Of a stretch of 52,634 nucleotides of DNA, positions 1-52,634 are shown in pieces. Position 1 is the first letter of the stretch; the number at the start of each line of letters is the position of its first letter. Source of the stretch: an uncultured Lachnoclostridium sp. (GTDB lineage: Bacteria > Bacillota > Clostridia > Lachnospirales > Lachnospiraceae); the NCBI GenBank assembly GCA_930986645.1, contig CAKNJS010000003.1:1-52634 (forward strand). Direction: 5' to 3'. The position numbers were made by a program, and so were the translations under genes. Below the pieces are notes generated by a model. That model searched no databases, was not told the origin of the DNA, and saw only the letters and a list, made by a program, of their open reading frames with translations.

Positions 1-173
1 GCATCCAGAATCTCCCGCTCTGTCTCATCTGTATATTCCTTTCCATAACCGAAATCCCATGTATCCTGATTAAAGCATCCCGGACAGTGATGAGTGCAGC
101 CGGAAACGAAGAGGGAGGCTCTGACTCCCTCTCCGTTGGCGATATCGCATTTTTTAATTTCTCCGTAATACAT
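1..173 (-). CDS. nrdG: Anaerobic ribonucleotide reductase activase NrdG (3' part cut by window edge)
   Basis: Radical SAM activase that makes the glycyl radical on NrdD under anaerobic conditions. Only the first 57 codons are in the window. The N-terminus reads MYYGEIKKCDIANGEGV and is followed by the radical SAM cluster motif CTHHCPGC (CxxxCxxC), which binds the 4Fe-4S cluster, and then FNQDTWDF, typical of NrdG. The start is the ATG at 173 with an AGGAGA ribosome binding site about 5 bases upstream. It lies 73 bases downstream of nrdD on the same strand, so the two are probably one transcript. Confidence 0.93.
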   Translation of the reverse strand, partial: MYYGEIKKCDIANGEGVRASLFVSGCTHHCPGCFNQDTWDFGYGKEYTDETEREILD

Positions 174-246
174 ATTTTCTCCTGTTGCCGCACATTCACT
201 ATGCGGGCATACATCCGTCTCCTGACACAGGATGTCTGAACTGTTA

Positions 247-2406
247 TTACAAGTGCAGTACTCTCTCCTTAATCTCCTGCGTCCTGCCCTGATTCCAGAA
301 CTGGGTTCCGATATAACCGCAGGTACGTCTTGCCACGTTCAGTTTATCCTGATCCCTGTTTCCGCAGTGCGGGCACTCCCATTCCAGTTTGCCGTCTTCT
401 GTTGTCACGATCTGGATCTCTCCGTCATATCCGCATACCTGACAGTAATCGCTCTTTGTGTTCAGCTCCGCATACATGATATTGTCATAAATGAACCGCA
501 TCACCTGAAGCACTGCCGGTATATTATCCTGCATATTCGGCACTTCCACATAGCTGATCGCCCCGCCTGTGGAGAGCGCCTGAAACTGGGATTCGAATTT
601 CAGCTTGGAGAATGCATCGATCTCTTCCGTGACATGTACGTGATAGCTGTTTGTGATATAGCTCTTGTCTGTCACGCCCGGCACAATGCCGAATCTCTTC
701 TGCAAGCATTTTGCAAATTTATAGGTCGTACTCTCGATCGGTGATCCGTAGATACTGAACCCGATATTTGTCTCTTCTTTCCACTTATCACAGGCCTCGT
801 TCATATGTTTCATAACATCCAGTGCAAACGGTGTTGCTTCCGGATCGGTGTGGGATTTTCCTGTCATATATTTCACACACTCATACAGGCCTGCATATCC
901 AAGAGAAATTGTAGAATAACCTCCATAGAGCAGTTTATCGATAGGTTCACCTTTTTTCAGCCGCGCAAGCGCACCATACTGCCAGAGAATCGGCGCTGCG
1001 TCTGAGAGGGTGCCTTTCAGTCTGTTATGTCTGCACATCAGGGCACGGTAGCACAGATCCAGTCTGTCATCAAAAATCTTCCAGAACTCATCCATATCTC
1101 CGCCCGAAGAGAGAGCGACATCTACAAGATTGATCGTCACAACACCCTGATTAAAACGGCCGTAGAATTTGTATTCCCCATTCTCATCTTTCCATGGGCT
1201 CAAAGCGCTTCTGCATCCCATCACAGGGAAGCAGTTGCCCTCTTTGAGTTCCTTCATCTTCTTCTCGGAAATATAATCCGGAACAAGCCGCTTTGCCGTG
1301 CACTTGGCGGCCAGCTCTGTCAGATAATAATAAGGTGTTCCCTCGTCGATATTATCTTCTTCAAGCACATAGATCAACTTCGGGAATGCAGGCGTCACCC
1401 ATACGCCGGCTTCATTTTTAACCCCCTTATACCTCTGCTTAAGAGTCTCTTCGATGATCATAGCAAGATCTTTCTTTTCCGCCTCACTCTTAGCTTCATT
1501 CAGATACATAAATACTGTGAGGAATGGAGCCTGTCCGTTTGTTGTCATCAGTGTAATAACCTGATATTCGATAGTCTGGACACCTTTTGTAATTTCCTTT
1601 TTCAAACGTCCTTCCACGATCTCGTTGAGCTGGTCCGCCGGACAGTCAAAACCGATCACGCGCATCTCTTCTTCCACTTCTGCACGGATCTTGTCTCTTG
1701 AAACCTGCACAAACGGCGCCAGATGCGCAAGAGAGATGCTCTGTCCGCCGTACTGGTTGCTGGCTACCTGTGCGATGATCTGTGTTGCGATATTACATGC
1801 AGTTGAAAAGCTGTGAGGCTTCTCAATCATAGTTCCGCTGATAACAGTACCGTTCTGCAGCATATCCTCCAGATTTACCAGATCGCAGTTGTGCATGTGC
1901 TGTGCATAGTAGTCCGAATCATGAAAATGGATGATTCCCTGTTTGTCTGCCTCTACAATGTCCTCCGGCAGGAGCATCCTCTGGGTAAGATCACGGCTTA
2001 CTTCACCTGCCATATAGTCTCTCTGCACACTGTTGACCGCCGGGTTCTTGTTGGAGTTTTCCTGCTTTACATCTTCGTTGTTGCACTCGATCAGGGAAAG
2101 AATTCTGTTATCTGTTGTGTTCGCCTTGCGGACAAGGGAACGTTTATAACGGTATCTCACATATCTTCTTGCCAGATCAAAAGCTCCGGTTGCCATAATC
2201 TGGTTTTCCACCATATCTTGTATCTCTTCCACAGATACGGCACGGTTCAGCCGGTTGCATTTGAATTCCACAAACTCCGCAATATCTTCAATCTGCGCAT
2301 CTGTCAGGCTTCTCTTCTCTGCTTTTGTATCTGCCTTTGTGACCGCCCTTACAATCTTTTTGTTATCAAATGCTTCTTCGGAACCATTTCTTTTAATAAT
2401 CTTCAT
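247..2406 (-). CDS. nrdD: Anaerobic (class III) ribonucleoside-triphosphate reductase
   Basis: Reduces ribonucleoside triphosphates to deoxyribonucleotides without oxygen, using a glycyl radical made by NrdG. The 719-residue protein begins with an ATP-cone allosteric domain (about residues 1-90, MKIIKRNGSEEAFDNKKI). It ends with the Cys4 zinc ribbon (C655, C658, C678, C681) and the glycyl radical motif RTCGYIG with G697. Length is normal for the family. The start has an AAGGAG site 9 bases upstream. Tandem NrdR boxes at 2554-2600 overlap the predicted promoter, so expression is probably repressed by NrdR when dATP is plentiful. Confidence 0.97.
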   Translation of the reverse strand: MKIIKRNGSEEAFDNKKIVRAVTKADTKAEKRSLTDAQIEDIAEFVEFKCNRLNRAVSVEEIQDMVENQIMATGAFDLARRYVRYRYKRSLVRKANTTDNRILSLIECNNEDVKQENSNKNPAVNSVQRDYMAGEVSRDLTQRMLLPEDIVEADKQGIIHFHDSDYYAQHMHNCDLVNLEDMLQNGTVISGTMIEKPHSFSTACNIATQIIAQVASNQYGGQSISLAHLAPFVQVSRDKIRAEVEEEMRVIGFDCPADQLNEIVEGRLKKEITKGVQTIEYQVITLMTTNGQAPFLTVFMYLNEAKSEAEKKDLAMIIEETLKQRYKGVKNEAGVWVTPAFPKLIYVLEEDNIDEGTPYYYLTELAAKCTAKRLVPDYISEKKMKELKEGNCFPVMGCRSALSPWKDENGEYKFYGRFNQGVVTINLVDVALSSGGDMDEFWKIFDDRLDLCYRALMCRHNRLKGTLSDAAPILWQYGALARLKKGEPIDKLLYGGYSTISLGYAGLYECVKYMTGKSHTDPEATPFALDVMKHMNEACDKWKEETNIGFSIYGSPIESTTYKFAKCLQKRFGIVPGVTDKSYITNSYHVHVTEEIDAFSKLKFESQFQALSTGGAISYVEVPNMQDNIPAVLQVMRFIYDNIMYAELNTKSDYCQVCGYDGEIQIVTTEDGKLEWECPHCGNRDQDKLNVARRTCGYIGTQFWNQGRTQEIKERVLHL

Positions 2407-2547
2407 TCTGCCTTCTCCTTATTGACTCTATTTGCAAGTAACAGTTCAGACCTCCGGACAGCCCCGGCCGAACTATTATATCTGGAACAGTTCCCGCAGC
2501 CCGCCAAGGGGATCTTCACTCAGGTTCTGTATATCCGTCTGGAATTC

Positions 2548-2576
2548 ATTCTAATACAAAATATAGTATAATGCAA
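2548..2576 (-). promoter_or_regulatory. Predicted nrdDG promoter
   Basis: Reading on the minus strand, TTGCAT (2576-2571), a 17-base spacer and TAGAAT (2553-2548). The -10 box matches five of six consensus bases and the -35 box is weak. The spacer contains one of the two NrdR boxes. This implies a leader of about 130 bases before nrdD. Confidence 0.5.
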
Positions 2577-2600
2577 TCCCAAAAACACATTATCATGTAT
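2554..2600 (-). promoter_or_regulatory. Tandem NrdR boxes upstream of nrdD
   Basis: Two 16-bp near-palindromes are seen: ATACAAAATATAGTAT at 2554-2569 and ACACATTATCATGTAT at 2585-2600. They match the published NrdR consensus (acaCwAtATaTwGtgt) at 13 and 12 of 16 positions. Their start-to-start distance is 31 bp, three helical turns, which is the usual arrangement of paired NrdR boxes. The proximal box fills the spacer of the predicted promoter, consistent with repression. Confidence 0.75.
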
Positions 2601-2806
2601 TTTCTGAACTACCCAGAATTTCTCGTACATTATCCCGAAAATGAAATTATTTTATTTTTTTCTCTATACAACTAACACACTTCATAAAAATTATCTGTAT
2701 TTTCTGAAATAAAGCCGCAGGATGTGTCAAAAGGCATATCACGGGATTGCAGGCGTCCGCCAAGCTTCCGGTGGAAAACTGACTTCAGCTCACTGCCATC
2801 ACAAAG

Positions 2807-2846
2807 AAACAGTCTGTACCCGGTTTCTCCCGAATACAGACTGTTT
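2807..2846 (-). terminator. Terminator hairpin downstream of the alanine symporter
   Basis: A perfect 12-bp stem (AAACAGTCTGTA pairing with TACAGACTGTTT) encloses a 16-base loop with a small inner CGG/CCG stem. On the minus strand it is followed by TTTCTTTG. It lies 53 bases after the symporter stop codon. Confidence 0.65.
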
Positions 2847-2898
2847 TTCCCTCTTCTATATCAGCTCATAATTTCTTCCATATTATGTACTGCTATCC

Positions 2899-4311
2899 TT
2901 ATTTCATTGTCTTAAGTCTTGCAAAATAATCTTTGGATTCTCGTACAACAACCCCATTTAGAGCCAGCAGCGCCACAAGATTCGGGAACGCCATCAGCGC
3001 GTTAAATACATCTGCGATATTCCATACCGCAGCCACTGTCATATACGGGCCAATAAAGACTGCCGCAATATACAGCCATCTGTAACCTTTTACAACAGAT
3101 TTATTTCTGTTAAAAAGGTACTCCACACACCGTTCTCCGTAGTAGTTCCATCCGAGGATCGTCGTAAATGCGAAGAACACAAGACAGATCATCAGAGAGA
3201 ATGTCGCCACCTGCGGCGGGAACGGAAGCCCCTTCTGGAACGCATCCATCGTAATTTCCACACCTTCCAGATCCGGATTCATCCATGATCCTGCAATTAC
3301 AACAGAAATACCTGTCATCGTACAGATCACAATTGTATCGATAAATGTACCTGTCATGGATACCAGCCCCTGACGCGCCGGTTCTTTCGTCACAGCAGCC
3401 GCAGCCGCGATCGGTGCGCTGCCGAGTCCGGATTCATTGGAAAAGATGCCTCTGGCAATACCCTGCTGCATAGCAGCCACCATACTTCCCATGGCTCCGC
3501 CTGCGAGCGCACTTCCTGTAAATGCGGATTTCACAATAGATACAACTGCCGCCGGAACTGCCGTAATATTGGTAAAGATAATGATCAGTCCGAGCACCAC
3601 ATAGAGAATTGCCATAAACGGCACAACAATCTCAGATACTTTGGCGATTCTCTTAATCCCTCCGATTACAACAAGACCGACACACAGTGTCAGTATGATA
3701 CAAGTGATCACAGTACTCCATGAATACGTCCTTCCAAACAGTGATACCACGTTATTTGTGTTCGGATCAAAGAAGTTCGTCACGGCAGATGAAATACTGT
3801 TCACCTGAGTAAATGTACCGATTCCGAACAGTCCCACGCATGCTCCGAAGAACGCGAAAATCTTTGCAAGCCATTTCCATTTCTTTCCCATACCGTTCTC
3901 AATGTAGTAGAACGGTCCTCCCAGAATATGGCCGTCCTCGTCCACTGTACGATACTTGATCGCCAGAAGTCCTTCCGCATACTTCGTAGCCATTCCGAGA
4001 AATGCAGCCACGATCATCCAGAACAGGGCTCCCGGTCCTCCGGCTGCAAGTGCAGTTGCCACACCGGCAATATTTCCGGTTCCGATCGTCGCGGACAGTG
4101 CGGTACACAGTGCCCCGAAACTGGTCACTTCCCCGTGTCCTTCTTCTTCATTTTTAATCATGAATTTGAATGCTTTGCCGAGATGCCTTACCTGTAAAAG
4201 CCCCAGCCTGACTGTGAGTAGAAATCCTGTAAACAGGATAAGAAGAATCAGCGGCAGCCCCCACACAGCGCCCTGAACTGCAGTAATAATTTTGTTGATC
4301 TGCTCCAACAT
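2899..4311 (-). CDS. alsT: Sodium:alanine (glycine) symporter, AGCS family
   Basis: Imports alanine or glycine with sodium across the cytoplasmic membrane. The 470-residue protein is hydrophobic throughout, with about ten or more membrane segments. It carries the AGCS signature region ALSATIGTGNIAGVATAL followed by GGPGALFWM, and NESGLGSAPIAAAAA later in the protein. Length is typical. The start has a GGAGG site directly 3' of a glycine aptamer (4321-4475), which suggests glycine is a substrate and controls expression. A hairpin terminator follows the gene, so it is probably transcribed alone. Confidence 0.93.
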   Translation of the reverse strand: MLEQINKIITAVQGAVWGLPLILLILFTGFLLTVRLGLLQVRHLGKAFKFMIKNEEEGHGEVTSFGALCTALSATIGTGNIAGVATALAAGGPGALFWMIVAAFLGMATKYAEGLLAIKYRTVDEDGHILGGPFYYIENGMGKKWKWLAKIFAFFGACVGLFGIGTFTQVNSISSAVTNFFDPNTNNVVSLFGRTYSWSTVITCIILTLCVGLVVIGGIKRIAKVSEIVVPFMAILYVVLGLIIIFTNITAVPAAVVSIVKSAFTGSALAGGAMGSMVAAMQQGIARGIFSNESGLGSAPIAAAAAVTKEPARQGLVSMTGTFIDTIVICTMTGISVVIAGSWMNPDLEGVEITMDAFQKGLPFPPQVATFSLMICLVFFAFTTILGWNYYGERCVEYLFNRNKSVVKGYRWLYIAAVFIGPYMTVAAVWNIADVFNALMAFPNLVALLALNGVVVRESKDYFARLKTMK

Positions 4312-4320
4312 TCCTTTATA

Positions 4321-4475
4321 CCTCCATCCTTTTGCCTGAGAGACTCACGTTTTCGCTCCGCTTTCTATTTTAAAAAACCAGCTCAGCGGCAACGCTTACA
4401 CCTTCGGCGCTCTTTTCCCTTCTTCCGGCTCATCCAGCCGGAAGAAGGGAAAAGAGACTCTCCTGAGTATTTTTC
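4321..4475 (-). promoter_or_regulatory. Glycine riboswitch (single aptamer) controlling the AGCS symporter
   Basis: On the minus strand the conserved gcvT-type core is visible in order: CAGGAGAG, a variable hairpin, GCGCCGAAGG, GCGGAGCGAAAACGTGAG and CTCTCAGGCAAAAGGA. The variable hairpin is a 21-bp perfect stem with a 5-base loop (4410-4430 with 4436-4456), much longer than usual. Only one aptamer is present. Its 3' end runs into the GGAGG ribosome binding site of the symporter, so control of translation initiation is likely. Upstream, 4476-4512 holds only a small hairpin, possibly a remnant helper structure. Confidence 0.9.
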
Positions 4476-4512
4476 TTTCGTGATTTAACACGATAGATTA
4501 AACAATAGCACT

Positions 4513-4518
4513 ATTATA
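4513..4518 (-). promoter_or_regulatory. -10 box of riboswitch/symporter transcript
   Basis: TATAAT on the minus strand about 40 bases upstream of the glycine aptamer. No convincing -35 box at the standard distance (TTCGAT at 18 bases). Confidence 0.4.
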
Positions 4519-4545
4519 AAATAAATGCAAGAACAAATCGAAATT

Positions 4546-5373
4546 TTACTTCTCGTAAAGGAACCGCTCCGGCAGTGATATATGGAATCCTTTCTCCAGC
4601 TTTCTGAAGTTATCCGGACTGATCGTCTGTCTCTTCTGCGGTACCATTGAAAGTACTTTGATCAGAATTTCTGCGGACTTCTCGATAGTATGCATCAGTC
4701 CGAATGTGAGGTCAAAAGTCTCTCCCGAGCAGAACATGCCGTGATGCGCCCAGATAACCGCATTATACTTCTCCATAAGTTTACTTGTAGCAACAGCTAT
4801 CTCTCGTCCGCCCGGGACCATCCAGCCGATCACACCTACACCCTCCGGAAATACAACCGGACATTCCGTAGCCATTTCCCAGAGTTCTCTTGTAAATACT
4901 TCATCTTCCAGAGGCAGTACAAAAGTAAGGGCAATCGTATTCGTTGTATGCGCGTGATAAATAACTCTGTGTCTGCCGTCTGTGAGTTTCTTCTTCACCT
5001 CATGGTTCATCAGGTGAGTCGGGAGTTCGCTTGTCGGATTACCGCCCTCTACAAGTCCCCAGCGGATACGGTAATTAGAGCCGCTCTCGTCAATCTCTAT
5101 GATTGCAAGACAGGCTTCCGGATCTACAATGATATTCCGAAAGTACTTTCCTGTTCCTGTTACAAGGAAAAACTCGCCTGCAAGTCCCGGAACTTCTGTG
5201 CCGATCGGCTGCCATGGGGTGTCTCTGTACAGACGAGGACGGATTGCGTCTACTTCGCCTTTTTTCAGCCTGTAAGAAAGATTGCCGCCGTTCCTTTCAT
5301 GCCAGCCCTGTTTGTAACCGTCATCTGCCATTTTAATGAAATCCTGCATAAATTTTGATTCTAAAACTTTCAT
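4546..5373 (-). CDS. rhaD: L-rhamnulose-1-phosphate aldolase
   Basis: Class II zinc aldolase that cleaves L-rhamnulose 1-phosphate to dihydroxyacetone phosphate and L-lactaldehyde. At 275 residues it aligns one residue out of register with the well-studied E. coli enzyme: catalytic glutamate E116 in GNPTSELPTH, zinc ligands H140 and H142 in IYHAHTTN, and H211 in WAHHGMF. A TGGAGG site precedes the start. No other rhamnose gene is nearby, so the gene stands alone here. Four phased repeats (5423-5472) downstream of its promoter suggest repression by a DeoR-family regulator encoded elsewhere. Confidence 0.95.
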   Translation of the reverse strand: MKVLESKFMQDFIKMADDGYKQGWHERNGGNLSYRLKKGEVDAIRPRLYRDTPWQPIGTEVPGLAGEFFLVTGTGKYFRNIIVDPEACLAIIEIDESGSNYRIRWGLVEGGNPTSELPTHLMNHEVKKKLTDGRHRVIYHAHTTNTIALTFVLPLEDEVFTRELWEMATECPVVFPEGVGVIGWMVPGGREIAVATSKLMEKYNAVIWAHHGMFCSGETFDLTFGLMHTIEKSAEILIKVLSMVPQKRQTISPDNFRKLEKGFHISLPERFLYEK

Positions 5374-5422
5374 TGTTTTCCTCCATTCAAAACAAATCCA
5401 AATATTTTTACCTGTGTATTTT

Positions 5423-5472
5423 GTTGTTTTATGTTGTTTTTAACGGATATTTATGTTGTTTTCCGTTGTTTT
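5423..5472 (-). promoter_or_regulatory. Four phased direct repeats, probable repressor operator of rhaD
   Basis: GTTGTTTT (plus strand) occurs at 5423, 5433, 5455 and 5465, with steps of 10, 22 and 10 bases, so all copies fall on nearly the same helix face. The array lies just downstream of the predicted -10 box, a position that fits repression. Repeated T-rich half-sites are typical of DeoR-family operators; the regulator is not in this window. Confidence 0.55.
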
Positions 5473-5473
5473 C

Positions 5474-5501
5474 ATTTTATCACTTTATTCATAAAAAGCA
5501 A
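5474..5501 (-). promoter_or_regulatory. Predicted rhaD promoter
   Basis: Minus strand: TTGCTT (5501-5496), 16-base spacer, TAAAAT (5479-5474). It sits directly upstream of the phased repeat array. Confidence 0.55.
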
Positions 5502-5540
5502 TACATTTTTTGCTTTTTGTGAAAAACCGCCAGAACTTTA

Positions 5541-5569
5541 TTGCATTTCACGGAAGTTAGAACTATATT
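5541..5569 (+). promoter_or_regulatory. Predicted ferritin promoter
   Basis: TTGCAT (5541-5546), 17-base spacer, TATATT (5564-5569), about 44 bases before the ferritin start codon. Confidence 0.5.
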
Positions 5570-5612
5570 ATACAGTGTTAAAGATAATAAATTTAGAAAG
5601 GGGATTTTAATC

Positions 5613-6125
5613 ATGTTAAATGAGAAAGTAGCTGAATTGCTGAATACACAGATCAATAAGGAATTTTATTCTGCTTACCTTTATCTTGCTTTTGCAAATT
5701 ACTTTTCAGACGAAGGACTTGACGGATTTGCAAACTGGTATAATGTACAGGCACAGGAAGAACGTGACCATGCTATGCTGATCAGACAGTATATGCAGAA
5801 CAATGACGCTCCTATTACATTTGAAGCGATTGACAAACCGGACTCCGAGTTCAAGAGCCACATGGAAGTGCTGGAAGCGGGTCTGGAACATGAACGCTAT
5901 GTAACAGGACTGATCAATAACATCTACGGAGCAGCTTATGATGTGAAAGATTTCCGCACGATGCAGTTTCTTGACTGGTTCGTTAAAGAGCAGGGCGAGG
6001 AAGAGACAAATGCAGCCGATCTGATCAAGAAGATGAATCTGTTCGGATCTGATCCGAAGAGTCTCTATCTCCTTGATCAGGAGCTTGCAGCGCGTACATA
6101 TGCTGCGCCGTCGCTGGTTCTGTAA
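5613..6125 (+). CDS. ftnA: Non-heme ferritin
   Basis: Iron storage protein that oxidises ferrous iron and holds it in a protein shell in the cytoplasm. The 170-residue protein has the four-helix ferritin fold with ferroxidase ligands E17, E50 and H53 (NKEFYSAYLYLA and QEERDHAMLI) and the later QGEEE motif. The start chosen is the ATG at 5613, with an AAAGGGG site 9 bases upstream. An in-frame ATG 72 bases earlier overlaps the promoter and lacks a binding site. It belongs to a run of iron and metal genes extending to 8.2 kb. Confidence 0.95.
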   Translation: MLNEKVAELLNTQINKEFYSAYLYLAFANYFSDEGLDGFANWYNVQAQEERDHAMLIRQYMQNNDAPITFEAIDKPDSEFKSHMEVLEAGLEHERYVTGLINNIYGAAYDVKDFRTMQFLDWFVKEQGEEETNAADLIKKMNLFGSDPKSLYLLDQELAARTYAAPSLVL

Positions 6126-6173
6126 TTTTTTCAGTCAGTTTTGTTAAAGTTATAAATTTATTCTGCTGTCCTT

Positions 6174-6956
6174 TTATCCCAGGGCCACATCCAGTATCAT
6201 CATGAGCACAAATCCGACAGCAACTCCTACCGTGCTGATATTGGAATGCGGCCCTGTCTGTGCTTCAGGGATCAATTCTTCCACTACAACGTAAATCATC
6301 GCTCCTGCGGCAAAGGAGAGAAGATACGGAAGAAGCGGTACAACGAGACCGGTCAGAAGTATTGTTATAACTGCCGCTGCCGGTTCCACGATCCCGGAAA
6401 GTGCGCCGTAGACAAATGCCCGTTTTTTTGAAATCCCCTGACTTTTCAGAGGCATGGAAATAATCGCGCCTTCCGGAAAATTCTGAATGGCAATACCGGC
6501 AGAAAGTGCGAAAGCGCCCGCCAGACTCATCAGCTGGTTATCTGTAAGAGCTCCGGCAAATGTAACACCTACCGCCATTCCTTCCGGTATATTGTGAAGC
6601 GTTACCGCAAGGACAAGCATGGTTGTTTTTTTTAAATGTGCAGGCACACCTTCCGGTTTGTCATCCGTAAAATGCAGATGCGGGGTCAGTGTGTCCAGCA
6701 CAAGCAGAAATCCCATGCCAAGCAGGAACCCAGCAGCCGGCGGAAGCCATGGAATACTGCCTTTCTGCTCCGCCATATCAATAGCCGGTATAAGAAGCGA
6801 CCACACAGAAGCCGCAATCATAACGCCTGAAGCAAATCCGAGCAGCATTTTCTGCAGCTGCCCGCTCATTTCTTTTTTCATAAAAAATACCATCGCCGAG
6901 CCAAGTGCAGTCCCGGCAAATGGTATCATTATTCCGATCAATGTATTCTGATTCAT
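6174..6956 (-). CDS. ZIP-family divalent metal transporter
   Basis: Membrane transporter of the ZIP family (ZupT/GufA-like), which takes up zinc, iron or manganese. The 260-residue protein has about eight membrane segments, HNIPEG at 121-126 and NFPEG at 159-163 forming the metal site, and EELIPE at 226-231. A short histidine stretch (TPHLHF, 91-96) lies in the loop before the fourth segment. The GGGAGA site gives the start at 6956. A Fur-family box-like palindrome lies 56 bases upstream (7012-7026). The true metal cannot be told from sequence. Confidence 0.9.
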   Translation of the reverse strand: MNQNTLIGIMIPFAGTALGSAMVFFMKKEMSGQLQKMLLGFASGVMIAASVWSLLIPAIDMAEQKGSIPWLPPAAGFLLGMGFLLVLDTLTPHLHFTDDKPEGVPAHLKKTTMLVLAVTLHNIPEGMAVGVTFAGALTDNQLMSLAGAFALSAGIAIQNFPEGAIISMPLKSQGISKKRAFVYGALSGIVEPAAAVITILLTGLVVPLLPYLLSFAAGAMIYVVVEELIPEAQTGPHSNISTVGVAVGFVLMMILDVALG

Positions 6957-7011
6957 ATCTTCTCTCCCTTTTATCCGGCATATAGATCCGCTGATTTATG
7001 ATACTCTCTGC

Positions 7012-7026
7012 CGATAATTTTTATCG
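7012..7026 (-). promoter_or_regulatory. Fur/Zur-like palindrome upstream of the ZIP transporter
   Basis: CGATAATTTTTATCG matches the 7-1-7 Fur consensus TGATAATNATTATCA at 11 of 14 defined positions. It could equally be a Zur-type site. Confidence 0.4.
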
Positions 7027-7102
7027 TTGTTTTATGATATGCACGAGGAGAAGATTTTGTCAACGCTTTTCAGACCCGCAGCTGCTCTGTCCTTCAGATA
7101 CA

Positions 7103-7534
7103 TTATGCTCCAGCCGCCAGCTCTTTTCCTGCTGCACGGCATTCTTCCAGAGCTTCTTCGTCCGGGATTTCATTTGCAGTCACTCCTTCATCCCTCACAA
7201 GAACAGCACCGGCATTCTTCATACGCTCTGCCCAGTCACGCATCCATTCTCCGTCTCCCCAGCCATAGGAACCGAACAAAAGGATCTTTTTTCCTGATAC
7301 GAGAGGTTCCAAAGTCTCTACAAAAGGTTCCATTTCACTCTCTTCGAGCTGTTCCGCCCCCATGGAAGGACACCCCAGCGCAAACGCATTTTCCGATGCC
7401 AGAGCCGCCGCATCAGCATTTGCCACTTCCAAAACATTTGCCTCTGCGCCGGCCGAACATATCCCCTCTGCAACAGCTTCCGCCATAGCCTGAGTATTCC
7501 CTGTTCCGCTCCAATATACTACTGATACGCTCAT
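7103..7534 (-). CDS. Flavodoxin
   Basis: Small FMN electron carrier that can replace ferredoxin when iron is short. The fold begins VVYWSGTGNTQAMAEAVAEG, where SGTGNT binds the FMN phosphate, and GSYGWGDGEW is the second FMN loop. About 143 residues, normal for the family. The start is placed at the second ATG (7534) because GGAGGAG lies 7 bases upstream of it; an ATG 15 bases earlier has no binding site and touches the stop codon of the preceding gene. It forms an operon with the DUF3793 gene under a Fur box. Confidence 0.93.
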   Translation of the reverse strand: MSVSVVYWSGTGNTQAMAEAVAEGICSAGAEANVLEVANADAAALASENAFALGCPSMGAEQLEESEMEPFVETLEPLVSGKKILLFGSYGWGDGEWMRDWAERMKNAGAVLVRDEGVTANEIPDEEALEECRAAGKELAAGA

Positions 7535-7550
7535 TTTTTTCTCCTCCATT

Positions 7551-8138
7551 TCATAAAATGATCTCCCGGATACTTTTTCCGGTTATAAATTCATTTACCG
7601 CACAGTCTTTCGCGCGGTCATACTCCTTGAAAATCATTCTCGCACCTGTAAGGTTGCTGTAAACTTTCCAGTATCCGATCATCAGATATTTTTTTCCTTC
7701 ATTTTCGATAAAGCCTTTTACATCGTCTGGCGGATATCCGAGAAAAGCACCGATCTCATGAGGGAATCCCATTCCCCGTTTCGAGAAATCTTCTATCCGG
7801 CCAGCAAGGCGGCGGATCATTTCTCCAAGGTTCATATCCGAATATCCGTATTCCCGGATCAGGCCCCGTATCACAGGACTGTTCAGATATCTTTCCAGTT
7901 CATCGGGACGGTAAAAGAGGACAAGGCATTTTCCCTCTGAACAGGATAGTCTGCTATATGCAATCTCCGTATCCCTGAAAAGTTCCGCCAGGCCGCCGTA
8001 CAGTACAGCATCCACAGATATGACACAGGATACTTTCAGCCCTTTCAGAAAAGGCGCGCACTGAAGGACCACCTGAAACGCAAGACGCAGTCTTTGATCT
8101 CTGTTTTTTAAAAAATATGATAACACTTCTGACGGCAT
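7551..8138 (-). CDS. DUF3793 family protein
   Basis: Conserved 195-residue Clostridia protein of unknown function. Recognisable features are CLVLFYRPDELERYL (residues about 69-83) and FPHEIGAFLGYPPDDVKGFI, followed by a C-terminal KYLMIGYWKVYSN segment. No signal peptide or membrane segment. It is usually found beside a flavodoxin, as here, where the flavodoxin start lies right after its stop codon. AAGGAGGAG precedes the start and a near-perfect Fur box lies 16 bases upstream, so the pair is probably induced by iron limitation. Confidence 0.88.
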   Translation of the reverse strand: MPSEVLSYFLKNRDQRLRLAFQVVLQCAPFLKGLKVSCVISVDAVLYGGLAELFRDTEIAYSRLSCSEGKCLVLFYRPDELERYLNSPVIRGLIREYGYSDMNLGEMIRRLAGRIEDFSKRGMGFPHEIGAFLGYPPDDVKGFIENEGKKYLMIGYWKVYSNLTGARMIFKEYDRAKDCAVNEFITGKSIREIIL

Positions 8139-8154
8139 GGCTCCTCCTTAATTA

Positions 8155-8169
8155 TGAGAATCATTTTCA
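8155..8169 (-). promoter_or_regulatory. Fur box of the DUF3793-flavodoxin operon
   Basis: TGAGAATCATTTTCA is a 7-1-7 inverted repeat that matches the Fur consensus TGATAATNATTATCA at all but two defined positions. It lies between the predicted promoter (TTGAAA at 8207-8202, TAGTAT at 8184-8179, 17-base spacer) and the start codon. A fur gene is encoded at 51518-51982. Confidence 0.75.
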
Positions 8170-8287
8170 ATTGAATTTATACTATCATATCAGGCTCTCC
8201 ATTTCAATATAGATTTTGAGAACTTTTATCATTTTCTGTATATAGTCAATATGCTCAATTATTTTTCCCTTTTTATCTTTTTTTTAG

Positions 8288-8316
8288 TTGTTCCCCACAG
8301 TGCTTTAGTGTATAAT
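8288..8316 (+). promoter_or_regulatory. Promoter of the small P-loop ATPase gene
   Basis: TTGTTC (8288-8293), 17-base spacer, perfect TATAAT (8311-8316). Confidence 0.6.
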
Positions 8317-8378
8317 GGGTATATGATATTTGAGAGGTGAAAGTCTCAAACAATACATACATAAAGGAGAGATTCGCC

Positions 8379-8801
8379 ATGGTAAATTTAATTACAGGCC
8401 CAAGAGGCAGCGGAAAGACACAGCAAATGATCGAACTTGCAAATGAGAAGGTGAAAACTTCCAACGGAAACGTAGTATTTATCAAAAGGAGCCACAAGGA
8501 TACTTACACGGTAGATTTCAACATCCGTGCGATCCGCATGGCTGATTATCCGGATATTCTGACACTCGAAGAATTCGTGGGATTCCTTTACGGCATGGTA
8601 GCCGGCAACCACGATATCGATACCATCTTTATCGACAGTGTGCTGAAACAGGCAAATATCACACTTGAAAGTCTTCCTGTTTTCCTGCAGAAACTCAATA
8701 AGATAAGCTCCGAAAACAACATCGATTTTTATCTGAGCATCGGCGCAGATAAAAAAGAGATTTCCGGTATTGATTCTTCTGATTACAATGTAATCTCATA
8801 G
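8379..8801 (+). CDS. Small P-loop ATPase, function unknown
   Basis: A 140-residue soluble protein with a Walker A motif GPRGSGKT near the N-terminus (residues 7-14), a Walker B-like strand DTIFIDS and little else. Proteins like this in Lachnospiraceae are often labelled as twitching-motility ATPases, but it is far too short for PilT and has no pilus genes nearby. The start at 8379 has AAGGAGAG 8 bases upstream; the longer frame from 8337 has none. It has its own promoter and a strong terminator, so it is transcribed alone. Confidence 0.8.
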   Translation: MVNLITGPRGSGKTQQMIELANEKVKTSNGNVVFIKRSHKDTYTVDFNIRAIRMADYPDILTLEEFVGFLYGMVAGNHDIDTIFIDSVLKQANITLESLPVFLQKLNKISSENNIDFYLSIGADKKEISGIDSSDYNVIS

Positions 8802-8824
8802 AGAGCAAAACCGATAGAACCTCC

Positions 8825-8842
8825 AGATGCTCCCGAGCATCT
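8825..8842. repeat. Small inverted repeat after the P-loop ATPase gene
   Basis: AGATGCTCCCGAGCATCT forms a 7-bp stem with a 4-base loop just before the main terminator. Confidence 0.5.
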
Positions 8843-8846
8843 ATTG

Positions 8847-8887
8847 AAAAAGCGGCGGCAGAAAATTTATTCTGCCGCCGCTTTTTT
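8847..8887. terminator. Bidirectional intrinsic terminator
   Basis: A 12-bp GC-rich stem (AGCGGCGGCAGA with TCTGCCGCCGCT) flanked by AAAA and TTTTTT. It can end both the P-loop ATPase transcript (plus) and the membrane protein transcript (minus). Confidence 0.92.
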
Positions 8888-8946
8888 CATACTCGTTTAT
8901 TGCTGAACTGCCGCTATTTATTCCTGTACCGGCTGGCCGTTTTTTC

Positions 8947-10569
8947 TTACGGTGCAGCTGATACGTCCGTTCCGTTCATGGACAGGACTGTGTTGGTTTC
9001 TTCGCCCTCTTTATACTCAATGGTCACTTCATCCCCCACATCAAAGCGGATCACATCGATATAATCGACAACCGATACGTCAAAGATTCCGTCTGATCCT
9101 TCTATCATAATATAGTAATGGGAATTCCCGTCAACCACACCCTGAGCAATCTTTGTGATCTTCCCTTCTGCTGTCAGGATCTCGCGGGTGTCTTCTTCCA
9201 CCTCTTTAATGCCATTCTGATACATCAATGTTGTGTACTGCTCCTCACACGCGCTCACTGTATCCCCCGTCGCCACAATCTGATATTTCTGAACATTGAC
9301 CATAGCATACATTTTCACCAGTCCGGCATCATCTTTCAACGCAATAAAATACGTAGGCTCTCCCGATATATTGAGGAGAAGAGGAAATGTCGCGGTATAA
9401 TGCAGGTTCTGCACCTGTCCCTCTGCCGAATCCATAGCAGACTGTTCCGTCGCCCCTTCTACCTCGTAGAACTTCGTCTCCATTGTCCGCTGGTTCATCA
9501 GCACAAATCCGACGTTGGACTGGTCTCCCGTTATAGAGGTGACACCCGTGTACACCCATACATCGTCATCGATTGCCAGATAATTATAGCCGTCCGTAGT
9601 TACAAGGCAGTCCTTCTGGCCAAATACACTGTTAAGGAATCCATGCTGGAGAGTTCCGTGATAATCATATAGTTCCACAAGAAGATCTGCCGAATATGCA
9701 CGGTCAATCCACTGCGGGGCGTCCTCAATGGCATAATCCTCCGTCTCTCCTGTAATCGCATTACACAGTACTACCCTGCCGATAGTCACGCCGCCGAAGA
9801 GTCCGATATTATATTTTTTTACCGGGCAGATCCAGTATGGAGTCCCCTCTTCATCCACTTCGAAACTCAGATCATTAAAAATATAGGTCGGATAACGGAA
9901 CCGCAAGTGCCTGTAAATATTCCGGTTAAAATGATCACTCGTGGTATATTTCATTCCTTCGTCCAGCTTCACAAGCTCGGTATCCTGAGTTGCCATATCA
10001 ATCTTCATATACGCCGGGATACCTTCACCGTTATTTGTAAGCCATTTTATGATACTGGCATATTTAAGCGGAGACACTCTCACCGGACGGTCCTGATAGT
10101 TGATCTGGGAATAAAGATTATCCACCTCAAACTGGGATACCATGTCCACCATGCTTCCCATCTCCCTGTTTCCCAGAAGAGTGGCAGAGTCCCTGTCAAG
10201 CAGGGGAATCTGGTCAAAGGAGAGCTCCTCGATATCTGTCGCAAACTCTCCCGTCTCCACAGTCATCAGCTGCTGGTATTTCTTCGCATTTACAACCGGT
10301 GAGGACAGCAGGGCGCCTGCCAGATATACAATAACGACAGCCGCAAATATCCCCAGTATCACTTTCAGCCCTTTGGATTCCTTCAGCTCATACCGGCTGA
10401 GCTTTTTCTTCCGTATAAATATTGCCGCTATAAGCAGTACCAGAACTCCCAGAAAAACCCAGAATTCCGTAGAGTGGATATTTACTGCCGGCAGTGCAAT
10501 GTAATAATAGAGACCGAGCAGGATGATAACAATTCCCGCAATAATAATATTTCGTTTTGCCTTTTTCAT
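8947..10569 (-). CDS. Membrane protein with large extracytoplasmic domain, unknown function
   Basis: A 540-residue protein I cannot assign to a named family. Three hydrophobic segments lie at the N-terminus (about residues 7-25, 36-53 and 69-89). They are followed by some 450 hydrophilic residues, probably outside the cell, without cysteine pairs or catalytic motifs I recognise. The C-terminal 90 residues (ILTAEGKITKIAQGVVDGNSHYY) look like a small beta-barrel. AAAGGG precedes the start. It lies downstream of the trkA-trkH operon, separated from it by a terminator. Confidence 0.8.
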   Translation of the reverse strand: MKKAKRNIIIAGIVIILLGLYYYIALPAVNIHSTEFWVFLGVLVLLIAAIFIRKKKLSRYELKESKGLKVILGIFAAVVIVYLAGALLSSPVVNAKKYQQLMTVETGEFATDIEELSFDQIPLLDRDSATLLGNREMGSMVDMVSQFEVDNLYSQINYQDRPVRVSPLKYASIIKWLTNNGEGIPAYMKIDMATQDTELVKLDEGMKYTTSDHFNRNIYRHLRFRYPTYIFNDLSFEVDEEGTPYWICPVKKYNIGLFGGVTIGRVVLCNAITGETEDYAIEDAPQWIDRAYSADLLVELYDYHGTLQHGFLNSVFGQKDCLVTTDGYNYLAIDDDVWVYTGVTSITGDQSNVGFVLMNQRTMETKFYEVEGATEQSAMDSAEGQVQNLHYTATFPLLLNISGEPTYFIALKDDAGLVKMYAMVNVQKYQIVATGDTVSACEEQYTTLMYQNGIKEVEEDTREILTAEGKITKIAQGVVDGNSHYYIMIEGSDGIFDVSVVDYIDVIRFDVGDEVTIEYKEGEETNTVLSMNGTDVSAAP

Positions 10570-10589
10570 ATTTTCCCTTTCTTTTTAAA

Positions 10590-10617
10590 ATGCCCCGCAG
10601 CAAACCCTGCGGGGCAT
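10590..10617 (-). terminator. Terminator of the trkA-trkH operon
   Basis: An 11-bp perfect stem (ATGCCCCGCAG with CTGCGGGGCAT) and 6-base loop, followed on the minus strand by TTTTAAAAAG. Confidence 0.85.
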
Positions 10618-10652
10618 CTTTTGTATACGTTTCTTTCTGCCTCACGCTTCTC

Positions 10653-12098
10653 TTAGAATTTCTTCCTCCAGAGCGCAGGCGACAAGAGGATCAGGAACGG
10701 AATGATCTCAAGCCGTCCCACAAGCATATCAAAACTGAACACTATCTTGGAAAGCGGTGAGAACATATGGAAGTTCTCCACCGGTCCGACTTTTGATATA
10801 CCGGGTCCTACATTATTTATTGTTGTCAGGACACCGCTGAATGATGTAGCAAAATCAAAATTATCAATAGATACGATCAGTACGGATGCCACCAGTATAA
10901 ATACATATGCGGCAAAATATACATTTATCCCCCGTAATGTATCCTGTCCCACTTTTCTGCCGTTGAGTTTCACAACAGTCACTGCATTCGGATGGAGCAC
11001 TTTGTGGATTTCCTGTCTGATCGATTTGATCAGAATCACGAAACGGCAGACTTTGATGCCTCCTCCGGTAGATCCCGCGCTGGCACCGATAAACATAATG
11101 GTCAGCAGAACCGCCTTCGACAGTTCAGGCCACAGTTCATAATCCGCCGTGTAGAATCCTGTTGTCGTAATAACCGACGCCACCTGAAACGCCGCATAGC
11201 GGAATGCATGGAACACATTTTCATAAATGTTCAGAATATTCACTGTAATCACCGCGATGGACGCAGCAATAATTCCCAGATATGCTCTGAGTTCTTCGTT
11301 CTTGAACACGCTTTTCCAATCCTTTATAAGGAGCAGGAAATACAGGTTGAAGTTCACGCCAAAGAGGATCATAAATACCGTGATCACTCCGTCAATATAT
11401 GCACTGTCATAAAAGGCCACACTTGTATTCCAGTTATTGAACCCTCCGGTCCCCGCTGTACTGAAAGAATGGATCAGAGCATCATAAAGATTCATACCGC
11501 CGAGCATAAGAAGTATTACTTCCACTGCCGTCATTGCAAAATACATACCGTACAGGATCGTTGCTGTATTTCTTGCCTTCGGCACCAGCTTATCCGACTC
11601 CGGTCCGGGCATCTCCGCACGCATGAGCGGCATTGAATTTTCATCATCCAGTGAAGTGATCATCAGTACAAAGACCAGCACTCCCATACCGCCGATCCAG
11701 TGTGTCAGACACCGCCAGAAATTCATGCCCATAGGGAGGCTCTCAATCTCCTGAAGGATCGTAGATCCGGTTGTTGTAAATCCTGATACAGTTTCAAAAA
11801 ATGCGTCAATATAGTTTGGAATGGTTCCGGATATCACAAACGGAATTGCTCCGAAAAGCGACCATAAAATCCAAGCCAGTGCAACAATGGCAAAACTTTC
11901 TTTCCCGTATATTCTCGTACATTTCGGCCGTTTTCTCCCGAAGATCAGATATACAGCACCGAGAATCACACTTACGATCAGGAAAGAAAAGCCGCTTTTT
12001 TCCCAGTAAATCAGGGAAACAAGGGCTGGAATCAAAAGCACTGCGCCTTCCACGCCCAGCATTTTCCCCAATATGTATACAATCATTCTCTTGTTCAT
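10653..12098 (-). CDS. trkH: Potassium uptake channel subunit TrkH/KtrB
   Basis: Membrane pore of the Trk/Ktr potassium uptake system; works with the cytoplasmic gating protein TrkA encoded just upstream. The 481-residue protein has the four repeated M1-P-M2 units, whose selectivity filters are visible as TTTGSTI, TAGTGGFNNW, TTTGFYTADY and the region around NNVGPGISKVG; SAGSTGGGIK is also characteristic. Length is usual. The start lies 9 bases after the trkA stop codon, so the two are co-transcribed and a terminator follows. Confidence 0.95.
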   Translation of the reverse strand: MNKRMIVYILGKMLGVEGAVLLIPALVSLIYWEKSGFSFLIVSVILGAVYLIFGRKRPKCTRIYGKESFAIVALAWILWSLFGAIPFVISGTIPNYIDAFFETVSGFTTTGSTILQEIESLPMGMNFWRCLTHWIGGMGVLVFVLMITSLDDENSMPLMRAEMPGPESDKLVPKARNTATILYGMYFAMTAVEVILLMLGGMNLYDALIHSFSTAGTGGFNNWNTSVAFYDSAYIDGVITVFMILFGVNFNLYFLLLIKDWKSVFKNEELRAYLGIIAASIAVITVNILNIYENVFHAFRYAAFQVASVITTTGFYTADYELWPELSKAVLLTIMFIGASAGSTGGGIKVCRFVILIKSIRQEIHKVLHPNAVTVVKLNGRKVGQDTLRGINVYFAAYVFILVASVLIVSIDNFDFATSFSGVLTTINNVGPGISKVGPVENFHMFSPLSKIVFSFDMLVGRLEIIPFLILLSPALWRKKF

Positions 12099-12107
12099 TT
12101 TCTACAC

Positions 12108-13466
12108 CTACACCAAAATATCTTCAAGATCTTCAATATGGCTGTCCATTGTGACCACGATCACACTGTCGCCCACTTCCATGCAGTCATTACCGCCGGG
12201 AATAATAATCTGTCTCTTTCTGGCAATACAGGCGATCAGATTATTTGATCTGATCTGAAGATCTTTCAGCGGCACCCCGGTGTATCTTGTCTCTGCCCGG
12301 ATAATAAATTCAAGGGCTTCCACTTTCTCATCCACAAGCTGATAGAGTGTTTCCACATTCGCACTGCCCTGTGAATTCTTTCTCGCTCTGACATAGCTCA
12401 GTATGGCGTCCGCTGTCGCTGTCTTCGCGGAAACAATACTGTCAATTCCAAAATCTTCCACCATGCTGGCGCGGCGGTCTTCATTGATCTTTGCTATAAT
12501 CTTCGTCGCTCCCTGACTCTTGGCAAACAGTGCCGTGATAATATTTTCTTCATCCATTCCCGTCAGGCCGACGAAAGCATCTGCCTCCTCGATACCTTCC
12601 TCGATCAGCAGATCATGGTCTGTTGCATCTCCATTGATAATCGTCGCTTTCGGGAGAAGTTCGCAGAGTTCCTCGCAACGGTTTACATCACGCTCAATGA
12701 TCTTGACCTGCATTCCGATCTTACACAGCTGCACAGCCAGATAATACGCCACTCTGCCTCCGCCGCAGATAATAACTTTTTTAATCTTTCCACGGTGCTT
12801 TCCGAACATACGGAAGAAACGCTCCATCTCAAAATGTGAAACAGCCATATGGAGACGGTCGCCTTCCTTGATCTCATAATATCCGTCCGGGATCAGTACG
12901 TCCCTGCCATGTTCAACAGCACAGACAAGAAGCTTGATCTGGAACTTGTTATACATATCCGCAAGAGACATGCCAATCAGCCTGCTGTCTTTTTGAACGG
13001 GATATTCGATCAGCTCCACCTTCCCCTTTGCAAATGTTTCTATCTTACTGGCGTCCGGGAAAAGCAGAAGTCTGCTGATCTCGTCCGCAACGATCAGTTC
13101 GGGATTCACCGCCATACTGAGGTGAAGATCCTCCTTCAACAGTCCGATCTGCTTATAATAGATCGGATTACGCACACGGGCAATCGTATGTCTCGCGCCG
13201 AGCCGCCTTGCAATCAGGCAGCTTAACATATTGCATTCATCCGCCGATGTACAGGCGATCACAAGATCCGCATGAGGCACGTCTGCCTGCTTCTGCACTT
13301 CTGCATCCGCCGCATCCCCTGTCACGCAGGCAATGTCAAGCCGGTCCACAGCGTATTTCAGTTTCTTTTCGTTACTGTCGATCATCACCACATCATAGTT
13401 TTCGACTGAAAGCTGCTTAGCTAGTTTATACCCTACTTTCCCATCTCCGATGATAACAATCTTCAT
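12108..13466 (-). CDS. trkA: Trk system potassium uptake protein TrkA
   Basis: Cytoplasmic RCK-domain protein that gates TrkH in response to bound nucleotide. The 452-residue protein is a tandem duplication: an NAD-binding fold at the N-terminus (IVIIGDGKVGYKLAKQLS) with its TrkA-C domain, then a second one (KVIICGGGRVAYYLAVQLCK) with another TrkA-C domain ending MDSHIEDLEDIL. The start is set at 13466, where a GAGGGA site precedes MKIVIIGDGK; the 26-codon longer frame would run through the promoter. Transcribed with trkH. Confidence 0.95.
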   Translation of the reverse strand: MKIVIIGDGKVGYKLAKQLSVENYDVVMIDSNEKKLKYAVDRLDIACVTGDAADAEVQKQADVPHADLVIACTSADECNMLSCLIARRLGARHTIARVRNPIYYKQIGLLKEDLHLSMAVNPELIVADEISRLLLFPDASKIETFAKGKVELIEYPVQKDSRLIGMSLADMYNKFQIKLLVCAVEHGRDVLIPDGYYEIKEGDRLHMAVSHFEMERFFRMFGKHRGKIKKVIICGGGRVAYYLAVQLCKIGMQVKIIERDVNRCEELCELLPKATIINGDATDHDLLIEEGIEEADAFVGLTGMDEENIITALFAKSQGATKIIAKINEDRRASMVEDFGIDSIVSAKTATADAILSYVRARKNSQGSANVETLYQLVDEKVEALEFIIRAETRYTGVPLKDLQIRSNNLIACIARKRQIIIPGGNDCMEVGDSVIVVTMDSHIEDLEDILV

Positions 13467-13543
13467 TCTTATTTCCCTCTGTAGTATCAATATTTTAGTG
13501 CCGATAATATCCGGGCTTTCCTGTCCGTATACACAGCAGAGCA

Positions 13544-13572
13544 ATTATAGCACCTTTAATTCTAAATCACAA
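13544..13572 (-). promoter_or_regulatory. Promoter of trkA-trkH
   Basis: Minus strand TTGTGA (13572-13567), 17-base spacer, perfect TATAAT (13549-13544). Leader of about 70 bases, too short for a c-di-AMP riboswitch. Confidence 0.65.
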
Positions 13573-13646
13573 TAATCTTAGCACTTTCTTAACGCACTTC
13601 TTAATACAATCTGAACACCCCGGCAGCATCCTTATTCTGCCGGCAG

Positions 13647-13694
13647 AAAAGGAGGTGCCAGATCCTGTCTGCCAGATCCTGCGCCTCCTTTTTT
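13647..13694 (-). terminator. Terminator downstream of the EF-G-2 gene
   Basis: Stem AAAAGGAGGTGC with GCGCCTCCTTTT (one G-U pair). The loop contains half of a direct repeat, GCCAGATCCTG at 13657-13667 and again at 13671-13681. T-rich on both sides, so it may act in both directions. Confidence 0.7.
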
Positions 13695-13737
13695 CTCTTA
13701 CTTATTATAACAGTATTTGTAAAAACTTATTGCGTTT

Positions 13738-15813
13738 TTAGTCCTCTGCCGCCCTTGCCTTTATCTCTTTTTCCTGCACATCTGACGGAGCCTGCTCATA
13801 CCTAGCAAATGTATACTCATAGGTTCCGCGTCCGCCTGTCATAGATCTCAATGTCGTACAGTATCCGAATAATCCTGTCATAGGGATATCTGCTTCGATC
13901 ACCTGCTTGCCGCCTGCAATCGGATTCATACCGAGTACACGGCCGCGTCTCTTATTCAGATCGCCCATTACATCGCCTGTATAATCATCAGGCACAGTAA
14001 CTTTCATAGAAGCGATCGGCTCAAGGAGTACAGGCGATGCCTCCATGAAACCTTTCTTAAACGCCTGTGATGTGGCTGTCTTGAACGCCATCTCCGAAGA
14101 ATCTACCGGATGGTAAGATCCATCGTAAAGAATTGCTTTCACGCCCACAACCGGATATCCTGCAAGAGGTCCTTTAACTACGGATTCCTGAAGTCCCTTT
14201 TCTACTGCCGGGAAGTAGTTCTTCGGAACCGCACCGCCGACTACACATTCCTCAAAGATGTACGGTGTATCCAGATCACCTGACGGTTCAAATTTCATCT
14301 TAACATGACCATACTGGCCGTGCCCGCCGGTCTGTTTCTTATACTTCATATCCACATCGGATGTCTTGCGGATCGTCTCGCGGAACGCAACCTTCGGCGT
14401 CTCCAGCGTAATCTCCACTTTGTATCTTGCAGCCAGTTTGCTCGCTGTAATTTCCAGATGCTGATCGCCCATGCCATAGATGAGAGACTGCCTGTTCTCG
14501 CTGTCATTTACCACCTTAAGTGTCACATCCTCGGCTGTCATTCTCGCAAGGGCCTGCGATACTTTGTCTTCATCCCCTTTATTCTTCACCGTATACTTCA
14601 TGTATGTATAAGGTACCGAATAATCTGTCTTCGCATATGTCACCTGATTTGCCTTTGTAGAAAGAGTATCACCGGTGCGTGTATTTGTAAGTTTTGCGAT
14701 AGCGCCGATATCTCCTGCAAAGAGTTCTGATACTTCTGACGGTTTATTTCCACACATTGTGTAGAGCTTGCCCGGTTTTTCTTCCGCTTCCGTATTTACA
14801 TTGTAAAGTACATCATCTCCTTTAAGTACGCCGGAGCATACCTTAATAAAGGAATATTTTCCGATAAACGGATCAACCATTGTCTTGAATACATATGCGG
14901 TCTTAGCCTTGGAGAAATCATAGTTTGCTTCAAAGATATCATTTGTCGTACGGTTAATGCCCGCGCATGTCCTCTTGTCCGGGCTCGGGAAGAAACGTAC
15001 AATATCTGACAGAAGGTTGGCAACGCCCTGAGCCTGCACATTAGAGCCCATTGCAACCGGAACAATATCTCCGTCCATAACCTCAGTACGCATAGCTGCG
15101 CGGATCTCCTCAACCGAAAACTCCTCGCCGTTAAAATAGCGTTCCATAAACTCTTCGCTCGTCTCAGCGACAGCTTCCATCAGGGAATCTCTCAAAATTT
15201 CAAGGTTCGGCTTACAGTAATCCGGGATCTCACACTCTTCTCTCTGTCCGATTCCCGTGTATCTGCGGCCCGCATTCTTAATTACATTAATATATCCGAC
15301 CAGTTTTTCATTCTCGCGGATCGGCTGGAAATGGGGAGCGATCTTCTTGCCGTAACGCGCGGTCAGATCCTCGACAACCTGACGGAAACTTGCATCGTCC
15401 ACATCCATTTCTGTCACATAGACCATTCTCGGAAGATTATACTTATCACACAGCTCCCATGCTTTTTCTGTTCCAACCTGCACTCCCGCTTTGCCTGACA
15501 CTACAATGACTGCCGCATCCGCCGCGCTGACTGCTTCCTCCACTTCACCGACAAAGTCGAAATATCCCGGTGTGTCAAGAATGTTGATCTTCGCTTTTTC
15601 CCACTCGATGGGGATCAGGCTTGTACTGATTGAAAATCCGCGTTTCTGCTCCTCTTTATCGAAATCACTTACCGTATTTGCCTCCGATACTTTGCCCATA
15701 CGGCTTGACGCTCCTGAAACATAAAGCATTGCTTCGACAAGACTGGTCTTTCCGCTTCCGCCGTGTCCGAGCAATACCACGTTTCTTATTTCGTCCGTTC
15801 TGTAAACTTTCAT
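13738..15813 (-). CDS. Elongation factor G paralogue (EF-G-2 type)
   Basis: Translational GTPase homologue of 691 residues with all EF-G domains. The P-loop is GHGGSGKTS (17-25). Two key motifs differ from the main EF-G: the G3 motif is DTPGYFDF, with tyrosine in place of the catalytic histidine of DTPGH, and the G4 motif is TEMD instead of NKMD. As I recall, the tyrosine is shared by EF-G-2 proteins such as the Thermus paralogue. It is therefore a paralogue, not the housekeeping translocase, which usually sits next to the ribosomal protein genes. AAGGAGG precedes the start. Monocistronic, with its own promoter and terminator. Confidence 0.9.
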   Translation of the reverse strand: MKVYRTDEIRNVVLLGHGGSGKTSLVEAMLYVSGASSRMGKVSEANTVSDFDKEEQKRGFSISTSLIPIEWEKAKINILDTPGYFDFVGEVEEAVSAADAAVIVVSGKAGVQVGTEKAWELCDKYNLPRMVYVTEMDVDDASFRQVVEDLTARYGKKIAPHFQPIRENEKLVGYINVIKNAGRRYTGIGQREECEIPDYCKPNLEILRDSLMEAVAETSEEFMERYFNGEEFSVEEIRAAMRTEVMDGDIVPVAMGSNVQAQGVANLLSDIVRFFPSPDKRTCAGINRTTNDIFEANYDFSKAKTAYVFKTMVDPFIGKYSFIKVCSGVLKGDDVLYNVNTEAEEKPGKLYTMCGNKPSEVSELFAGDIGAIAKLTNTRTGDTLSTKANQVTYAKTDYSVPYTYMKYTVKNKGDEDKVSQALARMTAEDVTLKVVNDSENRQSLIYGMGDQHLEITASKLAARYKVEITLETPKVAFRETIRKTSDVDMKYKKQTGGHGQYGHVKMKFEPSGDLDTPYIFEECVVGGAVPKNYFPAVEKGLQESVVKGPLAGYPVVGVKAILYDGSYHPVDSSEMAFKTATSQAFKKGFMEASPVLLEPIASMKVTVPDDYTGDVMGDLNKRRGRVLGMNPIAGGKQVIEADIPMTGLFGYCTTLRSMTGGRGTYEYTFARYEQAPSDVQEKEIKARAAED

Positions 15814-15882
15814 GCTGCTGCCTCCTTGTATGTAGTTATTCTGCCTGCCCTCTTTTCAGTCAGGTAAGCACATCATGGGTAT

Positions 15883-15911
15883 ATTGTACTAAAATTTGCG
15901 TATAATTACAA
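15883..15911 (-). promoter_or_regulatory. Promoter of the EF-G-2 gene
   Basis: Minus strand TTGTAA (15911-15906), 17-base spacer, TACAAT (15888-15883). Confidence 0.6.
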
Positions 15912-15956
15912 CTATTTTATTCACATTTTACATATCACTTCACTTAGATGATGTGA

Positions 15957-15991
15957 GTTTACTTTTACGATGTAAAGTGCTAAGATATGCA
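15957..15991 (+). promoter_or_regulatory. Possible tyrA-aroA promoter with a TTTAC/GTAAA dyad
   Basis: TTTACT, a 17-base spacer and TAAGAT are readable around 15959-15987, each matching four of six consensus bases. Inside is the dyad TTTAC-GAT-GTAAA. The 15912-16057 stretch holds no T-box or other riboswitch core that I recognise. Confidence 0.3.
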
Positions 15992-16057
15992 TGTATGTGC
16001 AGACAGTTCTGCATGGCAGCTATGACCTTACAACTGACGAAAGGAACTTATCTGATC

Positions 16058-17155
16058 ATGAATTCTATGAAGATCGGCTTTATCGGACTTGGTCTGATCG
16101 GCGGCTCGGTCGCCAAAGCCATACGGAAATACTATCCTGATTATGAAATTGTCGCATTTGATAAAAACCGGGAGACACTTGCGCTTGCCGTACAGGAAAA
16201 TATAATCGACACGGCATGCTCTTCTATTGACGACAATTTTAAAGGGTGCGGTTATCTCTTTCTCTGTGCCCCTGTCTCCTGCAACACCGCCTATCTCTCC
16301 CAGCTCAAAGGACTGCTGGACGCGGACTGTATCCTTACAGATGTAGGCAGTGTCAAGACATCTATCCACGAAGAAATTACCGCCCTTGATATGGAAGAAA
16401 ACTTTATAGGCGGGCACCCTATGGCAGGCTCGGAAAAAAGCGGTTTTTCCAATTCCAAGGCACATCTTATAGAGAATGCTTACTACATTCTGACTCCGTC
16501 GGAAATAGCATCGAAAGAAAAGGTAGAGAGATACCGCAGTTTCGTATCCTCTCTAAAAGCAATCCCGGTTATTCTGGACTACCGGGAACACGACTGCATC
16601 ACTGGAACGATCAGCCATCTCCCGCATATTATCGCAGCTACGCTTGTAAATTATGTACGGGATAATGATACTAAAGACGAGTTGATGAAAGCCCTCGCGG
16701 CAGGCGGTTTTAAAGATATCACGAGGATTGCCTCGTCTTCTCCTGTCATGTGGCAGCAGATCTGTCTGAAAAACGGCAGTAATATCTCGCGGATTCTCTC
16801 CGGTTATATTCAGGCTCTTGAAAAAGCTAAAGCGGCCATAGACTCGGAAAATGAAAATGAACTGTATTCACTCTTCGAGACATCCCGCGACTACCGGGAT
16901 TCCATGCCGAACAGCTCGGCCGGTCCGATCAAAAAGCAATTTGCCTTATACTGTGACATCATCGATGAAGCCGGAGGGATCGCCACAATCGCCACTATAC
17001 TTGCCAGCAATAATATTAATATTAAAAATATCGGTATCGTTCACAACAGAGAATTTGAAGAGGGTGTACTGCGCATCGAATTCTACGATGAGGCGTCATC
17101 CGTAAAAGCCGCCGGACTGCTGCAGAAGTACCGCTATATCGTCTACGAAACCTGA
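16058..17155 (+). CDS. tyrA: Prephenate dehydrogenase with C-terminal ACT domain
   Basis: Converts prephenate to 4-hydroxyphenylpyruvate in tyrosine synthesis. The 365-residue protein starts with an NAD-binding fold (KIGFIGLGLIGGSVAKAI) and has the conserved GGHPMAGSEKSG histidine motif. The last 70 residues (from FALYCDIIDEAGGIATIA) form an ACT domain, the usual site of tyrosine feedback inhibition. The start at 16058 is preceded by AAAGGAA, 12-13 bases away. Longer in-frame starts run through the divergent promoter region. aroA follows 80 bases later, so the two likely form an operon. Confidence 0.93.
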   Translation: MNSMKIGFIGLGLIGGSVAKAIRKYYPDYEIVAFDKNRETLALAVQENIIDTACSSIDDNFKGCGYLFLCAPVSCNTAYLSQLKGLLDADCILTDVGSVKTSIHEEITALDMEENFIGGHPMAGSEKSGFSNSKAHLIENAYYILTPSEIASKEKVERYRSFVSSLKAIPVILDYREHDCITGTISHLPHIIAATLVNYVRDNDTKDELMKALAAGGFKDITRIASSSPVMWQQICLKNGSNISRILSGYIQALEKAKAAIDSENENELYSLFETSRDYRDSMPNSSAGPIKKQFALYCDIIDEAGGIATIATILASNNINIKNIGIVHNREFEEGVLRIEFYDEASSVKAAGLLQKYRYIVYET

Positions 17156-17188
17156 GCGCGGACGGCAGCAGAAAACACAAGATACAAT

Positions 17189-17214
17189 CGGAGCCTTATG
17201 GATACAAGGCTCCG
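17189..17214 (+). repeat. Intergenic hairpin between tyrA and aroA
   Basis: CGGAGCCTT and AAGGCTCCG form a 9-bp stem without a following T-run. It is more likely an RNA processing or stability hairpin than a terminator. Confidence 0.45.
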
Positions 17215-17235
17215 CAGAAGAAAGGATAAATACTT

Positions 17236-18525
17236 ATGGAATTATGCAGCATCACAGGATTAAAAGGTAAAATTACGGTTCCCGGAGATAAATCTATTTC
17301 CCACCGGTGTGTTATGTTCGGGTCCATCGCCAGCGGAATGACCGAGATCCACAATTTCCTTCAAGGAGCGGACTGTCTTGCAACGATCCGCTGTTTCCGC
17401 ACCATGGGGATCGACATAGAAGAAAAGGGAGACACCATACTTGTCCACGGGAAAGGACTGCACGGCCTCTCTGCTCCGACCGATATTCTCGATGTCGGGA
17501 ACAGCGGTACAACGACACGGCTTCTATCGGGAATTCTCGTCGGCCAGCCTTTTGAATCAAAGCTTTCCGGAGACGAATCACTGAACTCCCGCCCCATGAA
17601 ACGGATAATCGATCCTTTGACACAGATGGGCGCAAATATATCAAGTATCCTGCGTAACGGATGCGCGCCGCTGTACATTACCCCGGGCAGCCTTCACGGA
17701 ATCCACTACAACTCACCGGTAGCTTCTGCTCAAGTAAAATCGTGCATCCTGCTGGCAGGACTGTATGCGGACGGAGAAACCTCCGTTACCGAACCATCCC
17801 TCTCCAGAAATCATACCGAGCTGATGCTGAAAGAATTCGGTGCCGATATCCGTTCTGCACACGAGCTCGGAAGCACGAAAGCGACCGCATATATTACCCC
17901 GGGCAGGGAATTATACGGCCAGAAGATCACTGTCCCCGGAGATATTTCCTCCGCCGCATATTTTATCGCCGCTGGACTTATTGTACCGGATTCCGAAATT
18001 CTCATTGAAAATGTAGGAATCAACCCCACCCGTGCCGGTATTCTGAAAGTATGTGAAGACATGGGCGGTGACATTACTCTTCTCAACGAACGTGTCGAAG
18101 GAGGCGAAAAAATTGCGGATATCCTTGTCCGCACAAGCAGACTCCACGGCATCACAATACAGGGCGATATCATTCCGACGCTCATCGATGAAATTCCTGT
18201 CATCGCTGTCATGGCGGCCGCGGCTGAGGGCACGACTGTCATCAAAGACGCAGCCGAGCTGAAAGTCAAGGAGACAGACCGAATCGAGACTATCTGCGAC
18301 AACCTGAAAGCAATGGGATGTAATGTAACACCGGCCCCGGACGGCATGATCATCACCGGAGGAAAACTTAAAGGCGCATCCATCCACACACTTCTTGATC
18401 ACCGCATCGCAATGGCGTTCAGTATCGCCGCGCTGGTTGCAGAAGGGAATACTAAGATACTAGACAGTAAATGCGTGGATGTATCGTATCCGTCATTCTA
18501 TGATACCTTTGAGGAATTGCTGTAA
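17236..18525 (+). CDS. aroA: 3-phosphoshikimate 1-carboxyvinyltransferase (EPSP synthase)
   Basis: Joins phosphoenolpyruvate to shikimate 3-phosphate, the sixth step of the shikimate pathway. The 429-residue protein has the signature PGDKSISHRCVMFG, LDVGNSGTTTRLL for phosphoenolpyruvate binding, ELKVKETDRIETI and DHRIAMAFSIAA. Length is normal. An AAAGGA site precedes the start. Downstream of tyrA, in line with a small aromatic amino acid operon; the stop codon abuts a large inverted repeat. Confidence 0.97.
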   Translation: MELCSITGLKGKITVPGDKSISHRCVMFGSIASGMTEIHNFLQGADCLATIRCFRTMGIDIEEKGDTILVHGKGLHGLSAPTDILDVGNSGTTTRLLSGILVGQPFESKLSGDESLNSRPMKRIIDPLTQMGANISSILRNGCAPLYITPGSLHGIHYNSPVASAQVKSCILLAGLYADGETSVTEPSLSRNHTELMLKEFGADIRSAHELGSTKATAYITPGRELYGQKITVPGDISSAAYFIAAGLIVPDSEILIENVGINPTRAGILKVCEDMGGDITLLNERVEGGEKIADILVRTSRLHGITIQGDIIPTLIDEIPVIAVMAAAAEGTTVIKDAAELKVKETDRIETICDNLKAMGCNVTPAPDGMIITGGKLKGASIHTLLDHRIAMAFSIAALVAEGNTKILDSKCVDVSYPSFYDTFEELL

Positions 18526-18724
18526 ATCCATATTTATCCGAGAGACATTTCCTCGGTAAAACATCCGAAAATCACTCGGATACATTGGATTGACCCACGT
18601 ATCAAGGACGGGCGGGGAGGGGAATGCTTCCGGCCCGTCCTGAAAGGTTCATCAAAAGCGCTGTATCCGACTGATTTTCTGCGTTCATCCGATTGGAAGT
18701 GTCTCCCCGATAATCACGGAATTT
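18523..18724. repeat. Large imperfect inverted repeat between aroA and the ribulokinase gene
   Basis: Two arms of about 85 bases fold on each other. The left arm (18534-18610) and the reverse complement of the right arm (18713-18632) share TTATC(C/G)(G)(A/G)GAGACA(T/C)TTCC (16 of 19), TCGG, GAAAATCA(C/G)TCGGATACA (17 of 18) and AGGACGGGC (9 of 9), with a less conserved stretch between. Weaker pairing extends outward into the aroA stop codon. The apex is GGACGGGC ... GCCCGTCC. There is no T-run and no open frame of note. It could be a miniature inverted-repeat element, a structured RNA or a very large 3' hairpin between the convergent genes. The rest of the gap to 18828 holds only a 7-bp CCGCTGT/ACAGCGG dyad. 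Confidence 0.7.
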
Positions 18725-18828
18725 ACTGGAAACTGGTCGAAAGGGTGAGATTTATCGGCTACGTTCCGGCCGCTGTCCGATCAGTATGTCTTTACTATTA
18801 CAGCGGTGTTTCTTCAATAAACACGAAT

Positions 18829-20433
18829 TTAGATTCCGGCGTCCACTGCCGCTCTTTCGATTGCGAGTCCTTTTGTGTACCTCTCCATGAACTTCTCGTA
18901 TCCTTCCACATCTTCCGGCACCGGATCCATTCCAGACCCTTTTGCATCGTGGAATACTTTGTTGTTAAGGTAATCTGTCAGGCTCTCTCCCTCGTCTTTT
19001 CGCACAAGGTAATCCGCCAGCAGTGCGATTCCCCATGCGCCGCCTTCTCCTGCCGTTTCCATAACATACACAGGAGTATCGAGCGCTCCGGCAAGTATTC
19101 TCTGGCCTACGCCTTTTGTCTTGAACAGGCCGCCGTGTCCCATCATGCGGTCAAGTTTGACATTCTCTTTCTTGAGCAGGATATCCATTCCTGTCTTCAG
19201 GGCGCCGAGAGATGTATAGAGATTCACTCTCATAAAGTTTGCCAGATTAAATCTGCTCTCGGGAGAGCGCACAAAGAGCGGACGTCCTTCGTCAAATCCC
19301 GTGATATGTTCGCCCGAGAAATAGTTGTATGCAAGCAGTCCGCCGCAGTCGGCATCACCCTCTAGCGCTTTATTATAAAGTGTTCCGAACAGTTTGTTCA
19401 TATCCACATCAATGCCGAAGCTTTCTGCAAATTCTTTGAACAGCCCTACCCATGCGTTCAGGTCGGACGTACAGTTATTGCAGTGGACCATTGCCACCAG
19501 ATCCCCGGCGGGTGTCGTCACAAGATCGATCTCCTCGTACGGTTTTGTCAGATCTTTCTCAAGGACTGCCATGGCAAATACGCTTGTTCCTGCAGATACA
19601 TTTCCTGTTCTTACAGCAACGCTGTTTGTGGCTGTCATTCCGGTTCCTGCGTCTCCCTCCGGCGGACACATAGGGATGCCTGACGCCAGATTTCCTGAAG
19701 GATCGAGAAGCTTCGCGCCCGCTTCCGTCAGGGTGCCTGCATCTTCACCGGCAAGGAGCACTTTCGGAAGGAGCTCACGGATCTTCCACGGGAATCCCTT
19801 GTCTGCTGTCAGCTCATCAAACTGATCCAGCATCCTGCTGTCATAATCTTTTGCCTCGATATTGATCGGGAACATACCGGCTGCATCGCCGCTTCCGATC
19901 ACTTTCTGTCCGGTCAGCTGCCAGTGGATATATCCGGCAAGCGTGGTAAAGAAACGCACTTTGCTGACATGTTCTTCGCCGTTTAAGATTGCCTGATACA
20001 GATGAGCAATACTCCAGCGCTGAGGGATATGGTACTGGAAGAGCTCAGACAGTTTCTCCGACGCCTCTCCTGTGATCGTATTTCTCCATGTGCGGAACGG
20101 CACAAGAAGTTTATCATTCTCATCAAACGCCAGATAACCATGCATCATCGCGCTTACTCCGGCCGCTGCCAGATTAGTAATGGTGACGTCGTATTCCTCC
20201 TGAACATTTTTCACAAGATCCTGATAGCTGCCCTGAAGCCCTTTCCACACTTCGTCAATGTCATATGTCCAGATGTGATCCACATACTGATTCTCCCAGT
20301 CATAGCTTCCGGAAGCGACAGGTGTTTTGTCCACATCTATGAGCACCGCCTTGATCCTTGTGGAGCCCAGCTCGATTCCGAGCACTGCCTGTCCGGCGCT
20401 TATCATCTCTCTGATCTCTTCTCTGCTTCGCAT
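18829..20433 (-). CDS. araB: FGGY-family carbohydrate kinase, probable L-ribulokinase
   Basis: Sugar kinase of the FGGY superfamily, 534 residues. The ATP-binding phosphate-1 loop is [16 protein letters not shown], and [31 protein letters not shown] and [18 protein letters not shown] are typical of the C-terminal half. Context with araA, araD and araR argues that it phosphorylates L-ribulose, although it resembles the clostridial ribulokinase-like kinases more than E. coli AraB. Substrate is therefore inferred. AAGGAGGAG precedes the start. It is separated from the other ara genes by ddh. Confidence 0.82.
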
Positions 20434-20475
20434 TTAAGCACTCCTCCTTTATATTTATTTTTATTATGTATAGCA

Positions 20476-20503
20476 ATCAGCAGGCGCACGTGCACCTGCT
20501 GAT
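20476..20503 (-). terminator. Hairpin between ddh and the ribulokinase gene
   Basis: ATCAGCAGG pairs with CCTGCTGAT around an inner GCACGTGC palindrome. No T-run follows, so it may weaken rather than stop read-through from ddh into the kinase gene. Confidence 0.45.
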
Positions 20504-20510
20504 CTGTATC

Positions 20511-21497
20511 CTACAGCATAGTTTTACGCAGCTCTTCTCCGCTCTTCGCACTCAAATATGCCGGTGCGATATCAAAAACTGTCCTGCATCCGCTCTGTCC
20601 TTCCTGCGATAAACGGTATGCCGCGCGGGCATAGGCAATCAGGACGGAAGATGTAAACTCCGGATTGGAATCCAGCTTCAAGCTGTATTCGATCAGATGG
20701 CTGTTCTCACCGTTCCAGCCGGTCTTGCCGCTCCTTAAAACGAATCCGCCGTGAGGGATGCCGCTGTGGTCTCTCTTTAACTCTTCTTCACTGATAAAAT
20801 GTACGGTCGTGTCATAATCCGAGAAATAGTTCGGCATGGTCTTGATCTCTTCCTCGACTTTCGCCGCATCTGCTCCTTCTTCGAGGACAACGAAGCACTC
20901 TCTCGTGTGTTTCTGCCTTGTCGTAAGATCAGGATTTTCTCCATTTCTGACGGCCTCAAGGGCTGCATCTACAGGAATCGTATACTGCTTTGCATCTTTG
21001 ACTCCTTCAATCCTGCGGACAGCATCAGAATGTCCCTGACTAACGCCCTTGCCCCAGAATGTATAATCTTTGCCGTCCGGAAGGATGGCGTTTGCATACA
21101 GTCTGTTGAGCGAAAACATACCCGGATCCCATCCTACAGAAATGATACCGATCTTACCTGCTTCTTTCGCGGCTGCATCCACATTTGCATAATGCTCCGG
21201 GATCTTTGCGTGGGTATCAAAACTGTCGATAACATTAAACATACCCGCATATTCCGGCGTCTGTACCGGAAGATCCGTTGCGCTCCCGCCGCAGAGGATC
21301 ATAACATCAATTTTGTCTTTCCACTCTCGTGCCTCATCGACACTGCAGACCGGTACGCCTTCTGTCAGGATCTGCACCGTTGACGGATCCCTCCTCGTAA
21401 ATACTGCTGCCAGTTCCATGTCCGGATTCTGCTTTATCGCACACTCGATACCTCTTCCGAGATTTCCATAACCCGAAATACCTATTCTGATACTCAT
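20511..21497 (-). CDS. ddh: meso-Diaminopimelate D-dehydrogenase
   Basis: Makes meso-diaminopimelate in one NADPH-dependent step from tetrahydrodipicolinate, supplying lysine and peptidoglycan. The 328-residue protein matches the family throughout: IGISGYGNLGRGIE for NADP binding, CGGSATDLPVQTPEYA, NVIDSFDTHAKIPEH, SVGWDPGMFSLNRLYANA and GKGVSQGHSDAVRRIEGVKDA. AAAAGGAG precedes the start. The gene stands between arabinose genes and has its own near-consensus promoter, so it is not expected to depend on arabinose. Confidence 0.96.
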   Translation of the reverse strand: MSIRIGISGYGNLGRGIECAIKQNPDMELAAVFTRRDPSTVQILTEGVPVCSVDEAREWKDKIDVMILCGGSATDLPVQTPEYAGMFNVIDSFDTHAKIPEHYANVDAAAKEAGKIGIISVGWDPGMFSLNRLYANAILPDGKDYTFWGKGVSQGHSDAVRRIEGVKDAKQYTIPVDAALEAVRNGENPDLTTRQKHTRECFVVLEEGADAAKVEEEIKTMPNYFSDYDTTVHFISEEELKRDHSGIPHGGFVLRSGKTGWNGENSHLIEYSLKLDSNPEFTSSVLIAYARAAYRLSQEGQSGCRTVFDIAPAYLSAKSGEELRKTML

Positions 21498-21539
21498 TTA
21501 TCTGCTCCTTTTCTGTTGGTTTATTAATACTCTGCTGTT

Positions 21540-21568
21540 ATTATACAGGGGCATGAGTAAGTTTTCAA
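21540..21568 (-). promoter_or_regulatory. Strong promoter of ddh, just after araA
   Basis: Minus strand TTGAAA (21568-21563), 17-base spacer, perfect TATAAT (21545-21540). It begins 12 bases after the araA stop codon. Confidence 0.72.
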
Positions 21569-21579
21569 TGAATAGATTG

Positions 21580-23079
21580 TTATTTTCTGTATGCGATATT
21601 ATTCCATCTGAGCTCATTTTTCAGGCCGCGGATGGTCGTATCTTTATCAATGTAAACCGCCTCAATGCCCATGGCCGCCGCCCAGTCTCCCATCTGCTCG
21701 CTTGTCAGATCATAGGAGAATGCGGTGTGGTGCGCTCCGCCGCAGAGGATCCACGCCTCTGCGCCTGTCTGCAGGTTCGGCTCAGGTGTCCAGAATGCTG
21801 TTGCGACCGGAAGTTTCGGCATCGGTTTCTCTGTCTTCTTGCAGTTTACATCATTAATGATCAGGCGGAAGCGGTCGCCGAGGTCGATCAGCGATGTTGC
21901 CACAGCCGGCCCTGTCTTCGCTGTAAACACCAGTCTTGCCGGATCTTCTCTGTCACCCATAGAGAGCGGCTGTACTTTAATGCTGATCGGACCGTCGGAA
22001 ATCGTCGGGCAAACTTCCAGCATATGAGCCTGAAGGATGCCTTCTTTGCCCGGAACCAGATTGTATGTATAATCTTCCATGAAGGAGGTTCCCTTTGCGT
22101 CTTTCATGCCCTCTGTCATAATCTTCATGATACGCACCATAGCCGCTGTTTTCCAGTCTCCCTCTGCCCCAAAGCCGTAGCCCTTCTGCATCAGTCTCTG
22201 GATGGCAAGTCCCGGGAGCTGCTTCAGACTTCCCAGATCACCGAAATGTGTAACGATTGCCTGATAGTTTTTCTCCTCAAGGAACCGCTCGAATCCGATC
22301 TCAATCTGCGCCTGTACAGCCACGCGACGGCGGAACTCTTCCGGATCTCTTCCCTCGAGCAGGATATCATATGTATCATAATACTCATCCGTCAGCGCTT
22401 TTACGTCGCTCTCAGACACAGCCTCTACGGCCTCCGCGATCTCGTTGACCGGATAAGCATCTACTTCCCAGCCGAATTTGATCTGCGCCTCTACTTTATC
22501 TCCGTCCGTAACCGCAACATTTCTCATATTGTCAGCTACTCTCATGACACGCACATGGCTGCTCTCGATCACGCCTGCTGCTGTGCGCATCCATGAACCA
22601 ATCTTCTTCTGTACATCTTCATCAGCCCAGTATCCGACGATCACCTTGCGCTCGATACCCATGCGTGTGAAGATATGACCGTACTCACGGCCGCCATGGG
22701 CAGACTGGTTCTCATTCATGAAATCCATGTCAATGGTGTCATACGGGATTTCACGATTAAACTGAGTGTGCAGGTGAAGGAGCGGTTTTCTGTACTCCTG
22801 AAGACCGAGGATCCATGATTTTGCCGGCGAGAATGTGTGCATCCACGTGATAACACCGGCGCACGTCTCGTCCATATTTGCCTCATTGAATGTCTTTCTG
22901 ATCAGTTCATTCGTGATAAGAGTCGGTTTTAATACCACCTCATATGGAAGATTTCCCGACTCATTAAGCTTCTCCACGATAATACGGGAATGCTCTGCCA
23001 CATGGGCAAGGCACTCGTCTCCGTAGAGATCCTGTGAGCCTGTGCAGAACCAGAACTTGTACTCTTTTTTCCTTAACAT
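21580..23079 (-). CDS. araA: L-arabinose isomerase
   Basis: Converts L-arabinose to L-ribulose, the first step of arabinose use. The 499-residue protein begins KEYKFWFCTGSQDLYGDECL and includes CAGVITWMHTFSPAKSWI, LLHLHTQFNREIPYDTIDMDFMN, the metal-binding region GFGAEGDWKTAAMVRIMK and GTSFMEDYTYNL. Length equals the family norm. The start is at 23079, with AAGGAGG 9 bases upstream; the frame extends 19 codons further but without a binding site. It follows araD after a 102-base spacer that can fold into small hairpins. Confidence 0.97.
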   Translation of the reverse strand: MLRKKEYKFWFCTGSQDLYGDECLAHVAEHSRIIVEKLNESGNLPYEVVLKPTLITNELIRKTFNEANMDETCAGVITWMHTFSPAKSWILGLQEYRKPLLHLHTQFNREIPYDTIDMDFMNENQSAHGGREYGHIFTRMGIERKVIVGYWADEDVQKKIGSWMRTAAGVIESSHVRVMRVADNMRNVAVTDGDKVEAQIKFGWEVDAYPVNEIAEAVEAVSESDVKALTDEYYDTYDILLEGRDPEEFRRRVAVQAQIEIGFERFLEEKNYQAIVTHFGDLGSLKQLPGLAIQRLMQKGYGFGAEGDWKTAAMVRIMKIMTEGMKDAKGTSFMEDYTYNLVPGKEGILQAHMLEVCPTISDGPISIKVQPLSMGDREDPARLVFTAKTGPAVATSLIDLGDRFRLIINDVNCKKTEKPMPKLPVATAFWTPEPNLQTGAEAWILCGGAHHTAFSYDLTSEQMGDWAAAMGIEAVYIDKDTTIRGLKNELRWNNIAYRK

Positions 23080-23181
23080 CTTTGTATCCTCCTTATAGTT
23101 ATAAGTATATTGTCTGCGGACTCCTTCCGCTGTCAAACTTCATAACGCCGGTCACAGCTTTTCACGGCGGTCTTAAAATTA

Positions 23182-23886
23182 TTATTTCTCTCCCGGCTGT
23201 CCGTAATATGCGTTTGCCCCGTGCTTTCTATAGTAGTGCTTATCCTGCAGTTCCTGCGGAGCAGGTTTTACGTCCGGGTTAATAAACTCACAACGGGCCG
23301 CCATCTTAGCCACTTCCTCTGTCACAACCGCATTGTGCACAGCCTCATGGGCATCCTTGCCCCACGTAAATACACCGTGGTTCTTGCAGAGCACTGCCGG
23401 AACCGCTATATAATCTTTTCCCAGTCTCTCAAACTCGTCTGCAATCAACACCCCTGTATTCTTCTCATAGGCTTCCTCGATTTCTTCTTTTGTAAGATTT
23501 CTTACACACGGGATCTCGCCATAGATATAGTCCGCGTGAGTTGTTCCGTAGCAGGGAATATCCCGCCCCGCCTGAGCCCAGCTTGCAGCCCACGTCGAAT
23601 GGGTATGCACGACTCCCCCGATCTTCGGGAAACGGTTATAAAGCACAACATGCGTCGGCGTATCCGAGGACGGATTGTATCTTCCCTCCACTTTATTGCC
23701 GTCAAGGTCAACAACGACCATATCGTCCGGTGTCAGCTTATCATACTCCACCCCGCTGGGCTTAATGACAAACAGACCGCTTTCCCGGTCGATCCCGCTT
23801 ACATTGCCCCATGTGAATGTCACAAGATTGTATTTAGGCAGAAGTATATTCGCCTCATAGACTTCTTTCTTTAATTGTTCCAGCAT
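23182..23886 (-). CDS. araD: L-ribulose-5-phosphate 4-epimerase
   Basis: Zinc-dependent epimerase that converts L-ribulose 5-phosphate to D-xylulose 5-phosphate, feeding the pentose phosphate pathway. The 234-residue protein has the class II aldolase fold with TWGNVSG, the phosphate-binding SSDTPTH, zinc ligands H95 and H97 in VVHTHSTWA and H171 in [11 protein letters not shown] strong AAGGAGGAG site precedes the start. Lies 20 bases after araR, so araR-araD-araA is one operon. Confidence 0.96.
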
Positions 23887-23906
23887 AATAATTCTCCTCC
23901 TTTTAT

Positions 23907-24986
23907 TTATATCTCATGGATAACCTGTACGGAATTGCGCATGATAAGTCTCGGCGCAAATTCCAAAGTCTCCATTTCTTCATTCTTAAGTATCTTGCGG
24001 GTGATCTGCTCTGCCGCCGTTCTGCCCAGCTCTTCTACCGGATTCTCCACTGACGTAAGCGGCACAGGACAGAATTTTGCAAGTCCTGAATTGTCGATAC
24101 CTGCTACTGACAAGTCTTCCGGCACACGATGTCCTGCTTTCCGAAAAATTGACACAAGCTTGTAGGCGGTCTCATCGTTGTAACAGACACAAGCCGTGCA
24201 TCCTTTCAGTCTCTTTAGGAATTTAACACTCTCATCTTCCATCATCCTGAGTTCTTCCGAGTCGATCCAGATTACCTGATCTCCCCGTATTTTTATATCT
24301 TTCTCCATCAGCGCATCAGTATAGCCTGCATACCGCAGATGCCCTTGCCCATCGTCCGCCTTAAAGATACCGCCGATACGGGTATGCCCGCACTCGGCGA
24401 GATGTTTCGCAGCAAGATATCCCGCTCTCCGGTCATCCATACTGATATGCGGAATGTCCAGTTCCCTGTAGAAGCTGTTGACAAACAGCACAGGTATGCC
24501 CAGCCTTTCAAGCTCTCTGTAAAGTTCCGTATTCGGGTTGGGAAGAGCACTCTTTACGGTCTCAGCTATAATCCCGTCCACCGACTGGGTATGAATAAAC
24601 TCCTTGAGCAGCATCCGTTCTTTTTCCACCGCATTGTCCGTCATGGCAATCTGAAGGGTGCATCCTTCACGTGAAAGTACGGATTCTATCCCTTTTATAA
24701 TTGAAGGGAAAATATAGGTGTCTACATAGGTCAGCATAACAGCGATCCTGACCTCTCTGCCGGCATAACGTCTGGTATTGACAGTCACGTACGTCCCGCT
24801 TCCCCTGCGTCCCTCAACCACACCTTTGTCCGCCAGTTCCTCCATTGCGCGCCGGACAGTCTGCCGGCTTACATCGAAGCGGTCCATCAGTTCATTTTCT
24901 GATGGGAGCTTATCTCCCCTGCTCAGGGATCCGTTTTTAATCTCTTCCTGTACCCACAAGACGATCCGCTCATATTTTTTCTGCAT
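23907..24986 (-). CDS. araR: AraR-type transcriptional repressor (GntR HTH, LacI-like sensor domain)
   Basis: Arabinose-responsive repressor. The 359-residue protein fuses a GntR winged helix (about residues 1-70; [20 protein letters not shown] and [20 protein letters not shown]) to a periplasmic-binding-protein-like sensor domain (from [23 protein letters not shown]), which is the Bacillus AraR design. First gene of the araR-araD-araA operon, so it most likely represses itself. I could not find a convincing copy of the Bacillus AraR operator in the 180 bases upstream. Confidence 0.93.
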
Positions 24987-25034
24987 CCATCAGCCCCCTT
25001 TCCTTTTTTCACATACGTTCATTACTTTATATAT

Positions 25035-25063
25035 ATAATAAAACATAACAACTTTCAATACAA
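25035..25063 (-). promoter_or_regulatory. Promoter of araR-araD-araA
   Basis: Minus strand TTGTAT (25063-25058), 17-base spacer, TATTAT (25040-25035); an alternative TTGAAA/TATATA pair overlaps it at the same spacing. Confidence 0.55.
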
Positions 25064-25108
25064 TTCGCAATATAGATAAATATTTTGACTGTTTTTTGGC
25101 ATAAAATA

Positions 25109-25151
25109 AGAAGTTGTACTGTTTTTCATCTTAAAAATCAGTACAACTTCT
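25109..25151 (-). terminator. Terminator of the MacB-like ABC operon
   Basis: A perfect 13-bp stem (AGAAGTTGTACTG with CAGTACAACTTCT) with an inner TTTTT/AAAAA pairing, followed on the minus strand by TATTTTATG. Confidence 0.85.
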
Positions 25152-25172
25152 TTTGTCAAGTTATCTTTATAT

Positions 25173-26603
25173 TTATTCGTTCCTGATCGCAGCCAGCGGA
25201 CTCAGCTTCATCGCGCGCACTGCCGGAAAGTACCCTGCTGCCATTCCGACCAAAACAGCAAAGCCCATCGACGCCAGCATCAGCCAGACAGGGATATAGG
25301 AAATATTTCCTTCCGTTCCCCACAGGCTTTCTCCGGGGACAAGTACGTTTATCACGCCGGAAATAATCAGACTCAGAACATTTCCTGCTATCCCGCCGAT
25401 AAATCCGATAAACGCAGCCTCCAGCAGAAAAAGCTGACGGATATTTTTCAGACTGCACCCGATTACTTTCATGACACCGATCTCCTTTGTCCTCTCATAG
25501 ATCGCCATCATCATCGTATTTGTGATCCCGATTGCGGCAACCAACAGAGAAACTGCTCCGATTCCGCCGAGTACGGCCTGCACCATGCCGAGCGTTTTCT
25601 TCATTCCGTTAATATATTCCACATTGGTATATACATCATATCCAAGACTCCGGATCGTCTGAGCAAGTTCTTCTACATGATCCATATCATCCGCCTGAAG
25701 AGACGCTGATGAATATACAAACTGACTGTACGGCTTTCCGTTCTGTGTTGTCGGCTGTCCGGGAATCGCCCGTCCTCTGAACTCTTTCTGGAGATATTCT
25801 TTTAATTTATAAATATCGCACAGGACATTATAAGAATTGGCGTTATATGTATCCATTCCCCCTGCAATCACCCCGCATGCGCCGAGCACATATTTCCTCG
25901 GTGATTTTACTGTATTTCCGTTTCCTGCTCCTTCACTCTCCGTCGAACCGGAACTTCCCATGTCCGGCGTTCCCTGAGACTGGTAATAGCTGTCCTGATC
26001 CAAAATCACAAAAAGTTTGTCCTTGCTGAGATCAATGTCCGGAAGCTCACCGGTCTCCCAGCAGCTGCTTCCCGTACCCTTTTCATAAAAATCCATAAGC
26101 ACCATATTGCCGAACAGAAGCTCCAGCTGAGGGCTTTCCGGATCAGGAAGCCGTCCGCCCGGTTCCAGTTCCAGATTCAGACGTTCCATCGCTTCCGGCG
26201 TCATGCCGTACAGCTGGATATATCCTTCATAGTTTCCTTTGAGAGCCAGAGCAGAAAAGTTCAGAACCGGATCCGCACTCTTTACATGATCCAGCATTTT
26301 CAGCTCCCGGATCGTCTCATCTGTAATATATTTTGCCGTTTCTCCGTCAGCGCCTGTTTCTGTACTGTAACTGCCTGAACTGTACATCATGCCGTCATCC
26401 GCTTTCCCCGTGACGGTAAGTCCTGTCGTGCCGCCATCCAGCTCCATCTGCTCATACATTGACCGCTGCAGTCCCAGCCCCAGAGAAATCATAACGACAA
26501 TGGACGCAGTTCCGATCACAACGCCGAGGATTGTAAGAAAAGCACGAAGTTTCCGCCGCTTAAGACTCCCTGCGCTCATCCTCAGTAAATCGCTCCACCT
26601 CAT
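25173..26603 (-). CDS. MacB/FtsX-type ABC transporter permease
   Basis: Membrane subunit of a MacB-like ABC system. In this class ATP hydrolysis drives movement of an outer-face domain rather than transport through the membrane. The 476-residue protein has one N-terminal membrane helix (about 21-41, AFLTILGVVIGTASIVVMIS), a large external domain rich in Gly/Ser around residue 215-235, and three C-terminal helices ending YFPAVRAMKLSPLAAIRNE, the standard FtsX ending. GGAGGAG lies 7 bases upstream of the start, inside the end of the adaptor gene, with which it overlaps by 44 bases. Confidence 0.9.
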   Translation of the reverse strand: MRWSDLLRMSAGSLKRRKLRAFLTILGVVIGTASIVVMISLGLGLQRSMYEQMELDGGTTGLTVTGKADDGMMYSSGSYSTETGADGETAKYITDETIRELKMLDHVKSADPVLNFSALALKGNYEGYIQLYGMTPEAMERLNLELEPGGRLPDPESPQLELLFGNMVLMDFYEKGTGSSCWETGELPDIDLSKDKLFVILDQDSYYQSQGTPDMGSSGSTESEGAGNGNTVKSPRKYVLGACGVIAGGMDTYNANSYNVLCDIYKLKEYLQKEFRGRAIPGQPTTQNGKPYSQFVYSSASLQADDMDHVEELAQTIRSLGYDVYTNVEYINGMKKTLGMVQAVLGGIGAVSLLVAAIGITNTMMMAIYERTKEIGVMKVIGCSLKNIRQLFLLEAAFIGFIGGIAGNVLSLIISGVINVLVPGESLWGTEGNISYIPVWLMLASMGFAVLVGMAAGYFPAVRAMKLSPLAAIRNE

Positions 26604-28200
26604 CCATTAACTCCTCCTCTTCCGACGATTGGATCTTTTTCTTTCTACGTTTCAGCAGCACGACTGTCACAACAGCCGCTGCGGCAATAACAACAACCGT
26701 AACTGCGATGATAAGCCCGGCCGGGCTTCCCGTGTCTTCCGGCATATCTGTCATCATCCCCATATCCTCAGGTTCCATCTCTGCCGTAACAGTCATTGTA
26801 AACGGCCGTTCAATCGAATACTCTTTGCCGGAATCGTCTTCATATGTCAAGACAAGTTTACAGTTCGACTCATCATAAGATTCAGCGACAGCTGTTACAA
26901 TGCCATCGATCGTACCTGAAGCGCCGGACTCCAGATTGCCGATAAACTGTTCCTCGCCCTCGATCGCATCTCCTTCAAACCTTGCCTTTACGTTGTACAT
27001 CTTCACTCTGCCCAGATTATACAGGTTACAGGTTATATTTGCCTCTTCATATACGGACACTGTATCAGGCATCACCTGAATTTCACTGAATTCAAATCTG
27101 GCCTCCTGAGTAACCGGAATCGCAAGGCTGGACTCTCCCTCAAACTGTGCCGCGCTGCTGTCCTCATACTTCATTGTCATTGTAATACTGTACGGCTTCT
27201 GGATCAGATCCGCCCGGCTGTTCAATTCAATGGAAATATCTTTCGTTCCGTCTGCCGGTATTTTATCCAGATAGATTGAACTGGACCCTGATACCGGAAG
27301 GAACGCCGGAGCTTCCGCCGCCTCGTCGGTTCCTGAGGCAGGTGCCTGAAGATCAAAAAGCATATTTGTGACCGCTGTCCTTTTCGAAGTATTTTTCAGA
27401 TGGATCACAAGTTTAAAGTTGTTTCCCGCCTTAACCGTGCCCGGATCCGTATCAAATCCCGTAACAATGACGCGGGGAACGGATCCATCGCCTGAACCTG
27501 AAGAACCTCCTCCTGTTGAGACAGGTTCACTGTTGTATATGCCGGCATCATAGAATTCTCCTCCGGATGAACCGCTCCCCGGATCTGCCGTATCTTTCCC
27601 GGAATCTCCGCCTCCGGTTTTATTTCCTCCGTCATCTTTACCGGAAGTACTTCCGGTCTGTGTGTTTCCCTGAGTCTTATCCTGACTCCCTGCCGTGTCT
27701 TTCTTTGCTTCAGTCTTTACAAATACGTAACGCTCGGTCTCGTACAGCTTTCCGCCGTCATCATATGTAAGCTTAAATACCAATTTCTGCGTCTTTCCCG
27801 AGACATCATCTCTCACAGTCAGAGACTCATCCCCTTCTCCCCATACTGCTTCCGTTTTGCCGCCCACTGCAATCGTCCCGAGGCTTTTATCATAATTCAT
27901 CTGCTCCATATCAAAAGGCCAGTCATCCGTACTATTGATAACAGGAGTGACCGTTACATTTCGGGCATCTGTATTTCCCTTATTCAGAATATTAATTTTC
28001 AACACCGTTTTTTCGCCTGCTTTGTAAACCGGTGTTTTCTGGCTGTCTCCTATACTGAGTACAATCCTGCTTAATTCTTTTTCCGCCTGATCCCCCTGCC
28101 CTGCCGTATCTGCCTCCGCATGTACATCTGCGGGCAGAAACATTAACACGGATAATATCAGGCAGAGAAACATGGCCCCTGCTCTTTTCAACTGTTTCAT
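26560..28200 (-). CDS. Secreted CARDB/COG1361-type adaptor with C-terminal membrane anchor
   Basis: A 546-residue protein with an N-terminal signal peptide (cleaved near VHAEA, residue 28), three or more repeated Ig-like domains of the CARDB type (VLKINILNKGNTDARNVTVTP and FKLVIHLKNTSKRTAVTN), a Gly/Ser/Thr-rich linker (about 168-230), a single C-terminal membrane helix (AGLIIAVTVVVIAAAAVVTVVLL at 495-517) and a charged cytoplasmic tail. It sits between the ATPase and permease genes of the ABC operon, so it probably acts as the external partner that a HlyD-like protein provides in MacAB systems. Substrate unknown. Confidence 0.8.
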   Translation of the reverse strand: MKQLKRAGAMFLCLILSVLMFLPADVHAEADTAGQGDQAEKELSRIVLSIGDSQKTPVYKAGEKTVLKINILNKGNTDARNVTVTPVINSTDDWPFDMEQMNYDKSLGTIAVGGKTEAVWGEGDESLTVRDDVSGKTQKLVFKLTYDDGGKLYETERYVFVKTEAKKDTAGSQDKTQGNTQTGSTSGKDDGGNKTGGGDSGKDTADPGSGSSGGEFYDAGIYNSEPVSTGGGSSGSGDGSVPRVIVTGFDTDPGTVKAGNNFKLVIHLKNTSKRTAVTNMLFDLQAPASGTDEAAEAPAFLPVSGSSSIYLDKIPADGTKDISIELNSRADLIQKPYSITMTMKYEDSSAAQFEGESSLAIPVTQEARFEFSEIQVMPDTVSVYEEANITCNLYNLGRVKMYNVKARFEGDAIEGEEQFIGNLESGASGTIDGIVTAVAESYDESNCKLVLTYEDDSGKEYSIERPFTMTVTAEMEPEDMGMMTDMPEDTGSPAGLIIAVTVVVIAAAAVVTVVLLKRRKKKIQSSEEEELMDEVERFTEDERRES

Positions 28201-28215
28201 AACCTTTTCCCTCTC

Positions 28216-28923
28216 TTATTCATTTTTTGCTTTATTCTGTGTATTAATATCGATCTTTACAATTTTACCGTCTATAATATGCATTACTTTATCAGCATAC
28301 TCCGCCAGATGATCATCATGCGTTACCATAACAAGAGTCTTTCCCTGTTCTGTTACAACCCTTCTCATAAGACGCATCACATCTTCAGATGTACGGGAAT
28401 CGAGATTTCCTGTGGGTTCGTCGGCAAAAATGATATCTGAATCCGCAACCAGTGCCCTTGCCACGCCTACCCGCTGCTGCTGTCCCCCGGACATCTGATT
28501 CGGCATATGTTTTTTGTGCGAGCTTAATCCTACTTTTGAAAGCATCTTGTCGGCTTTCTGCATACGCGTACTCCGCGCCTCTCCGCGGAACATCAGCGGG
28601 AGCGCCACATTCTCTAACGCATTCATAGTGCCGATCAAATGAAAAGACTGAAAAATAAACCCCGCGTTTTCTCTTCGAAACCGGACAAGTTCATCTTCGC
28701 CCAGTGTTTCGATATGTTTTCCGTTTACGATAATCTGTCCTTTTGTAGGCTTCTCGAGTCCTGCCAGCATATTCAGCAAAGTAGACTTGCCTGATCCGCT
28801 TGTTCCGACAATGGCACAGAATTCGCCTTTTTGTATTTCAAAGCTCACTCCATCCAGCGCGCGGACGACAGAATCACCGACTCTGTAGAGTTTGTAAAGA
28901 TCTTTTACAGTGATTGCTCTTAT
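28216..28923 (-). CDS. MacB-type ABC transporter ATPase with no standard start codon
   Basis: Energises the adjacent permease. Walker A is GTSGSGKST, the signature is MSGGQQQRVGVARAL, Walker B is DIIFADEPTG and the H-loop is VTHDD. The first usual start codon in frame is a GTG at 28848, which would delete the A-loop tyrosine region. The conserved frame continues 25 codons upstream, reading RAITVKDLYKLYRVGDSVV and so on, and begins at ATA (28923) beside GGAGAGGGGGAG. I take ATA as the start, or as a mutated ATG. An out-of-frame ATG-CGA-TAA overlaps this site. Confidence 0.8.
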   Translation of the reverse strand: MRAITVKDLYKLYRVGDSVVRALDGVSFEIQKGEFCAIVGTSGSGKSTLLNMLAGLEKPTKGQIIVNGKHIETLGEDELVRFRRENAGFIFQSFHLIGTMNALENVALPLMFRGEARSTRMQKADKMLSKVGLSSHKKHMPNQMSGGQQQRVGVARALVADSDIIFADEPTGNLDSRTSEDVMRLMRRVVTEQGKTLVMVTHDDHLAEYADKVMHIIDGKIVKIDINTQNKAKNE

Positions 28924-29018
28924 CGCATTCTCCCCCTCTCCTGAGATAGTTTTATTAAATTTTAATGGATGAATTGGAATATTTTAGAAAGGAAATTATG
29001 AAGTTTTTCTTAAGATGG

Positions 29019-29047
29019 ATTCAGTCCGCAGAAAATGCGGACTGAAT
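29019..29047 (-). terminator. Hairpin downstream of the 77-residue protein gene
   Basis: A perfect 12-bp stem (ATTCAGTCCGCA with TGCGGACTGAAT) and 5-base loop, 6 bases after the stop codon; the T-run is poor. Confidence 0.5.
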
Positions 29048-29052
29048 ATAGA

Positions 29053-29286
29053 TTATTCATCAAATTCTAATGTCAGATATTTGAATCGGTCGTCGCTCCA
29101 TTTCTTTACAACTTTACCCGTTCTGGTCTTAAGACGCTCGCGGTTCTTGAAATTGCCGCTGGCTCCATATGCATGCTCAAGCATATACCAGTAGGACGTG
29201 GGAAGTTTGTTTTCCTCCACTTCAAGGATGTCCCCAATCTCGCAGCAGTCAGGCTGCTCTGTTGTAAAATCCATTAATCTTGCCAT
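29053..29286 (-). CDS. Small conserved hypothetical protein
   Basis: A 77-residue soluble protein, acidic at the N-terminus and basic in the C-terminal half (NRERLKTRTGKVVKKWSDDRFKYLTLEFDE), that I do not recognise. The frame has normal codon use, an AAGGAG site 12 bases upstream of the start, and a hairpin after the stop codon. The ABC ATPase gene lies further downstream on the same strand. Confidence 0.6.
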   Translation of the reverse strand: MARLMDFTTEQPDCCEIGDILEVEENKLPTSYWYMLEHAYGASGNFKNRERLKTRTGKVVKKWSDDRFKYLTLEFDE

Positions 29287-29569
29287 TGATTACGTACACT
29301 CCTTTGTCCTTGTATAATGAAATCTATCTTCTTTGCTTATACTCCTTTCATTATACAGAACCTGCTCATGCTTTTCCAGCTTATTATTCTTCTGATCCGC
29401 AAAACCTTCTTTTCACTGCCTCCACAATCTTGCAAGACCGTTTTCAAAGTGCTACTATAAAACTGTCAAAGGCGACGGATCAGACTTCCGTTGTCTTTTC
29501 ATCTTTTCAGGATGAAACTGACAAAACAACACAACAGAAAGGAGCCGGCATTTCTGCCGTGGAAACACT

Positions 29570-30157
29570 ATGAAAAAAATGATACTTGTCACATCTCCTC
29601 CTGCCTGCGGGAAGACCTACATTTCAAAACAGCTTGCCAGAAACCTGAAACATGTCGTCTATCTTGACAAAGATACTTTGATTCCTTTATCCAACCGGGT
29701 GTTTGCAGCCGCCGGCGAAGAGATCAACCGCAGTTCAAAGTTTTTTGAGGAAAATATCCGCGACTACGAATATGAAACGATTGTAGACATCGGCGTAGAA
29801 GCGCTGGAGTATGATGACATCGTCCTGATCAATGCTCCGTTTACAAAGGAGGTCCACAACGAGGAAACTCTGGAGCGTTTCCGCACTAAACTCCGTACAA
29901 AGGGGGCAAAACTGGTCATCATCTGGGTAGTGACCGATCCGGAAGTGTGTCACCAGAGAATGATAGAACGAAACTCGGAGCGTGATACATGGAAATTGAC
30001 ACACTGGGACGAATATATCAGGACTGTAGATTTTTCCATTCCTGAACCTCTGGAGAGACTGGATGCAGGACACGACCTGATTCTCTTCCATAATTCCTCT
30101 GATGCTGAATTCGATGAATCCATGCGGTCAATCCTGCCGAAACTTGAAGAAGATTAA
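29570..30157 (+). CDS. P-loop kinase-like (AAA/zeta-toxin superfamily) protein
   Basis: A 195-residue cytoplasmic protein with Walker A PPACGKT (residues 10-16), VYLDKDTLIPLSNRVF, a Walker B-like DIVLINAPF and a lid-region CHQRMIERNSERDTWK. This is the plan of small nucleotide or sugar kinases; the substrate is not clear. An AAAGGAG lies 25 bases upstream of the ATG, with a small CGGCA/TGCCG hairpin between them that would bring it closer. The 283-base gap before it has no other gene; the frame across it (29280-29573) does not look like protein. Confidence 0.8.
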   Translation: MKKMILVTSPPACGKTYISKQLARNLKHVVYLDKDTLIPLSNRVFAAAGEEINRSSKFFEENIRDYEYETIVDIGVEALEYDDIVLINAPFTKEVHNEETLERFRTKLRTKGAKLVIIWVVTDPEVCHQRMIERNSERDTWKLTHWDEYIRTVDFSIPEPLERLDAGHDLILFHNSSDAEFDESMRSILPKLEED

Positions 30158-30163
30158 GAAGAA

Positions 30164-30192
30164 AGAACCCGCAGTAAGACACTGCGGGTTCT
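30164..30192. terminator. Bidirectional terminator between the kinase-like gene and tsf
   Basis: A 12-bp stem (AGAACCCGCAGT with ACTGCGGGTTCT), followed on the minus strand by TTCTTCTT and on the plus strand by CTTATCTGTTT. Confidence 0.85.
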
Positions 30193-30230
30193 CTTATCTG
30201 TTTCACTATAAATTTACAGAAAGCTTCGTG

Positions 30231-31154
30231 TTAGGCGTTCATCTGTTTTGCAACTTCCTCAGCGAAGTTTTCTTCTTTCTTCTCGATTCCTTCGCCTGTC
30301 TCGAAACGGACGAACTTCGTAACTGTTACTTTTGCATTGTTCTCTTTTGCTACTTTATCAACGTATTTTGCAACAGTCAGATCGCTGTCCTGTACATATG
30401 CCTGATCAAGCAGGCAGATCTCTTTCATCTCTTTGTTGAGACGTCCGATGATCATCTTCTCGATGATGTTGTCCGGTTTCTCCGGGTTCTCTTTCTTAGC
30501 CTGAGCAAGAAGGATCTCTTTCTCGTGATCCATGAACTCCTGAGAAACTTCATCGCGGGATACATACTTCGGAGACATAGCTGCAACCTGCATAGCTACG
30601 TTCTTCAGGCATGTCTTGATCTCATCGTTTACTACGTCTGTATCAGCAACTACAAGAACACCGATACGTCCGCCGCCGTGAATGTAGGATACAACACATC
30701 CGTTCTCAGCTTCTACTCTCTCAAATCTTCTGATGTTCAGGTTCTCTCCGATTACTGCGATCTTCTCTACAAGAGCATCTTTTACAGTCTTGGATGTATC
30801 TGCTGCCCAAGCCTCTGCCATGAATGCATCCATGTCAGCCGGATTGTTGTCTGCAATCTGATTTACAACTGTCTCAACAAATCCCTGGAACTCATCGTTC
30901 TTTGCAACGAAATCTGTCTCAGAGTTAACCTCAACGATAGCTGCAACCTTGTCGTCTCTTACGACAGCTTTAACAATACCCTCTGCTGCGATTCTTCCGG
31001 CTTTCTTCTCAGCCTTTGCCTGTCCGTTCTTTCTGAGGAACTCAACAGCTGCGTCCATATCGCCGTTTGTCTCTGTAAGGGCTTTCTTGCAGTCCATCAT
31101 TCCTGCGCCTGTCATTTCTCTTAATTCTTTTACCATTCCTGCTGTGATTGCCAT
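30231..31154 (-). CDS. tsf: Translation elongation factor Ts
   Basis: Nucleotide exchange factor for EF-Tu. The 307-residue protein carries the N-terminal UBA-like domain with LREMTGAGMMDCKKALTE and the core motif SETDFVAKNDEF. The start is the ATG at 31154 (MAITAGMVKEL), with GGAGGA 8 bases upstream; the ATG 15 bases earlier is part of that binding site. It follows rpsB in the usual rpsB-tsf operon and ends at a terminator. Confidence 0.97.
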   Translation of the reverse strand: MAITAGMVKELREMTGAGMMDCKKALTETNGDMDAAVEFLRKNGQAKAEKKAGRIAAEGIVKAVVRDDKVAAIVEVNSETDFVAKNDEFQGFVETVVNQIADNNPADMDAFMAEAWAADTSKTVKDALVEKIAVIGENLNIRRFERVEAENGCVVSYIHGGGRIGVLVVADTDVVNDEIKTCLKNVAMQVAAMSPKYVSRDEVSQEFMDHEKEILLAQAKKENPEKPDNIIEKMIIGRLNKEMKEICLLDQAYVQDSDLTVAKYVDKVAKENNAKVTVTKFVRFETGEGIEKKEENFAEEVAKQMNA

Positions 31155-31181
31155 GATAAATTCCTCCATTAAATCAAGATA

Positions 31182-31937
31182 TTACTCTTCTACTGCCTCT
31201 TCTGCTTCCTCAGCAGCCTCTACTTCATAGTACTCTTCCTCTGTGTCAGCAGCTGCTCCCTGATTTGCCTCGATAACAGCGTCAGCCATCTTGGAAACGA
31301 TCAGTTTCACTGCTCTGATAGCGTCATCGTTACCCGGGATTACGTAGTCAAGCTCTTCCGGATCACAGTTTGTATCGCAGATACCGATCAGTGTGATTCC
31401 CAGTGTGTGTGCTTCCTGTACGCAGATTCTTTCTTTCTTCGGGTCAACTACGAAGATTGCATCCGGCAGTCTCTTCATCTCTTTGATACCGCCAAGGTTC
31501 TTCTCAAGTTTAGCCCACTCTTTTTTCAGTGCGATAACTTCTTTCTTCGGAAGTACGTCAAATGTTCCGTCCTCTGACATTGCCTCGATCTCTTTGAGAC
31601 GTTTTACACGGCTCTGGATCGTCTTGAAGTTTGTGAGCATACCGCCCAGCCATCTCTCGTTTACATAGAACATACCGCAGCGCTCTGCCTCTGCCTTAAT
31701 AGCATCCTGAGCCTGTTTCTTTGTTCCTACGAAAAGGATTGTGCCGCCCTCTGCAGCGATGTCAGAAACGGCCTTATATGCGTCATCAACCATTCCTACA
31801 GATTTCTGCAGGTCGATGATATAAATACCATTTCTCTCTGTGTAGATGTACGGAGCCATTTTCGGGTTCCATCTTCTTGTCTGGTGTCCGAAGTGTACAC
31901 CTGCTTCTAAAAGCTGTTTCATTGAAATAACACTCAT
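31182..31937 (-). CDS. rpsB: 30S ribosomal protein S2
   Basis: Ribosomal small-subunit protein. The 251-residue sequence has [50 protein letters not shown] and [12 protein letters not shown], all diagnostic, and a very acidic C-terminal tail ([19 protein letters not shown]). The start is set at 31937 because GGAGG lies 9 bases upstream; the ATG at 31952 overlaps that site. The roughly 100-base leader could hold the usual S2 autoregulatory structure, but I cannot confirm it. Confidence 0.97.
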
Positions 31938-32055
31938 GTTTCTTTCCTCCATTTGGTTTTTGATCTTCCGTATGTTTTGTTCCCTGAGACCGTCCCGTTA
32001 TCCGGTTTTGGCACCGTCAGAGAAATCCGCATACGTGTTTTTTTGCAACATTCGT

Positions 32056-32084
32056 AGTATATCACAGATAAATATGCATTGCAA
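32056..32084 (-). promoter_or_regulatory. Promoter of rpsB-tsf
   Basis: Minus strand TTGCAA (32084-32079), 17-base spacer, TATACT (32061-32056), starting only 19 bases after the thpR stop codon. Confidence 0.7.
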
Positions 32085-32102
32085 GGAATTTTTCCCGCCA
32101 AT

Positions 32103-32588
32103 TCAGAGTTCCTGATATACTGCCTTCCCATTCTTCTGCACCGACTTCATAAGGGAAGCACGCTTTACCGTCATGACAGCTTTTCCCAGATTCACCTGAT
32201 ACGGTTTCTTGGCGGACGCTTTCCGGATCAGCGTGATATGTGGAATAAAACTGCTTCTGTCATATGGTATGCCCTCTTCATCCAATAACGCCCTCAGCTC
32301 TTTTACATAAGTTTTCAGTTTCTGATTTCCTTTCACGCCTGCCCAGAGGATATTGCCGAAATTTCCTTTCTCCGACAGACTGAGCCTGAATTCCGGCATA
32401 GGAACCTTTTTGAGCACTTTCTTTACTTTTTCCGGGTCATCATATTCGCCGATAAAGGCAAGCGTCATATGCAGATTTTGCGCCGGAACATAGTTTCCCT
32501 CCACGCCCTGCTTCTTCAGGTCATGCATGCAGTTGATCAGCGCTTTCTTCATTTCGTCTGAAAGCCGTATCGCAATAAACAGTCTCAT
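32103..32588 (-). CDS. thpR: RNA 2',3'-cyclic phosphodiesterase (2'-5' RNA ligase family)
   Basis: A 161-residue member of the 2H phosphoesterase family, acting on RNA ends. Both catalytic HxTx motifs are present, HMTLAF (residues 40-45) and HITLIR near residue 117, and the N-terminus MRLFIAIRLSDEMKKAL is typical. GGAGAG precedes the start. Lies 36 bases after the fructosamine kinase gene and may be co-transcribed with it. Confidence 0.92.
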   Translation of the reverse strand: MRLFIAIRLSDEMKKALINCMHDLKKQGVEGNYVPAQNLHMTLAFIGEYDDPEKVKKVLKKVPMPEFRLSLSEKGNFGNILWAGVKGNQKLKTYVKELRALLDEEGIPYDRSSFIPHITLIRKASAKKPYQVNLGKAVMTVKRASLMKSVQKNGKAVYQEL

Positions 32589-32624
32589 ATTTCTCTCTCC
32601 TCAATCTTCCGGAGCTGTCCTTTG

Positions 32625-33557
32625 TCAGACTCCGGCATACATATTTATAATGTCCACTACACTCCCAAGATACATACTTCCGAATAAATTCAGATGATTC
32701 AGAAGCTGATAAAGATGATACAGATTCTTCCTCTGTGCATATCCCGCCTTATCGACCGGATTTACTTCATTATAAGCCGCATAAAATCTCTCAGGCTGAC
32801 TTCCGAAAAGCTGCGTCATAGCCAGATCCGCTTCAAAATCCCCTATATAGGCCGCCGGGTCTATGATCCACGGCATACCATGTTCACCGCACATCATATT
32901 TCCGCTCCACAGATCTCCGTGAAGCAGAGAGGGAAATTCAGGCTCCCGCAGATACCGATCAAGATGCTCCAGCAAACGGTCTGCTTTTTTTCTCACGGTA
33001 ATATCGAAGTATTTCTCTGCCATAGTAATCTGCGGCAGAAGCCGGCATTCACGGTAAAAATCAATCCAGCTCTTTTTAGGCTGATTTTTCTGGGGAGCGG
33101 CGCCGATATAATTGTCCTCGTAAAAACCGAATATTTTCCCGCCGCTTTCCGGGGCCGCATAAGTCTGGCACTCCGCCCTGTGAAGTTCGGCGAGCTGATG
33201 GCCGAACTTCTCCCAGTAGGAAGGCGTACGGGGAGAACCTTCTATATATTCAAGTGCAAGGAATGAAATGCCCCTCTGTTTATCAATTCCTGTTCCCAGA
33301 ACTTCCGGCACCCCGATCTTCTTCAAAGAGCGAAGAGCACTCAGCCCGCCGGATTCTGTCAGGAAGAAGTTTAGATTATCAACGGAATTCGTTTTCAAAA
33401 AAAGATATGTCCCATCAGATAGTCCCAGTCTGTATGCATTGTTGATATCTCCGCCCGGAACGCTGTCTGTTCCTATAATAAATACAGAATTTCCATAATT
33501 ATCTTGTATCATTTCTTCCAGAGAGCGATACCTTCCCCGGATTCTGTTCTCGTACAT
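32625..33557 (-). CDS. Fructosamine kinase family protein
   Basis: Kinase of the fructosamine/ketosamine-3-kinase family, which phosphorylates sugars attached to amines so that glycated molecules can be repaired or used. The 310-residue protein has the substrate loop GGDINNAYRL, WIDFYRECRLLPQ, the catalytic HGDLWSGNMM and the metal-binding IDPAAYIGDFEADLAM. AAGGAG precedes the start. It sits between cbiJ and thpR, all on the same strand with gaps under 50 bases. Confidence 0.93.
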   Translation of the reverse strand: MYENRIRGRYRSLEEMIQDNYGNSVFIIGTDSVPGGDINNAYRLGLSDGTYLFLKTNSVDNLNFFLTESGGLSALRSLKKIGVPEVLGTGIDKQRGISFLALEYIEGSPRTPSYWEKFGHQLAELHRAECQTYAAPESGGKIFGFYEDNYIGAAPQKNQPKKSWIDFYRECRLLPQITMAEKYFDITVRKKADRLLEHLDRYLREPEFPSLLHGDLWSGNMMCGEHGMPWIIDPAAYIGDFEADLAMTQLFGSQPERFYAAYNEVNPVDKAGYAQRKNLYHLYQLLNHLNLFGSMYLGSVVDIINMYAGV

Positions 33558-33602
33558 AAGCCTCAGCTCCTTCTTTAATACCTGATCAAATCTGCGTGTT
33601 TT

Positions 33603-34475
33603 CTAAACTCTGATGCTCTGCTTTTCTCCATACATCCGAATCATTTTCTTTACACTCTCCACGCTCTCACCAATCTCCTTCGGTCTGCCGATTACTACTA
33701 ACACAGCGCCGGCCATTTCCGCCGCCTCAGCCTTCTCCTCGAATCCGCCGGCTTTCCCGGTCTCTTTTGTGACAAAGTAGGACGCCTTCGTCTGACGCAG
33801 CAGGGCGAGGTTCAGATCCCGCGCAAACGGTCCCTGCATTGCGAACAGATGCTTTCCCTCAAAGCCGAGCCGTACGCTCTCCCTTACGGCAGGTTCTGTA
33901 GACAGCACTCTCGCAAAACAGCGCTCCCTGTAGTTTTCGATTTCCGTGTACAGATGCAGTTCTTTACTGCCTGTCGCAATCAGAATATTTCCTGTCGTTT
34001 TTTTCAGATATTCTACTGCCTCCTGTACAGACTCTGTATATACGATCTGTTCATCCTGAGTGTCTTCTCCACCAGACGCGCTGTCTTCCGCCTCTGATGT
34101 CTTCGCTGTCTGTCCGCATAAAGACCTGTTTTCAAATGATCTTACACAGCGCACAAATCGGACTTTTTCTGAATGTGCATGAGCTTTTTCACAGGCTGAT
34201 CTGATATTCTCCGTCACCTCCCGCGCAAAAGGATGAGTGGCGTCTATGACCAGCCGGATATCATTTTCTTCTATAAAACGCTCCATCTCTTTTTCATCCA
34301 TGCGCCCGGTAAGGACCGTAATATTCTCAAGGTGGTCGATCAGGCTTTTCCCGTAATCCGTGGCCACACTTACATAACATTTAATAGAATGCAGGGATGC
34401 ATATTCTGCCAATTTCCTGCCCTCGGTTGTACCTGCGAAGATCAGGACCGCAGGATTCATTCTGTCTGTTTTCAT
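33603..34475 (-). CDS. cbiJ: Precorrin-6A/cobalt-precorrin-6A reductase
   Basis: NADPH-dependent reductase of the corrin ring pathway to vitamin B12. The 290-residue protein has the N-terminal FAGTTEGRKLAEY, VIDATHPFAREVTENIR, ILIATGSKEL and FVTKETGKAGGFEEKAEAA motifs of CbiJ/CobK. It is longer than usual because of an acidic, low-complexity insertion around residues 118-138 (TSEAEDSASGGEDTQDEQ). GGAGAC precedes the start. No cobalamin riboswitch is visible upstream. cbiG lies 2 kb away, beyond amtB-glnK. Confidence 0.93.
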   Translation of the reverse strand: MKTDRMNPAVLIFAGTTEGRKLAEYASLHSIKCYVSVATDYGKSLIDHLENITVLTGRMDEKEMERFIEENDIRLVIDATHPFAREVTENIRSACEKAHAHSEKVRFVRCVRSFENRSLCGQTAKTSEAEDSASGGEDTQDEQIVYTESVQEAVEYLKKTTGNILIATGSKELHLYTEIENYRERCFARVLSTEPAVRESVRLGFEGKHLFAMQGPFARDLNLALLRQTKASYFVTKETGKAGGFEEKAEAAEMAGAVLVVIGRPKEIGESVESVKKMIRMYGEKQSIRV

Positions 34476-34517
34476 ACTCTGTCTCCATATCCAATCGTCA
34501 AATAAAAATTCTTTTGT

Positions 34518-34546
34518 ATTTTATCATGGGAAAGTGATTTTGTAAA
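34518..34546 (-). promoter_or_regulatory. Promoter of cbiJ
   Basis: Minus strand TTTACA (34546-34541), 17-base spacer, TAAAAT (34523-34518). A CTGATAA/TTATCAG dyad (34552-34575) lies just upstream, between this promoter and that of amtB. Confidence 0.5.
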
Positions 34547-34622
34547 ATTAGCTGATAATCAAAATAATTTATCAGATTTTTCCTAAAAATTTAACAAAAT
34601 ATTTATTTTTTTCGTTTTTTGC

Positions 34623-34651
34623 TTGATTTTTGTTTTTCGTTCTGATAGACT
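34623..34651 (+). promoter_or_regulatory. Promoter of amtB-glnK
   Basis: TTGATT (34623-34628), 17-base spacer, TAGACT (34646-34651). Transcription from here would start just ahead of the first hexaloop hairpin. Confidence 0.6.
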
Positions 34652-34662
34652 AAGCCCCATAA

Positions 34663-34727
34663 AGACAAAGACGTCTGATGTTGAGGCGAATGGAACGCCC
34701 TCACCGATCAGGCGTCTTTTCTTTTTT
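34663..34727 (+). promoter_or_regulatory. ANTAR-type antitermination leader of amtB-glnK
   Basis: Two alternative structures are readable. Antiterminator: hairpin P1 (AGAC 34663-34666, hexaloop AAAGAC, GTCT 34673-34676) and hairpin P2 (TGAGGCG 34682-34688, loop AATGGA(A), CGCCCTCA 34696-34703). Both loops have A at position 1 and G at position 4, the rule known for ANTAR-protein targets. Terminator: AAAGACGTCTGAT (34667 on) pairs with ATCAGGCGTCTTT (ending 34719), followed by a T-rich tract to 34727. It uses the 3' side of P1, so the two states exclude each other. The regulator is not in this window. Confidence 0.82.
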
Positions 34728-34812
34728 AAAAGCAGTTTAACTCTTTTTTGTGACAAAGTACCCGGGGAATCATGAAAATCTGTTAGCTCTACAGGAAACG
34801 GGAGGTATTTCT

Positions 34813-36051
34813 ATGGACACAGGAAACACAGGATTTATAATGATCTGCGCGGCGCTCGTGTTTATCATGACGCCGGGACTGGCTTTCTTCTACGGGGGAC
34901 TTGTCAGAAGAAAAAATGTAGTAAACACAATGATGGCCTGCGTGGCTATCATGGGACTGTCCGTATTTATGTGGACACTTTTCGGATATTCACTTTCATT
35001 TGGAAGCGATCACGGCGGAGTAATCGGAAGCTTTGAATGGCTTGGATTAAACGGCGTGGGCTGGGATGCAGGTCCGTACTCTGACAGCATACCGCATCTC
35101 GTATATGCAGCATTCCAGATGATGTTTGCAATGATCACACCGGCGCTTATTACCGGCGCAGTTGTGGGAAGAATGAAATTTAAAGCACTGTTTGCTTTTA
35201 TCGCCCTCTGGTCTGTCATCGTATATTATCCGATGGCTCATATGGTATGGGGACAGGGCGGATTCCTTGCATCCATCGGTTCTGTTGATTTTGCCGGCGG
35301 AAACGTCGTACATATCAGTTCCGGTGTGAGTGCACTTGTACTCGCCATTTATCTTGGCAGAAGACGCGGCTATGAGAAGACTTCTTACCGCATTCACAAT
35401 ATTCCTTTCGTTGTTCTCGGAGCCGCTCTTCTGTGGTTTGGCTGGTACGGGTTCAACGCAGGAAGCGCACTTGCAGCAGACGGACTTGCAGCACATGCAT
35501 TTATGACAACATCTATTTCCGCTGCAACAGCACTTCTTTCATGGATGCTGATCGATACGGTCAAAGACGGAAAACCGACACTTGTAGGTGCTTCTACCGG
35601 TCTGGTAGTCGGACTGGTGGCAATCACACCGGGCGCAGGTTTTGTTCCGATCTGGGCATCCTTTATCATCGGCGCTCTTGTAAGCCCGATCTGCTACTTT
35701 ATGATGAATATCATCAAGCACAAACTGAAAATCGATGACGCCCTTGACGCATTCGGATGCCATGGCATCGGCGGTATCTGGGGAGGTATTGCAACCGGAC
35801 TGTTCGGACAGAGTTCTATCAACTCCGTTGCTCAGTGGGACGGCCTTGTATTCGGTGAAACAAGACTTTTCGTTGCTCAGATCATCAGTATTCTCGTAAC
35901 AATCGCTGTGGCAGTTGTCGGTTCCCTGATCTGCATCGGCATTATCCGTATCTTTACGAAACTTCGTGTCGATGAGAAAGAGGAAGCTCTCGGACTTGAT
36001 GTCACACAGCACGGCGAGCAGGCTTATCCGTCCTTCAACGGTTTCGACTAA
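34813..36051 (+). CDS. amtB: Ammonium transporter
   Basis: Ammonium channel of the Amt family in the cytoplasmic membrane. The 412-residue protein has eleven expected membrane helices, MTPGLAFFYGGLVRRKNVVNTMM, DFAGGNVVHISSG with the first pore histidine region, and DALDAFGCHGIGGIWGGIATGLF with the second. Start at 34813, with GGGAGG 7 bases upstream; a 21-codon longer frame would run back through the leader and is rejected. It precedes glnK and is controlled by the ANTAR-type leader. Confidence 0.97.
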   Translation: MDTGNTGFIMICAALVFIMTPGLAFFYGGLVRRKNVVNTMMACVAIMGLSVFMWTLFGYSLSFGSDHGGVIGSFEWLGLNGVGWDAGPYSDSIPHLVYAAFQMMFAMITPALITGAVVGRMKFKALFAFIALWSVIVYYPMAHMVWGQGGFLASIGSVDFAGGNVVHISSGVSALVLAIYLGRRRGYEKTSYRIHNIPFVVLGAALLWFGWYGFNAGSALAADGLAAHAFMTTSISAATALLSWMLIDTVKDGKPTLVGASTGLVVGLVAITPGAGFVPIWASFIIGALVSPICYFMMNIIKHKLKIDDALDAFGCHGIGGIWGGIATGLFGQSSINSVAQWDGLVFGETRLFVAQIISILVTIAVAVVGSLICIGIIRIFTKLRVDEKEEALGLDVTQHGEQAYPSFNGFD

Positions 36052-36096
36052 ATCGAGGCATGCTGTATAATAATGAAAGGATAGGAGGAGCATATT

Positions 36097-36456
36097 ATGT
36101 TAATTAAAGTAGAAGCAATCGTCAGAGAAGAAATGTTCGAGGACGTTAAAGACGCCCTCAATCAGATAGACGTCAACGGTATCACCGTATCTCAGGTAAT
36201 GGGATGCGGTGTCCAGAGAGGATATAAAGAAGTAGTCAGAGGATCCGAGGTTGATATTGTACTTCAGCCGAAGGTCAAATTCGAAATTGTCGTATCATCC
36301 GAGGAATGGGAGAAGAAAGTCATCGAAGCCATTCGGGAAGCCGCTTTCACAGGTGATATGGGCGACGGCAAGATCTTCAGCTATGAGATCAGAAACGCTA
36401 TGAAGATCCGCACCAAGGAGACCGGATACGACGCGCTGCAGTCGCAGCATGACTAA
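36097..36456 (+). CDS. glnK: Nitrogen regulatory protein P-II
   Basis: Small trimeric signal protein that blocks AmtB when nitrogen is plentiful. The 119-residue sequence has the P-II fold, with a T-loop GVQRGYKEVVRGSEVDIVLQP and the C-terminal FTGDMGDGKIFSYEI. Aligned with E. coli GlnK, the position of the uridylylated Tyr51 is valine (RGSEV where GlnK has RGAEY), so control by uridylylation at that site is not possible; effector binding alone probably regulates it. GGAGG precedes the start, 45 bases after amtB. Confidence 0.95.
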   Translation: MLIKVEAIVREEMFEDVKDALNQIDVNGITVSQVMGCGVQRGYKEVVRGSEVDIVLQPKVKFEIVVSSEEWEKKVIEAIREAAFTGDMGDGKIFSYEIRNAMKIRTKETGYDALQSQHD

Positions 36457-36503
36457 GGGCTTAATTAAGCCAATATTATACATACATTCTTAACAACCTT
36501 CAC

Positions 36504-36540
36504 AAAAGAGCCGGCGGACTAGTTATCCATCGGCTCTTTT
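36504..36540. terminator. Terminator after glnK (bidirectional, also ends cbiG)
   Basis: A 10-bp stem (AAAAGAGCCG with CGGCTCTTTT) with a 17-base loop. T-runs are present in both directions. Confidence 0.88.
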
Positions 36541-36545
36541 AATCC

Positions 36546-37676
36546 TTAAAATGTAATCTCCAACGGGCACTTCACAAGCGCCGCTGTCATTCCCTCCCGT
36601 ATGCATTTCCCCTGTATCAAACTTCCGGAGACACAGCTGAGCCTTGCGGCCCGCTCGCACACATTATCCACTCCTGTGATCTTCTTCACAAAATCTGATG
36701 ATGCCGTAACATCTGATATGCTGCTCAGCTCTTCCGCAGTGTATGTTTTAAACGGGATATGGTACTTACCGCAGAGATACAGAAGAGCTGGCTCGTCTTT
36801 CTTCAAATCTATGCTGGCAATGCTTTTCACCTGCCTGATATCCAGCCCGTTCGCAGCAAGGATTTCCAAAAAACCTTTTTCCAGAGCAGCTTCTTCTATC
36901 CCTTTCCTGCATCCGATTCCGGCCGCAATGTTCCGGGGCACAAGCAGCAGTGAGCAGCCTTCCCGTTCTGGTTTCTGTACTTCGTATTTCCTGTCCTGCA
37001 CGGGTTGTCCTAAACTACCTGCTATCATAATTCGATAAGAATACTGTTCCGTCTCTTCTAAAGACTCGCAAAGAACGACTTCTTCCGGAGGCGTTCCTGT
37101 GATACTTACAGACGAATCTTCTATATATAATGCAGCCCTTTCTCCGTTCAATAATCCTGCCGATATTTTCTTAACTGCCTCCCGGTCTGTAATTACCAAT
37201 CCGTTCTTTCTGGCGAACACATCTACGGCAAATTTCCCCTGCACATCTGTGGCCGTAGTATGAACCGGCACTGCCCCGATCATATCCGCGACTTTATCCG
37301 CCAGAGCGGCCGCGCCCCCCACATGGCCGGAGAGCAGAGGAATTACATACTGTCCTTTCTCGTCGATCACCAGCACCGGGGAATCTGTGTATTTATCTTT
37401 CACCCACGGAGCAATATACCGGACCGCAATCCCGGCCGCCCCGATAAAAATATATGCTGCCTTCCCCCATCCGCCGCCGATCAGAGCTGATTTATCCGCC
37501 GGGAGCGGCAGGATACCTTTCCCTGCGTATTTTTCCGGTGCATAGCCGATACACGCGTTTGATTCTCTTTCTATCTGAAAATTCTGTTTCAAATTTTCAC
37601 ATAACCGTCTGTTCAATTCCGTTCCTGTGCCGGTAAAACTAAAAATGATTATACTCATGTCTTTTGAACTATTCAT
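36546..37676 (-). CDS. cbiG: Cobalt-precorrin-5A hydrolase
   Basis: Opens the lactone ring of cobalt-precorrin-5A and releases acetaldehyde in anaerobic B12 synthesis. The protein has the CbiG N-terminal domain (GGGWGKAAYIFIGAAGIAVRYIAP and LLSGHVGGAAALADKVA) and the C-terminal domain (AAGIGCRKGIEEAALE). Start uncertain: ATG 37676 is chosen because GAGAGG lies 9 bases upstream, but GTG 37697 or ATG 37694, overlapping the lrp stop codon, and ATG 37658 are possible. Co-transcribed with the Lrp-type gene. Confidence 0.9.
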   Translation of the reverse strand: MNSSKDMSIIIFSFTGTGTELNRRLCENLKQNFQIERESNACIGYAPEKYAGKGILPLPADKSALIGGGWGKAAYIFIGAAGIAVRYIAPWVKDKYTDSPVLVIDEKGQYVIPLLSGHVGGAAALADKVADMIGAVPVHTTATDVQGKFAVDVFARKNGLVITDREAVKKISAGLLNGERAALYIEDSSVSITGTPPEEVVLCESLEETEQYSYRIMIAGSLGQPVQDRKYEVQKPEREGCSLLLVPRNIAAGIGCRKGIEEAALEKGFLEILAANGLDIRQVKSIASIDLKKDEPALLYLCGKYHIPFKTYTAEELSSISDVTASSDFVKKITGVDNVCERAARLSCVSGSLIQGKCIREGMTAALVKCPLEITF

Positions 37677-37693
37677 TAACTCTGTCCTCTCCA

Positions 37694-38152
37694 TCACAGC
37701 CTCAGTCCTTTAATATCCTTGATTCTCGACAAGATCGTATTGCACGTACACTCGACCACTCCCGGCAGTTTGTCCATTGTATTACAGATCAGATCTTCCA
37801 TCTCCTCGTTGGAGGAGGCAACTGCATGGACATGCAGCCTGCTCTTTCCGGTCACGCGGTAAATCTGTGTGACCGTATCGTTCTTCTCCAGAATTCCCGC
37901 CACTTCCGCCAGTGTATCGGGCTTTGTCTCTATCTCAAAATAGCAGGAGACCGCGCCGCTGATCTTCTGCGGATTAATAATTGTCGTATATTCCTCAATA
38001 ATGCCCTTCTGCTCAAGCGCCTGCACGCGCATTTTTACAGCCACCCGTGAGATCCCGACCTGCTGCCCGATCTCCGAATACGACATCCTTGCATTCTGGA
38101 TCAGCAGATTCACGATCTTCTGGTCCAGATCATCCAGTCCGTCCATAAACAT
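37694..38152 (-). CDS. Lrp/AsnC family transcriptional regulator
   Basis: A 152-residue regulator with an N-terminal AsnC-type helix-turn-helix (LDQKIVNLLIQNARMSYSEI, VGISRVAVKMRVQALEQKGII) and a C-terminal ligand-binding domain of the RAM type. The complete helix-turn-helix argues against a siroheme decarboxylase, which shares this fold. AGGAGG precedes the start. It overlaps cbiG and is divergent from a MATE exporter, with a palindrome GTCAATATTGAC between them. The exporter is a likely target. Confidence 0.92.
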   Translation of the reverse strand: MFMDGLDDLDQKIVNLLIQNARMSYSEIGQQVGISRVAVKMRVQALEQKGIIEEYTTIINPQKISGAVSCYFEIETKPDTLAEVAGILEKNDTVTQIYRVTGKSRLHVHAVASSNEEMEDLICNTMDKLPGVVECTCNTILSRIKDIKGLRL

Positions 38153-38195
38153 GGGAAATACCTCCTTTTTGCTTCATGGCTCTTCCTTATCTGCA

Positions 38196-38256
38196 ATTAT
38201 ACTATGCGTCAAAATTAGGAGTCAATATTGACATTCTATCAGTTGGGATTTATCAT
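38196..38256. promoter_or_regulatory. Divergent promoters and palindromic operator between lrp and MATE genes
   Basis: Minus strand, for the regulator: TTGACT (38225-38220), 18-base spacer, TATAAT (38201-38196). Plus strand, for the exporter: perfect TTGACA (38228-38233), 17-base spacer, TATCAT (38251-38256). The two -35 boxes are the halves of a perfect 12-bp palindrome, GTCAATATTGAC (38221-38232), which is well placed to serve as the regulator's operator. Confidence 0.65.
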
Positions 38257-38307
38257 ATATTACGAATGTTAATTATAAACTTACGAAAAGAAAGCTGTGG
38301 ATTTAAA

Positions 38308-39642
38308 ATGGAAAATGAACTGACACATGGTCCTGTCATGAAAACGATGCTGCGCTTTGCCATTCCTATGATACTCGGCGATCTGCTGCAGCAGTGCTAC
38401 AATATTGCGGATACACTGATCGTCGGGCGGTTTCTCGGGGCAGACGCCCTCGCAGCGGTCGGTTCGGCATTTTCACTGATGACGTTCTTAACATCTATCC
38501 TGCTGGGCCTTGCCATGGGAAGCGGAACTGTTTTTTCCATCCGGTTCGGCCAGAAAGACGAAACCGCGCTCAAAGAAGGAATTCTGGCGTCCTTCGTTCT
38601 TCTCGGAGTCGTAACGGTTGTGCTGAATATCCTCGTCTTTGCGGGCATTGACTGGATCATCTGGTTTCTTCGCACGCCGGATGAGCTGACTGGATTAATG
38701 AAGGATTACCTGATTGTAATATTTGCCGGACTAATCGGAATCTTCCTGTATAACTTTTTTGCTTCTCTCTTGCGCTCTCTCGGGAACTCCGTTGTTCCTC
38801 TTGCATTTCTGGCAGTGTCTGCGGGTTTAAACATCGCACTCGACCTTTTATTCGTCGCTGTGCTGAACCGCGGCGTGGCAGGAGCTGCCGAGGCAACCGT
38901 TATCTCCCAGTATGTATCGGGGATCGGAATTGCCGTTTACACACGTATCAAATTTCCTCATCTGCTCCGCAGGGACGGTAAAATACACCTGAGAAGGGCC
39001 CGCATAAAAGAGATCACGAATTTTTCTGCTCTCACCTGCCTGCAGCAGTCCATCATGAACCTCGGCATCCTCGCAGTGCAGGGACTGGTCAACAGTTTTG
39101 GCACAACCATCATGGCGGCATTTGCTGCAGCCGTAAAGATCGATGCCTTTGCCTATCTCCCGGTACAGGATTTCGGAAATGCATTTTCTATCTTTATCGC
39201 ACAGAATTACGGTGCAGGACAATCTGAACGGATTAAGAAAGGCATCCGGACAGCAGTCGTGACATCCGTCGCTTTTAGTCTTGTGATCTCATTGCTTGTC
39301 TTTGTATTTGCCGGCCCGCTGATGTCACTGTTTATTGATGCGGGTGAGACCGCTGTTATATCCGAAGGTGTCCGCTATCTGCGCATCGAAGGCGCTTTCT
39401 ATGCACTGATCGGGATCCTCTTCCTGCTCTACGGACTGTACAGGGCGCTTGGGAAACCGGGTATGTCTGTAATCCTGACGATCATGTCTCTCGGAACCCG
39501 GGTGGCACTTGCCTATGCCCTGTCAGCACTCCCTGCCTTCGGAGTCGCAGGGATCTGGTGGTCTGTCCCCATCGGCTGGTTCCTTGCGGATGCACTGGGA
39601 ATCGGATACTACATTGCAAAACACAAAAAGCTGGTCTCATAG
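38308..39642 (+). CDS. MATE family efflux transporter
   Basis: Multidrug or metabolite exporter driven by a sodium or proton gradient. The 444-residue protein has twelve expected membrane helices in two halves; typical stretches are RFAIPMILGDLLQQCYNIAD with TLIVGRFLGADALAAVGSA, and FLVNSFGTT-like LVNSFGTTIMAAFAAAVKID with FIAQNYGAGQ. The start at 38308 gives the standard MATE N-terminus ENELTHGPVMKTMLRFAIPM, though the binding site is weak; the 44-codon upstream extension runs through the promoter. Probably controlled by the divergent Lrp-type regulator. Confidence 0.94.
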   Translation: MENELTHGPVMKTMLRFAIPMILGDLLQQCYNIADTLIVGRFLGADALAAVGSAFSLMTFLTSILLGLAMGSGTVFSIRFGQKDETALKEGILASFVLLGVVTVVLNILVFAGIDWIIWFLRTPDELTGLMKDYLIVIFAGLIGIFLYNFFASLLRSLGNSVVPLAFLAVSAGLNIALDLLFVAVLNRGVAGAAEATVISQYVSGIGIAVYTRIKFPHLLRRDGKIHLRRARIKEITNFSALTCLQQSIMNLGILAVQGLVNSFGTTIMAAFAAAVKIDAFAYLPVQDFGNAFSIFIAQNYGAGQSERIKKGIRTAVVTSVAFSLVISLLVFVFAGPLMSLFIDAGETAVISEGVRYLRIEGAFYALIGILFLLYGLYRALGKPGMSVILTIMSLGTRVALAYALSALPAFGVAGIWWSVPIGWFLADALGIGYYIAKHKKLVS

Positions 39643-39653
39643 ACCGGCTTTTT
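39625..39653 (+). terminator. Terminator overlapping the MATE stop codon
   Basis: AAAAAGCTGGTC pairs with GACCGGCTTTTT (one G-U). The 5-base loop contains the first two bases of the TAG stop codon. Confidence 0.85.
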
Positions 39654-39692
39654 GCATATAAGACAGGAATAATTGGCAAGCTTTTTGGCAGT

Positions 39693-40808
39693 TCATCTCA
39701 CCAGCAGCCAGTTGGCCCGGAACGGCCGCATCAGATTCCAGTACCTCGCGCCTGACAGTCCGAACTCCCGGATCAGCTCCCACTTTGCCGTGATACTCCG
39801 CACATCCTCAAACCATACAACATGTTCCATCCCGTTCTTCCGGTATGTGAACCACGGGCTCTGTGAGATCTGGGCATATTCGATGACAGCTCCATTTTCT
39901 GCCACAATCTCCACAGCCTCTGCATTTCCGATGGATCTTGCTCTGCTGATCCCTCTCTCGTAGGGCAGCGTCCAGTCATATCCGTAATTGGGGATACCAA
40001 GTATGAGCTGTCCCGGCTGGATCTGTGTTACCGCATATTCCACTACTTCCCGCACTTTATCGAGCGGTGCTACCGCCATGGGCGGACCGTAGGTATATCC
40101 CCACTCATATGTCATGAGAAATACTGCGTCCGCGTTCTGACCCAATAACGCATAATCCACCCCTTCTACAAGGATTCCTCTCTGCCGCGCAGACACTTTC
40201 GGCGCTGCGGCAACGGTCACTTTATAGCCGTACCCGTTCATTGTCTCCCGCACTCTGCCGGCAAACTGCGCGTACTGCTCTCGGTTCTCCGGCAGGATAT
40301 ATTCAAAATCGATATCCACTCCTTCGTATCCTTTTTCCTGCATCACAGCCAGCATCTGACTGATCAGTTTATCCTGAAGTTCCTGATTTTCCACAAGGAC
40401 TTTGATCAGCTGATTGTTAAATGCTCCCTCCGAAGAAAGCGGCGTCAGAACCATCCACGGCTGCGCTCCGGCACTCTTCGTCCGTTCGATCATCCATTCA
40501 TCCCCCTGAGGCGGCGCAATGAGATTCCCTTCAAATGTAAACCCGTAGGAAAACATGAGCATCTCACTCAGAGCCGTGAGAGCTTCTTCCAGTACAGGCG
40601 GATCGATAAACGGATAGGCATAGCCTCCGATGATCCGCCCGTCTCCAAGGCCTCCGGTCTCTCCCTCTCCTAAAAGAATCAATGCCTGACCGGGCACAAG
40701 TCTGTCACTGTATTTCAACTGATTATCAGCAATGATCTTTTGAACAGGGATCTGAGTCTCATTTGAGATTTCTTCCAGTGTATCACCGTTTTTCACCACA
40801 TAGATCAT
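39693..40808 (-). CDS. LysM domain / glycoside hydrolase family 18 protein (SleL/YaaH-like)
   Basis: Cell-wall or spore-cortex hydrolase. The 371-residue protein has one LysM domain (about residues 1-45, YVVKNGDTLEEISNET) that binds glycan chains, then a GH18 barrel with the catalytic motif GYEGVDIDFEYI (DxDxE). This is the plan of SleL/YaaH N-acetylglucosaminidases that attack germinating spore cortex. There is no signal peptide, which fits a protein packed into spores. The start at 40808 (ATG) follows GGGGGTGA, which lies in the arm of the preceding hairpin; a GTG 9 bases earlier is part of that site. Confidence 0.88.
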   Translation of the reverse strand: MIYVVKNGDTLEEISNETQIPVQKIIADNQLKYSDRLVPGQALILLGEGETGGLGDGRIIGGYAYPFIDPPVLEEALTALSEMLMFSYGFTFEGNLIAPPQGDEWMIERTKSAGAQPWMVLTPLSSEGAFNNQLIKVLVENQELQDKLISQMLAVMQEKGYEGVDIDFEYILPENREQYAQFAGRVRETMNGYGYKVTVAAAPKVSARQRGILVEGVDYALLGQNADAVFLMTYEWGYTYGPPMAVAPLDKVREVVEYAVTQIQPGQLILGIPNYGYDWTLPYERGISRARSIGNAEAVEIVAENGAVIEYAQISQSPWFTYRKNGMEHVVWFEDVRSITAKWELIREFGLSGARYWNLMRPFRANWLLVR

Positions 40809-40816
40809 AAAAATCA

Positions 40817-40851
40817 CCCCCGCAAGGAAAGCATATGCTCTCCCGCGGGGG
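40817..40851 (-). terminator. Terminator-like hairpin overlapping the GH18 ribosome binding site
   Basis: CCCCCGC pairs with GCGGGGG around an inner GGAAAGCATATGCTCTCC dyad. On the minus strand the right arm is GCGGGGG followed by TGATTTTT. This ends the M26 transcript but also contains the GH18 ribosome binding site. Confidence 0.7.
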
Positions 40852-40880
40852 AATATTACTTTTTTTAGTTTATATATCTA

Positions 40881-43800
40881 TTACAGCATCTTCAGTGCCG
40901 GTATCCCGTCCTCCGCCAGACCGTCAAAGTTCCACACCTCCCCGCTCCAGCCGAGTATCTCTGTATAGAATGCTTTCTCTTTTGTCTGTTCTTCCGTGAC
41001 CGCGAATACACGATCCGCGCTTGTCTCATTCATATTGCTCTGGCTGTCCGAAGTCTCCAGCTCATATGCGCTGCTTGTAATACCGAGTACATCCCATCCA
41101 GATATCCTGTTCGCATTGACGCCGGTGCTCAGGCTGACCGCGCTTTCCACCGCCGCGCTTCCGCTCTGCGGTCCGCCGATGATACCTCCGTTGCCCGTTG
41201 GGTCCGGAGCTGTGATACTGACCTTCGCCGCCACTCTGCGCATAATTCCGCCGCCCTGCCATCCGGTGATGCCTCCGATGCGGGCGCCCATCTGATGGCT
41301 GCTTGTACCCTCGATAGAACCGGTAACGATACAGTCTTCCATAATCCTGCCGTCAAACTGGCCAGCGATACCGCCTATCGTATTATTGGATCTGATTGAA
41401 AGGTTCTCTGCCGAAATCCTTCTGATCTCGCTGTTCGAAATAGTTCCGGCAAGTCCTCCCGTCTGGTTGGCATCGTTTTGGAGCATCAGGTCTTTCACCC
41501 TGATATCTTCAACAACCGAATTTCTGATATCATTGGCAAGAGCGCCTTTCTGGGTATTTCGAGTAAGGTTCGTTCCCTGAATCGTCAGATCCGAGACCAA
41601 AGCCCCGTCCATTGTCTCAAAAAGTACTGCGTTCAGCCCGGATATGGTATGTCCGTTACCGGCCAGTTCTCCGGAAAATGTTCCGGCCACAGCAAAATCA
41701 GAAGCCGCCGATGAGCCGAAATCAAGGTCTGCCTCGAGTACGTACTGTTTTTTCAGAGATTCGGCGGAGTTTCCGATGGCAAGGAATTCTTCCACCGTGG
41801 TAATCTTTCTGTCATCCACCGTCACACTCATATCGCCGTACTCATAGTATCCTTCTGTCTTGGTCTTCACAAGCGGAAGCGGCATATCCGTGCCCTCCAC
41901 TTTAACATTCCCAAGTGTCACTTTCTTTGTTTTCACCGCAAAGAGCGCCTGTGCATCTCCCGCATAAGAAGGTGCGGTAATAGTCAGGTCTGTCACCTGA
42001 GCATACTGCAGGTCTCCGAACAGCGGATATTTCATTCCTGTCACACTGTGCCCGTTTCCGTCCACCACCCCGATGAATCTCCCCGGGATATAGCTTCCGC
42101 CGGAGGCTGTTATATTCGTAAAATCAATATCCTGTTCCAGCCTGTAATATCCGTACGGGTTCTGCGCGGCATACTGAACCAGTTCTTCTGCGGATGTGAC
42201 CGGGATCACTGCCGGGCTCTCATAGATACCGCCGTTTTCAAAATCTCCCGTCACACGCTTGATCATACCGTAGATCATCCGTTTTGTTTCAAAACTCCGG
42301 TTCGTGTTTCCATTCACCGTATCCGCTTCAAATGCTGCCTTGAACTGTGCGATAACCGCATCTTTGTCAAAATACGGAATCTGATCCAGCTTCTGCGCCA
42401 CATCGCGGTAACGGTTCAGCTTATAATCCCTCCATGTGATATTCGGGTCACCGGTAATCTTGCGCAGTGCATCCAGATCATTTTCACTGAGCGCGGATAT
42501 ATATACCTGATATCCCTTTTCATAACCTGCAAGAGCAAGCATCTCCTGCCCCAAACGCTTGAATGAATGGGTATCCGGCGAGCCGCTGTCATTGTGCGGC
42601 TGATACCAGTTCATCGTGTAAAATGACTCGAATCCATAACTTCCGTCTGTAGCCGTTCCCACTTTTTCCGGATAGGAGGCTGCATTCCGGATGGAAATCT
42701 TATGATCCCACAATGCTTCCATACTGTTCAGGTTCATGGCGCCGATTTCCTCCGCCGTAAGCTTCTTATAAGTGGTGCTCATGGATGCACTTCCGCCTGC
42801 GGTATGCTCCGCCTGTACAGCCACCGCCGCCTGCTGCTGCGGTGTCAGCTCAAAGAATGCCTGCGCTGCCAGATAATCCAGCACATATCCCGTCTCAAAC
42901 ATTTTCTTATAGTAGCTGTGGACTTTCTCCGCAGAGTTGATCCGTTCGTAGCTGAAATTATTGGTCATCTCTGTGCCTATATCCATCTTCTTAGAGATGT
43001 TAAACACCATAATCCCGTCCCGCATCTCCTGCGCGATATTTCCGTCCGCATGTGCTTCGCCGCCGGTTCCGATTCTTCTTCCGGCCCCGCCGTAGAAATA
43101 TCTTCCGTCCTGATTGTGGGCAGTCTCATGACTGAACGTAAAGAACGTATAATCATCTGTCCCAAGAGCCGGACTCCACATCCAGATCACGATCGTACCG
43201 TCTGCCACAGCCGCACTTCCGTTCAGGGCGCTCAGCATATCGACAGATTCGTATACCCATTTCATGACCGGATCACGTGTCGCTCCTTTTTCCTGTGCTC
43301 CCGCTGAAGCTGCCGGACTTTCAGGGAAGGAAAGCCTTGTATCAAACTGCAGATTTACAAAACTGTTCAGCTGCTCTGCAGAATTACTCATCCACTGCGA
43401 TGATACTCCGTAGAATATACCCATCTTTCCGGCATACTCCTTTGCAATGGCACGGATCCTCTCCCGCTCCTGCCCGTCTTTCTTCAAATACGTCTCGTAC
43501 CGGTTCATACTTCCGATCACAATCTGAGAAGGAACCGAGATCAGATACATATCCTCCTGCGGGGCGGTCAGGACAGGCAGAACAATATTTTTCCTGCTCT
43601 CGGGCAGACCTTTCAGATTGTCCCAGATCCGATATCTGATCCTGCCCTCATCGCCGGATGCATTCTGTTCCACTAAGATACCGCCGAATGTATCCGCAAA
43701 CCATGTATTTGCATCTTCATAACCGGCGATACTTTTTGAGAAACCGCCCAGAAATTCCATAAAATCCTTTCCAGTGATATTTTTCAATACATTGTTATAA

Positions 43801-46800
43801 AATGTTACCGTCTGTTTCGTTGCCCTCCAGTCCGATAAAGCATTGAGAAGCTGTTCCGTAAGCTCAGAAGCATTGATATCCTCCGACAGTACTTCCTTTC
43901 CGAAAAACATCAGATCGCTCAATACTACGCCATCGTAATCGATGTGATACCATTTATCATAATAATTGTATGAGTACAGACAGCGTTTCAGCTCTTCCTC
44001 ATCTTTCATGCGTTCTTCTGTCAGCGCCTGCACAGCCGGGTGTGCACAGTAAGACGGATACCTCTCCTGAGAAGTAAACAGATCTGCCAGCACGCGCTCC
44101 AGTTTTCCCTTCACACTCTCATTATAATAGTCCGTATACAGCCGGCTCTCATCTTCCTGCGTGATCCCTGCAATTTCTGTATTATAGTCATACGCAAAAG
44201 CCAGCGCCGTCAGATCGGATAGGACATTCTCATCAAAAGCAGCCACATAATTGCGGAACTGATAAGGGAACGTCTGCCCTTCGATTCCGTAAGACGCCAC
44301 GATATTTCCCACTAATTTTGCTTCAGTAAGGGAATATTCCTGCCTCGTATCATCCTCAAATATGACGCGGATCTTTACCGCTCTTCCCAGTGTATCCCTG
44401 TGGATTCCCGCCGTATACGTTCCCTGCCCGTCAAGAGGCAGCACGTATTTGATCTTCTTTGCCGCAAGAGGGTCTGATCCGGACAGCCCGTTCCCATATT
44501 CCACCCACAGCGCGGTGTCTGCAAACGGCATGATTTCCGCCATATTGGCATAAGCCGTCTCCCTGTCCGCCTGATAGTCTTCGTGGTCTTTCACTTCACT
44601 GTAGGAAGGAATTCCATAACTGTTGTCCTCGACAGGAGAATCTGAAAGTATCGGAAGCTTCTTAAGGGCAAGCCCCTCCAGATCCCAGACCTTTCCGTCA
44701 AACCCGAGGATATCCTCATAAAATGTCCGATCATAAACCGCATCTGTTTCTTTTACATTGTTTCCATTGGCTTCTGTTACATTTGTTGAACTGCCGGAAC
44801 CGGAATACTCATATACTTCTTTCACGCTGTTCAGGACATCGAATCCTGCAATCCGGAAGCCTGCTCCCGTACTCATGCTCAAACTGTACTCAATCACCGG
44901 ACTTCCTGTATTCGGCCCGCCGATAATACCACCGTTTCCTTTCTTCGCAGGAGCAATGATCTCTGCATTCGTATAACAGCGGCTGATCTTTCCTCCTCCG
45001 TGCCAGCCGGTGATTCCTCCTGTTCTTGCTCCAAGACTCGGGTGGTCGTAAGTTCCCTGCACCTTGCCTGTAACATAGCAGTCTTCAATCAGGGCTCCCG
45101 CCTCCGTCCTGCCGGCGATTCCGCCCACCGCCACCAGTCCTCTTAATGAAACATTGACAGAGGCGCTTCTTCGTATCGTTGAGTCCGAAAGTTTACCGGC
45201 AAAAGCCCCCATCTCGTCCACATTGTTTGACACTGACGAATCTACAATGAAAACATTTTCCACAATGGACTGTCTCTGGATAAAATCGGCAAGAATTCCG
45301 CTTCTCTGTGCAGTGACCGCCGCGTCCTCGATCACAAGATCATGGATATGCGCCCCGCTCAGCGTGCCGAATAATGAAGTCGGCAGGTTCCGTATCCGGA
45401 AGCCGTTTCCATCCAGCTCCCCGGTAAATGTGCCTGTGGCTGCAGGGGCATCCGCAGAAATCCCCGAAGCGTCCAGATCCTCCGTCAGCTCAAATGTCCC
45501 CTTCGGATTGGCAGCCATCTTATCAAACAGCTCCTGCGCGCTCTTGATCAGAGGATGCTCACCCTCTTTATCTCTGTAAGCGACCGGAAAAGCATACTCT
45601 TCTATGCGGTTTCCGTCAGCATCATACCGGATCACATCCTCCTGATCGATCACCGCCGAAACTGTTCCGCTTTTTTCCTGTCTGAACTCTGAGATTCCCG
45701 TATAAAGATCCGGCAGGCTCTCCATCTCGATCACTGCAAAATAATTCTCCGGATCTTCCGGAAGTCCTTTTGTAACGTCCAGTATGTCTATCTCTTCTGT
45801 CCTTGCGCCTTCACTGTAATATAGAGTTGTATCTGTGATATCCTTGAGCTCAATGGCTTCCTGTATCTCCTCTTCAGGATTTTCCGGTTCTGATGGTCCT
45901 TCCGGGTCCGACGGCTCTCCGGGTTCTGATGGTATCTCGTCATCCGTCTTGTTTTCAATCATGCGGACGAGAAGTGCCAGATCAGTTACTGTAAGTTTCC
46001 CGTCATCATTGAGATCCGCGGATTTCTGAGCGTCCTGACCGAGAATCTCCAGATCGATCAGGTGTTTCTGGATCAATTCAACATCTGTATAACCTATGCT
46101 TCCATCCCCGTCTGCATCGCCCTTTTCTCCCGCCGCCTCTGTCATGGCGCCCGCCGATATGGCAAGCATACTGCAGAGGATTACTCCGGCAAGTATCTTC
46201 GGCCCGTTCTTATTTTCTTTTCTCTTTCTGGTAATCAGGATTCCTCCCAGTGCTGACAGTGAAATCAGAAGCAGCATAATAAAAATGAAGCCCCCTGCGT
46301 CAGTATCCCCCGTCTGTACACTTCCCTGTTCTCCGGTCTGCTCTTCCGCAGCTATCTGCACGGGGTCTTCACTATCTGTATCTCCGTAAGAATCTTCTGT
46401 ATTTCCAGATATACCGTCTTGATCATCTTGACCGCCTTCCACGACGTCATCTTCTCCAGACGCATCTTCCGAACCTTCCGGCATTTCGTCCGGTGTATCC
46501 GGGATCTCCTCCGGATTTTCCTCCGGCTGCTCATCTGAATCTGCCGACATTTGAAATTCAGTATCCTTCAGAAAAATATCTTCTTTTCCTTCAGATACAG
46601 AAACATCCTTCAGCGTAATTGTCGTCTCTTTTATCTCAGCCTGAGCCTTTACAGTCAATGTCAGCTGAAATGCATCTTCGTCCTCAATGCTCCCATTCTT
46701 ATTGATCACTGCAAACTGCCCGTTATCGGCATTATACCGAAGCTGTTCCCAGCCGGACAATGTCTCAAAATCCGACTCTTCCACAGGCTCAAAAATATCT

Positions 46801-47018
46801 GTATCATATTCAAGAGCCGCTCCCAGAGCGTAAATTCCTTCCTGAATATCGTCATAGCCGGCAAGCGAAAAGGTAAGTGTAATATCCTCTCCGGGCGCCA
46901 CTTCCGTCGTCTCGGACGACACCTGCATTTCCGGATTGTCCGCTCCAAACACATCCGCGCCTTTTAATAAGAGTCCGCACACCAGTACCGCTGCCAGCAA
47001 GGCTCTTACTTTTCTCAT
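40881..47018 (-). CDS. M26 (IgA1-protease-like) zinc metalloprotease with cohesin, internal sorting signal and dockerin
   Basis: A 2045-residue surface protein. In order: signal peptide (1-26); cohesin-like domain (about 28-158); acidic linker (159-232); degenerate sorting motif VQTGD (234-238), hydrophobic helix (243-263) and RKRKENK; a second hydrophobic, signal-peptide-like segment (274-291); type I dockerin with two perfect calcium loops, DADGDGSIGYTD (301-312) and DLNDDGKLTVTD (335-346); Pro/Glu linker; beta-solenoid (GLUG-type) module (485-792); catalytic region with HETAH (H1297, E1298, H1301) and E1321 in GRRIGTGGEAHADG; then a second solenoid region (1604-2045). The zinc site and H-to-E spacing of 20 fit peptidase family M26, which includes pneumococcal IgA1 protease. 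Substrate unproven. Confidence 0.88.
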   Translation of the reverse strand: MRKVRALLAAVLVCGLLLKGADVFGADNPEMQVSSETTEVAPGEDITLTFSLAGYDDIQEGIYALGAALEYDTDIFEPVEESDFETLSGWEQLRYNADNGQFAVINKNGSIEDEDAFQLTLTVKAQAEIKETTITLKDVSVSEGKEDIFLKDTEFQMSADSDEQPEENPEEIPDTPDEMPEGSEDASGEDDVVEGGQDDQDGISGNTEDSYGDTDSEDPVQIAAEEQTGEQGSVQTGDTDAGGFIFIMLLLISLSALGGILITRKRKENKNGPKILAGVILCSMLAISAGAMTEAAGEKGDADGDGSIGYTDVELIQKHLIDLEILGQDAQKSADLNDDGKLTVTDLALLVRMIENKTDDEIPSEPGEPSDPEGPSEPENPEEEIQEAIELKDITDTTLYYSEGARTEEIDILDVTKGLPEDPENYFAVIEMESLPDLYTGISEFRQEKSGTVSAVIDQEDVIRYDADGNRIEEYAFPVAYRDKEGEHPLIKSAQELFDKMAANPKGTFELTEDLDASGISADAPAATGTFTGELDGNGFRIRNLPTSLFGTLSGAHIHDLVIEDAAVTAQRSGILADFIQRQSIVENVFIVDSSVSNNVDEMGAFAGKLSDSTIRRSASVNVSLRGLVAVGGIAGRTEAGALIEDCYVTGKVQGTYDHPSLGARTGGITGWHGGGKISRCYTNAEIIAPAKKGNGGIIGGPNTGSPVIEYSLSMSTGAGFRIAGFDVLNSVKEVYEYSGSGSSTNVTEANGNNVKETDAVYDRTFYEDILGFDGKVWDLEGLALKKLPILSDSPVEDNSYGIPSYSEVKDHEDYQADRETAYANMAEIMPFADTALWVEYGNGLSGSDPLAAKKIKYVLPLDGQGTYTAGIHRDTLGRAVKIRVIFEDDTRQEYSLTEAKLVGNIVASYGIEGQTFPYQFRNYVAAFDENVLSDLTALAFAYDYNTEIAGITQEDESRLYTDYYNESVKGKLERVLADLFTSQERYPSYCAHPAVQALTEERMKDEEELKRCLYSYNYYDKWYHIDYDGVVLSDLMFFGKEVLSEDINASELTEQLLNALSDWRATKQTVTFYNNVLKNITGKDFMEFLGGFSKSIAGYEDANTWFADTFGGILVEQNASGDEGRIRYRIWDNLKGLPESRKNIVLPVLTAPQEDMYLISVPSQIVIGSMNRYETYLKKDGQERERIRAIAKEYAGKMGIFYGVSSQWMSNSAEQLNSFVNLQFDTRLSFPESPAASAGAQEKGATRDPVMKWVYESVDMLSALNGSAAVADGTIVIWMWSPALGTDDYTFFTFSHETAHNQDGRYFYGGAGRRIGTGGEAHADGNIAQEMRDGIMVFNISKKMDIGTEMTNNFSYERINSAEKVHSYYKKMFETGYVLDYLAAQAFFELTPQQQAAVAVQAEHTAGGSASMSTTYKKLTAEEIGAMNLNSMEALWDHKISIRNAASYPEKVGTATDGSYGFESFYTMNWYQPHNDSGSPDTHSFKRLGQEMLALAGYEKGYQVYISALSENDLDALRKITGDPNITWRDYKLNRYRDVAQKLDQIPYFDKDAVIAQFKAAFEADTVNGNTNRSFETKRMIYGMIKRVTGDFENGGIYESPAVIPVTSAEELVQYAAQNPYGYYRLEQDIDFTNITASGGSYIPGRFIGVVDGNGHSVTGMKYPLFGDLQYAQVTDLTITAPSYAGDAQALFAVKTKKVTLGNVKVEGTDMPLPLVKTKTEGYYEYGDMSVTVDDRKITTVEEFLAIGNSAESLKKQYVLEADLDFGSSAASDFAVAGTFSGELAGNGHTISGLNAVLFETMDGALVSDLTIQGTNLTRNTQKGALANDIRNSVVEDIRVKDLMLQNDANQTGGLAGTISNSEIRRISAENLSIRSNNTIGGIAGQFDGRIMEDCIVTGSIEGTSSHQMGARIGGITGWQGGGIMRRVAAKVSITAPDPTGNGGIIGGPQSGSAAVESAVSLSTGVNANRISGWDVLGITSSAYELETSDSQSNMNETSADRVFAVTEEQTKEKAFYTEILGWSGEVWNFDGLAEDGIPALKML
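45948..46124 (-). other. Type I dockerin module within the M26 protein
   Basis: Codes for residues 299-357. Both F-hand calcium loops keep Asp/Asn at positions 1, 3, 5 and 12, and each is followed by a helix (VELIQKHLIDLEI and LALLVRMIE). Confidence 0.9.
46122..46322 (-). other. Internal sorting-signal-like segment of the M26 protein
   Basis: Codes for residues 233-299: SVQTGD, a hydrophobic helix, a positive tail RKRKENK, and then a second hydrophobic stretch ending AGAMTEAAG, which resembles a signal peptide. Alone, residues 1-270 would be read as a complete cell-wall-anchored cohesin protein, and residues from about 270 on as a secreted dockerin protease. Confidence 0.7.
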
Positions 47019-47057
47019 TTTCTGTTTCAGTCCTTTCTGCTTTTATTATCCGGACTG

Positions 47058-47086
47058 ATTGTATCGGTTTTCATTTTTGTGTACAA
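47058..47086 (-). promoter_or_regulatory. Promoter of the M26 protease gene
   Basis: Minus strand TTGTAC (47086-47081), 17-base spacer, TACAAT (47063-47058), 40 bases before the start codon. Confidence 0.6.
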
Positions 47087-47145
47087 TATGATATTATTGG
47101 AAATAAATCCGTAATCAACCAATTCAAAATAATGGAGGAAATACT

Positions 47146-47625
47146 ATGTTTCGCGAAATGCGCAGAAAAAAACAGAAATTATCAAAAGAAGAATGTGACC
47201 GTATCTTATACAGTGGAACATCGGGAGTTCTGGCTCTTCACGGGGACGGCGGTTACCCCTACGCAGTGCCCATAAGTTATGTCTACGATGGAGAAAAGCT
47301 CTGGTTCCACAGTGCAAAAAGCGGGCATAAAATCGATGCTGTATTAAAAAATGCCAAAGCTTCATTCTGTGTCATCGATCAGGATCAGATCGTACCGGAA
47401 GAATATACTACTTACTTTTGCAGCGTCATCGCTTTCGGCAGAGTACGCATTCTGGATGATGACGCAGAGAAACGCTCTGCTATCGAAAAACTTGCGGTTA
47501 AATATGCGCCGGATGCGGCAGCCGAAAATCTGAATAAAGCTATAGAAAGAGAATGGAAGCCGCTGTGTATGCTGGAGATGGAGATAGAACATCTGTCAGG
47601 GAAACAGGCGATAGAGCTGATTTAA
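47146..47625 (+). CDS. Pyridoxamine 5'-phosphate oxidase-like FMN protein (NimA type)
   Basis: A 159-residue member of the FMN-binding split-barrel family. The N-terminal MFREMRRKKQKLSKEECDRIL and the YPYAVPISYVYDGEKLWFHSAKSGHKIDAV block are characteristic of NimA-like proteins, some of which reduce nitroimidazoles. Physiological substrate unknown. GGAGG lies 8 bases upstream of the start. Divergent from the M26 protease gene and followed by a strong terminator, so it is transcribed alone. Confidence 0.9.
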   Translation: MFREMRRKKQKLSKEECDRILYSGTSGVLALHGDGGYPYAVPISYVYDGEKLWFHSAKSGHKIDAVLKNAKASFCVIDQDQIVPEEYTTYFCSVIAFGRVRILDDDAEKRSAIEKLAVKYAPDAAAENLNKAIEREWKPLCMLEMEIEHLSGKQAIELI

Positions 47626-47633
47626 GAAACAAG

Positions 47634-47701
47634 AAAAGCGGACAGATACGTCTGACCTGATGCACAATCCGCAGGCGGTCATTCCGTATCTGCTCGCTTT
47701 T
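47634..47701. terminator. Long bidirectional terminator hairpin
   Basis: AAAAGCG...CAGATACG pairs with CGTATCTG...CGCTTTT, with an inner TGACC/GGTCA stem. It ends the NimA-like gene (plus) and the U32 gene (minus). Confidence 0.8.
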
Positions 47702-47746
47702 CAAACGATCTTCCTTTCCTGAGCCGGTACGAAAAATCGAAATTTC

Positions 47747-48970
47747 TCACTCTTTTCTGCGAAGTATATCATACTTCTCCGGCACTTCGCTCAGTTCAAC
47801 CCACAGCACCTGTTTGGAATGCGGCGCACTCTCCTGCTCTTCTCCGTCCTCATTGAGTATCCTGTTTACTTTTACTTCCACATTCCGCCCGTCCGGTTTC
47901 ATGATTTCAATAGTCTCACCTGCAGAGAACTTATTTTTCTGTTCAATCCTGCACATTCCGTCTTTTATTTCACCTGAAATACCGAGATAAGTATACTCTT
48001 TGTTATACGTATTGCTGTCATAAATCTGTGAATTCTCATCCGGCTTTCCAAAGAAGAAACCTGTCGTAAACTGACGGTAGGTGCAGTTGGATATCTGATC
48101 GAGATACCACGGCATATTGCTGCGGTACAGCTCCGGATCTTTCTGATAGTCATCAATCGCCTTCCGGTATGTCCGCGCTACTGTCGCAACATAAAGTGCT
48201 GTTTTCATTCTCCCTTCAATCTTAAGGCTGTCAATCCCAGCATCGATCAATTCTGGAATATGCTCGATCATACAGAGATCCTTAGAGTTAAAAATATACG
48301 TGCCTCTTTCATTTTCGTAAACCGGCATGTACTCTCCCGGCCTAGTCTCTTCTACCACCGCATATTTCCAGCGACATGGATGGGTACAGGCTCCTCTGTT
48401 GGCATCACGTCCAGTAAAATAATTACTCAGCAGACACCTGCCGGAATAGGAGATACACATCGCACCATGGACAAACGTCTCTATCTCCAGATCTTCCGGA
48501 ATATTCGCCCGAAGTTCTTTGAGCTCTTTCATTGACAGCTCTCGGGCCGACACTACACGGCTTGCCCCCTGACGGTACCAGAAGTTATAAGTTCCGTAAT
48601 TGGTATTATTCGCCTGTGTGCTGATATGCCGCTCGATCTCCGGACAGACTTCCTTTGCAATATCAAACACCCCGGGATCCGCAATGATAAGTGCATCAGG
48701 CTTTATCTCTTTTAACTCTTTAAAGTACTCCCTTACTCCCGGAAGATCGTCGTTATGGGCGAGGATATTTGCCGTTACATATACTTTTACACCTCGCTCA
48801 TGCGCAAATACAATTCCCTCTTTCATATCCTCCATAGAGAAATTCTTTGCTTTGGCACGCAGTCCGAAAGCCTCTCCGCCGATATAAACCGCATCTGCGC
48901 CAAAGATCACGGCTGTTTTTAATACTTCCAGACTGCTCGCCGGAATCAGTAATTCAGGATGTCTGCTCAT
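47747..48970 (-). CDS. U32 family protein, probable tRNA U34 hydroxylation factor (TrhP type)
   Basis: Listed as peptidase U32, but this subfamily is now known to help hydroxylate RNA; Bacillus YrrN/YrrO (TrhP1/TrhP2) make 5-hydroxyuridine at tRNA position 34. The 407-residue protein has the N-terminal LLIPASSLEVLKTAVIFGADAV barrel start, FVHGAMCISYSGRCLLSNY with the following CTHPCR cysteines (probable Fe-S ligands) and LKIEGRMKTALYVATV. The start lies 3 bases after the stop codon of the TrmR-like methyltransferase gene, so the two are translationally coupled. Confidence 0.88.
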   Translation of the reverse strand: MSRHPELLIPASSLEVLKTAVIFGADAVYIGGEAFGLRAKAKNFSMEDMKEGIVFAHERGVKVYVTANILAHNDDLPGVREYFKELKEIKPDALIIADPGVFDIAKEVCPEIERHISTQANNTNYGTYNFWYRQGASRVVSARELSMKELKELRANIPEDLEIETFVHGAMCISYSGRCLLSNYFTGRDANRGACTHPCRWKYAVVEETRPGEYMPVYENERGTYIFNSKDLCMIEHIPELIDAGIDSLKIEGRMKTALYVATVARTYRKAIDDYQKDPELYRSNMPWYLDQISNCTYRQFTTGFFFGKPDENSQIYDSNTYNKEYTYLGISGEIKDGMCRIEQKNKFSAGETIEIMKPDGRNVEVKVNRILNEDGEEQESAPHSKQVLWVELSEVPEKYDILRRKE

Positions 48971-48973
48971 TTT

Positions 48974-49624
48974 TCATATCCTTTCCTTTTTAATACTCAC
49001 TGCAACGCCGTCTCCCAGTGGAATGATCGAAGTAATGAGTTCATCATTATGTTTCAGTTCATAGAGGTATTCTCTCATCCGCGCATGGATTGTCCGGTTT
49101 CTGCGCTCTACCGCAAATCTTGATTCAATCACATCCCCGTCCTGCATGACATTATCAGAGACAAGACATCCTCCGGGCGGCAGGAGCCGGAGTATATCAG
49201 GAAGATAGTGGATATACTGCCCTTTGGCAGCATCCATAAAGATAAAATCGCAGGGGACATCCAATGACTTCAGGACTTCAGCGGCATCGCCTTCAATCAA
49301 AGTAATCTGCTTTTCTTTTCCTGCGCGGCGAAAATTCTCTCTGGCAATAGGAATTCTCTTCTCATAATTTTCAATTGTCGTAATCCGGCACTCATCCGGC
49401 ACATATTCGCTCATCAGCAGCGCGGAGAATCCCACAGCCGTTCCAACCTCCAGCACATGTGCAGGCTTTTTCAGCATCAACAAAACTTTAAGGAAGCTCT
49501 GCATCTCTCTTCGTATGATCGGTACATCTGCAGCTCTTGCTTCACTCTCTATTGTCTCCAATATTTCACTGTTCTTTGTATCCAGCGAATTAATAAATGT
49601 GACAATACGCTCATCTACTATCAT
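48974..49624 (-). CDS. trmR: tRNA 5-hydroxyuridine methyltransferase (TrmR-like O-methyltransferase)
   Basis: SAM-dependent O-methyltransferase of 216 residues. Motif I is VLEVGTAVGFSALLM, followed by ENYEKRIPIARENFRR and DFIFMDAAKGQYIHYLP, which is the plan of YrrM/TrmR, the enzyme that methylates 5-hydroxyuridine at tRNA position 34. The Bacillus gene order yrrM-yrrN-yrrO (methyltransferase then U32 genes) matches the order here, which supports the assignment. Confidence 0.85.
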   Translation of the reverse strand: MIVDERIVTFINSLDTKNSEILETIESEARAADVPIIRREMQSFLKVLLMLKKPAHVLEVGTAVGFSALLMSEYVPDECRITTIENYEKRIPIARENFRRAGKEKQITLIEGDAAEVLKSLDVPCDFIFMDAAKGQYIHYLPDILRLLPPGGCLVSDNVMQDGDVIESRFAVERRNRTIHARMREYLYELKHNDELITSIIPLGDGVAVSIKKERI

Positions 49625-49646
49625 AAATTTCTACCCTTATCCGACA

Positions 49647-49678
49647 CAGATGCACAGAGAAACTCCCCTGTGCATCTG
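49647..49678. terminator. Hairpin between RNase J and trmR
   Basis: CAGATGCACAG pairs with CTGTGCATCTG (11 bp). The T-run (ATTTTT) is on the plus side only, where there is no gene to end; on the minus strand it may act as a processing or stability hairpin. Confidence 0.5.
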
Positions 49679-49754
49679 ATTTTTCCGTATTTCTATATTC
49701 AGTATTACAGATTATCCGCATACATCTGCATGATCTGCTGCAGCTGATCATGCA

Positions 49755-51425
49755 TCAGACATCTACATCCATGATAATCGGAATCACCATCGGTCTTCTC
49801 TTTGTCTTCTTCCAGATGTAGTCATTCATTGCATCACGAATCGTAATCTTGATCTTATTCCAGTCAGTATGACGGCCGCTCAAACATTTATCGAGCGCAT
49901 CTGATACCGCCTTTCTCGCATCCTCCATAAGCTGCTCGGATTCTCTGACATATACAAAACCACGTGATACAATATCCGGTCCTGCAAGCAGACGGTTTGT
50001 TCTGCGCTCCAATGTCAGAACCACGATAATAATACCGTCCTCCGCAAGATGCTGGCGGTCTCTGAGCACGATATTTCCCACATCGCCGACTCCCAGACCG
50101 TCCACAAGAACGGCGCCAGTGTGTACTTTGTCCACAACTTTTGCAGACTCGCTGTCCAGTTCAAGCACATCGCCTGACTGAATAATGAACACATTCTCTT
50201 TCGGTATTCCCAACGACTTAGCCACCCCGGCATTTGCCTTAAGATGACGGTACTCGCCATGCACCGGAATCGCATATTTCGGCTTTACAAGAGAATAAAT
50301 CAACTTCAATTCTTCCTGACAGGCATGGCCTGATACATGGGTATCCTGAAAAATCACCTCCGCACCTTTAGCAGAAAGTTCATTGATCACACGGGATACG
50401 GATTTCTCGTTTCCGGGAATCGGATTAGAGCTGAAGATAATCGTATCATTCGGCTGGATCGTAACCTTGCGGTGCACATCCGCGGCCATTCTTGAAAGAG
50501 CCGCCATGGACTCTCCCTGACTGCCTGTTGTAATAAGCACCATTTTCTCCGGAGGATAATTCTTCATCTCATCGATCTCGATCAAAGTGTTGTCCGGAAC
50601 ATTCAAATATCCCAGCTCAGACGCAGTAGAGATAATATTGACCATGCTCCGCCCCTCTACTACAACTTTTCTATGATATTTATATGCCGAGTTGATGATC
50701 TGCTGCACACGGTCCACATTGGATGCAAACGTCGCGATGATCAGTCTTGTATTCTGATGCTCAGCAAAAATGTGGTCGAACGTGATGCCTACGGTCCTCT
50801 CAGACTGTGTAAATCCTTTCCGTTCCGCATTGGTGCTGTCGGACATCAGCGCAAGAACGCCTTTCTTTCCGATCTCCGCAAATCTCTGCAAATCGATAGC
50901 GTCACCGAATACCGGTGTGTAATCCACCTTAAAGTCTCCTGTGTGCACGACAACTCCTGCAGGAGAATAGATTGCCAGAGCAGACGCATCCTGAATACTG
51001 TGATTTGTCTTAATAAATTCAATCCTGAATTTACCCAGATTGATGGACTGTCCGTGCTGGACAACCTTTCGCCTTGTGCTGCGCAGCAGATTGTGTTCCT
51101 TTAACTTGTTTTCGATGATACCCATCGTAAGTTTTGTTGTGTAAATCGGCAGATTGATCTCCTTCAGCACATACGGCAGAGCACCGATATGGTCCTCATG
51201 TCCGTGAGTGATGACAAAGCCTTTTACCTTGGATGCATTATCCTTCAGATACGTTACATCCGGGATTACGAGATCAATTCCCAGCATATCATCTTCCGGA
51301 AAGGCCAGTCCGCAGTCCACAACAACAATACTGTCCTCATACTCAAAGGCAGTGATGTTCATACCGATCTGCTCAAGTCCCCCAAGCGGTATGATCCGCA
51401 ATTTTCCTTTTTTTTCTTTTTTCAA
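49755..51425 (-). CDS. Ribonuclease J
   Basis: Endonuclease and 5'-3' exonuclease of mRNA decay and rRNA maturation. The 556-residue protein is a metallo-beta-lactamase fold with zinc motif HGHEDHIGALP, LMSDSTNAERKGFT, the beta-CASP domain and C-terminal region HGEYRHLKANAGVAKSLG. Whether it corresponds to RNase J1 or J2 is not clear. The start is TTG at 51425, with GGAGGTG 8 bases upstream; no ATG lies at the right place. It sits in the yqgF-DUF1292-fur-rnj order common in Clostridia. Confidence 0.95.
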   Translation of the reverse strand: MKKEKKGKLRIIPLGGLEQIGMNITAFEYEDSIVVVDCGLAFPEDDMLGIDLVIPDVTYLKDNASKVKGFVITHGHEDHIGALPYVLKEINLPIYTTKLTMGIIENKLKEHNLLRSTRRKVVQHGQSINLGKFRIEFIKTNHSIQDASALAIYSPAGVVVHTGDFKVDYTPVFGDAIDLQRFAEIGKKGVLALMSDSTNAERKGFTQSERTVGITFDHIFAEHQNTRLIIATFASNVDRVQQIINSAYKYHRKVVVEGRSMVNIISTASELGYLNVPDNTLIEIDEMKNYPPEKMVLITTGSQGESMAALSRMAADVHRKVTIQPNDTIIFSSNPIPGNEKSVSRVINELSAKGAEVIFQDTHVSGHACQEELKLIYSLVKPKYAIPVHGEYRHLKANAGVAKSLGIPKENVFIIQSGDVLELDSESAKVVDKVHTGAVLVDGLGVGDVGNIVLRDRQHLAEDGIIIVVLTLERRTNRLLAGPDIVSRGFVYVRESEQLMEDARKAVSDALDKCLSGRHTDWNKIKITIRDAMNDYIWKKTKRRPMVIPIIMDVDV

Positions 51426-51517
51426 AAAATAAGCACCTCCATTATGATTTATGTATCACATTACATCCGGGCGCAAAAAGAACAGCAGTGTTTTCAGGCT
51501 GCTTCTTCAAAAGACAG

Positions 51518-51982
51518 TTATTTTTCTTTTTCCATGCATTCCCTGCATAAGCCGTAGAACTTCAGTTCATGATCCAGAACATGAAATCCTGTAACTTTCT
51601 CGATATGTTGTTCCAGATCATCCAGAAGATCATCTGTAAAAGGAATTACCTTATTGCACTTTCTGCATATCAGATGATGATGGTTATGCTGCATGTCCCC
51701 TCTTAAAAGGTGGCCGATCTCATAGCGCACACATCCGTCATCCAGATTGATCCTGTCTACAAGCTGCATATCCCACAAAAGCTGCAGTGTACGGTATACC
51801 GTTGCCAACCCGATCTCAGGATAATCTCTTGACACCAGATCATAAATTTCCTCTGCAGTCATATGCACGCCGCTGTTCTGCTCAAGCACTGAAAGAACCA
51901 GAATACGCTGATGCGTAACTTTCAATCCCTTTTCCTTCAGTCTCTGTTTGAGCAGTTCCTCTGTTTTTTTCTGCTGTTCCAT
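51518..51982 (-). CDS. fur: Ferric uptake regulator family protein (Fur)
   Basis: Iron-sensing repressor. The 154-residue protein has the winged helix (KVTHQRILVLSVLEQNSGVH and GLATVYRTLQLL), the metal-binding HNHHHLICRKC and the C-terminal structural zinc pair CREC. FHVLDHELKFYGLC is more like Fur than PerR, but PerR cannot be fully excluded. It is the likely regulator of the Fur boxes at 8155-8169 and, less surely, 7012-7026. Confidence 0.92.
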   Translation of the reverse strand: MEQQKKTEELLKQRLKEKGLKVTHQRILVLSVLEQNSGVHMTAEEIYDLVSRDYPEIGLATVYRTLQLLWDMQLVDRINLDDGCVRYEIGHLLRGDMQHNHHHLICRKCNKVIPFTDDLLDDLEQHIEKVTGFHVLDHELKFYGLCRECMEKEK

Positions 51983-52037
51983 CCGCGTTCTTTCGTCTCC
52001 CCGCAGTAATAGATCTATTGTAAAGGCCGTAATTGCC

Positions 52038-52298
52038 TTACATTTCTATATTCACATCTTCCAGCAGTTCTTCAAAAACTTTTGAAACTGCCAGAAGTAC
52101 CGTCTCGTCCTCAACAATCTCATAGACACAGTCCCCCTCGCCTTTTCGTTCTGTTTCTTTCAGAATCAGGCACTCTGCATCATCTTCCTCGGAATCTGTA
52201 ACAAGTATGTATACACTTCCGTTGATCATAGTCTCTTCAAGAACGAAAAATTCATCTTCCCCATTTCCGTCTGCGAAAGCAAATCTTACTTTTTCCAT
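52038..52298 (-). CDS. DUF1292 family protein
   Basis: An 86-residue acidic protein of a family widespread in Firmicutes and usually placed between yqgF and fur-like genes. The pattern EDEFFVLEETMINGSVYILVTD and the DDAECLILKE strand are typical. No function known. AAGGGGG lies upstream of the start. Part of the same operon as yqgF. Confidence 0.88.
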   Translation of the reverse strand: MEKVRFAFADGNGEDEFFVLEETMINGSVYILVTDSEEDDAECLILKETERKGEGDCVYEIVEDETVLLAVSKVFEELLEDVNIEM

Positions 52299-52317
52299 AA
52301 AAAATGCCCCCTTATCA

Positions 52318-52634
52318 TCATTCTCCTGCCGGCTTCTCTCCAGCCGCGTCTGCTTTCATATACAGATGGTCCAGATACCCCTGCAGGATAAAAACTGCCG
52401 CGATCTGATCAATATGTTTCTTGCGGTTTTCTCTTCTGACCCCGCTTTCGATCAAAGTTCTCTCTGCCTCCACAGTGGTAAGTCTCTCATCCCACATGAT
52501 AATCTCAAGACCTGTCCGCCTGTGTAGCATTTCCTTGAACTCAAGTGACTTTTCCGCGCGCTCCCCGATATCATTGTTCATATGTTTCGGAAATCCGAGT
52601 ACAATCTTCTCTACTCCGTACTGTCCGATTAATT
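52318..52634 (-). CDS. yqgF: Holliday junction resolvase-like protein YqgF/RuvX (5' end outside window)
   Basis: RNase H-fold nuclease thought to act in rRNA processing. Only the C-terminal 105 residues are seen. The frame is open to the window edge and reads [20 protein letters not shown], then the catalytic [14 protein letters not shown] and the final aspartate region [18 protein letters not shown]. An ATG at 52581 is internal, since conserved sequence continues upstream of it. Confidence 0.93.

Follow-up and report, generated by a model that had tools for sequence, protein, structure and literature searches.

The accessible portions of four papers already describe N-terminal sorting signals on M26 proteases (PMC7939560, PMC9637739, PMC2225412, PMC7695701). 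In the streptococcal and Gemella M26 metallo-IgA1 proteases and Zmp proteins, a signal peptide is combined with an N-terminal LPXTG-type signal, hydrophobic segments, a downstream cut and an HExxH M26 region (available text of PMC9637739 and PMC2225412). Two accounts of the surface retention of M26 proteases are found in the excerpts: an M26 surface protease is described as 'covalently linked' by sortase A (PMC7695701), and M26 IgA1 proteases as being cleaved 56 residues behind their LPXTG motif (PMC9637739). In Ruminococcus flavefaciens, the single sortase-anchored cohesin of ScaE binds a dockerin-bearing protease, an X-dockerin cysteine peptidase (excerpts of PMC2930009 and PMC12484212), and the double dockerin of an S8 protease of C. 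thermocellum may anchor this enzyme to the cell surface (excerpt of PMC12484212). No report of a cohesin or dockerin on M26 proteases was found among the literature matches listed, which gave titles and the openings of abstracts and covered few subscription journals.

The window, i.e. the whole stretch of 52,634 nucleotides that was analysed, harbors an ORF on the minus strand (40881..47018, ATG to stop, 2045 aa, no internal stops) in which a cohesin, a sorting signal, a dockerin and an M26 protease follow each other. The original prediction had claimed this combination in one polypeptide, and Pfam and NCBIfam matches above their cut-offs bear it out. All parts given below lie on the same strand. 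A first signal peptide, read from the sequence (residues 1-26, 46941..47018; A26 is invariant in a 28-row alignment), is followed by the cohesin module (residues 27-160, 46539..46940; Pfam Cohesin at 31-144, 30.4 bits, cut-off 24.1) and an acidic linker that is predicted to be disordered (residues 161-232, 46323..46538; AlphaFold2 (AF2) pLDDT of at most 56 in most blocks). The sorting motif VQTGD (residues 234-238, 46305..46319), with a predicted sortase cut between T236 and G237, was detected by the LPXTG_anchor model of NCBIfam (235-267, 18.3 bits, cut-off 15.9). Behind it, hydrophobic helix 1 (residues 239-266, 46221..46304, with RKR at its end; AF2 helix and hydropathy), a basic loop RKRKENKN (residues 264-271, 46206..46229) and hydrophobic helix 2 (residues 272-290, 46149..46205; AF2 helix) lead to a predicted signal-peptidase site TEA (residues 293-295, 46134..46142). 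The type I dockerin (residues 299-357, 45948..46124; Pfam Dockerin_1 at 299-354, 32.5 bits, cut-off 22.9; AF2 pLDDT 96-98 over its core) is connected by a P/E-rich linker, visible in the sequence (residues 358-381, 45876..45947), to the M26 N-terminal region (residues 382-590, 45249..45875; PF05342, Peptidase_M26_N, 151.5 bits, cut-off 27.7). The M26 catalytic region (residues 930-1514, 42477..44231; PF07580, Peptidase_M26_C, 130 bits, cut-off 22) contains the zinc motif HETAH (residues 1297-1301, 43116..43130) and the downstream E1321, both intact. Pfam Glug also scores above its curated cut-off in this ORF, and secondary blastp alignments pair parts of the C-terminal region (residues 1600-2045, 40884..42221) with the relatives' N-terminal M26_N/Glug region. 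Downstream lies a 374-aa ORF whose LysM-type matches are weak and fall under their cut-offs, and upstream a 159-aa ORF on the opposite strand; both look unrelated to the protease ORF.

With both M26 regions above the curated cut-offs and the HExxH motif followed by a downstream glutamate, the protein is classed with the M26 surface proteases. The name metallo-IgA1 protease (ZmpA) was rejected, as the NCBIfam ZmpA score of 214.4 bits is far under the curated cut-off of 3000. All metallo-IgA1 proteases have a G5 domain according to the available part of PMC9637739, whereas none was found among the seven Pfam families listed for the window protein at E<=1, a list from which the HMMER filters drop many weak matches. 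The protein is not a cellulosome either: such a system has a scaffoldin bearing several cohesins, together with several enzymes that carry dockerins, whereas the 89%-complete genome gave a single cohesin match and a single dockerin match at E<=1. It differs from the streptococcal and Gemella proteases by the cohesin that precedes and the dockerin that follows the cut sites. The R. flavefaciens partners are two separate proteins in a large cellulosome and the cohesin for the C. thermocellum S8 protease sits on another scaffoldin, whereas the window protein supplies both from a single chain.

We think it probable that this protein is a self-tethering surface protease that is cut twice and then redocks on its own wall-fixed cohesin. 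From its anatomy and comparison with relatives, the first signal peptide would export the chain, helix 1 would cross outward-to-inward, the basic loop would stay inside and helix 2 would cross back. Sortase would then cut between T236 and G237 and fix the cohesin with the acidic linker to the cell wall, while signal peptidase would cut behind helix 2 (T-E-A295/A296), leaving a mature M26 protease that begins with the dockerin. This dockerin would bind a wall-fixed cohesin, left either by the same chain or by one next to it, and would thereby hold the enzyme at the surface non-covalently. On balance, the protein may thus be a bacterial polyprotein with receptor and ligand in one chain, which is split by sortase and signal peptidase and whose freed protease redocks in a 1:1 ratio, through a non-covalent tether that depends on calcium and is possibly exchangeable. 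In favour of self-tethering we count the sole cohesin and dockerin of the draft genome, the in-frame conservation, the use of VQTGD in this genome, the presence of sortases, the type matching at split loci, the signal-peptide nature of helix 2, the AF2 pTM values and the conservation of the dockerin. Against it we count the rows that lack a sorting motif though sortases are present, the cohesins outside the module in genomes of the genus, the limited reach of the Pfam cohesin and LPXTG_anchor models, the near-copies among the split loci and a co-variation that is matched by the helices.

Residues 28-158 had been proposed to be a cohesin, and in addition to the Pfam match the fold prediction was favourable: the top three solved matches were PDB 2vo8, 2jh2 and 2w1n, cohesin-like modules of Clostridium perfringens. 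Two of these three titles name glycoside hydrolases and not scaffoldins and, judged by the titles, none is a sorted module fused to its own dockerin, in which they differ from the window protein. A PDB search with the single cohesin sequence gave no cohesin among the matches listed; the alignment-based search returned dockerins and a weak cohesin match (3ul4_A, E 0.02). Of the 54 family members, 40 match the Pfam cohesin model at 1e-3, and all 54 contain Dockerin_1 with the two calcium-binding repeats of type I. Among six segments compared over 42 rows the dockerin shows the strongest conservation, and it contains invariant aspartates in the 28-row alignment. In the 54 rows D312 and D346 are kept throughout, D339 in 53 and D305 in 48; position 301, which opens repeat 1, is occupied by D in 33 rows, by E in 19 and by H in two.

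AF2 models of the module gave a pTM of 0.63 for the window protein, where about 0.42 would be expected with the dockerin unplaced, and of 0.74 for a relative with 33% identity; these values, from which alone the docking is read and which AlphaFold2 may owe to cohesin-dockerin pairs known from training, suggest that the cohesin is placed against the dockerin. For a second structure prediction 51 of the 54 rows were used. Co-variation was computed over the 42 rows with enough M26 sequence. Cohesin and dockerin co-vary (partial r 0.28, 0 of 999 permutations), which may reflect linkage because the helices between them co-vary to a similar degree (cohesin-helix partial r 0.34, helix-dockerin 0.22); co-evolution was therefore not accepted as proof of binding. 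Taken as a prediction from sequence, a likely pairing of cohesin and dockerin, as proposed earlier, held up, and the two would bind each other.

Alternatively, cohesin and dockerin could be general connectors, the protease plugging into some other cohesin and the wall cohesin recruiting other dockerin proteins as in a cellulosome or amylosome. This is in line with cohesin-family matches in 47 of 58 genomes of the genus, many of them outside the module. In the window's draft genome, in contrast, the module's own cohesin and dockerin are the only cohesin and dockerin matches at E<=1; with 89% completeness, this draft may lack additional ones. By hand tally, the module accounts for all dockerins found in 20 of the 24 genomes that carry it, and additional dockerins are present in four.

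Loci in which the halves are separate genes bear on the same question. The original prediction had asked for such genes and for the same architecture in related genomes, and both were found: 53 in-frame loci and seven with the halves as adjoining genes (L115, L125, L195, L196, L197, L200 and L201). At the latter, a frame of 311-332 aa encodes a signal peptide, the cohesin, an X-like region and a second dockerin of its own, with no wall anchor; the gene directly following starts with the equivalent of helix 2, continues with the dockerin and reaches M26 at four loci (L115, L195, L196 and L197), while at L125, L200 and L201, near-copies of one another, the stretch or contig ends before it. Cohesins on such adaptors with their own dockerin speak for general connectors, as does a solo dockerin-M26 gene without a cohesin beside it (L126). 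L126 and the first gene of L125 are solo dockerin-M26 genes beginning with helix 2, and a cohesin gene of the split type is present nearby or elsewhere in the same genomes. Against general connectors, the stand-alone cohesins of the seven split loci, which were left out of the model's training, score 152-161 bits and the adjoining dockerin genes 89-107 bits, compared with 22-69 bits for other cohesins and 21-38 bits for the adaptors' own dockerins in loci fetched from such genomes. Five of seven extra regions fetched were split; of the other two, the cohesin of L198 is unrelated (26.6 bits), and that of L199, at a contig end, is of module type (145.5 bits). By these sequence scores, the split cohesin and the dockerin next door are of matched module type, and we regard general connectors as unlikely. 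Since the X-like region and the additional dockerin replace the wall anchor in the split cohesin gene, the tether need not be the wall.

Concerning the sorting signal, the LPXTG model gave 31 matches at E<=1 in the window's genome; as it also matched in all 14 control genomes, weak matches mean little. Thirty of the 31 were read by eye, and in 25, the window protein and 24 others, a sorting-like TG motif was seen ahead of a hydrophobic stretch (five were set aside: L147 and L162 with a TG that was not accepted, L149, L156 and L160 without TG). The 24 other signals lie 27-43 residues from the frame end; only that of the window protein is internal. Exact VQTGD occurs near the C-terminus of nine other proteins of this genome, 27-33 residues from their ends, which together with the LPXTG_anchor match upholds the earlier reading of VQTGD as a sorting signal. 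The window protein thus has the TG motif, hydrophobic helix and basic tail of a sortase substrate, with the motif about 1800 residues from its C-terminus instead of at it, and its genome contains three sortase domains.

The glycine at the TG cut is invariant in the 28-row alignment and present in 43 of 54 rows, which divide into 36 with TG, seven with A/S-G-D and 11 with no such motif (read by eye, L099 from a separate source). Canonical LPKTG is frequent among the distant MAGs labelled Clostridium, and two others have LPQTG and IPNTG. LPXTG_anchor reaches 0.1 in 18 of 54 members. The 11 motif-less rows still keep cohesin, helices and dockerin and fall at several places on the M26 tree (six changes, at least five of them forced, by a quick method). 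Loss of the motif through loss of sortase was rejected, as sortases were found in 34 of 34 genomes searched, motif-bearing and motif-less, including those of all 11 motif-less rows. Because the TG motif is not constant, the docking pair and the two helices form the core, and wall attachment would be a frequent but dispensable addition. The claim that the wall keeps the cohesin through a sortase motif may hold for the rows with such a motif, in which the cohesin part would be attached covalently, but need not extend to the motif-less rows or to the split cohesins.

It had further been claimed that a sortase cut at TG frees the protease. This does not follow, as the cut by itself would leave the protease hanging on the two-helix hairpin and a second cut is needed. 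Between the helices K/R exceed D/E in all 53 rows measured (of 54, L099 left out). Helix 2, earlier noted as signal-peptide-like, is by sequence comparison a signal peptide, since split and solo genes begin with its equivalent, which serves there as signal peptide; this argues for the second cut. All 54 rows have V, A, T, I or M at column 293 and 36 have A at column 295, giving small-x-A ahead of the dockerin in most rows, and an alanine directly before the dockerin is nearly invariant in the 28-row alignment. The second cut is thus probably made by signal peptidase after A295, at a predicted position 59 residues behind the predicted sortase bond and close to the 56 residues given in the accessible part of PMC9637739 for M26 IgA1 proteases.

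If neither cut were efficient, the two-helix hairpin itself would anchor the protease and the cohesin-dockerin contact would merely clamp the outer parts. Such an arrangement fits the retention of both helices in the 11 motif-less rows and the AF2 placement of the two domains, which requires no cut. The conserved glycine at the cut column, the small-x-A ahead of the dockerin, the N-terminal counterparts of helix 2 and the standing of VQTGD as a standard motif in this genome argue against it, and we consider it rather improbable.

As predicted, no stop or frame break separates the halves. A relative (L031) is 95% identical across all 2045 residues in one frame, and in a scan of named genomes the whole module lies in one open frame at 53 of 63 loci, so that the single frame is no sequencing accident; together with the uninterrupted ORF this ruled out a frameshift or assembly artefact. 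The remaining ten loci (L110, L113, L115, L121 and L123-L128) are split, cut by a contig end, solo-dockerin or broken. In 49 of the 53 in-frame rows M26 sequence follows in the module's own frame, in some only its first part owing to a break or contig end; M26 lies just beyond a break in L091 and L093, L101 runs off its contig, and the frame of L114 stops without M26, with other genes after it. No module ahead of a non-M26 catalytic domain was seen among the 53 in-frame rows. In the window's family, sampled with one genome per genus, M26_C was found in seven of 299 genomes; L014, from another genus, has the same module order, while L013 lacks the module and combines M26 with a plain signal peptide. 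Within the genus the protein was matched in 29 of 58 genomes, in two of them (G327 and G355) around the dockerin only. Of a drawn sample of 391 genomes of the class, 32 matched at 1e-8, most by the dockerin or cohesin end only, and two, the window's own and G481, with the full-length module. Record titles of the loci name Mediterraneibacter, Sellimonas caecigallum, Ruminococcus turbiniformis, Eubacterium sp. ER2 and Bacilli and Tenericutes MAGs; going by such labels, the family extends over several Bacillota groups and perhaps into Mycoplasmatota. A decayed or accidental fusion without function, for which broken copies in some other genomes might speak, is very improbable and largely refuted by the conservation of order and frame across many genera and by dockerin and cut-site positions that vary hardly or not at all.

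For self-tethering, the fused, split, solo and motif-less forms provide natural controls, and the module could be a ready-made self-assembling display system. With respect to the two accounts of M26 surface retention, a specific answer is offered for gut Bacillota, in which the wall-retained piece would be the socket and the released enzyme would carry the plug. If this is true, one gene supplies both an enzyme and its surface holder, and the cohesin-dockerin pairing is used for the gene's own product.

The two halves of the module that precedes the M26 protease (cohesin, sorting signal, two hydrophobic helices and dockerin) are encoded by neighbouring genes at seven loci. The gene for the cohesin adaptor of this split form was located at positions 9845-10840 of locus L115 and 9971-10924 of L125, and further examples were found in L195, L196, L197, L200 and L201. 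In all seven loci, the adaptor consists of a cohesin, an X-like region and a second dockerin, which is of another type than that of the module, and a dockerin(-M26) gene lies immediately downstream of the adaptor gene.

In L036 and L060 (genomes G331 and G347), the N-terminal module or its cohesin was strongly diverged, with 51-56% identity, whereas 90-93% was obtained elsewhere in the protein, as if this part had been swapped by recombination. For parts of the C-terminal 446 residues of the window protein (40884-42221), alignments were obtained to the M26_N/Glug region that relatives carry at the N-terminus, which may point to a duplication of this region. In several genomes, gene copies are interrupted by stops or frame changes (L055, L056, L057, L058, L091, L093, L110, L113 and L124), which may reflect genuine gene decay, phase variation or errors in the MAGs. 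Within the genus of the window, L052 and L053 encode M26 proteases with a plain signal peptide and without cohesin or dockerin.

The genome of the window further harbors two adjacent sortases together with an LPSTG-signal protein (L019, 4151-6779), a gene group resembling a pilus cluster. Two other members of the genus, G313 and G353 (loci L129 and L130), encode 9 and 8 dockerins, respectively, and each locus holds a cohesin protein whose frame spans 272 or 277 aa and for which no match to the module's cohesin model was obtained at 1e-3. In each genome, the dockerins and the cohesin form a small, cellulosome-like set.

Cohesin proteins with frames of 221-268 aa were also detected in L163-L170, in the same distant MAGs as the split loci. 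Sortase matches lie 0.5-0.7 kb from these cohesins on shared contigs in G368, G370, G372, G375 and G381, and L163, L164, L168 and L170 additionally encode dockerin proteins whose frames, cut by the locus end, extend over at least 439-443 aa. Taken together, these cohesins, the nearby sortases and the dockerin proteins possibly represent another wall-docking system.
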